This document shows positions 1 through 60,000 of a stretch of 60,000 nt of DNA, one piece after another. This DNA is from Bolinopsis microptera. Its lineage: Eukaryota; Ctenophora; Tentaculata; Lobata; Bolinopsidae. Positions within the stretch are counted from its first letter, which is position 1. Every line of letters begins with the position of its first letter. A model generated the notes under the pieces. It ran no database searches, was not told the origin of the DNA, and was given only the letters and a program-made list of their open reading frames with translations. A program made the translations under genes and the position numbers. Location: the NCBI RefSeq assembly GCF_026151205.1, contig NC_087077.1:6722483-6782482 (forward strand). Direction: 5' to 3'.

Positions 1-80
1 ATTTCCTCGTGTTATGTTCAAAGTTTTGAAGTGTCATGTTGTCTTCAAATTATTTGTTACTAGAAACCCGCCGCTAGTCG

Positions 81-865
81 AAAGCTTTGTTCGAGGAAAT
101 TTTAAGCATCAGTTATGTTTTAATTTCTCTTCATCATATAGCCCCAAAACAATACTTTTTACCGCATCAAAAAATTTCAATCACAACCAAAGTTATAAAT
201 ATATATAGGTATTTATCGGTCATCGCTAGTCAATGGTCAAACAATCCAACAAATATGCTTTAGTTCCCGAACCCTGCTTCACTGAAAATATATGAATTAC
301 ACATTTGAATCATTTCGGTAAATGTCAGGTCCCTCATCGTCTCATTTGATAGATCTGTTCAAATTGAAGTTTTTACGTATGAAAGAATTGTGATAAATAA
401 AAAAGGAAATTTGTGCTGAATGAAATTGGTAAAATGACATAATCTATCAAATGACTTTAGATCCTAAATCAAATAGGTTAATAAATGGATATTTACGTAG
501 GTTGACAAAACGTTAATTCAAAATTATTATCATTATATGAAATTATTATATGAAAATTGATTGCTATGAAAATAAGTAATAGCTAGTTATGAAGACAATC
601 CTTGAACACGGGATTCTTTGCAATATTGCCCCGACTTGACAGCACCAAGATATCCTTAGGATCGTGTGTTCTTGACAAAGCTTTGTTCGAGGAAATTTTA
701 AAAATCAGTTATGTTTTAATTTCTCTTCATCATATAGCTCTGTTATACTGTAGACATAATGGAATTTATCTAACAATGGCGACAGCGTTGTTAGTATTCG
801 GATTCCCAAAACGATACTTTTTACCGCATCAAAAAATACCAATCACAACCAAAGTTATGAATATA
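81..865. repeat. Pair of diverged direct repeats
   Basis: A block at 81-204 recurs at 678-862 with small changes. Shared landmarks are AAAGCTTTGTTCGAGGAAAT and, further on, ACTTTTTACCGCATCAAAAAAT. The second copy carries about 65 extra bases in its middle (roughly 741-807). Short open frames here are not conserved between the copies, so I read this as duplicated non-coding or mobile sequence. Confidence 0.6.
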
Positions 866-899
866 AGTCATAGTGTGAGCGTAAATGTGAGCTAGTTTT

Positions 900-2763
900 G
901 AAATTATGACGTAGCATACAGCATAACAACGCGCGTAGTTAAGATGTTTTTGCTCGCGCACGTGCATTTTAACGTTGCTACGCAACAGCGCAGTAAACCT
1001 TTGCTAAAATAACGACATTATTCTAACGGTTATTTTACCTCACTTCCGACGTTAATTATAAAAAATCTAAAGCCTAAATCAAAATTCTAAGAATGCTATA
1101 GCCTATTCCTATCCTTTTTCTACAACCCTGCTAAAAATGGCGAGGTTTCAACTCCATTTGCGAGCTGGGTTTGATTTCACCAGAGGGTCATTTTGAGGTC
1201 GATTTTCGGTGTTTTTTCTTCTATGTCCCCGTTGCCGGGGAAATTTCGTCAAGTTTAAATTATAGTATAGATATATAACATACTTTCAACGCTACTTTAT
1301 AAAGTAGTGTTGAAAGTATTAAAACAATGTTAATAAATAGGACAATAACGAAACTCTTTAGACTATACGAGTATATAACTCCATACCGAAGTGTGTTAGT
1401 GTAGATTAGTTCTCTGTTCTAACAGGTTCGTAGTTAACACGGTATTAATGTATTATACAATTGCAGCTTCTGTTTTTCTCAACTAATCACACTGGGTGTT
1501 TAGATGCGACAATATCACCACGTTACCCCTCCCCCCCCCCCCCCCCCCTCCTCACCACGTTTTAGTTGTATAATTAATATCAGCGCAGTTACAGTTCTAA
1601 AGCAAAGCATATTAATTTCCTTGAGGAGGTAGTTATGGTACTTTATATTCGTTAATATTACGGACAATATTTGCAAAATTCAAGTCCCTTATTACTGCAC
1701 AGGAACTTATCCTCAAACAAAAGTTCACATGTCTGTAAAATTAAGAGCTAGACATTAGACATGTGTTATTGAGACATGTGTTCAGTAACTACCTACCACT
1801 ACACTACCTACCACCTTGCCTACTTTCTTACTAAGTGTCTTAGTAAGCATGCAGAACTAACTAGTTGAACTCTCTGTTAAAACGTACTCCGTACACTGTA
1901 ACTGTAACTGTGATAAGCAAGACCTTGTATGTGGCGATATAATAATACCTATCACAGCATTGATTGAGAGCACAACTAAATGCGTGTGTGCATGATGATT
2001 TCAGCTTTCACTCCGAGTTTACCTTCATTAGTGAGTTTAACTTTGAAATAGTCTGTGCAGTTTGCACTGCTACAATATGTGTTCTCGTCAGCTAAGACAA
2101 CACTGCTGCTACATTTTACCAAGGTTTTACCATCCACTATTCTTAGAGAACGGCAATCTCTGCAGCCTTGAGTTTAGGTCAGTTGTCGACTGAAAAACAA
2201 TTATTATGTGTTAATTTTAACACGATAAAAAGTTAATTTGTAAGATTACGCACCTGGTTCTACTTACTACAACCCCTACGGAGGTATTATACAGGGGTAT
2301 TATAATATAGGGGTCCTCTTCATGCAGTACCGCTAACAAGCTGCTAACTTACCAGAACTGCAGTCTCAATTATCATACTAATATTAAATTAAGGGTCACA
2401 CCCCTATATTAGTTTGATATTAATTTATTATTATTATTTCATATTATTAAATACTTAGCGAATGGGTTTGGAATAAACGGGTTATTGTTATGTTATTTAA
2501 TAGTTTAATTACAAACAGATCTATCTTAAATTATAATAATTGTTATAATTTACGGTAACTGGGATTTTGAGACCCGTTGTTATCTTCAAGTTCAGTAAAA
2601 TCTCGATTTATTTCTGCAAATTACATTTGGAATCTTCGCGGACGAGAAATTGGTTTAGTTGTTTCAAGACAATTTCTGATTTTTTCTAAATAGACTCAGC
2701 GATGACAATGTTCTAATAGTAATAAAGTTTAATAGATCAATCACGTATCGACATTTCTACGTT
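900..2763. other. No gene seen; AT-rich intergenic stretch
   Basis: No coding segment, RNA gene or transposon terminus was recognised. It contains an imperfect 40-bp palindrome at about 1280-1319 (arms ATACTTTCAAC and GTTGAAAGTAT) and an 18-base C run at 1531-1548. Confidence 0.5.
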
Positions 2764-2820
2764 ATACTGATACATTTATTGAATATGAGTATTACTCATA
2801 TTCAATAAATGTATCAGTAT
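2764..2820. repeat. 57-bp near-perfect palindrome
   Basis: Left arm 2764-2791 begins ATACTGATACATTTATTGAA. Right arm 2793-2820 is its exact reverse complement, with a single T between them. It would extrude as a 28-bp hairpin. It lies 25 bp upstream of a foldback element terminus (2846). Confidence 0.85.
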
Positions 2821-2845
2821 GTGATCTATAAGTAATAAGTATATA

Positions 2846-3155
2846 CAGGGTGGCCCTGGGCCCAGAAGTAACTGCCCATAGGCAACCCTTTAATAACTCA
2901 TGTAATTCTTCTTAGAATTGCACAGAAATTTCAGAGATATGGGTAAAACTTAGATTTCCTGAAAGTTTCGTCAAATTTAGTTAATTACAGTGGGTGTGGC
3001 ACGCCACTCCCTCTTTTTCACTATTGTCACCATAAAATGAGATCACGCTTTCAGCTAGGAACTTCAAAGTTTCTAGACACATTTGGTTTGATAATTGAAG
3101 TGCTCTCCCAAAATTTCAAGTTGGTTGTTCACAATTTAACCGAGTTATGACCCTT
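2846..3155. mobile_element. Foldback family P, left arm (copy 1)
   Basis: It begins CAGGGTGGCCC after a TATA-rich flank. The same start occurs at 53258 and 59450. The arm reads on to about 3150 (GAGTTATGA), where the loop sequence CCCTTTTAAG begins. The reverse complement of this arm is found at 59769-60000, which shows that the family is a foldback. The matching right arm is absent here. Confidence 0.7.
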
Positions 3156-3159
3156 TTAA

Positions 3160-4528
3160 GGGGGGGGGCCAATGGATATTTTTTTGTTAAACTTGATTTC
3201 GAGATAGTAGTTGACCAACAAACTAAGACCAGTGACCAAACTTTTGAGGGGGTCCCAGACCCCAACCGCCAAACGGTGCGCGCAGGGCAGCCACGCCCAT
3301 ATTTGGTCCAAATTAGGCCCAATTTAGCCAAATACCCTGAACATGCCCAAAACCAAGGTTTATGGTGCTCTTCTTGTAGCTAGTGGTCTCCTGAACTCGT
3401 ATATGAAATTTCATCAAGATTGGACGAAAAATGACTGAGTTATGAGCCAAAAACCATATGCCCATATTTGGGCATACGCACCAAATTTGGTAGATTTCGG
3501 CCCATAAATTGGTCAAATATCAATATTTTTGAATGAAACTTACTTTATATGAAAGGTAAGCCTAAACTACATATTATCTGTAAGTTATAGCTTTATATCT
3601 GTTTAAATGTGGATACTAAGGCGAAAAAACCACAAAAAATGAACTAAATTGCCCATATCTCGGTTCGCGATATTTGCGGAATTGATCTCATTAAAATTGT
3701 AACAACTCAATCAGTTTTCAAAATTTTTGCATGAAATTTTCGAAATCGACTCGAAATTGCATTTCCACCTTATTTTAAATACGGATTTTTGATTTAGGCC
3801 TCCAAAAAAATTTGGCGGCCAAATTCCAAAATTATCTCACAAAAATTCAGAATTTGGCCGCCAAATTTTTTTGGAGGCCTAAATCAAAAATCCGTATTTA
3901 AAATAAGGTGGAAATGCGATTTCGAGTCGATTCCGAAAATTTCATGCAAAAATTTTGAAAACTGATTGAGTTGTTACAATTTTAATGAGATCAATTCCGC
4001 AAATATCGCGAACCGAGATATGGGCAATTTAGTTCATTTTTTGTGGTTTTTTCGCCTTAGTATCCACATTTAAACAGATATAAAGCTATAACTTACAGAT
4101 AATATGTAGTTTAGGCTTACCTTTCATATAAAGTGAGTTTCATTAAAAATATTGATATTTGACCAATTTATGGGACGAAATCTACCAAATTTGGTGCGTA
4201 TGCCCAAATATGGGCATATGGTTTTTGGCTCATAACTCAGTCATTTTTTGTCCAATCTTGATGAAATTTCATATACGAGTTCAGGATACCACTAGCTACA
4301 AGTAGAGCACCATAAACCTTGGTTTTGGGCATGTTCAGGGTATTTGGCTAAATTTGGCCTAATTTGGACCAAATATGGGCGTGGCTGCCATGCGCGCACC
4401 GTTTGGCGGTTGGGGTCCGGGACCCCCTCAAAAGTTCGGTCACTGGTCTTAGTTTGTTGGTCAATTGCTATCTCGAAATCAAGTTTCACAAAAAAATACC
4501 CATTGGCCCCCCCCCCCCCCCCCCCCCC
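3160..4528. mobile_element. 1.37-kb G/C-capped foldback element, flanked by TTAA
   Basis: Two arms of about 670 bp are inverted copies meeting near 3825-3850 (AAATTTGGCGGCCAAATTC and its complement). The left end is a 9-base G run then CCAATGG. The right end is CCATTGG-type sequence followed by a 22-base C run. TTAA sits on both sides (3156-3159 and 4529-4532), as in TTAA-targeting (piggyBac-type) insertion. It interrupts the terminal repeat of the next element. Open frames on both strands mirror each other and are not taken as genes. Confidence 0.8.
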
Positions 4529-4832
4529 TTAAGATCTTGCAGATACGTGATCCAGCACTTAATCAGTGATATCTTCACTCAATCAATGCCCTGATTGGTT
4601 GGAGACTGCTTATAGGACAGCGACCGAAGCGCTATAACGCAAATTTCTTCGGTTTTAAGGAACGTCACTATCAGTATTCACTCAAAGTGATCAGATTGTC
4701 ATCCACCAACATGCTCGTTACCGCCTAATGAGGCTCATTGTTGCTCGCTAGCGAATAGCTCCCGATGAAGAGATTACTGATTGGGTGACGAAATCACTGA
4801 TTGGATCACGTATCTGCAATATCTTAAAAGGG
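4529..4832. mobile_element. MITE-like element N (loop of family P)
   Basis: Inverted ends carry GCAGATACGTGATCC near 4540 and GGATCACGTATCTGC near 4803. The right end is TCTTAAAAGGG. Its left end, CCCTTTTAAG, lies at 3151, on the other side of the 1.37-kb foldback, so that foldback inserted into it. A second copy is at 59510-59768, again in the middle of a family P element. N is therefore best seen as the loop of P rather than an independent insertion. Confidence 0.7.
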
Positions 4833-5414
4833 TTTTATTCAGAAAAAAATTCTAAAATTTCCTTGAATTAATCATCGATTGAGACTCAATAACACTACAC
4901 GACTTAATCAGAAATTAGTTGGTTAAGGTGCCTAACAGCCTATGGTAGGTTAGTTGCTCGGCTCTATTAGTACTGATCCTATAATCATCCTATAATGGTA
5001 AAGAAGTTACAGTTATAATTCCTTGAGTATAAATCATGATAAGTCTGACGACATTTATATATTTATATTAGTCCATAGTTAGTTGTGAAGATGTTCATAT
5101 TATGATACATAAATATGATAAATAAATATGTGTTAATGATACATAGTATATTTATGCTCGTTTGATAACTTATATTTCTCTGACTGATAAAAGTTCGTCA
5201 GATATGGTGTCTCACTCTAGGTGAGCCCATTAACCGTGGTATCTGCACTTCTGCAGCGACGAAAGCCTCGAATGAGTATACTTATAGTTACAGTGTCAGT
5301 ATTTACTATCTGCAAAGTTATGAGACAATAGACATCGTGATGTTATGTATACTGCTCAGTGCTCCCCCGCTACTGCTTGTATTTTACAATCTGTCCCAAA
5401 TTTTGACTTGAATT
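4833..5414. other. No gene seen
   Basis: AT-rich sequence with no recognised exon, RNA gene or repeat terminus. Confidence 0.4.
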
Positions 5415-5982
5415 TGACACGATTGAGGTGCTGGAAGTTTGATTTCGGTCGGAGGAAGCCCAGAGCAGAAAGCTTAACAAAACAAAAAGTTGTATTTTCA
5501 AAATGCTGTCCCATTTGCCAAATATGAAATTTTCTGAACACAAATTTGACAGATTGGATGAAATTTTTATTTCAGAAACCAATTAGTCAGTTTATTGATG
5601 ATGCAATGAAACCAAATCGAGGTACCGGGAGTCAAAATCCCGAATAAAATTGCAAAATCGTATTGTCCCAATCTCTGTCCCATTTTCAGTTTTTGAAGAT
5701 GAAATTTCAAGAACCGAAATTTTACAGTTTTGACTGATTTGTTCACCCGCAACCAATTAGTAAGTCAACTATAGATGGCATATGACACAATTGAGGTGCT
5801 GGAAGTTTGATTTCAATCGGAAGAAGCCTACAGCAGAAAGCGTAACAAAACGAAAAGTTGTATTTTTAAAATGCTGTCCCATTTTCAAATATGAAATTTT
5901 CTGAACACAAATTTGACAGATTGGATGAACTTTTTACCCAGAAACCAATTAGTCAATTAATTGATGATGGTATGAAACCAAA
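5415..5982. repeat. Direct repeat of about 200 bp, two or three copies
   Basis: 5415-5622 recurs at 5783-5982 with about 90 percent identity by eye (GAGGTGCTGGAAGTTTGATT ... AATTTGACAGATTGGATGAA). A more diverged third unit seems to lie between them (about 5650-5765). Short frames in the copies disagree on stops, so no gene is called. Confidence 0.6.
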
Positions 5983-7246
5983 TTACTGGAAGTCAAAACT
6001 AATCACCATTCCTCGTCTTTATATCAGGATCCTACACACCAGCAGTCTGCAGTGTGAAAGTAACCCCTGCCCTTATTTTAGAGAACTAGGATACAGAGTA
6101 ATATCCTGCCAGTGTGAGATTGTATCATTAGTCAGGTCCAGTGTCATGTAGACTGTTTAGCTGTAGAGAGAGAGAGGGGGGTCGGGCTAGCATTGTAAAG
6201 ATGGTAAGCTGCCCCCCCCCCCCCCCCCCCTGTGAGAGAGTGCAGTGTATTGATACGCCTCTAGTGTGGGGGGGGGGGCAGCCTCTATTGTAATCTCAGT
6301 AACGATTTATAAACCAGTAAATAGTAATGATATGATTATTATTAAGTTTGTTTGCTTACACCTGAAGGAGGTAATTAACTGTAAACTTACTGTACTCACA
6401 CACACACACATGCCATTAACCCGCTAATCATTCAATCACGTGTAGTAGTAATAGTCACGTTTAGTAGTAATAGTCGTATTACAGATCACCAGAGTATAAG
6501 ATCTTCATCCACGTAGTTTTTACAAAGATAATTGAAAAAAATGTAATCGTCATTACCCGGTCCATATTACGGGTTTTGAGTTTCTTTTGTTCAGTCTTAT
6601 ATGTTTAATCAGTGTATTCAGTGTAAATCTATCATTTAATTAATGATAGATTTCCAATATTCCCTAATAGTTAATACGATACCTCATCGCATTATGTGAT
6701 CACTTCTAAATCTAATGAAATGAGCAGGTTCACATTCTAACAATAAGCCCAGAAAACTAATGACCTATTATGACACGCGTAGTGGTCTGGGTCTGGAACT
6801 GGGTGTACAGTGTACACTGTACACTTGGGAGAGAGAGAGCCATACTCAGCTATTATTATCACCCAGCTTACTGGTCCATGATCAGTTTAGCGCACAACAG
6901 ACCTGTATTGCTGCTGTTTAGTCCCTATATTTGACAACAGACCTGCATTGCTGCTGTTTAGTCCCTATATTTGAATGTAGTGTTGTTATCGCTAGTCCCG
7001 CTATTGCAGCCAGCAGCTATTGTATATTAAAGTCACTATTGTGACGGTACATTAGAACTAGACAGAAACTAAGTGTGAAGGGCCTGAACGGAACCCCTCG
7101 GTTTCAGTTCCTTGTTTAACACTGCCGTACAGCAAGGACATCCACCGGGTTCTCCAAGGTTCTATAGGAGCTGCACTGTCGTGTATAATAGTGACCTACC
7201 TATAAGAATGTGACCTTCTCTTCCACCCGTCATTAGGTCTCCCATA
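5983..7246. other. No gene seen; homopolymer runs and a 40-bp duplication
   Basis: It contains a 19-base C run at 6212-6230, a G run near 6268-6277 and a tandem duplication of about 40 bp at 6893-6975 (ACAGACCTG..TTGCTGCTG). A short palindrome near 6627-6654 has arms AATCTATCATT and AATGATAGATT. Confidence 0.45.
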
Positions 7247-7450
7247 TCACCTACAGATCACCTACAGATCACCTACATATCACTTACATATCACCTACAT
7301 ATCACCTACATATCACCCACATATCACCTACATATCACCTACATATCACCTACATATCACCTACATATCATCTACATAGCACCTACATATCACCTACATA
7401 TCACCTACATATTACGCACATATCACCTACATATCACCTACATATCACGC
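7247..7450. repeat. 11-bp minisatellite
   Basis: About 18 tandem copies of CACCTACATAT with few substitutions. Confidence 0.9.
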
Positions 7451-8232
7451 ACAGCTGCTCTCCCTTTAGCTGTCTGGGCCGCTATTTAGCGGGCAACACC
7501 ACCAAATTGTATAATGTACTCTAGTTAAACTGTTAAACTACAGTATAGTTTTGCTTGTTTTCTCTTTTGAGTTATTTGTTTGTATCTTATAACCGGACGT
7601 GGACTGTTTATAGTACTGAGCATATAGAGCAATTAGCTGGACTCATCCTGCTATTAATAGCCCTGGCTATTAGCCCTGTGCTACAGTACTCTATAACACA
7701 GACATCTCCGACAGACGGCTGTTTTGCTGGCTTTTACACACTCAGACTACAGCTCTACTGTGTTAAGTGTTAACCTCAGCTAGAATACAGATCACTGCAA
7801 TTAGATTAGCTCGTTTACTGGTATAAGGGTAGTTAGGATAATGTTAATGTCCGTTTCTATGGCGATGTTTTGTCCGACTCGTCACTGCGCGGTTCCTAGT
7901 AACCAGTAGCTGTATGTTTGCTCTATTGCAAGTTCTCACAGGCTTGTACGCTTTTACTCAGGTAACTACTAGTTGGTCGCTATTTGTGCTTTTGAGCTGG
8001 AGCCTGCTTTTGTCACTTATATCTCCGCTCAGTTCAGTTATTTTTTATTTCTTTTTCGGCTCATTGTAATATTATGGTGTTCGGCTGTAACTGTAGGGAA
8101 CCTTAACACACTCACAGTATTGATAATTTAGTGACAACTTAAATCCCACCATGGATTCAAATTAAAAAGATTATACACTATACAATATACGATAGTAATT
8201 CAGTTAAACGAAAATCATACCCATAGAGTAGA
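7451..8232. other. No gene seen
   Basis: No convincing exon. A 72-codon open frame at 7555-7773 has no recognisable domain and no start context that favours it. Confidence 0.4.
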
Positions 8233-8606
8233 ACGCTCAGAAAGGCTGATACACGCATGTATAAAGCTTAGAAAGGCTGATACATACATGTATAACGCTA
8301 AGATAGGCTGATACACGCATGTATAAAGCTTAGAAAGGCTGATACATACATGTATAACGCTAAGATAGGCTGATACACGCATGTATAAAGCTTAGAAAGA
8401 TAGGCTGATACACGCATGTATAAAGCTTAGAAAGGCTGATACATACATGTATAACGCTAAGATAGGCTGATACACGCATGTATAAAGCTTAGAAAGGCTG
8501 ATACACGCATGTATAAAGCTTAGAAAGGCTGATACACGCATGTATAACGCTCAGAAAGGCTGATACACGCATGTATAAAGCTTAGAAAGGCTGATACATA
8601 CATGTT
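8233..8606. repeat. 31-bp minisatellite with two alternating variants
   Basis: About 12 copies of a 31-bp unit. Two versions (GATACACGCATGTATAAAGC and GATACATACATGTATAACGC types) alternate through part of the array, giving a 62-bp higher-order period. Each unit contains a CATGTAT core. Confidence 0.9.
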
Positions 8607-8664
8607 ATTGTTGTTGTTGCCCGGACGGTGCCGGTAGTTCTAATGACCAATTTACAAAAAAAGT

Positions 8665-9231
8665 TATCACAATGCTGGCAAGCATGACCGTGCCTCTTAT
8701 ATTCACAATACTATTTACCCTCTTTACTATTTACCCCCTTTACTATTTACCCCCTTTACTATTTACCCCCTTTACTATTTACCCCCTTTACTATTTACCC
8801 CCTTTATTATTTACCCCCTTTACTATTTACCGCCTTGACTTTTATACCCCCTTTACTAGTATACCCGTTTATTGTTTTTCAAGCATTAACAATCATCGAA
8901 AGTAGTTCAGCAGGTATATTTAAGTTCAAAACATTCTAATTTAATTTTAAATATGACAGGAATAAGAAATAGTTATGTGAAGGTTTTTGAGAAATTTGCG
9001 CAAAATACGCGCCAGCATGTTATACGAAATTCGGTAAAAAAACCCAAAATCGCCATATTCAGGTGCTTTAAAAACCATGTTAAAATTGTGTTAGAGATCT
9101 GAAATTTTGCAGGGCGTCTAGACGTTGACCAAATCGACTGTAAAAAAAGTTTCAAGTTTCAGGAGCATCGGGAAATGGGTTTTCTAGAACCCCTGTTTTA
9201 CGACAGATTGTCGGGACATACACAGATATAC
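8665..9231. mobile_element. Inverted repeat A, left arm, with 16-bp minisatellite
   Basis: It begins AATGCTGGCAAGCATGACCG and is matched in inverted orientation by 10785-11310, which ends CTTGCCAGCACTGTG. It includes a 16-bp tandem array (unit CTTTACTATTTACCCC, 8711-8834) matched by fewer inverted units at 11218-11260. The inner part (8973-9215) pairs with 10790-11040. Confidence 0.75.
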
Positions 9232-9745
9232 ATATTTGACCAAAACCCATAATCATGGGTAGAGTGGACCGCTGCCAGTGTCTCTCTTTCCCAAACAAAA
9301 GGAAATGATATTAATTTGATTGACCGTTCTCAAATGCAAAATGATACCGAGAATGAAATCGGTCGCTCGCTTTTCCCATTCATTTACAATTGTAATAGAT
9401 TAAGAAGAACTACCCAAAGGCAGCTGTACTCGGCAATAAAGATTTAATAAACTTCAGCTAATTCAATAAGTAATAACTACCACCCTTACCCCGAAATACT
9501 AGGTATCGACCCGAACGCAACCCAAAGAGATTTTTACAGCATCTGATTGATGTACCTAATCAATCGAAACCTATTACAATTCGTAAGCCGTGAATGAATG
9601 GGAAAAGCGAGCGACCGATTTCATTCTCGGTATCATTTTGCATTTGAGAACGGTCAATCAAATTAATATCATTTCCTTTTGTTTGGGAAAGAGAGACACT
9701 GGCAGCGGTCCACTCTACCCATGATTATGGGTTTTGGTCAAATAT
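9232..9745. mobile_element. Foldback element M, copy 1
   Basis: Its ends are ATATTTGACCAAAACCC and the exact complement GGGTTTTGGTCAAATAT. Arms of about 150 bp hold matching blocks such as GGACCGCTGCCAGTGTCTCT. Copy 2 is at 12356-12866. M copy 1 joins directly to arm B in the same way that copy 2 joins to arm B', so M-B behaves as one unit. Confidence 0.8.
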
Positions 9746-10770
9746 CATCTCTTTTTGATTATAATGTCAGGGTACTTTATAAAGTCGAAATATAAACTGA
9801 TATCTTCATTAATAAGGAGGAAGTTTCAACAATTTCGAAATTTTTCCTTTAAAAACATTTCCTTGTATTTAGGGAAGCATATCAGTCGATCACTGACTGA
9901 ATATGCCACTTAATACTCATTCAAGTTGGCATTAAATTCATTTATAATGACATTAAACTGTCGTGGCAAAGCAGAATTTGTTGGAAATCACGAATGAGCA
10001 AAATTCTCACCTTTCGCACGTGCAAATTTTTGAGCGGACGTTGCGTGCGCATCCAATATTGAATCGCCGTAAATTTTTGCATGATGGTGTTTTATATATA
10101 GCTTGATAAGCATGCAAAGTTTCAAAGTATTTCAAAAAGAACTGTAATCACAACGGCACTCTAAAGTTGACAGAAAATGACAAAAACAGCAATTTTCAGT
10201 GATTTTAGCAATTTTCTATCAATTTGGGCGTGTCCCCACGTGTGCAACTTTTCGATTTTTAACTTTAAAACTAGCCTAATGCACAATTTATACCTATAGG
10301 AAGCAGAACTGAGCTCCACAACCCAAGGCATGGCCCAACACCAGAGAATACTAAATCGCAAAATTGACGTTTTTATAAAATAATTCTTCAAAAAAGCACA
10401 AACTTCAATGACGAATATCTTTATGAAGGAGCAAGCTAGAAAAACTTTCCGGTAGATTTTCAGAATGCTTGAACAATTATCTAAGGTGAAAATTTCCTCA
10501 GATTTTGAATACAATTACTTTTTAATGGTGTAAAATCATTTTTAAAAGTTATTACTTTGTCAAAAATCAAGTTTTAAAAACGGTTAACTTGATGACGTCA
10601 TCAAGGGGTGTTCATGACGTCAAATAATTTGTTTATACAATGTAAACTAAAGTGTAAACAATTCTTTTCAAGACCTGTGGTCGGAAATGGCTGTATCTTT
10701 TATACTTTTGAATCTATGGACAATTAAATACAGGCTACAATTGACTGGCAAAGCGTCTATCCCTGAATAT
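9746..10770. mobile_element. Inverted repeat B, left arm
   Basis: About 1.0 kb matched in inverted orientation by 11310-12355. Matching blocks include ATAATGTCAGGGTACTTTAT at the outer end and GCAAAGCGTCTATCCCTGAA at the inner end. The frames at 10161-10514 (-) and 11593-11922 (+) are mirror images of one another from the two arms. Confidence 0.8.
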
Positions 10771-10784
10771 ATGTATGTATGTAT

Positions 10785-11310
10785 GTATCACGACAATCTG
10801 TCGTAAAACAGGGGTTCTAGAAAACCCACTTCCCGATGTTCCTGAAACCTGAAACTTTTTTTGCAGTCGATTTGGTCAACGTCTAGACGCTCTGAAAAAT
10901 TTCAGATCACTAACTCGATTTTAACATGGTTTTTAAGGCACCTGAATATGGCGATTTTGGGTTTTTTACCGAATTTCGTAAAACAGTGCTGGCGAGTATT
11001 TTATGCAAATTTCTTAAAAATCTCAACATAACTATTTTTATTCCTGTCATCTTTGACATCAAATTAGAATGTTTTGAACTAAAAATAAATCTGCTGAACG
11101 ACTTCCGATGAGTCTTAATGCCTGAAAAACTCCTGCCGGAGGCGGCGGCCTTGATCGGCCGCCGCCTCCGGCCGGAGTGCACGCTTCGCGTGCACGAAAG
11201 AGGCTTGTAACGTGTACCAAAGGGGGTATAATAGTAAAGGGGGTATAATAGTAAAGGGGTTACATAGTATACCCACAATAAATGCACCGGTCGTGCTTGC
11301 CAGCACTGTG
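10785..11310. mobile_element. Inverted repeat A, right arm (loop of the B foldback)
   Basis: Reverse complement of 8665-9215, with one extra GC-rich block absent from the left arm. That block holds two hairpins: a 15-bp stem at 11136-11150/11157-11171 and an 8-bp stem at 11177-11184/11188-11195. Confidence 0.75.
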
Positions 11311-12866
11311 ATATATTCAGGGATAGACGCTTTGCCAGTAAATTATAGCCTGTATTTAAGTGTCCATAGATTCAAAAGTATAAAAGATATAGCCATTTCC
11401 GACCACAGGTCTTGCGAATAATTATTTACACTTTAGTTTACATTGTATAAAAAAATTATTTGACGTCATGAACCCCCCCTGATGACGTCATCAAGTTAAC
11501 CGTTTTAAAAACTTGATTTTTGACAAAGTAATCACTTTTAAAATCGATTTTACACCATTAAGAATTAATTTTATTTAAGATTTGAGGGCATATTGAAGTT
11601 AGATAATTGTTTAAGCATTCTGAAAATCTACCGGAAAGTTTTTCTACCTTGCTCCTTCATAAAGATATTCGTCATTGAAGTTTGTGCTTTTTTGAAGAAT
11701 TATTTTATAAAAACGTCAATTTTGCGATTTAGTATTCTCTGGTGTTGGGCCATGCCTTGGGTTGTGGAGCTCAGTTCTGCTTTCTATAGGTATAAATTGT
11801 GCATTAGGCTAGTTTTAAAGTTGAAAATCAAAAAGTTGCACACGTGGGGACACGCCCAAATTGATAGAAAATTGCTAAAATCACTGAAAATTGCTGTTTT
11901 CGTCATTTTCTGTCAACTATAGAGTGCCGTTGTGATTACAGTTCTTTTTGAAATACTTTGAAACTTTGCATGCTTATCAAGCTATATATAAAACACCAAC
12001 ATGACAAAATTTACGGCGATTCAGTATTGGATGCGCACGCAACGACCGCTCAAAGTTTGCACGTGCGAAAGGTGAGAATTTTGCTCATTCGTGATTTCCA
12101 ACAAATTCTGCTTTGCCACGACAGTTTAATGTCATTATATATGAATTTAATGCCAACTTGAATGAGTATAAAGTGGCATATTCAGTCAGTGATCGACTGA
12201 TATGCTTACCTAAACACAAGAAAATGTTTTTAAAGGAAAAATTTCGAAATCGTTGAAACTTCTTCCTTATTGAATTTGATGAAGATATCAGTTTATATTT
12301 TGTATTTCAACTATATAAAATTAAAGTACCCTGACATTATAATCAAAAATAGATGATATTTGACCAAAACCCATAATCATGGGTAGAGTGGACCGCTGCC
12401 AGTGTCTCTCTTTCCCAAACAAAAGGAAATGATATTAATTTGATTGACCGTTCTCAAATGCAAAATGATACCGAGAATGAAATCGGTCGCTCGCTTTTCC
12501 CATTCATTTACAATTGTATAATACATTAAAAAGAACTACCCGAAGGCAGCTGTACTCGGCAATAAAGTTTCAATAAACTTCAGCTAATTCAATAAGTAAT
12601 AACTACCACCCTTACCCCGAAATACTAGGTATCGACCCGAACGCAACCCAAAGAGATTTTTACAGCATCTGATTGATGTAATCAATCTAAACTTATTACA
12701 ATTCGTAAGCCGTGAATGAATGGGAAAAGCGAGCGACCGATTTCATTCTCGGTATCATTTTGCATTTGAGAACGGTCAATCAAATTAATATCATTTCCTT
12801 TTGTTTGGGAAAGAGAGACACTGGCAGCGGTCCACTCTACCATTGATTATGGGTTTTGGTCAAATT
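11311..12866. mobile_element. Inverted repeat B, right arm, plus element M copy 2
   Basis: 11311-12355 is the reverse complement of the B left arm. 12356-12866 is the second copy of foldback M, with ends ATATTTGACC and GGTTTTGGTCAAAT. Together with 9232-10770 this makes a foldback of about 3.6 kb. Confidence 0.8.
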
Positions 12867-13385
12867 TACATAATAATATTATATTTAAAGAACTGCACCC
12901 CAAAAAGAACTGTACCCAAATTTAAGTGCTCGAAATGTCGGCTAACAATACAATATAAAAGATGAAAGGTATAATGTAAAATCCCGTGTAAAATTGTGAG
13001 ACTTGTGTCGCAAACGCTGTTCAGCGCTGCATGCTCCACAATAATACTACTACTACTGCTCCACAAGTCATCACATACAGTACATAAAAATGTCATGTAG
13101 TTACAAACTCCTTATCAGTTCTTAATCCGATTAACTTTCTCTAATCAATCATATCAGCATATTTCACGCACTCGCTATAAAAGCTAAATATAATATTACA
13201 CAAATATACTGATAACAGCGTACTATTGTAGATTACGCCTTGTCTACACTGAGAATCTTGTCACCCCTTATGTAATGTACTTTTTTAGATCGGTAGTTAT
13301 CATTTCTTTCAGTTTTAGTCACTTGTGAGCAGATCTTTCTTCACGGTTTCTATCAGGTGAGAGGCACCAGGTATGGTGTTCCGAA
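12867..13385. other. No gene seen
   Basis: AT-rich sequence with no domain or repeat terminus that I recognise. Confidence 0.4.
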
Positions 13386-13990
13386 TTATCCACTCTCTTC
13401 AGTCTTCAGTTCGTTTGCTCGAGCAAGACTATCATTCGGTTTTCTATGATCAGGTTTTCCCTTCGTGATGTAGCAGAGGAAGACATCAATAATATCTTGG
13501 TCGATACTCCGCATGGTGGTAGTTGTGGCAGCAAATATTGTTGCAGGGGCCCAATAAATGTTATCTGTCCCAATAACATTCGCTGCCACAACATGCGGAG
13601 TATCGGCCAAGATATTATTGATTACCTCCTCTGCTACATCACGAGCAGCATTGTATCGATCCTCATCTACACGCCGTAAATCGTGAAGTTTTTGCTTCTT
13701 TCATCAGCTTGAACTGCAGATTGGAAAACCTCTGACATCCTCTCGATAGAAGGAGCACTTGATTTACAGTTCTTGTTTACAATGCTGCTCCATGACTTCA
13801 TCTCTGTTTGTACAGTCCCCTGCGCCAGTTGTTTCTGTTCGGTAAGGGTTTTCTAGGAAGCAGTTTGTTCCGTTTTTAATGTATCAATTGCACCAGCCGC
13901 TACTTTACACGATTCTAAATTACTGTCCATTATCTTCATTAGATTCTCTATAAAGTTATCCCATATGTCTTTATATATAACTTCATCAAT
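13386..13990 (-). pseudogene. Decayed LINE ORF1-like fragment
   Basis: Read on the minus strand from about 13985, the translation gives a helical, charge-rich stretch (IDEVIYKDIWDNFIENLMKI). It then passes an in-frame TAG near the QTAS/KTLTEQKQ junction and reaches ERSKNFTIYGV, followed after a frameshift by DEDRYNAARDVAEEVINNIL. The layout of a coiled-coil region followed by an RRM-like strand is typical of ORF1 proteins of L1-type non-LTR retrotransposons. That identification is by pattern and is not certain. The downstream part is an inverted duplication: 13467-13536 pairs with 13578-13640. Confidence 0.5.
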
Positions 13991-14577
13991 ATATTGATGA
14001 GTATACTGAGTGATTTAGTTTTTCTGTATTCTTAGTTTTTGAGGCCGTCCGCTTCCCGATCCCTACAAAAACTTACAATGCATATGTCAAACTAATTTTT
14101 ACTCGATAGCAATAACTTGTTCATAATGTTTAGCCTATTTTTCTAAGTACCTATGTTTGTTTGATCGAATACCGATTGCAAAAACGTGTTCTGCTATGTA
14201 GCATCTGCGGCAACACTTTTAATGGCCGCTATTTTGGAAGAAAGCCAGGCGTCTAATTAAGTTCAACAAATTACACCTTTAAGAATTCAGACATGATATT
14301 CGATACGATAACTTTCACGTTTTATTTTGATAGAGTAACTGCACTCACAATTTCGCTTCAAGAGTCCACATTTTATCATTTTATGTTGTCTTATCTTCAC
14401 TTGAGATTGTACTATGAGTTTTCCTTCTTTGCTATTTACAGTATATACCATCATTATTAACTATCATTCCTGGTTTGGTTACAGCTCAACTGATCGTCTC
14501 AACCTCCGAAGACCCCCCCCCCCCCCCCCCCCCCCCCCCCTTTTACCACTCACTATATATTCCCCCTCTTTTCAGAC
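13991..14577. other. Upstream region of the protease gene
   Basis: No coding exon seen. A C run of about 27 bases (near 14514-14540) is followed by a good acceptor, CCCCCTCTTTTCAG, ending 2 bp before the protease ATG. This suggests a 5' UTR intron whose donor lies upstream. Confidence 0.45.
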
Positions 14578-17500
14578 ATGCCATGTCGTCCCGGTGTAGT
14601 GTTATTAGTACTGGTAAAGTACTCCACACTACTACTACTACTACTGGTATGTTATTGTTATGCTGGTAGTGATGAGCAGAACAAACCAAACCTGAGGATA
14701 TTTAATGGAGACGACGCCGCTGAAGGAGAATACCCGTTTGTTGTGAGTCCCAGTACCTAAAATACATTGTTCGATGTGAGTCCCAGCAGAGGCTAGAAGG
14801 GAAGAAGATATGCTAGAAGGGTAGAAGAGAAGCTAGAAACACATTGGTTTTCTTACCACACTCTTGTTTAATACCCTGAAAAGTAGCTCTAATTATAACT
14901 GACCCTTACTCCTCAGGGTCTCCTGCTGGCTAGTGCTACATTCTCCAGCGACGGATCAGGGGGCGGTCAGAACATGTGCGGGGGCTCTATCCTGAGTGAC
15001 AGGATAATACTGACAGCAGCTCACTGCGTGGTCAAGGACACTGCTATCACTGACCAGGACGGGAGTGCTATAGACGAGCTGTATTACCCGGTGAACCTGG
15101 TGTTCCACGTGGGGGAGACACATCTGTACGAGACTGAGCAGAGTGAGCAGATACTGAACGTGGCCGGGATCATGGTCCACGAGGAGTATGATTCCTACAG
15201 TGTTGTTAATGATGTGGCATTACTTGTGCTTGATAAACCCATCACCCTGAATGATAAGGTGGCTACTATAGCGCTGCCTGATCCTGCTGATAGAGCTACC
15301 CTCTATGCAGACGGCGCTGCTATCACAGTTATTGGTATATGTAGTTATACACACTTTGAAACACTCCTCACTGTAATATATACAATATAGCACAAGAGAT
15401 GCAGGCAGGTTACAAACCTGCCCCCCCCCCCCCCCCCCCCTGTAAATGAAGGTAAACAGTAGTAACTCCACCAGGGTGGGGAACTACAGAGGATGGTACA
15501 ACTTCTGAAAAACTAAAGAAGCTGCCCTACACGATATCCTCTAAATCTGATTGTAAGACTAACTACGGTGAGGGTTTGTTAGACGGGATGATGTGTACTG
15601 GAACTGCTCCCACAGAGAGACGCGCTGACACTGGAGATTCTGGTTAGTTAACATTTAGTTAGTTACTTTAAGTTACTTTATGTTACTTTAAGTTACTTTA
15701 AGTTACTTTATGTTACTTTAAGTTACTTTAAGTTACTTTAAATTACTTTAAGTTACTTTAAGTTACTTTAAGTTACTTTATGTTACTTTAAGTTACTTTA
15801 AGTTACTTTAAATTACTTTAAGTTACTTTAAGTTACTTTAAGTTACTTTAAGTTACTTTGAGTTACTTTAAGTTACTTTAAGTTATTTTAAATTACTTTA
15901 AGTTACTTTACTATTGTTTCATGTGTTTACTTTAGAGTTACCTCTGCAGGTGGTCCACTGTTTACTAAGAAGGACGGAAAGTGGGTCCAGTTAGGCCTGG
16001 TCAGCTGGGGACCTACAGAGATTACAGCTACCTCATATGATGTCAACACTGACGTGCTCTACTTTAGGGACTGGATAGTAACTCACAAGGATAGGTTAGC
16101 AAACAACATCTTACTTCTTAGCTGTATCACATAACATCTTACTTGTTAGCTAATTCAGTTTTGAAAACTAGGTTTTAGCCAGGTTTTAACTTTTAAAAGC
16201 GACAACTTAATTCTTTGCCCATTTTCAGTGCGTTCACGGACTATGTAACTAGTTTAACAGCTACAAACTCCGCCAAGACTCTGATCCTGGAGAACCTGGC
16301 GAACTATCTTTATAAAACTATTAAAATAACTCCTGCTACTTCTACCAAACACACCAAAATAAGTTAGCTCTTATTTCCTTTTTCAACCGAATCTTATCTG
16401 TAGGTTATAAACGTACAAAACGAATATTATACATGTTATAGTGAATATGTTATAGTGAAAACAATACAATAATGTTTTCCGCCTTTCATACGATCCTAAA
16501 TTTCAAGCGTTAAGTATTAGTATTTACACGGCACTCGATTGGTTGTATTTTCTTGAACTAACTGCAGTTTATTGCCCAATAATTAAAAACACCCTGTTTA
16601 TAAAACTTCTCAATTTTCAGCTATAAAGTCCGGCACGATGAAGCCGTACGATTTCCTAATAGTGTACGATGGAGACGATCCCCTGCATAACACAATGCTA
16701 GCCCAGCTGTCTGGCACGCTGTCCGAACAGAGCTTCACTTCATCTACTGTACAGGTAGTTCTACATTATCTTAATGTGAACCTAATGTGAACCTTAGAAA
16801 TTATAAATATAAACAAGTGAACGAAAATGTAGGGTCTATTATGGTTTGGGTTAGTGGGTCCCCTATTATTCCACTATTTTAAATTTATGTGTTTGTTAGT
16901 TGTTCCTTCACCTACTGACTACTCAACAGGGGCTGACACTAGCTATTTTAACGGGTAAAGAAGGAAAGTCAGATGGGTTAATTGTGGAGTACTCTGAAGT
17001 TTCAGACGCGGGACTAACACTGAGCTCACCTGTTCAACTGGGTAATGTTCCGTTTGTGTTGACTGTTGAACAGAATTACTTAATTATACCTTGTAAATAC
17101 TAAAGTAGTAACAAGTTAGCCAGGAATTGGCCGATGAGTGATAGTCACAAATCAACGTGCGTTATTCCAGAATGATGATTATCTATCAACGCTCCTTATC
17201 ACGTGACATACGTTAACACGACCTGCTAAACCCTAACCTCTCACACAGTTCCTAACCGTCACTCTCACACAGTTCCTAACTGTCACTTTCGCACAGTTCC
17301 TAACCGTCACTCTCACACAGTTCCTAACTGTCACTCTCACACAGTTCCTAACTGTCACTCTCACACAGTTCCTAACCGTCACTCTCACACAGTTCCTAAC
17401 CGTCACTCTCACACAGTCCCTAGCCGTCACTCTCACACAGTCCCTAACCGTCACTCTCGCACAGTTCCTAACCGTCACTCTCGCACAGTTCCTAACCGTC

Positions 17501-20500
17501 ACTCTCACACAGTTCCTAACCGTCACTCTCACACAGTTCCTAACCGTCACTCTTACACAGTTCCTAACCGTCACTCTCACACAGTTCCTAACCGTCACTC
17601 TCACACAGTTCCTAACCGTCACTCTCACACAGTTCCTAACCGTCACTCTCACACAGTTCCTAACCGTCACTCTCACACAGTTCCTAACCGTCACTCTCAC
17701 ACAGTTCCTAACCGTCACTCTCACACAGTTCCTAACCGTCACTCTCACACAGTTCCTAACCGTCACTCTCACACAGTTCCTAACCGTCACTCTCAAACAG
17801 TTCCTAACCGTCACTCTCACACAGTTCCTAACCGTCATTCTCACACAGTTCCTAGCCGTCACTCTCACACAGTTCCTAACCGTCACTCTCACACAGTTCC
17901 TAACCGTCACTCTCACACAGTTCCTAACCGTCACTCTCACACAGTTCCTAACTGTCACTCTCACACAGTTCCTAACCGTCACTCTCACATAGTTCCTAAC
18001 CGTCACTCTCACACAGTTCCTAACCGTCACTCTCACACAGTTCCTAACGGTCACTCTCACACAGTTCCTAACCGTCACTCTCACACAGTCCCTAACCGTC
18101 ACTCTCACACAGTTCCTAACCATCACTCTCACACAGTTCCTAACCGTCACTCTCACACAGTCCCTAACCGTCACTCTCACACAGTTCCTAACCGTCACTC
18201 TCATGTCACACAGTTCCTAACCGTCACTCTCACACAGTCCCTAACCGTCACTCTCACACAGTTCCTAACCGTCACTCTCACACAGTTCCTAACCGTCACT
18301 CTCACACAGTTCCTAACTGTCGCGTCACTCTCACACAGTTCTTAACCGTCACTCTCACACAGTTCCTAACCGTCACTCTCACACAGTTCCTAACCGTCAC
18401 TCTCACACAGTTCCTAACCGTCACTCTCACACAGTTCCTAACCGTCACTCTCACACAGTTCATGATTACAATTCTCAGCTAGTAACTGTATTACAGGTAC
18501 ACTGCGTGTGCTGATAAGTTTTACTGTCTCAACAACAAGCTCTTCTGCGACTCCAATCAAGAGGGAAACTGTAAGTAAACAATTATAGATCTATCATCTA
18601 ACGTTATTAGTCACCAGTCACCACGCAGTTTAAATCGTCACACATTTCGAAGAATTTCAGTGGTCGTCTCCCCAGCTAGTTTCCAGCACCGTTCTCTATT
18701 AATAGTGTAGTGGATTGTTGTGAGACCGAGTGGCCGTGGGGGCGGGGGAGGAATTACCCCGCTGCACTGCAGCGGAATCAAGTATGCACTACCGCCTGGA
18801 CTTTATTTGATCAATAAAAAGGATTTTTTTACCAATCTTCTATTGACTACCTTATCAGACTTATCTGGGCGGTGGTGGTCGCAAAATATTTTCGAAAAAT
18901 TGAGAATTTCTTTTTTTTCGGCTCTAATTTTAATTTTGTAATTGAAGTTGAACAGCCAGGTGATCAATGATTCGAATCAATTATTTTGGTGTAAGTTTAA
19001 TATACTCTTACTCTCATAGAAAATTCTTCATTCTAACAGACTTATATTTGAAAATAATTAATAATTATAGGCGGTAATTCAGCCAGCAACTGATTAGTGC
19101 CTATCCTTGTCAAGTCCGATTATGTAAATTGTTTTCAATCGAACAATGAACCTGATAGGGGGGGGGGTCCAACTACATTTTTGTACACTAATTTAGCGTA
19201 CATTTGGCAAACATCTGATGGCCATGTACATTAATGGTCTTAAAAAATGTACAAAAAAACCGGAAATCCCTGGAAACGAAACAGGAAAAACAGGAAAAAA
19301 CATATTTTATACATTTTTGTGCATTTTTGAACAAATCTGGTGGCCAAACAGGAAAAAACATATTTTGTAAATTTTTGTACATGTACATTTGGCAAAAATC
19401 TGGTGGCCATGTACAAAAATGTAGTTGGACCCCCCTCCCCTCCCCTGATAATTGTTTTTCTGCAATGAACGCGTTATTTTGTCAGTTTGTGATTGTGTAA
19501 CCCACATTTCTATTGCATGACTGTTCATGTCGGCCGGTGTAGTGGTAATGGATAATGGATATGTCATTGAAATTGTTGGCGTGTGTTTGAAGGAACATAT
19601 TGTGTGATGTTAGAAGGAACATATTGTGTGATGTTTGAAGGAACATATTGTGTGATGTTTGAAGGAACATATTGTGTGAATGTTTGAAGGAACATATTGT
19701 GTGATGTTTGAAGGAACATATTGTGTGATGTTTGAAGGAACATATTGTGTGATGTTTGAAGGAACATATTGTGTGATGTTTGAAGGAACATATTGTGTGA
19801 ATGTTTGAAGGAACATATTGTGTGATGTTTGAAGGAACATATTGTGTGATGTTTGAAGGAACATATTGTGTGAATGTTTGCACATTGATAGTACGTACTG
19901 TGTGTGGCGTGTGAATGTTATCTGTGTGTGGGAATGTATATCTCTACTACTATCTCTGTTATCTGATCTCTACCTGTGTGGTTCCTGCAGGTAGAGATGG
20001 TAGCGACGAAGCAGGAGAATGCCCAACATCCTCTGGCTCTACATCAACCAGCACTGACAAGAACAGTTCTACACCCAGCTCCTTCAACACAGTCTTACTT
20101 CTTGTGTCTCTCCTTGTTAGGACAATCAATACATTATAATTTACACTCAGTTAGTAGTGGAACTGTTTCTAATGTTGGGTACTAGTATTGTGTAATAATA
20201 TGTAATAATAGAGTACTGATAAGTAATGATATGTTTTTATAGATTACTAAATTATACAAGTAGAATTATCTCATCTTCATGATTATTCCTTTAATTTCAT
20301 TAATGATTGCTTGATAGAACTTTCATTTCGTCAGATTCACGTGTAGATTATCGATTTATAGTCGTATAATTTATCAAGAGATATGTTTATATGGTTGTAA
20401 TTTTCAGATTAAGTTATACAGAGTTTTAATAATTATTTAAGTTTTTAATTCAGTAAATGTTTAGATTATTTATTTTATAAGATATGAAACTGTACATAAT

Positions 20501-21962
20501 ATATACTTTCTAAAAATGTTTTTGAAACGAAACTAGAACTACTGTTTCTACCTGTTTTTACTGTTTTTACTTCACCTAAGTAGCTGTAAGAAGCTTATTT
20601 TACCTGTATAATAGATCGCTAATTGCTGCTACGTATTACTGCGGTGGTTGTTCTGTTTGTTTCTCAAAATATACTAAAAATAGTTAGACATGCTTTAAAT
20701 TCACCCTTGTAACCTTGGGAACTGTTGTAGGGATTATCATTGTAATCCTTATCATTGTATCCTTGGGAACCATTGTAACCTTGGAAACTTTTGTAACCCT
20801 TGTAAGGATTGTCATTATAACCTTGGGAACCCTTGTAATCTTGGGAAGCCGTGCAGGGATTGTCATTGTAACCTTGGGAACCCTTGTAGGGATTGTCATT
20901 GTAACCTTGGGAACCCTTGTAGGGATTGTCATTGTAACCTTGGGAACCCTTGTAGGGATTGTCATTGTAACCTTGGGAACCCTTGTAGGGATTGTCATTG
21001 TAACCTTGGGAACCCTTGTAGGGATTGTCATTGTAACCTTGGGAACCCTTGTAGGGATTGTCATTGTAACCTTGGGAACCCTTGTAGGGATTGTCATTGT
21101 AACCTTGGGAACCCTTGTAGGGATTGTCATTGTAACCTTGGGAACCCTTGTAGGGATTGTCATTGTAACCTTTGGGAACCCTTGTAGGGATTGTCATTGT
21201 AACCTTGGGAACCCTTGTAGGGATTGTTATTGTAACATTGGGAACCCTTGTAGGGATTGTCATTGTAACCTTGGGAACCCTTGTAGGGATTGTCATTGTA
21301 ACCTTGGGAACCCTTGTAGGGATTGTCATTGTAGCCTTGGGAACCCTTGGCCTTGTAGGGATTGTCATTGTAACCTTAGGAACCCTTTACTGTACTATCA
21401 GATTACAGGATTCTCACTAAATTGACATCATATGACTAACACCACAAATAGTTGCTATAACAACACAACTGTTCCATCCTAATTAGCAGGAGCTATCTAC
21501 CTCATACCAACTAACTAGAGGATCTAAAACAAGAGAGCTCTATGAATATATATGTATATATATGGGCTCAGCTCTGCTTATATAATAGGTTTATTATTTT
21601 TCTTTCTAGAAGTTTTAGTAAAAGTTTTTTAGATGTGAAAAACAAGAAAAACTGACGAAATCATTTCTATGTTCTTCTCAGGTAAAGATAGTAGTGACGA
21701 AGTGAAAGCAAATTGTGACAAGATTAACAAAAATAACGATACTGACAATAACGATACTGACAATAACGATACTGACAATAACGATACAGACAATAACGAT
21801 ACTGACAATAACGATACTGACAATAACGGTACTGACAACAGCAATGACGAGGGTGATAGCAACAATGCTGATGAAGTTGAGGATGACAAATCAGGAGATA
21901 TCAGAATTTACCGGACTCCAGTGTTACTATGTTTGTGTTTAGTTCTACTGTTTGTTTTATAA
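14578..21962 (+). CDS. Secreted or GPI-anchored trypsin-CUB-LDLa serine protease
   Basis: Exons: 14578-14742, 14917-15334, 15475-15642, 15950-16094, 16229-16362, 16621-16754, 16930 to about 16988 (3' end uncertain), 18497-18570, then alternative last exons 19991-20139 or 21682-21962. Phases agree except at the exon 7 donor. The protein starts with a Leu-rich signal peptide (residues 1-29) and has an activation site LR/IFNG at Arg40. The S1 catalytic triad is complete: TAAHC (His91), NDVALL (Asp154) and GDSGGP (Ser250, split by an intron). The CUB domain follows (YDFLIVYDG to DGLIVEY), then an LDLa-like module and a hydrophobic tail. Position 189 of the S1 pocket is Arg and the 191-220 disulfide is missing, so specificity should not be trypsin-like. 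The exon 7-8 join fits the LDLa frame only with a weak GTACTC donor at 16989. The better donor at 17042 gives the wrong phase, and reading through stops at 17101. Confidence 0.85.
15656..15915. repeat. 10-bp minisatellite in a protease intron
   Basis: About 25 copies of AGTTACTTTA fill most of the 307-bp intron that splits the catalytic GDSG/GP motif. Confidence 0.9.
17235..18463. repeat. 24-bp minisatellite in a protease intron
   Basis: About 51 copies of a 24-bp unit containing CACACAGTTCCTAACCGTCA. The unit length is a multiple of three, which leaves a 323-codon frame open on the minus strand (an eight-residue VRVTVRNC repeat). It sits between the CUB and LDLa exons. Confidence 0.95.
19158..19445. 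mobile_element. 288-bp G/C-capped foldback in the protease intron
   Basis: The left end is a 10-base G run then TCCAACTACATTTTTGTAC. The right end is GTACAAAAATGTAGTTGGA followed by C-rich sequence. TGATA flanks both ends (19153-19157 and 19446-19450), a likely 5-bp target duplication. Confidence 0.75.
19583..19880. repeat. 24/25-bp minisatellite in a protease intron
   Basis: About 12 copies of a unit containing GAAGGAACATATTGTGTGAT. Most are 24 bp and a few are 25 bp. It ends 110 bp upstream of alternative last exon 9a. Confidence 0.9.
19991..20139 (+). CDS. Alternative last exon 9a of the protease
   Basis: The acceptor is GTTCCTGCAG. The first two bases complete a Cys codon started in the exon ending at 18570. 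The exon continues RDGSDEAGEC, the second half of an LDLa module with its acidic SDE calcium motif. A Ser/Thr-rich linker (PTSSGSTSTSTDKNSSTPSS) and a short hydrophobic tail (VLLLVSLLV then RTINTL) follow, and the stop is at 20137-20139. The tail resembles a GPI-anchor signal. Confidence 0.75.
20140..20715. other. Probable 3' UTR of isoform 9a
   Basis: AT-rich, with no gene seen. No clear AATAAA was found. Confidence 0.35.
20716..21385. repeat. 33-bp minisatellite between alternative exons
   Basis: About 18 copies of a 33-bp unit (GTAACCTTGGGAACCCTTGT then AGGGATTGTCATT), degenerate at the left edge. Because the unit is a multiple of three, several frames stay open on both strands. These are not taken as proteins. 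Confidence 0.95.
21682..21962 (+). CDS. Alternative last exon 9b of the protease
   Basis: The acceptor is GTTCTTCTCAG and the entry phase is the same as exon 9a, again completing a Cys. It continues KDSSDEVKANC (the LDLa second half), then an acidic Asn/Asp/Thr linker built from a 15-bp tandem repeat (NNDTD, about 7 units). The end is a strongly hydrophobic tail (PVLLCLCLVLLFVL) at the very C terminus, typical of a GPI signal. The stop is at 21960-21962, and a possible AATAAA lies at 22618-22623. Confidence 0.75.
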
Positions 21963-23624
21963 ACAATGCGATACTTGAAATCCTATTTAAGAATGACAAC
22001 AAATTTTAAATCAAAAGCAGTTTTATTTTTAAAGGTTTTATTCAGTTTCTAATTTGTTTGAAATTTATTATAATTGGTAAAGAACTAAAGAGTTTGTGAT
22101 TTGATAGCAGAAGTTTCTACTGTTCTATTGTATAAATGTATGTGTAGATATTTATTTTAAATCCTTCGATTTTAGCCTAAATTTTGTAATATTATTTGCT
22201 TTAAAATATAACACGCCAAGGGCACACCGATTTATTGAAGGCGAACAATTGTATATCCAACTTCAAAGTATATCTGAAACGCATATTAGCGATTCAAATC
22301 TTTTCATTAAGTTTGATATTAGTATTTGATGAAATGTGAACAATATTCACGGAATAGTTTGTTACATTCCTCATCATAATGATAGAAGAATAGCCAGTAG
22401 TAGAATTAAACACATGAATTATTGAAGCAAATTGTTGGTGATACAGCCAGATCTTATAGAGATAACCTCCCATCGCTCTTAAAATAAGTGAGCTTTCAAT
22501 GGTGTTCAAATAAACCAGCCTAATTTCAAGATAGTAGAACATATATTAGGAACACTTTTGCAGTGACTGTAACCGATTGTAAAATCTCTAAAATCTATTT
22601 GAGACCTTTGAATATACAATAAAGCATTTCCAAAGGTACGAATTAATGAAAACAAAGGACGATGTTGAAAGTATCATGATTAACGTGTATTTTCTCCTTT
22701 GAAAACAGCAAAGCATGTGCTCTAAGCAGCGAGTAAGGTAGATTGGTACATAATGTGTACTAAATATGTAATCAAACAGAGATTATTGTAAAAACATAGC
22801 TAGAAATCTAACAAATATAAAGGAACACGTACAGGCAATCCCGTCCACAAATATTATTTACACTGCACTCACCAGGTAAATATTATTTACACTGCACTCA
22901 CCAGGCAAGCTAACAGATCATTAGCTGACCCAGTGCACTTTTTCAAATATCAAATTATACCTTCTTTTTGCATGCGAAATCAAATGTTTATGAACTTTAC
23001 AAATTGGTATGTTAACAAAACGAAAGGAGATGTCAACAAAAGTATAAATTTTCTAGGGGGAAAGCCAGGAGTTTACAGGTTACCATGGTTACCTAGCTTT
23101 CCAGACTATTGTGAGTAATCAGTATCAAGTATGATCGCACAATTATTATTTCTAGGATACATAATTTTCAAATAGCAATTTAAATAAATTTAAATAGCTT
23201 AAATAAATACTTATTCATATCAGTTTATTTAATGCATCGAAAAGTCAGTTTCAGTGTAGAGAAGTAATGCCAACTGAGTGGTAGTAAGAATTGTAATCGC
23301 TATCAGCCAGTGAGTAATTAACCAGCCGGTTAAAGAGCCAGTAACCAGCCGGTAAAAGAGCCAGTAACCAGCTATATTGGTGACCACTACAACACAGCTT
23401 TGTCCAGCGAAGGGTAAGTAAGATTGAACTCTAGCAGGACGTGAACGTCAGGGGTAGAAATAGAGTCCAGGTTTCCTAAACGTAGAAACTATCGACCTCT
23501 GAACCCTGAAGTGGGAGACGGTGAACATTTTATAATAGAGACAATAAAACAGTCAACGTTAATACTTAGTACTTAATCATGTTCATTGTTTATACTATTA
23601 AGTAATAGCATGACAAGTCCGTGA
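21963..23624. other. No gene seen
   Basis: AT-rich, probably starting with the protease 3' UTR. A 32-bp direct duplication lies at about 22848-22910 (ATTATTTACACTGCACTCAC), and a short duplicated CCAGCCGGT block lies at about 23320-23370. Confidence 0.4.
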
Positions 23625-23830
23625 CGCGGACTATTAAATATACGCGGTCGGTTCAGTTCAGTGCTCAGTTATCGACCGGATTTCGATCGCGCGTCGGCCG
23701 GCTACGCTGCACTCGACTCAGAATAGATCAGAGTTGAATTGCGCGCTAAGCTAAGATAGAAGAGCGCGCGCGTCGCGAAACATACTTCGCGCGATCCTGT
23801 CAGTAGGTAAATGCTTGCTTGTTTTAAAAT
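23625..23830 (+). promoter_or_regulatory. CpG-rich promoter-like patch
   Basis: A sudden CpG- and CGCG-rich block in an AT-rich surround. A TATA-like TTAAATATA (23634-23642) is followed 12-25 bp later by initiator-like TTCAGTTCAGTG, and a donor-like CAGTAG/GTAAAT lies near 23805. No downstream coding exon could be assigned, so this is an inferred promoter plus non-coding first exon at best. Confidence 0.3.
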
Positions 23831-24402
23831 CTGAGATATGTTTTCACTGAGTTAATCAAGGACAGAATCCGTAAAAAATAAAGCAAAATAGAGGAACCGG
23901 GAACGATTTGTATCATTCAATGTACTGTTTTACACTTTGACTATTGTCGCTGATTAGCCTGATTCTAAGTATTATGATAATAAAACACGTGATAATTCGT
24001 GTGGAGTAAAACCTTCTAAATTGTTAACTTAGGTATTATATCGTGTCTTGCGAACAAATACGTTAAAATATGAGATTTTAGCTGTAACAGGACTAATTCA
24101 ACAGTAATTACAATATCTCACAATCGAATCTAATTGTTACCATGGTTACTGAGTAACCATGGCTACTTGTGTGTGTTACCATGGTTACTTAGTTACCATG
24201 GTTAATTGAGCAATAATTAGTACTGAAGCTTCGTAACGCAACACTGTGTAGCTTAACATTAATCACTGTGGTCGGCAGAAGATCCCACTTGTTGGAAATG
24301 TAACACTTGGTAGAGCAGATTCAGATTGAATATTAGATATAAACTTGTGCACGACAACCTAAATACTTTATTACATGCTAACTTTTGATAGAAATGTTAG
24401 CA
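23831..24402. other. No gene; cluster of GTTACCATGG palindromes
   Basis: No exon seen. Four GTTACCATGG or GTAACCATGG motifs occur at 24136-24205, two of them as GTTACCATGGTTAC. They resemble RFX X-box half-sites. Confidence 0.45.
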
Positions 24403-24580
24403 AATCTTGTGTAATATCTTGTGTAATATCTTGTGTAATATCTTGTGCAATATCTTGTGCAATATCTTGTGCAATATCTTGTGCAATATCTTGTGCAATA
24501 TCTTGTGCAATATCTTGTGTAATATCTTGTGTAATATCTTGTGCAATATCTTGTGCAATATCTTGTGCAATATCTTAGGT
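24403..24580. repeat. 12-bp minisatellite
   Basis: About 14 copies of ATCTTGTGTAAT or ATCTTGTGCAAT. Open frames on both strands come from the 12-bp period. Confidence 0.9.
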
Positions 24581-24708
24581 AACCATCGCACTCAGAAAAC
24601 TCAGTATACCACCCAGTATTTGTGACGCAAGAAGGAATATGATAGCTATTACCATTTCATCGGAAACCGCCGCTAAAAGCAGGATAGCTTCGTGTGCGTG
24701 TGTCACTT

Positions 24709-24722
24709 GTTGCCATGGTAAC
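24709..24722. promoter_or_regulatory. X-box-like site
   Basis: GTTGCCATGGTAAC is one base from the palindromic RFX X-box consensus GTTGCCATGGCAAC. Similar sites are at 26456-26469 (GGAACCATGGCAAC) and 29968-29981 (GTTGCCGTGGTAAC). Function is inferred from motif alone. Confidence 0.35.
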
Positions 24723-26061
24723 CATGACTTATAATGGTAACCAGGGCTTATATTTGAACATCTGGTCACTCTGAGCTCTCTCTAACGTTTCACGAAGCTA
24801 ATTCTCTGAGCAGTGTATATATACTGTATATAATATACAGTGTAGATAATGCTTTGAGGGGTAACTTGACAGAGCATCTAATATTGTGAGTAAAAAGTTT
24901 CCGTAAAACTGGAGCTATAGTTCAGTGTAGTAGCAGGCTCAGTGTTATAATTAGCAGCATCACTAAACTAGCCCACTAAGTAAGAAAACACATGGTCCGA
25001 TGAGGCTTACAAACTAAAGGGTAGAAGTAGAAGTAGGGCCACCCTGTAGAAGTAGGGCCACCCTGTAGAAGTAGGTACATATACTACAAATAGGTTCACG
25101 TGTATTATCAGATAGTTTCATATGTTTTAGTAGTATGTTATAATACTATAAATTATTATACCTGTGCTTGGTTTGAGCGCCTCCTCGGGACTACTAGTTG
25201 ACAAACCTTGTTACACTGCTCACTTACTTTATATTACTTTGTAAAGTGATTACACTGGATCCCTCATCAGACAACGTGTAGTAAGGGGAACTCCTTAATC
25301 GGTTATGTTATTTATAAACGGCAAATGTATTTTACTGTTATATTTATAAATATAGAATGAATCTTACTAGTGCTAAACGTATAGTTTATACACATTACAC
25401 AAGTACGGATTCAACCTCAAATTGGCTATGTTTTAATACAATAGTTACTGACATGGGACACACTGTGAATCTCACGCTAGTAATTAACCAAACACTGCAA
25501 TTAGTGATAATGGTAGTTTCCTTTCTTACCGATGTGTACAATGCACAGTAAATGTAAATACTATAGCGCACACAAGTTATAAGAATGAAAATGAAGCGAA
25601 ATGTTAAAATTCTTGAGAAAATTCTAATTTCCCAGGAATTTGTACAAAGAGGCCTGCAGATAGAACACATGATCTGAAGACTCACGGGGTCTTAACCAGT
25701 TAAATTCATAAGCCACAATTTACCACAGCGATCATCAAGAACTCTAATTATTTATTTTAGGCTAGAGTTAACAAAATTTACTAAATTCCAGTGAGGACTG
25801 TTTATAAGCATGAAAATGTAAGTTGGTTTTGAGAACTGTTATAACATTATGTCACCAGTTACACACTCTCTCTCTCACACAGTGCAGTTACACCTCACAG
25901 TTCACACCCAGACAAGAGGCTAACAATTCACTTAGGTAATTTAGTAAGTTACACTCTCTCTAACACAGCAGTGTGTTATATAAGGTGTGTGTATAATATC
26001 CTGTTCTTGAGTAGACTTTGTACAGCCTGTAGAGTTGTAGACTCACTATAGTTATACTCAC
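24723..26061. other. No gene seen
   Basis: AT-rich sequence with a 2-3 copy short repeat at about 25022-25070 (GTAGAAGTAGGGCCACCCT). No convincing exon. Confidence 0.4.
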
Positions 26062-26268
26062 TATACTCACTATACTCCCTCCCTCCTTCCCTCCCTCCCT
26101 CCCTCCCTCCCTCCCTCCCTCCCTCCCTCCCTCCCTCCCTCCCTCCCTCCCTCCCTCCCTCCCTCCCTCCCTCCCTCCCTCCCTCCCTCCCTCCCTCCCT
26201 CCCTCCCTCCCTCCCTCCCTCCCTCCTTCCCTCCCTCCCTCCCTCCCTCCCTCCCTCCTTCCAGCCTG
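26062..26268. repeat. (CCCT)n microsatellite
   Basis: About 200 bp of almost pure CCCT repeat, giving a long GGGA tract on the minus strand with quadruplex potential. The Gly/Arg/Glu frames on the minus strand are repeat artefacts. Confidence 0.95.
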
Positions 26269-27667
26269 TACACTCACTATACTCACTACACTATAGACGT
26301 ATTACAATCCCGGGCTAAATAATCACAAGCTACTCAATAGGAGGACAAATTGGGAGTAACTCGATAACATCCTCATTTGCAGGGCTTCCCTTACAGGAAA
26401 GCTGGTGTCACGTGATGAGAAGGAGTGATCTGAGTGGGTGGTCGAGGTGAGTGTGGGAACCATGGCAACACGTGACATGACCATACCACCACACTATTGG
26501 CTGGCTTGGTGAGCAGGGAGGTGCTGATTAGACTCACATCCAGATAACAGAGTGAGAGGGAACTTATCCTGCTCTGGCAGATAACTGGGAATATAACTGG
26601 GAATCCCCAACAGTTAGCACATGTTGAAAATATGAAACATGTCGAATGTCTGAAACAGATGCCGTATAATATAGTTTAAAAGCGCCAAGAATTCGGAAAG
26701 AATTTCTTCACATTTTTCAACATGTATTACAAAAAGAAATGTTGAAAAATAATAATTATGTGTGGATGATGCCGTACAAGACCATCTTGTTAAGTGAAAT
26801 ACAGCAGGCAATAGTTAAGGCACAATTATTTCACAAATATCTTATTATTGCCGCAAGATCGTCTGAAACGGACCGCTGATTGACAGAAAACCCTTCATCA
26901 AGTCTTTAAACTGTAGACTTATAAATCAAGTTCCTTAGTTTATACCTGGCCCTTGAATTGGCAAGGATGGCAAGGAATTGTTGATTGCTGGATCTATCCT
27001 ATCTAAAACCTAAAACTAGATGAAGAAAAACCTTGCAATCTTATTATTGACAGATAATAATATATGACTCAAAATGATCATTTTGAGTCATTATGTTGAA
27101 CCCGGTTGTAAGGTTGTCACGATTGAGCATGACAGATATTACACGCTGAACCATGTTTAATTAAAATAAGTAATCAGACCATAGGTGGAAATGACAATAA
27201 TGACACTTAACAGTCCCACACTATTGTGCAACTTTCTGAAATGCTTTGTTGCTGGTATCTACAATAATTATAATACTATTTAATGTATGTATATAATAAT
27301 ATTATAATACCTTTATTTTAATCGACTTTTTAAATCATTACACCTTATCAGTCTACCAATGAGATTGCAGTTATCAAAAACATAACAGTTTGCACAGCTC
27401 CCCCTCAAAAGTTGATGAGCTTATCTTCAAGTATAGATGTGTAATTCAGTGTAGTAATGATTTTTAATTAGATTATAAAAATACACTCAATGTACTTAAT
27501 TGATTATGTGATACTCCAAAAGTAACCTCTACAGAAAAACTGCGAACTGCGAGACAAGGATTACATATATGGAGATCAGACTTAGAAGTTAAGAAGTAGT
27601 TCGAGTAAATTTCTATATTATAAATTATTTATAGATTTGTTAATGTATTGTGTAATAATGTTACTCT
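26269..27667. other. No gene assigned; AP-1-type palindrome
   Basis: A 28-bp perfect palindrome at 27064-27091 has TGACTCA at one end and TGAGTCA at the other. A possible 64-nt exon at 26383-26446 has a good acceptor and donor but no recognisable domain. Nothing else is supported. Confidence 0.4.
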
Positions 27668-28123
27668 CAAACTCTCCCCTCACCCCTTCTCACCCTCTCT
27701 TCCTCACTTTCAAACTCTCCCCTCACCCCTTCTCACCCTCTCTTCCTCACTTCCCCTCACCCCTTCTCACCCTCTCTTCCTTCACTCTCTTCCTCTCCCC
27801 TCACCCCTTCTCACCCTCTCTTCCTCACTTTCAAACTCTCCCCTCACCCCTTCTCACCCTCTCTTCCTCACTCTCTTCCTCTCCCCTCACCCCTTCTCAC
27901 CCTCTCTTCCTCACTTTAAAACTCTCCCCTCACCCCTTCTCACCCTCTCTTCCTCACTTTCAAACTCTCCCCTCACCCCTTCTCACCCTCTCTTCCTCAC
28001 TCTCTTCCTCTCCCCTCACCCCTTCTCACCCTCTCTTCCTCACTTTAAAACTCTCCCCTCACCCCTTCTCACCCTCTCTTCCTCACTTTCAAACTCTCCC
28101 CTCACCCCTTCTCACCCTCTCTT
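27668..28123. repeat. 43-bp polypyrimidine minisatellite
   Basis: About 10 units of 43 bp containing CTCCCCTCACCCCTTCTCAC. Units ending in TTTCAAA, TTTAAAA or TCTCTTC recur in order, giving a higher-order period. Almost every base on the plus strand is C or T over 450 bp. Pro/Ser/Leu-rich frames are artefacts. Confidence 0.95.
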
Positions 28124-29802
28124 AATGTACACTAGTACACTAGTCGTTACTTGACTATGTAATATTAAGTGCACAGTATTGCACGGTAGTATTGCAATGA
28201 AGGAGGTTCACTTCAACGCAGTGCTACTCTCACACCTGAGTCATGTCTGTCAATTCACACCACGTGTCATGACGTCATACACCACGTGTCATGATGTCAT
28301 ACCACGTGCCTATATGATAGCATATTCCCAAATATTTTACGGTTATATAGAGCGGAACAGTCTACGTAATAAACTTCACTATCCAGGAAGCAGGCTCCAA
28401 GTGGAATATGGTCAGGCTTCTTGGATACTGGCGATTGGTTATGGCCAATACTGGAAATATTCAAAAATATATCAGTCAGAAAATAGAGAGTGTTTGAGAT
28501 GTGAGCGGATTAAATCATAAACAACTATTTCCCTACTGTGTCTGTATACTGTTATATACTGTACTACTATAATACTGTGCTACTGTATACTGTACTACTA
28601 TAGAATTAATAAGAATACTTTTCTGTTGTGAGAAATGTCAGAAGAGAGTATTCGTTTTGTGGCAATTAGTGAGCTCTGTTATCAGCTGTTGTAACAGTGC
28701 AGACAGATATCAAATCATATTCTTCTGCCCAAAAGAAGACTTGTGCAGCTGCTTTTACGCCTAACAATATATTATGCACTGTAGAAAAGACATTAGCCGA
28801 AGATGACAACAGAAGCAGGAACGTCGTTATCTATTGAATAAGCGAATCCGACAAAGTTCTCGGCGAGATTAACGAGAAAGCTGCATTAAGTGACTATTGT
28901 GATTAAGTGATTAAGTGACTATTGTTGAGTTGATTATACACCTTACAGTCGAGGTCAACAGTTTATTCGATTATCATTTTATACGTTATAATTGGACGAG
29001 TTTCTTAGAAGCGGGTAATAAATATATTAAATCACCGGTACTGTACAGCTTGTATAATCTCTATATTCTACAATATATCCCGTATATAAAGAGGGAGTCG
29101 TTTAGATAGAGATTAATAAGATCTTTAACATGTAACTTTCCGGTTTTAATATCAAAGTATTAGCGGTGAACTAACTTATATACGGAAAAGTTTGAGAACT
29201 GCGAATAATACGACATTTTAAAAGGAATTGCACCATAATGTCACGTAAATATTATTTAGTGAACACGTTATAGCGAGGGTAACACAGAACGTGTGACTAT
29301 AGAGTTCTATCATAGTTTAATTAGAAGATAATAAGATACCAATATACCTCCATATTCAGGGTAGTTACAGGGAACACTGGGGGAGCAGGTTACTATCGTT
29401 ATAATAATATGCGCATAATATTACTCAACGTGTGGCAACTACATTTTAGATCACGCAAAACATGCATCTGATCAAGATATGGGTTGTTTTCTAAATGTAC
29501 TCGTAACATATTATAATAAGCTTATAAATGTAACTTAGTAGTAGTAGTAACTTACACTTATATTACTACTTATATTAGTACTCCAGGAGCAGGGATATGC
29601 TGCTGCTACTGGAGTACTGTTAAACTTTAATATATAATTATTATAATACCAACATTACACCCTACTGGTATTCTGTGCAGAGAGAGAGATCAGTGTCTTT
29701 ACACTGCGCTCTCATTGCATGTACACATATTCAGAGGGTTGCCTCGACCAATGGCAGCAGCGCCAGCAGAGTACTTGGCCAATCAGAAGGAGTAGATTAG
29801 GA
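28124..29802. other. No gene seen; E-box/CRE repeats near the start
   Basis: At 28258-28316 CACGTG occurs three times, with a palindromic CATGACGTCAT and a variant CATGATGTCAT between them. A hairpin at about 29577-29617 has 10-bp stems (AGTACTCCAG and CTGGAGTACT). Open frames at 28179-28520 and 28915-29109 have no recognisable domain. Confidence 0.4.
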
Positions 29803-30119
29803 CACGTGACAGCGATTAGCCCATTAAGACACTAGCAGCAGTGTCACGTGACACGCATCCTTTAGTCACGTGACACAGGGCTAGGTCACGTGACTCGACC
29901 TTCTGTTCCTTGTTTCGGTTAATGGACAACATCCTACAAACGTAAGGCATTATGCCGCTTTATTGTCGTTGCCGTGGTAACATGCGATATGCAGGAGTGT
30001 GCACGTGGTTAAAATTCCAATGGTGAAATATCACGTGACCTGCTTGTATACTTCCCGCGCTGAAAGACATGTGACAAAGCTTCACACCCTAGCATCACGT
30101 GGGCACACAGCAGCACGTG
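29803..30119. promoter_or_regulatory. Dense CACGTG (CLEAR-like) cluster with CCAAT motifs
   Basis: Eight CACGTG cores lie within 317 bp: 29803, 29845, 29867, 29887, 30002, 30032, 30096 and 30114. Two are within the full palindrome GTCACGTGAC (29865-29874 and 29885-29894), which matches the bHLH-zip/TFEB CLEAR element. CCAAT-type motifs are near 29748, 29778 and 30137 (ATTGG), and an X-box-like site is at 29968. This looks like a promoter or enhancer, but no coding exon downstream could be assigned. Confidence 0.4.
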
Positions 30120-30544
30120 CACACTCTGCTGCCTCCTATTGGCCCGCTCAGAGATCCGTGTGATCTAAACGTATGTACGGGATTACTAAACAGCAGCCGA
30201 CTACTGATTTGAGTAAATGTGGGCACACAGCTTTACACAGCATGCAGTATGTGTACACTTCTTTTACAATGGCTGGAAATGTACCTTCTGGTTTCTAACA
30301 ATAGCCCACCAGCAGATCCTTCATCCCAGAGAGTTGAACTATTAGCCTCCCCGCTTCTAGCAGTATATTACACCAGCCTCACAAAGAACACATTTGCCGT
30401 GTCACTCCTGCACAAAGCCTCTTACAAGTCACCACAAATGTGCTCCTTCATAAACACAAATGTGCGGGAATTATTCCATATACAGGAGCTCTTCCCTGTT
30501 TGGTGAAATGACAGCAGGGCTACGGAGAGCTACTGCTATCAGCC
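30120..30544. other. No gene assigned
   Basis: A 95-codon frame at 30219-30506 (+) lacks an ATG in a suitable place and has no recognised domain. Confidence 0.35.
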
Positions 30545-30915
30545 AGACTACCTAACCTCTGGTACCTTCTTCTAACTAGTCTTCTTCTAACTAGTCTTAT
30601 ACACTAGTTACCTAACCTCTGGTACCTTCTTCTAACTAGTAGCATACACTAGTTACATAACCTCTGGTACCTTCTTCTAACTAGTAGCATACACTAGTTA
30701 CATAACCTCTGGTACCTTCTTCTAACTAGTAGCATACACTAGTTACCTAACCTCTGGTACCTTCTTCTAACTAGTAGCATACACTAGTTACCTAACCTCT
30801 GGTACCTTCTTCTAACTAGTCTTCTTCTAACTAGTCTTACACACTAGTTACCTAACCTCTGGTACCTTCTTCTAACTAGTACCTTCTTCTAACTAGTCTT
30901 ACACACTAGTTACCT
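30545..30915. repeat. 45-bp minisatellite
   Basis: About 7-8 copies of a 45-bp unit containing CTCTGGTACCTTCTTCTAAC. Some units carry an extra internal CTTCTTCTAACTAGT. Confidence 0.9.
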
Positions 30916-30934
30916 AGTAACTAGTGTGTAATAG

Positions 30935-31232
30935 TGGTGGAGTCTACCTGGTGGAACACAGAGTAGGACTGGAGTCTACCTGGTGGAACACAGAGTAGGA
31001 CTGGAGTCTACCTGGTGGAACACAGAGTAGGACTGGAATCTACCTGGTGGAACACAGAGTAGGACTGGAGTCTACCTGGTGGAACACAGAGTAGGACTGG
31101 AGTCTACCTGGTGGAACACAGAGTAGGACTGGAGTCTACATGGTGGAACACAGAGTAGGACTGGAGTCTACCTGGTGGAACACAGAGTAGGACTGGAGTC
31201 TACCTGGTGGAACACAGAGTAGGACTGGAGTG
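30935..31232. repeat. 32-bp minisatellite
   Basis: About 9 near-identical copies of a 32-bp unit (GGAGTCTACCTGGTGGAACA then CAGAGTAGGACT). Confidence 0.95.
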
Positions 31233-31826
31233 CGCTGTAAAAGGTAAACTACTAGGTAACCCTGGTAACCCTGACACTATATCTATATTCAGAGCTCAGA
31301 CTTGTCAACAGGAATTACTTGTAATAATTCCTCCTACACTCAACTATCATACACTCCTACTCGAAAGTGTTGGACTTACACGCCACAAATTCTTGCCGGA
31401 GTACTTATACGTACTGCGTTAGTGGGTCAATACAACTGTTTAACTTTTAAGTCTTTATAAATCATACACTGATAACTGGGTGTAGAGTGTTAAATACCAG
31501 TTGTCCTAGGGCTAGTAAAAGATTTTCACATTCTTTTATTCTCGGATAATCTGTTTTTAAACTTTTTCTAAAAACTGTTTTCAAGACTTCGACTCCCCCT
31601 CCCATTATTTTTAAAATCTCACTAATACATTTTATCTTTTGAATCTCAGTAATATGTTTTATCATGAAAGTGTCCAAGTAAAGCAACATACTGCATAATT
31701 TGATATTTTGATATTAATATTTGTTCATAAATTCTGAACTGAAATAGTGTGCATTATCTTGATATTTCCATATTAAATCTCGCTTGAAAGTAGAATCTTA
31801 CTATATTATATATAAAGCGAGACGAT
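31233..31826. other. No gene seen
   Basis: No domain recognised in the short frames at 31207-31422 (+) or 31462-31689 (-). Confidence 0.4.
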
Positions 31827-31833
31827 ATATATA

Positions 31834-32592
31834 CAGGGGGGGGGGGGGCCAAAAAGTCAGTACCCATACGTTGGCCTTAATAGCTCAGTCACTGAGTGCC
31901 CTATTGAAATAATTATTTCTGGTATGACTTACTACTACCATTGGTTCGAGGAATTTGTCAAATCGAAAAATATTCGTGTTCATTTTTTGCAAATGAAGGT
32001 TTATTTTCGCATTTATTTGATAGTTTGGATAGTCGGATCGAGCCAAATTTTATTGAATGGTGTTTGGCCATTTAAATTACGTTTGTCTTGAAAAAATGAG
32101 AGTTCTAGCTTCTCAGATGACCGAGATATGAAGCATAACGAGTTTGTTTATTACGTGTGATCAGGTGATTGGATTGAGGCTAGATCCGCATTATGGGAAT
32201 CGTGCAGAGAGCCCAATTACGGTGGGGTAATTGGGTAATCATTGAGTACCTAATCAATTTTGCTAACGAGATAAACAAATTACTTGATAACTTCGTCATT
32301 TTAAATCCTTTTCGCACCATCTTTTCAGATTATATTCCGGATTAAATGACCTATTGCAATATGTTACAACGGAATCTCTAACATGTTCACAAACACGAGT
32401 ACAAGCAATTCAATGTTAATTGGGTGTGGCCCCCAAAATTTGAATTTTCAAATTTTGGTGACGGAATCCTCGAACAAGTAGGTACAGTATGCCATCTGCA
32501 AAGCAACAACTCTCAAATATAAAACACGGCGGTGGTATAAGACCCAACGACCAACGTATGGGTACTGACTTTTGCCCCCCCCCCCCCCCCTG
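31834..32592. mobile_element. G/C-capped element with about 47-bp inverted ends
   Basis: It starts CAGGGG (13-base G run, 31836-31848) then CCAAAAAGTCAGTACCCATA. It ends TATGGGTACTGACTTTTG, then a 16-base C run and TG. The flanks are TATATA-type. The interior is not a full palindrome, so it is a terminal-inverted-repeat element rather than a complete foldback. No transposase frame. Confidence 0.7.
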
Positions 32593-33125
32593 TATATATA
32601 TATAGTATATATCTGTTACTATTTTACTGACACCACGACTTCAATTTGAAGACTTTCCTAAAACCGTAGGAGATATACTTTTGAAACTTTTTTGGCTGGG
32701 TCGAATGATTTTATGGCCTTTTGGTCAATATGAAGAAATACAAAATTGGCCAAGGAATAAAAGATTTAGGTCCCGAAAAATGGACCCCCAGGTGGTGTCA
32801 AAATCACAAATTAAATAGATAAGATTATCTAATGACATTAGAAAATTAAATGATTAAATATACATTAAATGATTAAATATACATTGTATATTTGATCATT
32901 TAATTTTCGAATGGAATTTTACCAAATTAAAACCTAGTGTGTGTGTTTGAGCGATTTGTACAACATTTCTGTAATGTTTCAAATTATATTCAAATGTTCA
33001 AAAAATGTATTAACGTCTTTTGACACCACTTTAGAGAATCACAGATTCCTGCTTGTGACTTAAATATATATCTTCGTTGGGTATATTATAATGTCAATTG
33101 TCGAAGCATGTAATAAATGTTAGAA
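32593..33125. other. No gene seen
   Basis: AT-rich; downstream flank of the G-gamma gene. Confidence 0.4.
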
Positions 33126-33225
33126 TTTATTTATTATTTCTATACTAAAATAAGATTGTACAGTAAAATTGCAGGCGCACTAAACTGTTATTAAAGAGCT
33201 AAGATAATGTTTTACCTGTCTCCGT

Positions 33226-34688
33226 TTATAAGATGATGCAACTCTTCTTTTCAATGAAAGGGTTATTGCGCTTGTCCCCCGGCGACAGTAGAGGATCTGG
33301 CGTTTGTTGAGTGTACTCAATTAACCTGAACAGTGAAAAACTTAGAGGTGCTTTACTCTACAATAATTCGTCTGATAATTACAGATGCAGAGGCAATATC
33401 AACAATTGCGCAAGTGAATTTTTGGAAGGCGATGATTTTTTAGCCGATGCAAGGATCAATGCACTTTTAAGGGGGCCGGGGGGGTCTTCATCAAAATTCT
33501 CTCGAAATTGTTTTTATAATTGTTTCTGATAGAGGGGAGTGATATCTATCAGCTGCTTTTGGTCCCATGGAGAAATATTGTTCCTAGCCGAAATTATCGC
33601 TGGTCAAAGGTCAGCGCTCATATGTAATTGTATTGCGCGAGCGATTTTCAATCGCGCGTCCTGAAAATCGAGTCTAAAAATCTATCTTCTCCTACATTTT
33701 TTGAGCAATAACCCTGAAACTTTCAGGATATGTTCTAGGGATCATTTAGAAGAGAAGTATCGAGCCAAATTTTGAGATAGGCCTCAGAAAATTTTTAAAT
33801 CGATTTTGAAAATCTTGGACCTGGAAAAATCGTCAAAAAATGAGGTCCAAGATTTTCAAAATCGAATTAAAAATTTTCTGAGGCCTATCTCAAAATTCGG
33901 CTTGATACTTCTCTTCTAAATGATCCTTAGAACATATCCTGAAAGTTTCAGGGTGATTGCTTCAAAAAATGTAGGAGAAGATAGATTTTTAGACTCGATT
34001 TTCAGGACGCGCGATTGAAAATCGCTCGCGCGATACAATTACTCATGAGCGCTGACCTTTGACCAGCGATAATTTCGGCTAGGAACAATATTTTTCCATG
34101 GGACCAAAAGCAGCTGATAGATATCACTCCCCTCTATCAGAAACAACTATAAAATCAATTTCGAGGGAATTTTGATGAAGACCCCCCCCCCCCCCCCGGC
34201 CCCCTTAAGTCATCTGATATTAGACTGTGATAACTGTGATCAACGACATAAAAACAAGAGGCAGTCTAGTGCAGTCCCAGCCAAAATGCCCAAATTTAGT
34301 CTCACAATTTCCAGATCACAATCACGAAGTTATGGTCCCAAAGCAAAGGTTCAAAGTCGTAAATAATAAATAATATAGTTCTAAAATATCCAAAAACTAA
34401 GATTCCTCATCCCACCCCATCATTTATTATGTTTTCCTTTTTTAAATTGTGTTTTCCTATCTAACGTTTATCTCTGTGATAAATTATCTTTGTGGTCATT
34501 TTAATTAACCGTCACTAATGAAGGCACTAAATTTTAGAAAGCTAAAAAACAAACAGTTGACGATACAGAAATGTGTGAGGAACTCACAACTTGATAGCTT
34601 CTGATACTAGTATTCTGTTAACACTAGCTTCTCTACGTAGCTGCTCGTTAGCTTTTTTACACCGCTCTATCTTTGCATTATAATCCAT
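33226..34688 (-). CDS. Heterotrimeric G-protein gamma subunit
   Basis: Two coding exons on the minus strand, complement(33226-33325, 34588-34688), give 66 residues. Exon 1 begins MDYNAKIERCKKANEQLRRE and ends EAIKL at donor TT/GTGAGT. The last exon enters at acceptor TTCACTGTTCAG and reads LIEYTQQTPDPLLSPGDKRN, then NPFIEKKSCIIL and TAA. The phases fit (2 nt plus 1 nt). The helix with LRREASVNRI, the DPLL turn, the NPF motif and the C-terminal CIIL box (geranylgeranylation type) are diagnostic of G-gamma, which pairs with G-beta at the plasma membrane. Length is normal for the family (65-75). An acceptor at 34713 (CTCTTTCAACAG) places an intron 24 nt before the ATG. AATAAA occurs at 33126-33135 on the minus strand. 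Which G-gamma paralogue it is cannot be told. Confidence 0.9.
33471..34204. mobile_element. 734-bp foldback in the G-gamma intron, flanked by TTAA
   Basis: The whole element is an inverted repeat centred near 33838. The left end is GGGGGCCGGGGGGGTCTTCA. The right end is TGAAGA, a C run, then GGCCCCC. TTAA flanks it at 33467-33470 and 34205-34208. It sits inside the single coding-region intron of the G-gamma gene. Confidence 0.8.
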
Positions 34689-34712
34689 AGCGACTTTAAC
34701 TTGGTAACTTAG

Positions 34713-36085
34713 CTGTTGAAAGAGGTTTATCGATTTAGATGAATTCTCAGGATGCACAAGATACAAGTATTATAAGTAGTACATTGGTGAAATCAAGAGT
34801 TTCAGGTATTGTAAATGTTCATAGAATAAATACATAGTAAATAGGCAGCAAATCAAGGAAATATTGTGGGATATATATAGACAATATAAACTGCGTGACT
34901 AGCAGAAATGTGGGCAGTTGCAAAATATATCTGTGGACCGCCCCGCTAAAATTTTAGCAGGGGAAGTGGGGGCAGTTGCCACTGAATGTGGGTTTTGGTT
35001 AATAATTTCACTATTTAAAAGATGTCTGCAGCGTTTTTAGCACAAGTTTTGAAAAAAACTTCAAATTGGGGAAGGGGAAGTTGTGAGGGTGGCACAAAGG
35101 TATATTACGTGTCATTTAGTATCAATCAAAGCAAGCAAAACAATATCTTAAATAGAACCTATCCTTATTTTCTCTTGAAATTGTTGTTTTCTTTTGGTTT
35201 GATGTCTTAGGGGATTTGGAGTAACTAGAGAGGGACTGGTGCAGGTGTGCATATAATTTTTACAAAAATACATCAAGAAGATTCAAGGGTGATACGGGAT
35301 TGGAGGGTGCAGACCGTGAGGACCCACCCTTGCCTACTGAATTCTTGATCGGATAGATCCTATGCGAACTCAGTTGTTTATACTCCAAGTCCGTTTGTTA
35401 AAAACTTATTTTTTTAGTAGCACAATTATGAATATGTACGACTTAATAAATGTGAGCTGCTGCAATCTATGGTAGTCATGATAGCATGAAAACGTTGTAT
35501 CTCGAGGCCACCCACTTATGATTCGACTAGTTTCAGCTTTTTATGGCCATCCACAAGTGAGCATCACCTAGCAGATTGGAAAATGTGCTAACAAATAATT
35601 ATTTCTAATATGTTTTATCATCCAAATACATTTCTAGGTACACAAAGAAACAGCTGTACGAAACCATTTATATTATGTGCCCCATATTAGAATCATAGTA
35701 TAGCAATTTTTGTTACTTACTAAAAAACATCATTGTCCAACCAACATGAACATTACTGTCCGACCACAGTGAATGAAAACATTTTCAAAATTTGATTATT
35801 TATTGCTAAAAATTCATAATTTTAACTCAAAAAGTCAAAAATTTCCTGGGGTCTCCGACAATCAAATGGAAAAAAATATGTATTTAAATTATTTTTCTAT
35901 TTACTGCAATGATATTTTGTAGACACTTGTGATGATGTTATGTCATAATCTTTACTTACTTACTTATTTGTATTATTGTAGCGCAATGCGTTACTACATA
36001 CTAGGCCGCACCATCTACAACAATTACTGAATCATCTGCATCCATCCATAAAGTGATTTACAAAATTACACCTAATCCTCGTGTT
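34713..36085. other. No gene seen; partial SINE-like fragment near 35980
   Basis: Upstream region of the G-gamma gene; its first exon and promoter were not identified. TGTAGCGCAATGCGTTACT at 35979-35997 resembles the start of the element at 55892. Confidence 0.4.
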
Positions 36086-36096
36086 ATGTCTTGGTT

Positions 36097-36193
36097 GTAT
36101 CACGTGGTGACCCCCTCTGTCGCTTCACTGTAGAGTTTCGACGATACAGGGGAGCCGCGCACTCGTGTGCGGCGGGTCATACAACGTATGACA
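36097..36193. mobile_element. 97-bp GC-rich SINE-like insertion
   Basis: It starts GTATCACGTGGTGACCCC and ends CATACAACGTATGACA. The perfect 11-bp direct repeat ATGTCTTGGTT flanks it (36086-36096 and 36194-36204). A second copy is at 55287-55387. Confidence 0.7.
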
Positions 36194-36204
36194 ATGTCTT
36201 GGTT

Positions 36205-37252
36205 ATGTCTCGGTGTTCACATAAACGATACTTGGCGGTTGAACTGTGGTGTCTGACGTTTGCAGCTAGATTGGACTCTGATATTATGTAAATTTAGCAA
36301 ATTTGTATACAGTATAGTGTATAATTTTTTTAGTGTTTATCATACTCTGCAACTTGGTAGCGCAGCTGACACAAAAACTAAATGTTGGCATGGCTTGTTC
36401 ATAACTTAGTAAATAACACGCACTCCGATAAAAGCCGTCTGGAGAAACTCCGCAAAATGTTCATTAGTGAAACAAATTTTAGTAAAACAAATTTAAAATT
36501 TTATCCTTTATTTTACAATCATAATATAATAATATTTATAAGCCTCCGTTTTGAAAGTTTAAATTTTAATATACCCAGGAAACCTTACTGGCCAACGGGC
36601 GCGCCATCAATATGATAATTTCGACACTGCTGAAGTCGCCGCGCGTGTCTGTCATGTAAATAGCCATTGCAATCCATGTTTGGATCGCGCGCGCATAGAG
36701 ATTATGTCAATTACAGTATCAATTCGATCGAAATGTATTTAAAATCATTGAATAATGATAGTAAAAATTTAATATTCAAAAGTATTTTTGAATTTTTAGT
36801 TTTCGTTCGAAAATGATAGTAAAAATTTAATATTCAAAAGTATTTTTGAATTTTTAGTTTTCGTTCGATAAAACAGATTTTACAGCTCAAAAACAGAATT
36901 TTCAACTTTTAAAAAGTAATTCTTTACGCCGCGCTGATATGTATTACTGTACTAATTTGCGCTCTTATTTAGTGAACTATGTCCGCAGTAACTTGGACCC
37001 ATTACATCGAATTAATCTAAATCCAAAAATTTATGAAAAACTATTTAATAACAAACAAATCCATGGTGAATAACTGTTGGAATACACCAAAGTAAAATAA
37101 GTGTCTTGATAATAAAGCTTGAAAATGTAGTTGAAACGACAGCGAAATTTATATAATTCTTTTGATTTGTCAACAGATTAGCTGATCTCATAGCCAGAAA
37201 GAGGAAGAAAGATTTCCTGATCCTCTTGATTGATTTCAAAGACAGTTTAGTA
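36205..37252. other. No gene seen; 58-bp tandem duplication
   Basis: 36754-36811 is repeated at 36812-36868 (AATGATAGTAAAAATTTAAT start). No exon recognised. Confidence 0.45.
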
Positions 37253-38582
37253 TAGTCCAGTCATTTAAGGACAGCTGCCTGCAAATCTTCAGATACTCAC
37301 GAAACTTTGCACAGACCTTCCCAAAGGTATGAATAAACGATTTTCGGTTGGAGACATTTTTTTTACCGTGGGCAAAACCCAGGAGGTCCACGCCCATATT
37401 GACCCAATAACGTAACTGACCCCTTGTTTCTGAAGGTCGTAGAGACTTCAAAATAAGCTTAAACGAAGCCGCATATGCATGTTTATATAAAAGTTATTGA
37501 TCAACACATGGCCTAAAATCCTTACTTTTCGAGAAATTCGCCAAAAAACCATTTTGGGCGTGGCGCTGAGCCCATTTTACCAACTTTTGATAGGATTGTG
37601 ATAGAGTCTTTGGAGGGAGTGCAAAAGAACCGCAATTGGCATATTTATATATGACTTACAAAGAAACATATGCCTTAAAGTGCTTGCTTTTTCAGTTATT
37701 GGCGAAAAACTGATTTTCGGTTCCAGAAATCATGCAAAAATATGGGTATCTGGTATATTGGGCTATGAAGGCCCTAGAGATTTTTGAATTAGTGCAAATT
37801 GTGCAGAATGGCCATGTTTATATACAACTTATGAAGCAACATGCACCCTAAAATGCTTACTTTTCGAGTTATTTGGGGAAAAAACAGAGAAAATTTGCAC
37901 AAAATAGAGCAAACTTGGTTATATCAGCCATTTTTGCCTCCCGTTCTATGTTAATAACTCGAAAAGTAAGCATTTTAGGGTGCATGTTGCTTCATAAGTT
38001 GTATATAAACATGGCCATTCTGCACAATTTGCACTTATTCAAAAATCTCTAGGGCCTTCATAGCTCAATATACCACATACCCATAGTTTTGCATGATTTC
38101 TGGAACCGAAAATCAGTTTTTCGCCAATAACTGAAAAAGCAAGCACTTTAAGGCATATGTTTCTTCGTAAGTCATATATCAATATGCCAATTGCGGTTCT
38201 TTTGCATTCCCTCCAAAGACTCTATCACAATCCTATCAAAAGTTAGTTAAATGGGCTCAGCGCCACGCCCAAAATGGATTTTGGCGAATTTCTCGAAAAG
38301 TAAGGATTTTAGGCCATGTGTTGATCAATAACTCTTATATAAACATGCATATGCGGCTTCGTTTAAGCTTATTTTGAAGTCTCTACGACCTTCAGAAACA
38401 AGGGGTCAGTTACGTTATTGGGTCAATATGGGCGTGGCCCTCCTGGGTTTTGCCCACGGTAAAAAAAAAGTCTCCAACCGAAAATTGTTTATTCATACCT
38501 TTGGGAAGGTCTGTGCAAAGTTTCGTGAGTATCTGAAAATTTGCAGGTACACCTCCATAAATGTCCATAAATGACTGGACTA
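37253..38582. mobile_element. 1.33-kb foldback element
   Basis: The ends are TAGTCCAGTCATTTA and TAAATGACTGGACTA with GTA on each side (37250-37252 and 38583-38585). Arms of about 630 bp are reverse complements, separated by a loop of roughly 80 bp near 37880-37958. Matching landmarks are the GCAACATGCACCCTAAAATG block at both inner edges. The mirrored frames at 37236-37451 (-) and 38374-38574 (+) come from the two arms. Confidence 0.8.
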
Positions 38583-38585
38583 GTA

Positions 38586-39240
38586 AGTTAAAACAATTCG
38601 GTACAATAGCCAAATTTCTATTTAAAAAACCTTATCAAACTTCCCAGTGGAATAAAAATTTATAAAACGCTTTTTTGCCACGTAAGAATGAAACCAAAAA
38701 TAGATATGGATAAATATGTTAAAAGGAAATAATGAAAATAAAGAGCAAAGAGTAGTAAAAATGTAATTGCTGCATATCGTTAGTTTGACAACAAACTCGT
38801 CCAGTTTAATTCGAGATAGCGCTCGATTTTTGATATATACGTAATGTCGGATTATTTAAATGTACGTGATGATAAATTTGCGCAGCGTGTATTTTACTAT
38901 GTATTATTATTTCATATCCAAATATAAATGCAATTGCAATTGCAATTTTTGTGTGCAGAAATACAACTATTTTTAATTTGATATAATATTTATATAAAAA
39001 CAATTCAACTAAATAAAGCAACGTTTATTTTTAGTATAAAATATTGCTCTAACCAGAGCCCTCTCGCTTGCAGTAGCGCGTGACCGCCGAAGCTTATATT
39101 CTACTTGTGAAACAAGCGCGAAAACAACAATTTATAATATGTTATACATTATAGCAATATTATAAAGAAAAAACTTTTAAATACGCAATTAAACCAATAT
39201 TTACGGTTACTTAATTTGCTATTTTATTGTTTGCTCTACT
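38586..39240. other. No gene seen
   Basis: AT-rich, no recognised features. Confidence 0.4.
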
Positions 39241-39963
39241 TTAACGGGTGATACTCGTAAAATATCTGTTCCATATATTGTATATATATATATATATTCA
39301 GATTTTTCGTTTTCGATATTGCAAATTTTTAATAAATCATGTTCAGATTATGGTGATAATGGATGTAAAGGTACTTCAACCGAATTAACAATCCAACCGT
39401 GTGTATGACGTGTCCCAGTAGCCAATCATAATATATGTATTTCTACCGGTGGCACATACTGGATGGCGGTTAGATGAGTACACTACTCTCACAAGCATCT
39501 CGAGTCTCTCGGTGATCCTGCCTCCACACCACACTCAGTCTGGACTCCCTTCCGGCCGACCGAACTATTTTCCTAATATCTCCTAATATAACTTTGATCG
39601 AACAAGCCTAAATTCATGATGCATATAAACTTGATTTGAGACAGAAATTTTAGACAATTTATCTGCTTACGTGTAATTTCAAACTCTTATCAGTTACCAT
39701 GTCTTTTATCTAATTTTTATCAGCAGATTTATAAATCTGCTGTTCATTTGTAGTTATTACCTTGCTAGTTATGAGTAAATTTTTGCCTTCCATCAATTGA
39801 GTGCAGCTTTCAGTTTTAAAATTTTCAGTTTATTCAGATTTTTCGTTTTCGATATTGCAAATTTTTAATAAATCATGTTCAGATTATGGTGATAATGGAT
39901 GTAAAGGTACTTCAACCGAATTAACAATCCAACCGTGTGTATGACGTGTCCCAGTAGCCAATC

Positions 39964-40012
<49 letters not shown>

Positions 40013-40260
40013 GACCGTCGACGAGTCCAACTCGGTACTCGGCGCGCGTCCTGGTAGGTTGTAAACCTACAAGCTCTACTTGCTCTACTTTGGAGGACTT
40101 CGCCGCTTCGACGCGCCGCGCAAACTAGTATTCTTGCTTCGCACCGAAGATCGTTTTCGCAGAGCAACAATCTGAAAGGGTTGACATCGTCAATCAAGCT
40201 CTACTCCTCTCACGTATGCAAGAAGCTCAAAAAAGCGCCGCGCATTGGGGCTGGCGTACA
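39241..40260. repeat. Transposon remnant with a 142-bp direct duplication and an (AT)n run
   Basis: TTAACGGGTGATACTCGTAA at 39241 matches the terminus of the TTAA element at 54101. A block at 39295-39436 recurs exactly by eye at 39831-39972, followed by an (AT)n run to about 40008. The GC-rich sequence at 40015-40200 shares GTCGACGAGTCCAAC and TTGACATCGTCAAT with the 54.1-kb element. Confidence 0.55.
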
Positions 40261-40366
40261 AGGCCGGTAATATTTACGGGTGCAAGTTACAATTGTAAAA
40301 TATTTGTTTGAAATAAAAACAATAATCAATAAGCCAAATTGCGAAAATAAAGTAACTAATCTTTAA

Positions 40367-40893
40367 AAGTTTATAGGTGGGTACGTCCTTAACAAACAAG
40401 AATTCTTTGATGCCCTCTCACTCAGATATAATCTTACACTGTCTACAGCTAACAGAAGTCCCCTATGTGTATGTGCAGTGGCGTAACGAAAGGCCCTGCT
40501 GACCCCGCTGTGCAGGGGGGCGCCGTCTTAGGGGGGCGCCAAATCGTCGTTTGAATGTGGGACAATTTCGAAAATTTAACTAAAGTACTAGCAAAACTGC
40601 GCGTTTTGCTCTAGATACACACTTTTTTAGAGATTTTACCGGCGTATTCTTTAAAATCACTTAATTTGTTCAATTTAAGGGAGGGGCACGAAAAGGGGAG
40701 GGGGCGCCAACAGGGGGGCGCCTTTTTCGGCAGGGGGGCGCCAACAGGCAACGTTACGCCACTGTGTATGTGGAAATCAAAATCATATCAACCATACTCT
40801 AACCTGCAAAATCGGAGGCTACGCTTCACTTAGACACAATTCACTAAGAGATACAATAGCTGAACTCCTAACCACTGTTTGCAAAGACGTTAT
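40367..40893 (+). pseudogene. LINE ORF2 fragment (first half), interrupted by a MITE
   Basis: 40373-40475 encodes GGYVLNKQEFFDALSLRYNL to PLCVCG. After the MITE and one copy of its target duplication are skipped, the frame resumes at once with NQNHINHTLTCKIGGYASLR to AELLTTVCKDV. This Cys-rich segment (CVCG..H...C, then GGY..LRHN..RD) is familiar from the C-terminal part of LINE-type polyproteins in cnidarians, sponges and fish. The usual continuation is missing. A further C-terminal piece in the same orientation is at 42634. Confidence 0.75.
40476..40764. mobile_element. hAT-type MITE with a perfect 8-bp duplication
   Basis: The ends are CAGTGGCGTAACG and CGTTACGCCACTG. The direct repeat TGTATGTG is at 40468-40475 and 40765-40772. 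An 8-bp duplication with CA..TG ends is the hAT pattern. Other copies are at 43563, 43959 and 45139. Confidence 0.85.
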
Positions 40894-41114
40894 ATGGAAC
40901 AGATATTTGTGATTAAAAGCTCCAAACCATTATCTTTGACCATATCTTCTAGGGACATTTCAATTGCAACTGTTTTGTAGTCTCCACCCAAGACCCCAAT
41001 AACCGTAGGAGCTTGTTTCTTCACCGCGACATCTGTTCCTAACTCCCAGACTTTAATCTCCTTTTTCCATGCTCCATAATCCTCACCAATCCTAGGAGGG
41101 CTTTGCTTTGACAT
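40890..41114 (-). pseudogene. Retroelement gag N-terminal fragment
   Basis: Starting from the ATG at 41114 (minus), the protein begins MSKQSPPRIGEDYGAWKKEI and continues KVWELGTDVAVKKQAP, ending after 74 residues. The pattern P-x-x-x-x-x-DY-x-x-WKKEI-x-x-W-x-x-x-T resembles the start of gag-like proteins of copia-type LTR elements, recognised from memory. An 11-bp direct repeat, AACCACTGTTT, lies at 40870-40880 and 41130-41140. No pol sequence follows. Confidence 0.5.
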
Positions 41115-41140
41115 TTTCACACTTCCTGCAACCACTGTTT

Positions 41141-42072
41141 ACCTTAGGTATTGGTACCAGTAACTACACCGTTGTTATATTGATTGAAATAAATTTTCGT
41201 GCACATACAGAATGAATGGTTAATAATTTAATATATATGTAGACCAAGGTCTGTGCACGGGATGCTTCCTGGAAGAATCCAGTTCTTTTAGCGGGGCACC
41301 CTACCTAAAGCCAAATTGAGATATAATAATCATATTCCTAAGAGATAATCAGAAATCGAATACCAATCAAATAATATGAGTAGTAACCATATTTACTATG
41401 CAAAATGCCCCAACCACATAGTGTAAATTTATATAGAATTCAAATTCCATATCATCATTAAACCTCAATACCTAGTCAATATAATAGCCCAAGCAAAATT
41501 AAATAACTTCTTATATACCTTACTGTCATACTACAAATTAATTAAACATTTGAAATCTGTTGACCATAGAATAAATTCTAAGCCTAATGCAAGTGAAATA
41601 ATTTAGATGCAATAATGAATGCCTAATGTGAGTATCATTTGTCAATGTCCTTGTAAAAACGTCTGTACAAGAGATATGAGTAACTAATATAGAAGAAAAA
41701 ACAGGAAGTTGTCGTCTGTTGTAAAATAAATAAAATATCTAGAATATAAATTAGAATATAAAATAACATTCAGTCAATGTGTCGTCAATAAACTGTACAA
41801 TTATCAAATGTTAAAACTGGGTGATACAGTCACCAAAAATAAATACTAAGTATGATAAGTTAATAAATTAAATGTGGTCTATAAAACTACCACTAAGTAT
41901 AATAGGTCAATAAATTAAAAGTGGTTTATAAAACTACCACTGTGGGAACCCCTTCTCCAGTTAAAACATGTCAGTCATGTGCAAAATCAATCAGAATGGT
42001 AAGGTGGTAAAAAAGGGAATATGAAAAGGTAGTAAAGAATCGTATCAAGTCATACAGTATCAAGTCATACGC
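41141..42072. other. No gene seen
   Basis: Very AT-rich, with no recognised features apart from a short duplicated block near 41865-41945 (AAAACTACCACT). Confidence 0.4.
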
Positions 42073-42503
42073 TTATACAGCAAAGCCCTGGGAAATACAT
42101 AGTTAGTGATATAAAGCAACTTAACATTAAGGGTACTTACACTCTCCAATTTACAGAATGCTTGCTAGAGATAAAACAAAATATTATCAGACTATACATA
42201 CAGCATGAGTAACTGGTGGATAAGCCTTCGGTAAAAACGGATCCGGAAAAGTCAATGCGGCACTCGGGTCCTTGGTATTGTCGTTGGTATATTGTCCATT
42301 ATCTACGTTCTGCTTTCATAGTTTAAACAATAGTGAGTTCTAAATATACAGCTTTAAACCGATTAAGTATGAATGAATGAAATACCTGACAATCCGCACT
42401 CCTATAATTCAAAAGCATGAGTAACTCGTAGTGATGTATGATTTCTAGAAATTAAATTTGGCGCTCACAGGTCCTCGTGATCATGTGATCGCAGCATGAG
42501 GTT
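42073..42503 (-). CDS. Possible five-exon small protein (63 residues), unrecognised
   Basis: Proposed exons on the minus strand, in order: 42503-42469 (ATG at 42497), 42401-42386, 42309-42202, 42164-42141 and 42087-42073 (ends TAA). All five have AG/GT borders and compatible phases (2, 0, 0, 0). The protein starts MLRSHDHEDLSADCQ, has a central acidic then Pro-rich stretch (DPFLPKAYPPVTHA) and ends GFAV. Introns are 67, 76, 37 and 53 nt. The last has a branch-like CTAAC and a TTTCCCAG acceptor. A donor at 42549 (CTCA/GTAAGG) could end a 5' UTR exon. Against it: no family match known to me, a 37-nt intron, 16- and 24-nt exons, and a position between two LINE fragments. Confidence 0.3.
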
Positions 42504-42633
42504 CTGTAAATGCGCAGGGCACCTTCAACCTTCAATTATTCACCTTACTGAGGCAGTCAACCAACGCGCGGCTTTATTTTTATGATATGATATGTTTTGA
42601 TTGTTATTAATAAATACCAAAATTTAAATTTGT

Positions 42634-43030
42634 TTTCCTAAAATTTGTTTTCCTACTTCACCCTCAAGCCCAGTCCAACAGTGACAAGAGCATCTCACAG
42701 ATGTACCAATCTCACGAGAAAAACAAAAAACGTGTGTACAATGACAGAGTCCTCAATGTTGAAAAGGCTACCTTCACGCCACTGGTGTTCAGTACTACAG
42801 GAGGAATGGCAACTGAGGCTTCACAGTTCTTAAAACATCTCGCTGAAAAGATCAGCCTAAAGAAAGGCCAACGATATTGTGATGTGATGTCATTTGTCAG
42901 ACGCAGACTGCGTTTTGATCTACTCAGAACATGTATAATCTCTATCTCTATCGTACAGAGGTACGAGAACCCTTCCACCCACGGCAATAAGTGATTTGGA
43001 CCTTAACCTGATCAACACTCTTAAACCCTA
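42634..43030 (+). pseudogene. LINE ORF2 C-terminal fragment
   Basis: An open frame runs HPQAQSNSDKSISQMYQSHE, then KNKKRVYNDRVLNVEKATFTPLVFSTTGGM and RRRLRFDLLR. The FTPLVFSTTGGM block and the R-x-RLRFDLLR block are hallmarks of the C-terminal tail of a LINE reverse transcriptase family widespread in cnidarians and sponges. A one-base frameshift near 42955 restores YRGTRTLPPTAISDLDLNLI up to a TAA near 43028. The roughly 55 residues expected between this and the fragment ending at 40893 are absent. Confidence 0.8.
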
Positions 43031-43562
43031 AAAGGTCATGGAGTGCTTGTTGGATGGGGGTCTAAACTGCTTTTTGTTGTGATGTGATTTAGTGGATTTT
43101 ATATATTATTACAAAGGGTTTTATTTTTACCTCAGTTTTTAAATTTGTACCATTTTTACAGAATTATTATATAGGGTCATTGCTATATTATGTGTATATT
43201 GTTTGAATTTGAAAATATTCTGCTCAGAAGCTACTCTAAATGCGTTTACTGTACAGCAGTACTAGTGATGATGTTTAATGTTTATGTCATTATTCTTAAT
43301 CTAATCTATCTAATCTAGTCTGACAATGTGTCTGAAATTGTGTTATTGATTTCCAATACCATTAGTTATCAAAGCTCACTTTACACGAATTCGAAATTAC
43401 TTTTAAAGTAAGTTGTACGTATTCAAGATATCTAATTTACGTACACTTCCTATGCAATTTGTTTGTTATTTTCATCAGCTCAATGAGTGGGATTTCTTTT
43501 CTTCTAAGTCACCTTTTCATTTGGGATATAGAAATATAGGTAGTGTTTATTAGGTTTATCAG
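43031..43562. other. No gene seen
   Basis: AT-rich; may include the LINE 3' UTR. Confidence 0.4.
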
Positions 43563-43726
43563 CAGTGGCGTAACGTTGCCTGTTAGCGCCCCCGCCGAAA
43601 AAGCGCCCCCCCGTTGGCGCCCCCTCCCCTTTTGGTGCCCCTCCCTAAAATTGAACACATTAGGTGATTTTAGAGGATACGCCGGTAAAGTGTGTATCTA
43701 GAGCAAAACGCACAGTTTTGCTAGTA
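43563..43726. mobile_element. Truncated hAT-type MITE copy
   Basis: It starts CAGTGGCGTAACG and matches the reverse orientation of the 40476 element to about position 43726, where similarity stops. The far end is missing. Confidence 0.7.
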
Positions 43727-43958
43727 TCCAAGAAATACCATTATTTCACAGTATTCTTTACCTTTCCGATGGCTGATATTTCTTGCTAGGTGCCTTAGAA
43801 ACTGAAGTGCCTCTGGTGCCGTTCCTCATGTACTGAAAATTAGTTGGGTGAAGGTGGCTTTTAAACATTCAGAACTCTTTGATTATATTCATGTTTTTGT
43901 TGTTCTCGTGTGCTAGATGCTCCTTTCACTTTTGGACTGTCCTTGACAATAAGGTACC

Positions 43959-44196
43959 CAGAGGCGTAACGTTGCATTTTGGGCCCCCTTGTTGGCGCCC
44001 CTCCCCTTTTAAAGTGTAACTGTAAAATTGGACAAATTAGGTGGTTGTAGAGGATATAATGCTGGTAAAATCTCTAAAAAAGTGTTAAGTTTTTTTAAAG
44101 TGTCTCACATTCAAACGACGATGTGGCGCCTCCCTAAGATGCCCCCCCCCCCCTCCACGCACAGCAGGGTCAGTGGGGCCCTACATTACGCCACTG
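43959..44196. mobile_element. Diverged hAT-type MITE copy
   Basis: The ends are CAGAGGCGTAACG and TTACGCCACTG. The flanking 8-mers AAGGTACC and GAAGTACC match at 6 of 8 positions. It contains an internal C run near 44144-44153. Confidence 0.7.
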
Positions 44197-44269
44197 GAAG
44201 TACCTATATCTGTGAATGCACTAGCGGCAACCTGAAAGATCTCACTGACATCTAGTCTTGCACTATCTT

Positions 44270-44667
44270 GGGGGGGGGGGCCAAGTGGATATTTGTAGAT
44301 ATTTGGATAATGTCATCCACTTTTTTTGTGAATTATCCATTACAATAATCTACAAATATCTACATTTATCTACAAAAAATGTATATCTCAAATATGTGCC
44401 CAGAAATTCTACTGAATTTTTTGAGAGAAATGTATAAATTTGTAGAATTTGTAGAATTTTCGTGAATTATCCATTGACAATAATCTACAAATATCTACAT
44501 TTATCTACAAAAAATGTAATCTCAAATATGTGCCCAGAAATTCTACTGAATTTTTGGAGATAAATGTATAAATTTGTAGAATGTCATCCACTTTTTTCGT
44601 GGATTATCCATTCTACATTAATCTACAAATATCTACAAATATCCACTTGGCCCCCCCCCCCCCCCCT
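44270..44667. mobile_element. 398-bp G/C-capped foldback element
   Basis: The left end is an 11-base G run then CCAAGTGGATATTTGTAGAT. The right end is ATCTACAAATATCCACTTGG then a 17-base C run. TATCTT flanks both sides (44264-44269 and 44668-44673). The interior is made of repeated TCTACAAATATCTACATTTA blocks. Confidence 0.8.
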
Positions 44668-44913
44668 ATCTTGTCTATTAGTGCAGTTTGATCGACTTAA
44701 ACGTTCGGTCGATGACAAAAAGCTGTAGGGGGCAGAAAAAAAATCATGGCCTGACTTTGTTTTAGGACATTAGGTAAGTTTCGTCACTGCATAGCTATAG
44801 AGTAGCTGTGGCTCTGTTACAATGTCTCTCCTCACAAGTTTAGAAGGGAAAGTACGTGATGAGAATACAGTATCAATTACGTGCCTTCGCTATGAATAGT
44901 CAGTTTCAGATGA
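44668..44913. other. No gene seen
   Basis: No recognised features. Confidence 0.35.
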
Positions 44914-45890
44914 AATGGAATGTGAGGTATCTTCCTCACTTCAATGTGGAATGTGAGGTGTCTCCTTCACTTCAATCTGGAATGTGAGGTGTCTCGGGTC
45001 TCCTTCACTTTAATGTGGAATATGAGGTGTCTCCCTCACTTTAATGTAGAGTTTGAGGTGTCTCCTTCACTTTGCTGTGAAATGTGAGGTGTCTCCCTCA
45101 CTCAAATGTAGAATTTGAGGTGTCTCCCTCACATTAATCAGTGGCGTAACAAAGGGCCCCGCTGGGGGGGGGGGGGGGGGGGGGCGCCGTCTTAGGGGGG
45201 CGCCAAATCGCCGTTTGAATGTGGGACAATTTCGAAAACTTAACTAAAGTACTAGCAAAACTGCGCGTTTTGCTCTAGATACACACTTTTTAGATATTTT
45301 ACCGGCGTATCCTATAAAATCACATAATTTGTTAAATTTTAGGGAGGGGCATCAATGGGGGAGGGGGGCCATGGCCGGCCAACAGGGGGGCGCTTTTTTG
45401 GCGGAGGGGCGCCAACAGGCAAAGTTACGCCACTGACTTTAATGTGGAATTTGAGGTGTCTCCTTCACTTTGCTGTGGAATGTGAGGTGTCTCTGTCACT
45501 ATAATATGGAATGTGAGGTGTCTCCTTCACTTCAATGTGGAATGTGAGGTGTCTCCTTTACTTTGCTGTGGAATGTAAGGTGTCTCCCTCACTTTAATGT
45601 GGAATTTGAGGTGTCTCCTTCCTTTTGCTGTGAAATGTGAGCTGTTTCCCTCACTTTAATGTGGAATTTGAGGTGTCCTCTTCACATCAATGTGGAATGT
45701 GAGGTGTGTCCTTTACTTTGCTGTGGAATTTGAGGTGTCTTTCTCACTTTAATGTGGAATTTAAGGTGTCTCCTTCCCTTTGCTGTGAAATGTGAGGTGT
45801 CTCCTTCACTTTAATGTGGAATTTGAGGTGTATCCTTCCCTTTGCTGTGAAATGTGAGGTGTCTCCCTCACTTTAATGTGGAATGTGAGT
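44914..45890. repeat. 31-bp minisatellite interrupted by a MITE
   Basis: Diverged units of about 31 bp, TGTGGAATGTGAGGTGTCTC then CTTCACTTTAA, run on both sides of the MITE at 45139-45435. The array predates that insertion. Confidence 0.85.
45139..45435. mobile_element. hAT-type MITE copy inside the minisatellite
   Basis: The ends are CAGTGGCGTAAC and GTTACGCCACTG. Flanks ACATTAAT (45131-45138) and ACTTTAAT (45436-45443) match at 7 of 8 positions. It carries a G run of about 18 bases near its left end that the 40476 copy lacks, so the run has expanded in this copy. Confidence 0.85.
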
Positions 45891-48800
45891 CACAATTTGA
45901 ATTAATCTTAACCAGACAACATTGTTGTTGACACAAAAACAGTTCTATCTGCACAATCAATTTGAAATGAAAAGAAATGAAACGAAATTTCTGCTGTGCT
46001 GTAAGATTATTAGCAACTATGAAATCAGCATTACAATCCAGTTAGAAAATCTCGATGGTCTTGAATATCTGGCTGGCACTCTCGTTACTTCTTACCCTTA
46101 CTCCCCCTCTCCCTTTCCTTCCATTTAACCAACCTTTCAACCTTACCATTGTCATTTAAATGGTCCTTTCAATTTACTTATTTATTAATGACCATTGGGC
46201 ATAATATGATATGTTTATAATTTGTTTTATATTTTATTTGTACTGCTTTGTTGTGACCTATTAGACACTAGACAATTATATATTACAGCCATTCCTGTCG
46301 AAAAATTTACATATCTAATTATAACTGTGTTATTCTATTGTTTCATAATATCTATATTTTAGGCCGAAGTTAATAAGGTTTATTAGTAATTTAATTAAAT
46401 TCTGGCATTATCCAAGAAGTCCAACTAATTAGAAGCCTTCAACTAGTTCGTGCACCAATCCCCAAACTACTTATGACATGATATGATGGTAAGCAGATCA
46501 TATGAATGGTATCTTGGATGCAAATAGTTACGACTAGCATTATTTGACATGCTGGTTTATCCTGCTTCGCATACGAACCCAACCCTGGTCCCTGATATGA
46601 CCATTGACGCCAGACAACAATTTATAATTTCTCCTCAATCTGTCCCATCCAAATGTAAACGACAGGACATGGAGTTCTTTGGAAGATTTTTTTCTGGAAA
46701 AAGAAGTCTCAGCATTTTATTATTCTCTCATATGGATGCTGCAGGTCTCTGGTCCATTGATTTCGTCTAGCTGACCGTAGAGTACCATGTCAGAGATTGA
46801 AACAGTCGTTGATGATGGTATTAATTTAAAATATTCCACAAACCACTGCTCCCAGTTAGCAATATTGGATGACTGCCGGTTTTTAAAATTTCCTCTTTTG
46901 GTATGAAACTTCATCTCTTACGATTCTTGTTTTGTTTGAGAACCATAATTTCTTTTCATGTTGGTGTCACCCTAGTTAGTTTGACACATTACAGAGCGGT
47001 TTTCTGAGCTCGGGGATGAGAGGGAGAGAGGATTGAGGAGTGAGTGGGGGGGGGGGGCGGGGTGTAGGCAGTGGGAGGGCATTATCTGATTCTTGAAATC
47101 ACTTTTGAGTTCTGCTTATTTGATGTCTATGAAATAACCGAATATTTGATAACATACATATTAGGATTGCTGAAACCAGCTGTATAAATATTACTACTCT
47201 CGTAATCTAATGATATGTGCTGTGATCTATCATTTTCATCTCTGTGCTCAAATTTTCCCAGCTTCATTATTCTATCGTTTTTATATTATTGATTTATTTA
47301 TTGCTTCACTTCTTACGTAGCTCCTAATTATTAACATGTATAAAAGTTATAAATTTGTAAACTAAATAATTTTCCCAATGCTCATGACTCCATGCGGACA
47401 GATTGTTACCATTTCTTAGATCACACCGTTAGGTAAAACGTACAATACAATATAAATATTTACCATAATGTTCAGTTCTCATCTACTGTTTCTCCTGTTT
47501 TTTTCATATCTGACCCAAAACGTATTTGTGTGACAACCAACAGCAAATACCAAAAGGTCAAAACGGACATAAATAACCCCAATAACTACATTTAATTTTA
47601 CAATGTCACCAATTTAAACTACGTCATAAGATTAGTGTATGCCTTCAGGAGACTGGACTCTGAGAGTCTTTGACACTTTGTCACTATGTGCTCAAAATCA
47701 TGGCCTTGTGCCAAACGTCACACACACGTTAGTGACAAATTCACAAACTTTATATCACCCCAATTCCACTTTCTAGATTGTACTGCTATGTACACTGATT
47801 TAAACTACGTCATACGTTTAGTGTCTGCCTATAGGAGACTAAATGCAGGAACCCTTTGTAACTCTTTGCTTAGGGTTATCAACAGCCTGACTTAGCTCAC
47901 AACATGCTCTATCTTACTGGCATTGTTAATGAAGAAACTGTAAAATGTAGATTATAGCTAATTAATTAAGTAAATAATTAGTACTATGTTTTTATATGAA
48001 TAAAGCTGGTTTTGGCCCAGCCACCAATGTCAACTGTCTTCGCTGTTGTCACCGAACTTTTAAACTTGATGTTCAGGAATCTGGATACTAACACTTTAAA
48101 ACCTTTTGGCTCTCAATGTTCATATTATATCTCGCTTGTTTGGGTCAGTGGTATAAATCATGCAGCTCACTGAATCAAGGCAGTAGGGTAGTAGGGTAGT
48201 ACGTAGGGTAGTACGTTTCGTGAAAAGTCAGGGTGAGATTTTGTATCTTGTTAATACTGCGGAACTGCGGATTTGATCACTTCTGTCAGCGGATATTGTA
48301 AACCTGGAATTTGAAGGTCTTTTGAGCTATTTCACTCGATATCATTTGCAGCTCTGCGACTCAACTTAACAAGGTCAGTGACTCAGTATAAGATGGCGAT
48401 AATTAGATCTTAAAAATCCAGGCTACCCACGTCCCCCACCCCCAGTGGGCACTATAGTTTGAGTGGTAAAACCAGAGACTATTCTCCCAAATATGTAAAA
48501 TATCATATAAATTTCACCCCCTGGAGTGTCCTATAGCAGAGGCCCGGTCGTTAAGCCAGTGTCGGGTAATCTATCCAACGATTGCAAATTTTAATCATCG
48601 TACACAAACTAGACCATACTAGCCTAGTTACTCGAAAATTAGTTTGATTAAAATATGTATTACGGATTTTTACCTAAACAGTTGGAGTTCGTTCTCTCAC
48701 AAGATGCCTACGTCAGTATATGAATCTCGAATTCTGAGGAATTGCGTAGAAAGGGAATTTCATTTTTTAATGTCTCTCTACCAAAATTGTTGCCACACGG

Positions 48801-49085
48801 GACTTTCTGTTGCAATCGTAAACTGTTATTAACGTGCGGCGCGAGAACTGGGTCATAAAAGAATACTTTTCGACCAGCAAAATATCACGTTGGTTTTTAA
48901 TTAAGCTAAGCGCGCAATTTAAGTTTTTTAGTTTTTCAACGGTTCATTAGGTGACAGTGAAATCTTAATTCGACTTCTTCGATATCACTGATTGTAAGAC
49001 CTTGATTCCCCATATATTTCATTGAAGTTCAGCCAATTACAATTGACCAGTCAGCTGACTAACTTTTACTGTCTATCATAGGATT
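45891..49085. other. No gene recognised; upstream region of SIRT1
   Basis: Short frames at 46549-46770 (+) and 46720-46914 (-) have no family match known to me. The latter looks somewhat coding-like. A pair of related segments at about 47618-47660 and 47798-47840 (AAACTACGTCATA..TTAGTGT) is a small duplication. An acceptor-like TGTCTATCATAG just before the SIRT1 start suggests a 5' UTR intron. Confidence 0.4.
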
Positions 49086-51381
49086 ATGACCGAGAGGAGT
49101 GTGAACGAGATTACCTCTGACACGGACGATGTGTCCTATGAAATAAAACGAGCCCGAATAGGAACATCATCTCCGACAGACGACAAGCCGGCAAATGTGT
49201 CCATAGACTCGAATAAAGTTTCGGTTTACAGTAACGGGAACAGCGAGGCTACAGAGAGCACGTGCTGTGAATCAAACAATGTTAGTTCGGACGACTGTAA
49301 GGCTGAGTGTAATGGGGGAAGTAATGGTGTAGGTAGTCCTCCTCCACCCCAACCCACCCTTCCTATCGTCAATCCTGTGGTCTGGGTACATGAGCAGATA
49401 GAGAATGGTATTAACCCCATGTCCGTTCTGATCAATATCTTGCCGCCAAACGTTGCTCTCCCAGAGGGTCTTAGTGATCTGACTCTGTGGCGGATTGTGA
49501 TAGAGATATTATCAGACATGCCCAAGAGAACCAAGTTACCCCACATAAACACCCTTCATGACGTCATATCCCTCCTCAAATCCTGTCGGAATATTGTGGT
49601 AGTCAGTGGCGCTGGAATCTCTGTCTCTTGTGGTATTCCTGACTTCAGGTCTAAAGATGGTGTTTACGCCCGGTTAGCCGTGGACTACCCAGACCTACCA
49701 AATCCACAAGCCATGTTTGATATCCAGTATTTCGCTCTCAACCCTAAACCCTTCTTCAAGTTTGCATCTGAAATCTGGCCCGGCCAGTTCTCGCCCTCTC
49801 CCAGCCACCACTTCATAAAGCAGATGGAGGAACGACAGTGTTTGCTCCGGAATTACACTCAGAATATTGACACTCTGGAGAAAGTTTGTGGTATACGGAA
49901 TGTAGTTCAATGTCACGGTTCATTCGCTACAGCAACGTGTAGAACGTGCGGTAACAAGGTGGACTCTGATACAATCAAGGAGGATATCATGAAACAAATT
50001 ATTCCTGTCTGTAAGAGGTAAGCTTTAAAAGTACGTCGTACACTTTTGTAAACTGACTTGTAAAAAACATCCTTTTCGGTTTTTTATTATCGTAGAACGA
50101 ATTATTCTTCCTTGATCGATAATACTAGAAGCAGCCTTCTTCTGATTTTCGGTCTATTTTTAACTTGATAACATGTTTGATGTGCGACATATTTAACATT
50201 TTTAATATAATATTCAATTTTAGTTATGCAACTATAACATAATAACACAGCTTGATGAAGTGGATATTTTTTCAGACTGTAATATTAACATAATCGCCAC
50301 ATTAGAAATATCAAGCATAGGCGTTGATGTGATTTTAGTTTGCCAACAATCAGAAAAAATGTACAAAAAGCTGGTGGCGTATTTTAGCAGGTCCAATAAT
50401 CCATACTCATCAACAAACAAAAAACTTCAGATGTCCAGAACCTACTCCAGCTTCAATAATGAAACCGGATATCGTTTTCTTTGGAGAAGGATTACCGAAT
50501 GAGTTCCATCACGCCATTGAAGCGGACAGATTGAAAGCCGATTTGGTTATTGTGATGGGTTCCTCGTTGAAGGTGAAACCAGTGGCGCATATTCCTAACC
50601 TGGTGCCGCCGGACATTCCACAGGTGATGAGAATTGAGAAGCTACAGCTTTTAAAATCCTTATTTGGGTTATTTTACAGAATTGAATCGGACGGTCATAC
50701 AATTTCTAATCCCCATAATATCTTCGCATTAATTGTTGCCCACTAACATTTAAATCCTGGGCTGTGGTTGTGGACAGTCTCAAGTTAAAAACCTTTAAAC
50801 ACAACAACTTTCTTCAGATTCTTATCAACAGAGAGCCTCTACCCCATCTAAATTTCGACGTGGAACTGCTTGGCGACTGCGATATCATTGTCAACGAGCT
50901 GTGTTCCAGATTAGAGTGGACTCTTCCCAACACACCTACCTCAACTACAGACGACAAAATGGACGGCACGGAGAGGTTTGTCTGCACGCCGCCCGCCCGC
51001 TACATCTTCCCTGGCGCTGAAGTGCAGGATGACTGCTCGCAGGTAGACAGTGCATCAGATGAAGGCTCCGAGAGCCAGTCAGTCGTTACAACTGAGGACG
51101 AAGAGTCCAACACAGACAATTACGTAGCCCAGATGCGGTATGTCATGGGTTGTGATTCAAGGACATACTCCGAAAACCCGGGCCCTTCACGCATTTCCCA
51201 AGAAGTGTCAGAATATGGCAGCGAGCGATGGGAGTGTGAGAGTGTGAGTAATGTGAGCATTGCCGCGCAAATGGGCGACAGTAGGGAGCCCAGCGTGGAC
51301 AATGTATCAATATGCAGCGAGGTTGAGGACATGGAGAGTAATGTGAGCACAACGCCTCAACCTGCGGACAACATGAGTTGA
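49086..51381 (+). CDS. SIRT1: NAD-dependent protein deacetylase sirtuin-1
   Basis: Exons 49086-50017, 50431-50623 and 50818-51381 encode 562 residues with matching phases (2, 0) and AG/GT borders. An acidic N terminus with a basic KRAR (21-24) is followed by the STAC-type helical region ending [16 protein letters not shown]. The Rossmann NAD-binding core has [15 protein letters not shown] (from 175), [10 protein letters not shown] and the catalytic CHGS (His277). A zinc site is formed by Cys285, Cys288, Cys309 and Cys312, and GSSLKV and [10 protein letters not shown] are present. Near residues 428-444, [17 protein letters not shown] matches the C-terminal ESA segment that activates the SIRT1 core. 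The protein is shorter than human SIRT1 (747), mainly because the linker before this segment is about 20 residues. It should deacetylate histones and transcription factors in the nucleus. A possible AATAAA is at 51802-51807. Confidence 0.95.
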
Positions 51382-53257
51382 AATCCTGTCCACACAGTTC
51401 GTTCCGTACACGTGCAAAATATACAAAGTGCACGTGTATAGTGTGATCTGTGCATCGTGTGCCCTGTGCCCGTATAATGCACTATAAAGCTCCGACAACA
51501 CGATTACCAAGAGTTGCTCTAACAACGTCAGTCAGTTTTTTATTGTTCTGTGATGCAATATTTAAGAAAAAATTGTTGTGACCACAGTTTTTGACAGCCA
51601 GTATAACAATTGCAAAGGGATTATATAAGACTTGGAGCAGGGTATGAAATATTTAGCTGTGAGTGAGATTTGAGAAGCGTTTGTTTATAAATCCAGTTAA
51701 ATGTGACTATTTCTGACCCGTTTGTGGACGATTTTTGTGTCCACTGAATTTGGTACGACAGCTTTACAATCGATCGGAAAAATCATACAAGAGCTTTTCA
51801 AAATAAACCGAATGATTGAATCTGATTTAATGGTTATCTCACTCAAGCAGGATCGGACTCTCACGAAATCGTGTTGTCAGATCTTAAGATATTTTCATGT
51901 TATGTGAGTTTGCTGGACTGTCAACATATTGTCCCATGAGCATACTGGTTCAAAATTTTTGGTTATTTATTTGCAGTTTAATTTCGGTAACTTTTATTTG
52001 AATACGCAGGTTGCCACACCGCGATTACCTGATATGAAGGTTTCAGGCTTCAGCTTTATTACATGTTTCTAAGGTGTGGAGTATAAAAACTGACCGTTAT
52101 TTTCATCAATTTTATTTATATAAAAGTTGAAGTGAATTTTATGTAGTGAATTTCAGCTTCACGCATTTGCATCGAACAGCCTTTAACAAACCTTCCAAAA
52201 ATCTACTTTGTTTTACCTCCAACCATATTATGACTCAACCTTTCTGCTAAACTTTTTGTGTTAAAGTGTAACGCTGCTATAATTCTAAGCAATAGGATAA
52301 TCTGTGACCTAAACCTCCCTTGGTAATTTCGTTTTTTGTTCGCGATAAAGAATTGCATTGGTTTCACTCTATTAGATTTGCTGTCCAATCGATCAAGGAA
52401 AATACAATTAGCCACTGACCCTGTAAACATGATGAAGTTTATGATAGATCGCTGTTAACCAAATGATCACAACGGAGCAAACATCGGGTAGAGTAGATAT
52501 TTTCATTTAAATCTTTTGTTAAAACAAACATGGCGTTCCACCTATATACTCTTTAATAGTAATGTGTCTGTCTATTTTACGGCGACCCCTTTTGGTATTT
52601 TCCCAGTTTTAGAGTATAAATATGGAAACAAAATTTTGAAATGAATCTATTTTAAGTTTGGTAATATATGAGAGTTAAGTTTAGTGAGTTATCACTTTAA
52701 TCATTTCTGTACGCTCTTTTGGGTACTGAAAGTGGCAAATTTAGGCATAATGTCTAACATATTACGTTGCAACATGATGTTCACGCTATGAAGTGAGGAA
52801 CTCTTTATGTATCACGAATTTTAACCAAGTTTAATTTAATTCTGTATTCCCTTTGTTCTTGCGTCCAAATTACAAAATGTCAATTAAGATAATTATCTTC
52901 TTATTGGTTTACTGATACTGGGCTTCATTCGAATTGAGCTGAGTATAAGAGTGCCAATGAAGACTAATAGTTACATTTATTGTTTATATCCGATGTGATA
53001 ATAATCATACTTCATAAAGGTTGTTAAGTACGTGAAAAATACGCTTCAAATGGGTTGTTTGCAGTGGAACCAAGGCATATAACTCAAGATCTGAATATAC
53101 GATTTTCTTGAAACTTTCCAGATATGGACCATATGTTTATAAATATATAACGGATAATCTGTGCAAGTTTGGGCGAATTTCTAAGCCAAATTTGAGATAT
53201 CACTTCAAACATCTCCAAATGGTCGGTTTGCAGTGGCACCAGGGCATATACATTATA
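51382..53257. other. SIRT1 3' flank; no further gene seen
   Basis: AT-rich; short frames have no recognisable domain. Confidence 0.4.
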
Positions 53258-53470
53258 CAGGGTGGCCCAGAAGTAACACTAACTGCCCACACGCAACCCT
53301 AATAACTCACGTAATTTGTGTCAAAATTGCAGAATTGCAATCAAACTTAAATTTCCTGAAAGTTTCGTAAAATTTCATTGATTACAGAGGGTGTGCAACG
53401 ACACTTCCTCTTTATCGTCATAAAGTGAGATATTAATTGCCATATCCAAATCCCCCAAAGTAAAGTCGAA
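53258..53470. mobile_element. Foldback family P fragment (copy 2)
   Basis: It starts CAGGGTGGCCCAGAAGTAAC and parallels 2846-3060 with indels (AATTTCCTGAAAGTTTCGT block). It ends without loop or second arm. A separate palindrome follows at about 53488-53528 (ATTTTTGACTTATTTGTT and its complement). Confidence 0.65.
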
Positions 53471-53528
53471 CAATTTTTAATTTAACTATATTTTTGACTT
53501 ATTTGTTCAACAAATAAGTCAAAAATAG

Positions 53529-54100
53529 AATGAAATTAAAAATTGAATTACTTATCTTGCTTATATTATGTCTATGAGTCCACATATTCAAGATTTACAA
53601 CGCACCGGGCCACTGGCGTTGCAAGATATTAAGTGTTACGTCACTTTAAACTGTTACACAATTTCGTATCTACATCGAATATCTGTATCGAGCGATTGGA
53701 AATTTCTTCGATTACAGACACATTGCAACGTCATGACGCGTCAGTGCGTTTTACATCTTGAATATGTGACTTCGGCATTCAGACTTATAAAAGCAAGATG
53801 TTTCATAATTATCAATATCGTTTTATCGTTAGTGGTTTCTGTTTCTGTTTTTATAGCTGAAGCTGAATTAACCTAGCGCAGCTTTCGAACTTAAAAATGT
53901 AATTCTATTTTTTACTTATTTGTTCGATTTTGGTTATCTTGAAATTCGCAACATCTTGTCCGTCTCCATGTCATGAATGTCGAACGTACATCATTTTCGG
54001 CCCGGCCAAAAGAACTCCACAGTGAAACATCTCAAATTTGTTTGGTGAAAAATGCGTATTGTATTTTTGACGTATTTTTTAAAATATGACTTTTACTACA
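53529..54100. other. No gene seen
   Basis: A 102-codon frame at 53568-53876 (+) has no recognised domain. Confidence 0.35.
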
Positions 54101-54426
54101 TTAACGGGTGATACTCGCAACTCGTAAAACATTTGTTCCAAATACTCTTTGTAGCGCGATGCGTTACTGTGCCGCGCCAAGCTGCCATGAATTGACATCG
54201 TCAATTAAAATACTCCAGGATCGACCGTCGACGAGTCCAACGCGCCGCGCATCTTCTCGCAACCACAGATGTGGTTGCAGATCGGTATACCCAATGCAGA
54301 TGCCAGATCGGCGAGATGCGAAAGATTGACATAATAGTGAATTTTTAAAAATGGTACACAGTGGCCCAGTAAGACACGCGCCGAGTTGGACTCGTCGACA
54401 AATATTTTACGAGTATCACCCGTTAA
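54101..54426. mobile_element. TTAA-flanked MITE
   Basis: The ends are TTAACGGGTGATACTCG and CGAGTATCACCCGTTAA, with TTAA as the outermost bases on both sides, the target of piggyBac-type elements. The interior is CGCG-rich and includes the module GTAGCGCGATGCGTTACTGT, seen again at 55892. No transposase. Confidence 0.7.
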
Positions 54427-54988
54427 AAATCGTAGCGATGCACTATTTGCCAAATAGTCTATTTGCCATATATGGTCTGGGCTGCTACTAACAATTTTTT
54501 ATTTTTTATCGCGATCGGTTATCGGCGATAATTTCTAACTGATGAACCAATAATAATAATATAATATTAAACTTTTTTTTTGCTAAAATTATTTCCAAAA
54601 AGTTTGAAATTCCGTAATAAATCATTGGTTAAATTTAGCGTTATTGGGCCTCTACAGTTAATTTGTCATACGTTGTATGACCCGCCGCGCACTGATACAA
54701 TGATACATATGCCTCCTCTTGTCTGAAAGCTCCAAGGCTTATTTACGAAATGAAGGTTTATGCTGTCAAACTACTCTGACTGTTGCTCGTTCAAAATTTT
54801 TTACTGAAATAGTCAGTACAATTTCTTCATTTTTATGGTTTGTAGTTACATAACAAATACAAATAATGTTACATTTTCATCTGTAAAGTGCAAACTTAGA
54901 TATTCATGATCTTATAAGTCGAAAATGTAAATTTTTTATTAATTACTAATTATTAATACAAAATTACTTCAGGCGATCTAATCAAATA
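54427..54988. other. No gene seen
   Basis: It contains only a short match to the end of the 36097/55287 element (GTCATACGTTGTATGACCCG near 54667). Confidence 0.4.
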
Positions 54989-55145
54989 GGGGTCGTTCAC
55001 ATATTACGTAATCAGCCGAGAGGGGAGGGGGGTTTACAAATGATTACGCTAGTCTAATTTTTACACAATAGCTATGTGTAAAACTGATTACGGAGGGGGG
55101 GTAAAAATTGTTCAAAAAGTGATTACGTAATATGTGAACGACCCC
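54989..55145. mobile_element. 157-bp MITE with GGGGTCGTTCAC ends
   Basis: The inverted ends are GGGGTCGTTCACATATTACG and CGTAATATGTGAACGACCCC, with ATA on each side (54986-54988 and 55146-55148). The same kind of terminus is common in MITEs of many invertebrates (from memory). Confidence 0.75.
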
Positions 55146-55286
55146 ATACTTAATAAAATATCATCTCAGTCAAATTTTGTTCTCCATCAAAGACTCTTAA
55201 ACTCACCTTCCTGTATGTGTTGATTTCCATATGCAAGGGAGGGGAGGGGGATAGCCTAACTGCATGGACATGGACATGGCATATTG

Positions 55287-55387
55287 TTGTATCACGTGGT
55301 GACCCCCACGATCGCTTCACTGTAGAGTTTCGACGATACAGGGGGAGCCGCGCACTCGTGCGCGGCGGGTCATACAACGTATGACAA
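55287..55387. mobile_element. SINE-like insertion, second copy
   Basis: About 90 percent identical by eye to 36097-36193. GCATATTG flanks it at 55279-55286 and 55388-55395. Confidence 0.65.
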
Positions 55388-55395
55388 GCATATTG

Positions 55396-55881
55396 GCATT
55401 GTGAGATACGCATCTTGATGTTAAGTGGGTGGTACTACTGTTATGATATAGTACCAACAGTAAGGGTCAGACCCTAAATGTGTGGTGCATGGATGGGTAA
55501 AAATTGCACAACATAACTTAGGTAATAAGCTGATCATGTGTTCCATGCATTTAGATTCTTCCCCTCCTCTCCTTCCCCGTACTGCTACAAGTCAAGTCTA
55601 TAATCTTTGTTCGAGAACTTTGCTGCGGATTGGCAATTATTAACGACTAGACTGAATTGTTTCAACTCGGACAGTTGTCAATTATGCAATTTTGATGATT
55701 CAGTAAAAATAAATAACGCACTGAAATTAAATAAATTATGTAAAATATCAAATTAAAAGTCAGTACTCCCTGTACTCTAATCTACTGTCACTAGTTATAA
55801 ACTTCGTCACATGGTTTAGAGTTTCCCTGATCTGAAGCTGAAAGCAAGAGGTTTTAAATGAAGATATTGATTATTCAGTTT
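55396..55881. other. No gene seen
   Basis: No recognised features. Confidence 0.35.
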
Positions 55882-55891
55882 GGTCATGGTT

Positions 55892-56007
55892 GTAGCGCGA
55901 TGCGTTACTGTGCCGCGCTGCGCACTTAATAAGGCTTCTCACAGCTAGATCGGCGAGATGCGCTACTGTGCCGCGCCGAGCTGCCATGAATTGACATCGT
56001 CAATTAA
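55892..56007. mobile_element. 116-bp CGCG-rich insertion with a 10-bp duplication
   Basis: It starts GTAGCGCGATGCGTTACTGT and ends with the hairpin AATTGACATCGTCAATT plus AA. GGTCATGGTT flanks it exactly (55882-55891 and 56008-56017). The module ATGCG/CTACTGTGCCGCGC occurs twice inside. Confidence 0.7.
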
Positions 56008-56017
56008 GGTCATGGTT

Positions 56018-57199
56018 ATAGCTTCAGTTAATGCCATAGTACAGATTATTAATTCCATAGTACAGAGAATTTCGAGACCCATTTTGCCATAATAACTAGA
56101 TTACAGTATTTGAGGATAGTGTATTAGAAATAATACACATTACCCATTAAATTGTATGATCTGAAAAGAAGGTGGCTGAGGATGGAACTTAGATAAAATA
56201 TGTAATATAAACCTTGAGGAACTCATTCAGTGCAAGAGATTGAGAAGGGTCCTTTGTGAACTGTAGCTGTCCTCTTTTATTTTTTATGTACTTTTCATTG
56301 CTCTGAAACTAAAACTTTGGTCAATATAATTAAACTACAGTAATACAGTATTATCAGCAGTAAAACGTTGTTAAACTAGCATGAGGATTTAGGTGATTAT
56401 ATTAATTACAATGTTATGTAAAATATGTAAGTGCTAATATCATTGACAATGATTGCAATTTGAGAAAAAATAAAATTACTATATAATTATATAGCCTATG
56501 GTGAAACTGAAGGGTTCATCGTTCATCACGTTGCTTTCTGTGTAGAAATTCCTGCTTCATTATTAAGTTATATAGATACCTGAATTAAAATGTTAACTAC
56601 AGATTATCCTAGAAGCTTCCAAGGGAGATATTCAAAAGGTTAAGTGCGTTTAACAAAAGATATTGAGCACATACATAATATTTGTCTACATTAAAAGTGA
56701 TATCTGAGTTAATGGTAGAGGTAGAGTAGGACCCAAAATTACTGTTAACCCTGGCCTGACTTATTTGTAGAAAAAACCTTAACCTGGTAACCTTGTTACC
56801 TGCACAGAGCAATTATACCTGCGCATTCATATTTTGAAGTATTGACCTTTCATCAATGTAATGAAACATTACAATAACGTTATCTAAATCTCAAAATCAC
56901 CCGTGGCTGTTTACCCTGACGGTGTCCAAGATATCGGGCATCAGGAAACACTGAGACAATTTGGAGCTGATTATGACCAGGGTCCTCATGGATACCTAGC
57001 CTCAGAGGTCGAGCCAATGCTCTGCTTTCGAAAATTATGGAAAGCAGGGCATTCATATTTTCTCTACTAGCAGTCAATGAAAGGCCCCACAGCTCCTACA
57101 AGGACGCATGGACCCATGTGGGGATAAAAGTGACCGCAAGCACTTGACACCACTTTGTAATTATAATTTAGTCATTATAATTTATTAATGAAATCTCAG
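56018..57199. other. No gene assigned
   Basis: A 65-codon minus-strand frame (56880-57077) looks coding-like in composition but matches nothing I know. The rest shows nothing. Confidence 0.4.
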
Positions 57200-57321
57200 T
57201 TGACGGTGGTTGGATCGAGTACGAAGATTGGTCAGACTGTTCTGCTAAATGTGGGGAAGGTACCTAAACCAGAACCAGGAGATGTAACAAACCTGCTCCA
57301 GCTCACGGTGGGACAGACTTT
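57200..57321 (+). pseudogene. Broken thrombospondin type-1 repeat exon
   Basis: After an acceptor AAATCTCAG, in phase 1, the frame reads DGGWIEYEDWSDCSAKCGEG, then T, a TAA stop (57265-57267), and TRTRRCNKPAPAHGGTD. This is a TSP1 repeat: WSxCSxxCGxG, the TRTRRC strand and PAPxxGG are all present. The stop replaces the usual Gln-type position (a CAA to TAA change would explain it). The Cys expected after GGTD is Phe, and no donor or further Cys follows. No neighbouring TSP1 exon was found on this strand, so it looks like an orphan exon remnant. Confidence 0.7.
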
Positions 57322-57477
57322 TTATTGATGTAATGCAAGATCAAAGATTAGTAGTTATATTCACAAAATATGACTACAGGTTGGAAGGGCAAGAAACGCC
57401 AAATTTTCTTAAATGTTATATCTTTAGAATTCTTTTAAGAAACTATAAAAACAGTATCTGTTTATGGTTTATAATAA

Positions 57478-58420
57478 TCAGTCACCTGGTTTTATAACTC
57501 TATAGTAGTTTGATGCAGTGTCTTGAGATGAGAACATTATCTTCTTTATGTTTCTGCTCCAGGTCTGGTTCCAGGCACTGTTACTACACGTTGAGTCTGA
57601 GATGAGGATGTTGAGCACCTCCTCTTCGTTACAGTGTATGACTAGTCTGATACCTGAGGTCCTGGTTAGGGTCATCCTCCAATCCTTGTCTTTAGCAGAG
57701 GGGAGGGTAGTTGGGAAGTTAGTGTAGCCGGAGCTGCTGCACCGGGAAATCCAGTACTGTGGACTAGAGGAGAATCTGATGGAGGCTCCTCCTACATAGT
57801 CCCCGGATGAAGTGTAGAACCACACAAGTACCGTATCTCTGCTCCCCAGAATACTATCCGTCTTTATTTCAAGAGGACACTTCTCTAGATCGAACACTAT
57901 CCTGGAACTACGCTGCACTGGTATCCAGCCTAGTATAAATTCAGTGTCAATATCAATTTTACATCAGCCTCACAATAACAGTGAATGAATAAGTGCATGA
58001 TATAAAATAAGTGCATGATATAAAATTGTTCTCCTAAAAAAAATCAGTGTTCTACTAACTCCTATATAACAGCTAATGTCGTTGAATTATATGATGTTAT
58101 TGATTTGTAGTATTACCCTGCCTGAGCCATGATTTACAGCATCTTTCAGGGAATCAGTGCAATTAGTTTAGTAATCGTACCTAATAAGATTTCGGTCACT
58201 CTCAAAACAGTGCAATTAGTTTTGTAATCGCACCCCCTGAAAAAAAACCTACCAAAAACCAGTGCAATTATGGAATTAATAAGTGGCAGCCAAATAGGTC
58301 AAAAGTGGAGTTATATCAATAATTCAGTAACTCATAAAAATTGTACAAATATTTACCTTCACCGGCTGAAGCAGCAGTTATCTCCACTGCAAAGAGGAGA
58401 AGAAAGTAGAAAGATAACAT
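57478..58420 (-). CDS. Small secreted protein with an unnamed extracellular domain
   Basis: Two coding exons, complement(57478-57929, 58357-58420), give 171 residues. Exon 1 starts MLSFYFLLLFAVEITAASAG, a clear signal peptide, and ends at donor GAAG/GTAAAT. Exon 2 enters at TTTATACTAG in the matching phase. The mature part has four Cys, one NQT glycosylation site, and the pattern WRMTLTRTSGIRLVIHCNEE, EVLNILISDS, then W...W, IKKIMFSSQDTASNYYR. I recognise this pattern from unnamed secreted invertebrate proteins but know no function. Upstream, an acceptor TTTCTTTCTCTAG at 58442 and a donor GTAAGT at 58507 suggest a 66-nt 5' UTR intron. AATAAA lies at 57326-57321 on this strand. Confidence 0.8.
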
Positions 58421-58547
58421 TCTCCGACGATCCTGTCTTCTAGAGAAAGAAAATATTATACATTCTGCTTCTGTGGCCTGTGCAATGTCAACACTTTACA
58501 ACTTACGAAATATTGAGTGATTGACCTGAACTAAACTTTTTGGGAAT

Positions 58548-58554
58548 TTTATAC
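58548..58554 (-). promoter_or_regulatory. TATA box of the secreted-protein gene
   Basis: TATAAAA on the minus strand, about 40 bp upstream of the proposed 5' UTR donor and 130 bp upstream of the ATG. Initiator-like TCAATCA sequence lies about 30 bp downstream, the usual spacing. Confidence 0.55.
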
Positions 58555-59449
58555 TCTGTGCTAGCCGTTCTACGTTTTATCTCGTGAAATACTTTGACCA
58601 ATCATAGCTATAGCGTCTTATTTCTTCTAGCGTCCTTGACTTAGCTAGCCAATGAGAATCCAATGAGTCACATCTGACATATCTAGCCACAGCTGGATGT
58701 GTTACTCCGCACATAAGCTATTTTGTAATTCCCAAACCTTTCATTGAACAGCTGCTGCTCTCTCAATCTTCTCATAATTTCAGAAATCTAAATAATTAGT
58801 ACTATTCAAAATGCTCTGTCATGCACTTCAAAATTGTTCGCACAATCATGGTTGTTGTCTAATTGTTATAATTTGCCTATCGCGTAGGCTCTAGAATTAA
58901 ATAGTATACCTTTTTTTTTCTTCATATCTGAAATTTTATTTTCTTCTATTTTCTTTCAGCTTTCTCATCTCTGCCTTTGTGCTTTTGGCAGATACTGTAA
59001 ATTTATTAAAAAAGTTTCGATTTGAACTACCAGCTGAAAATCGTATCTTAGACACCTTTGCTCCTTCTAAATTTCCAATCTGTCATGTGAACAATCCCTC
59101 TAACTTTCATTAGAAATTTTACTCTTCCCGATACTTCGATCTGATGGTTAGAGTTCTGTGTACAATCTGGAATCCATCTGATGTTCATGGTACAGTAAAA
59201 CCCCGATCTACCACGGGAAAGGAAACATCCTTGGTAAATTGGGTTCGCGATAGATTCAGGGTTGGCAGTAAATCATGGTTTTACTTTAGTTGGCCAATCA
59301 TTCTTGAATTGAAAGTTAAGCTATCCAACACTAGTTCACTTGGTTAATCAAGGGTATTGGCACACTCTCATACAGGAGCAGGTTGGAAATAATTTTACTA
59401 CGTTACATCAGCCGAAAGAATAATACGTGGAGAATTTATTTTGAATATA
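58555..59449. other. No gene seen; possible pogo-like MITE
   Basis: ACAGTAAAACCCCGATCTAC near 59191 and AAATCATGGTTTTACTTTAG near 59269-59288 could be the ends of a short pogo/Tigger-like element. The inverted match is only about 9 bp, so this is weak. Otherwise AT-rich. Confidence 0.3.
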
Positions 59450-60000
59450 CAGGGTGGCCCAAAAGTAACTGCCCGCACGCAACCCTTCAATAACTCGTAA
59501 TAATAAATATAATCAATGCCCTGATTGGTTGGAGACTGCTTATAGGACAGCAACCGAAGCGCTATAACGCAAATTCCTTCGGTTTTAAGGACCGTCACTA
59601 TCAGTATTCACTCAAAGTGATCAGATCGTCATCCACCAACATGCTCGTTACCGCCTAATGAGTCCCATTGTTGCTCGCTAGCGAATAGCTCCCGATGAGA
59701 TGACTGATTGGGTGACGAAATCACTGATTAAGTGCCGGGATCACGTATCTGCAATATCCTAAAAGGGTAATAACTCGATTAAATTGTAAACAACCAACTT
59801 GACATTTTGGAAAAGCACTTCAATTATCAAACCAAACATGTCTAGAAACTTTGAACATCCTAGCTGAAAGCGTTCTTTCTTTATGGTGACAATAGCGAAA
59901 AAAAGGGATTGGCGTGCCACACCCACTGTAATTAATTAAATTTGACGAAACTTTCAGGAAATCTACGTTTGACCCATATCTATAAGCTCTGAAATTTCTG
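59450..60000. mobile_element. Foldback family P, copy 3, running off the window
   Basis: It starts CAGGGTGGCCCAAAAGTAAC. After only about 60 bp of left arm it enters loop element N (59510-59768, matching 4565-4832). It then reads the right arm (59769-60000), the reverse complement of 2930-3150. The outer end of the right arm lies beyond the window. Confidence 0.75.

Follow-up and report, generated by a model that had tools for sequence, protein, structure and literature searches.

The window, the whole stretch of DNA analysed here, comprises 60,000 nucleotides of the genome of the comb jelly Bolinopsis microptera (C6:6722483-6782482). On its + strand lies an S1-protease gene with exons from 14578 onwards and GT-AG introns. 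Exon 1 (14578..14742) carries the start codon and a hydrophobic signal-like N-terminus and begins the protease domain, its open frame running to the donor GTGAGT. The protease continues through exon 2 (14917..15334), with the motifs TAAHC (His) and NDVALL (Asp), a Pfam Trypsin match on the model and a genome match, and through exon 3 (15475..15642) as far as GDSG (Ser), and reaches its C-terminal end in exon 4 (15950..16094). A middle domain lacking a Pfam match follows in exon 5 (16229..16362), matched in the paralogues L039 and L040, and in exon 6 (16621..16754), matched in L039, L040 and L041. It ends in exon 7 (16930..17041; 112 nt), which then encodes TELTCSTG, containing the first cysteine of an LDLa module, in a different frame. 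Exon 8 (18497..18570), with counterparts in L039 and L040, encodes the second to fourth cysteines of the LDLa and ends with the T of the fifth. Two terminal exons are found on the same strand beyond it. Both encode LDLa Cys 5-6, a hydrophobic end and a stop codon, with a Ser/Thr-rich linker in exon 9a (19991..20139), and an NNDTD stalk with N-x-S/T sites and an acidic linker in exon 9b (21682..21962). The first canonical poly(A) signals 3' of exon 9b lie within 22405..22623 (ATTAAA at 22405, AATAAA at 22509 and 22618).

Tandem repeats are prominent in this region. Some 50 copies of a 24-bp unit, arranged in tandem, make up most of intron 7 (17238-18461), and long arrays of 10, 24 and 33 bp occupy introns 3 and 8 and the gap between 9a and 9b as well. 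Elsewhere in the window there is a Sir2-family (sirtuin) gene of at least two exons at 49059-50746 (Pfam SIR2, E 4.3e-44 and 2.3e-13). Two near-identical open frames lie in opposite orientation at 10161-10514 (-) and 11569-11922 (+), and could be the inverted repeat of a mobile element.

Assignment to the S1 proteases rests on a profile search of the gene model, which matched PF00089 (Trypsin) above the cut-off with E 2.5e-45 using a query that contained one extra mistyped V. The catalytic motifs TAAHC, NDVALL and GDSGGP are all present in the model, and exons 1-6 are open. We took the pocket Asp together with the Cys191-Cys220 pair as the mark of trypsin specificity. Neither the label of a trypsin nor its pocket fits the window protein, where RRADTGDSGGP lies opposite KDSCQGDSGGP in an alignment to crayfish trypsin 2f91. 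The S1 pocket (15475-16094) is unusual across the family, with RRADTGDSGG in the window gene and KHAAGGDSG, EHAAGGDSG and KHSAIGDSG among the paralogues L039, L040 and L041; the trypsin Asp and Cys near the active Ser are absent from all four. From these sequences, the substrate preference of the family should be unlike that of trypsin. A CUB label for the middle region was considered and dropped because Pfam gives no CUB match at E values up to 10 in the window or in three paralogue regions.

The junction between exon 8 and the terminal exons lies within a codon. The last base of exon 8 is the T of a cysteine codon, followed by the donor at 18570 (act|GTAAGT). Exon 9a begins with GT at 19991 behind the acceptor TTCCTGCAG, restoring the cysteine to give C-RDGSDEAGEC. 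Exon 9b begins with GT at 21682 behind TTCTTCTCAG, and the restored cysteine is followed by the corresponding half-module as C-KDSSDEVKANC. Both acceptors are good and in the same phase, and the stalk, hydrophobic end and stop codon are supplied separately by each exon. One donor thus fits two terminal exons, the layout of alternative last exons, and 9a and 9b are mutually exclusive because each carries its own stop. This much had been described in an earlier note on this DNA, and the sequences agree with it: an exon at 18497-18570 that halts inside a Cys codon in the middle of the LDLa; two exons beginning GT that rebuild the Cys and bring an SDE-containing half-module; Ser/Thr-rich and NNDTD linkers with hydrophobic tails, both present as described; and the impossibility of using both exons in one protein, which the stop in 9a enforces.

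The two tails differ considerably. Counted from the cysteine onward, that of 9a has 49 residues, one N-x-S/T site and a net charge of -2, and that of 9b has 93 residues, seven such sites and a net charge of -19. The NNDTD repeats of 9b correspond to a 15-bp array (21732-21838). The hydrophobic end of 9a is the less regular of the two, with an arginine six residues before the stop.

The chance level of this pattern was estimated in two scans, both with rules devised after the exons were known. The first sought AG|GY acceptors that restore a Cys and lead into an open, hydrophobic-ended tail that holds a second Cys and three or more acidic residues. It ran over 638,612 strand-bases, with overlapping cuts counted and 12 window-gene cuts excluded beforehand, and of the 980 candidate sites there it returned seven rows. 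These reduce to five distinct places, namely 9a, 9b and one last exon in each of L039, L040 and L041, three of the rows being cuts of one paralogue on C8. The second scan covered the window together with 13 loci, each 10 kb long (562 sites); a crude GPI rule was passed at 40/562, a half-LDLa rule at 17/562, and both together at 5/562, which are the same five exons. The combination of half-LDLa and anchor-type tail in 9a and 9b is above chance. A GPI-anchored protein is expected to have small omega residues, a spacer, a hydrophobic C-terminus and no cytoplasmic tail; the crude rule is passed by 9a, 9b and the three paralogue exons, but since 40 of the 562 sites pass overall, this lends little weight to 9a by itself.

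A genome search with the gene model gave 56 exon-level matches, its own exons counted. We compared the LDLa ends in L039 (C5), L040 (C3), and L041 with its tandem copy L060 (C8), the genes being read only at these ends, in 10 kb each. In all four an intron interrupts the codon of the fifth Cys behind its T, and a single last exon of the anchor type comes next. The exon 7/8 boundary is common to the window gene, L039 and L040; in L041 and L060 Cys 1-4 are encoded in one exon. Judged on these sequences, a split LDLa followed by a putative anchor-bearing last exon is the layout of this protease family. A single such exon is present in 4/4 relatives with the layout (10 kb read), and two only in the window gene. 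The last exon of L060 (C8:11338501-11348500, - strand) is frame-broken after NDASDEV; it came from a protein search and was not picked up by the scan. In L043, also a relative, there is a half resembling LDLa (RDASDEDEGC), with no nearby stop and no scan match.

Exon 9b has a recognizable relative within this family, SDEVKANC being common to it and the last exon of L039. No second copy of 9a was found in the genome, either with the model or with a DNA search that ignores simple repeats and very common words and matched 9a only. Around the acceptor, 21/24 nt are identical between 9a and 9b, and beyond it we see no clear match between their coding tails. Exon duplication, as proposed in the earlier note, is plausible from the acceptor region. 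The best explanation of these sequences is that 9b is akin to the paralogue last exon, and that 9a is probably an additional, diverged exon. Given the absence of a relative in the genome and its irregular hydrophobic end, 9a could be a young or a decaying exon.

The distribution of poly(A) signals bears on how the two exons might be used. Counting over 1.5 kb, the first AATAAA or ATTAAA after the last exon lies at +442 for 9b, +385 for L039, +75 for L040 and +38 for L041. There is none in the 1.5 kb after 9a, where a search for six variant signals gave only AGTAAA (+312, +1477) and AATATA (+358, +528, +1405). The alternative polyadenylation suggested in the earlier note is thus unsupported, as no AATAAA or ATTAAA follows 9a before 22405. 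Between 18814 and 22404 the sense strand has 0 such signals and the antisense strand 12 outside repeats. At 3.6 kb, it is the second longest interval without such a signal that the window has on its + strand. Between the end of exon 8 and the stop of 9b, 1 signal lies outside repeats, where 2,000 simulations gave a mean of 4.8 and 4.85% of them had this number or fewer; the comparison was made post hoc, so that depletion of signals across this interval is no more than suggestive. The pattern could reflect acceptor choice combined with a common poly(A) site, a non-canonical site behind 9a, or a 9a that is not used.

The last of these would mean that 9b alone is the working last exon, and that 9a is a leftover or a new copy of half an exon that is seldom or never spliced. 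The lack of a canonical signal after 9a speaks for this reading, as do the paralogue match of 9b and the failure to find a relative of 9a elsewhere in the genome. Nevertheless 9a retains a good acceptor, the correct phase, the SDE motif, both Cys, an open frame and a hydrophobic end, and we regard its disuse as unlikely, though worth keeping in mind.

We turn now to the LDLa module itself, which the earlier note had described as lacking one of its six Cys. This does not hold, for when the 3' end of exon 7 is read in the LDLa frame it gives TELTCSTG, and the first Cys is present; it appeared to be missing because the wrong frame of exon 7 was followed. In the paralogues L039 and L040 the segments aligned with TELTCSTG are NDLVCPSG and RKLQCSEG. 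Read in this way, both the 9a and the 9b forms have six Cys and the SDE motif. We had considered that Cys 1 might come from a hidden exon in the interval from exon 7 to exon 8, which is unnecessary once the end of exon 7 is read in the frame of the paralogues. Without Cys 1 the a form scores 14.4 bits against Pfam LDLa and the b piece has no match; with Cys 1 the scores are 21.4 bits (E 0.0003) for a and 22.6 bits (E 0.00012) for b, both under the cut-off of 24.1. The modules of L039 (21.1 bits) and L040 (21.2 bits) are likewise below 24.1, and that of L041 (26.5) passes.

The frame of exon 7 requires explanation. Its first part, in the protease frame, reads GLTLAILTG...SEVSDAG, and its 3' end is in the LDLa frame. 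The exon ends one base into a codon, compared with two bases in L039 and L040, and its 112 nt compare with 113 nt in L039 and 116 nt in L040. By this comparison the window exon 7 is one nucleotide out of frame relative to the paralogues, placing the LDLa, as assembled, out of frame with the protease. With the donor at 17041, translation of 9a would then proceed in a different frame until a later stop codon, and that of 9b would soon terminate. An alternative donor at 17051, which would keep the LDLa in frame, was rejected; the site is poor (tcc|GTTTGT), and it is 17041 that corresponds to the ends of exon 7 in L039 and L040.

If the frame break is real, the gene could be a recent pseudogene that makes neither form. 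The length of exon 7 and the different frames of its two halves would be accounted for, and lesions are known in the family, as in the broken last exon of the tandem copy on C8. However, the gene otherwise appears intact in exons 1-6, exon 8 and both last exons, as well as in its catalytic motifs and splice sites. The assembly of B. microptera was built with wtdbg and then polished by pilon with Illumina reads (PMC10232365), and in a long-read assembly of this type a leftover one-base error is plausible. We infer that such an error is the more likely cause of the frame break, and that a dead gene is improbable.

Use of 9a alone, with 9b as the remnant of a lost gene copy downstream, would be in keeping with the proximal position of 9a and the tandem copies of the family on C8, but it is very improbable, as exons 1-8 leave no trace between 9a and 9b, and 9b is wholly open with the stronger hydrophobic end and poly(A) signals downstream. 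A separate gene copy that owns 9b was rejected on the same absence. When the model of the 9a form was compared with the rest of the window only two chance-level matches were obtained (E 5.8 and 8.7), none of them between 9a and 9b, and 9b therefore has no other visible gene.

The reading that we prefer is that of a single gene for a secreted S1 protease in which exon 8 would be joined to either 9a or 9b, giving two surface forms on different stalks; we put its probability at roughly 0.58. Two surface forms were also the proposal of the earlier note, and remain the best reading since the paralogues share the layout, without the polyadenylation that had been attached to it. The final splicing step would select one of the two terminal exons. 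With 9a attached to exon 8, the protease would stand on a short stalk rich in Ser and Thr; with 9b, the stalk would be longer and strongly acidic and would carry several sites for N-glycosylation. Both tails end in a short hydrophobic segment with no cytoplasmic part, predicted to be of the type that is exchanged for a GPI anchor. The choice would probably be made at the acceptor, with either a poly(A) site shared beyond 9b or a non-canonical site after 9a.

A more specific version of this mechanism is put forward only tentatively. An old intron within the LDLa would allow the gene to exchange half a disulfide module together with the stalk and the GPI signal, so presenting the protease on two chemically different stalks. 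The switch would lie in the choice of acceptor, both forms using the same poly(A) site, and canonical sense signals would have been kept out of the interval from exon 8 to that site.

Several known systems can be compared with this arrangement. Prostasin and testisin are GPI-anchored S1 proteases that combine a trypsin fold with a C-terminal anchor signal, and the window protein is likewise a trypsin-fold protease with a predicted C-terminal signal of the anchor type. Unlike them it lacks the trypsin pocket Asp, and proteases of the prostasin and testisin type are not known to have an LDLa module or comparable alternative last exons. In acetylcholinesterase one catalytic domain is combined with alternative C-terminal exons that fix the type of tether, and the H and T tails are unrelated and provide different tethers. 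In contrast, the exchanged exon of the window gene completes a disulfide module as well.

In human uPAR (PLAUR), exons 7 and 7b are alternative terminal exons giving one GPI-linked and one soluble form (PMC2724484). As in the window gene, two alternative terminal exons belong to one extracellular protein; in uPAR the choice alters the C-terminus and the anchor. The window gene differs in that both its ends look anchored, the starts of its terminal exons look related (21/24 nt), and half a disulfide module is exchanged. Alternative splicing is similarly the source of a second form in uromodulin, where AS-UMOD lacks the GPI anchor (PMC12165797); unlike the window gene, the AS-UMOD form drops the anchor, and no half-module swap was seen.

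Alternative last exons that alter anchoring are already known; the apparent anchoring of both forms, the seemingly related exon starts and the exchange of a half-module are what differ. A search of the open-access literature found no paper on a comb-jelly gene of this kind. The B. microptera genome was annotated with Iso-Seq and RNA-seq (PMC10232365). If transcripts confirm the two forms, an extra terminal exon would have been tolerated because an old intron of fixed phase sits inside a domain, and the single-exon paralogues provide a ready comparison for the two-exon window gene. In the cases compared, the change of last exon or splicing toggles between anchored and soluble protein. In the window gene, from a lineage close to the root of the animals, the anchor seems to be retained whichever exon is chosen, and it is the stalk and half of a module that change.
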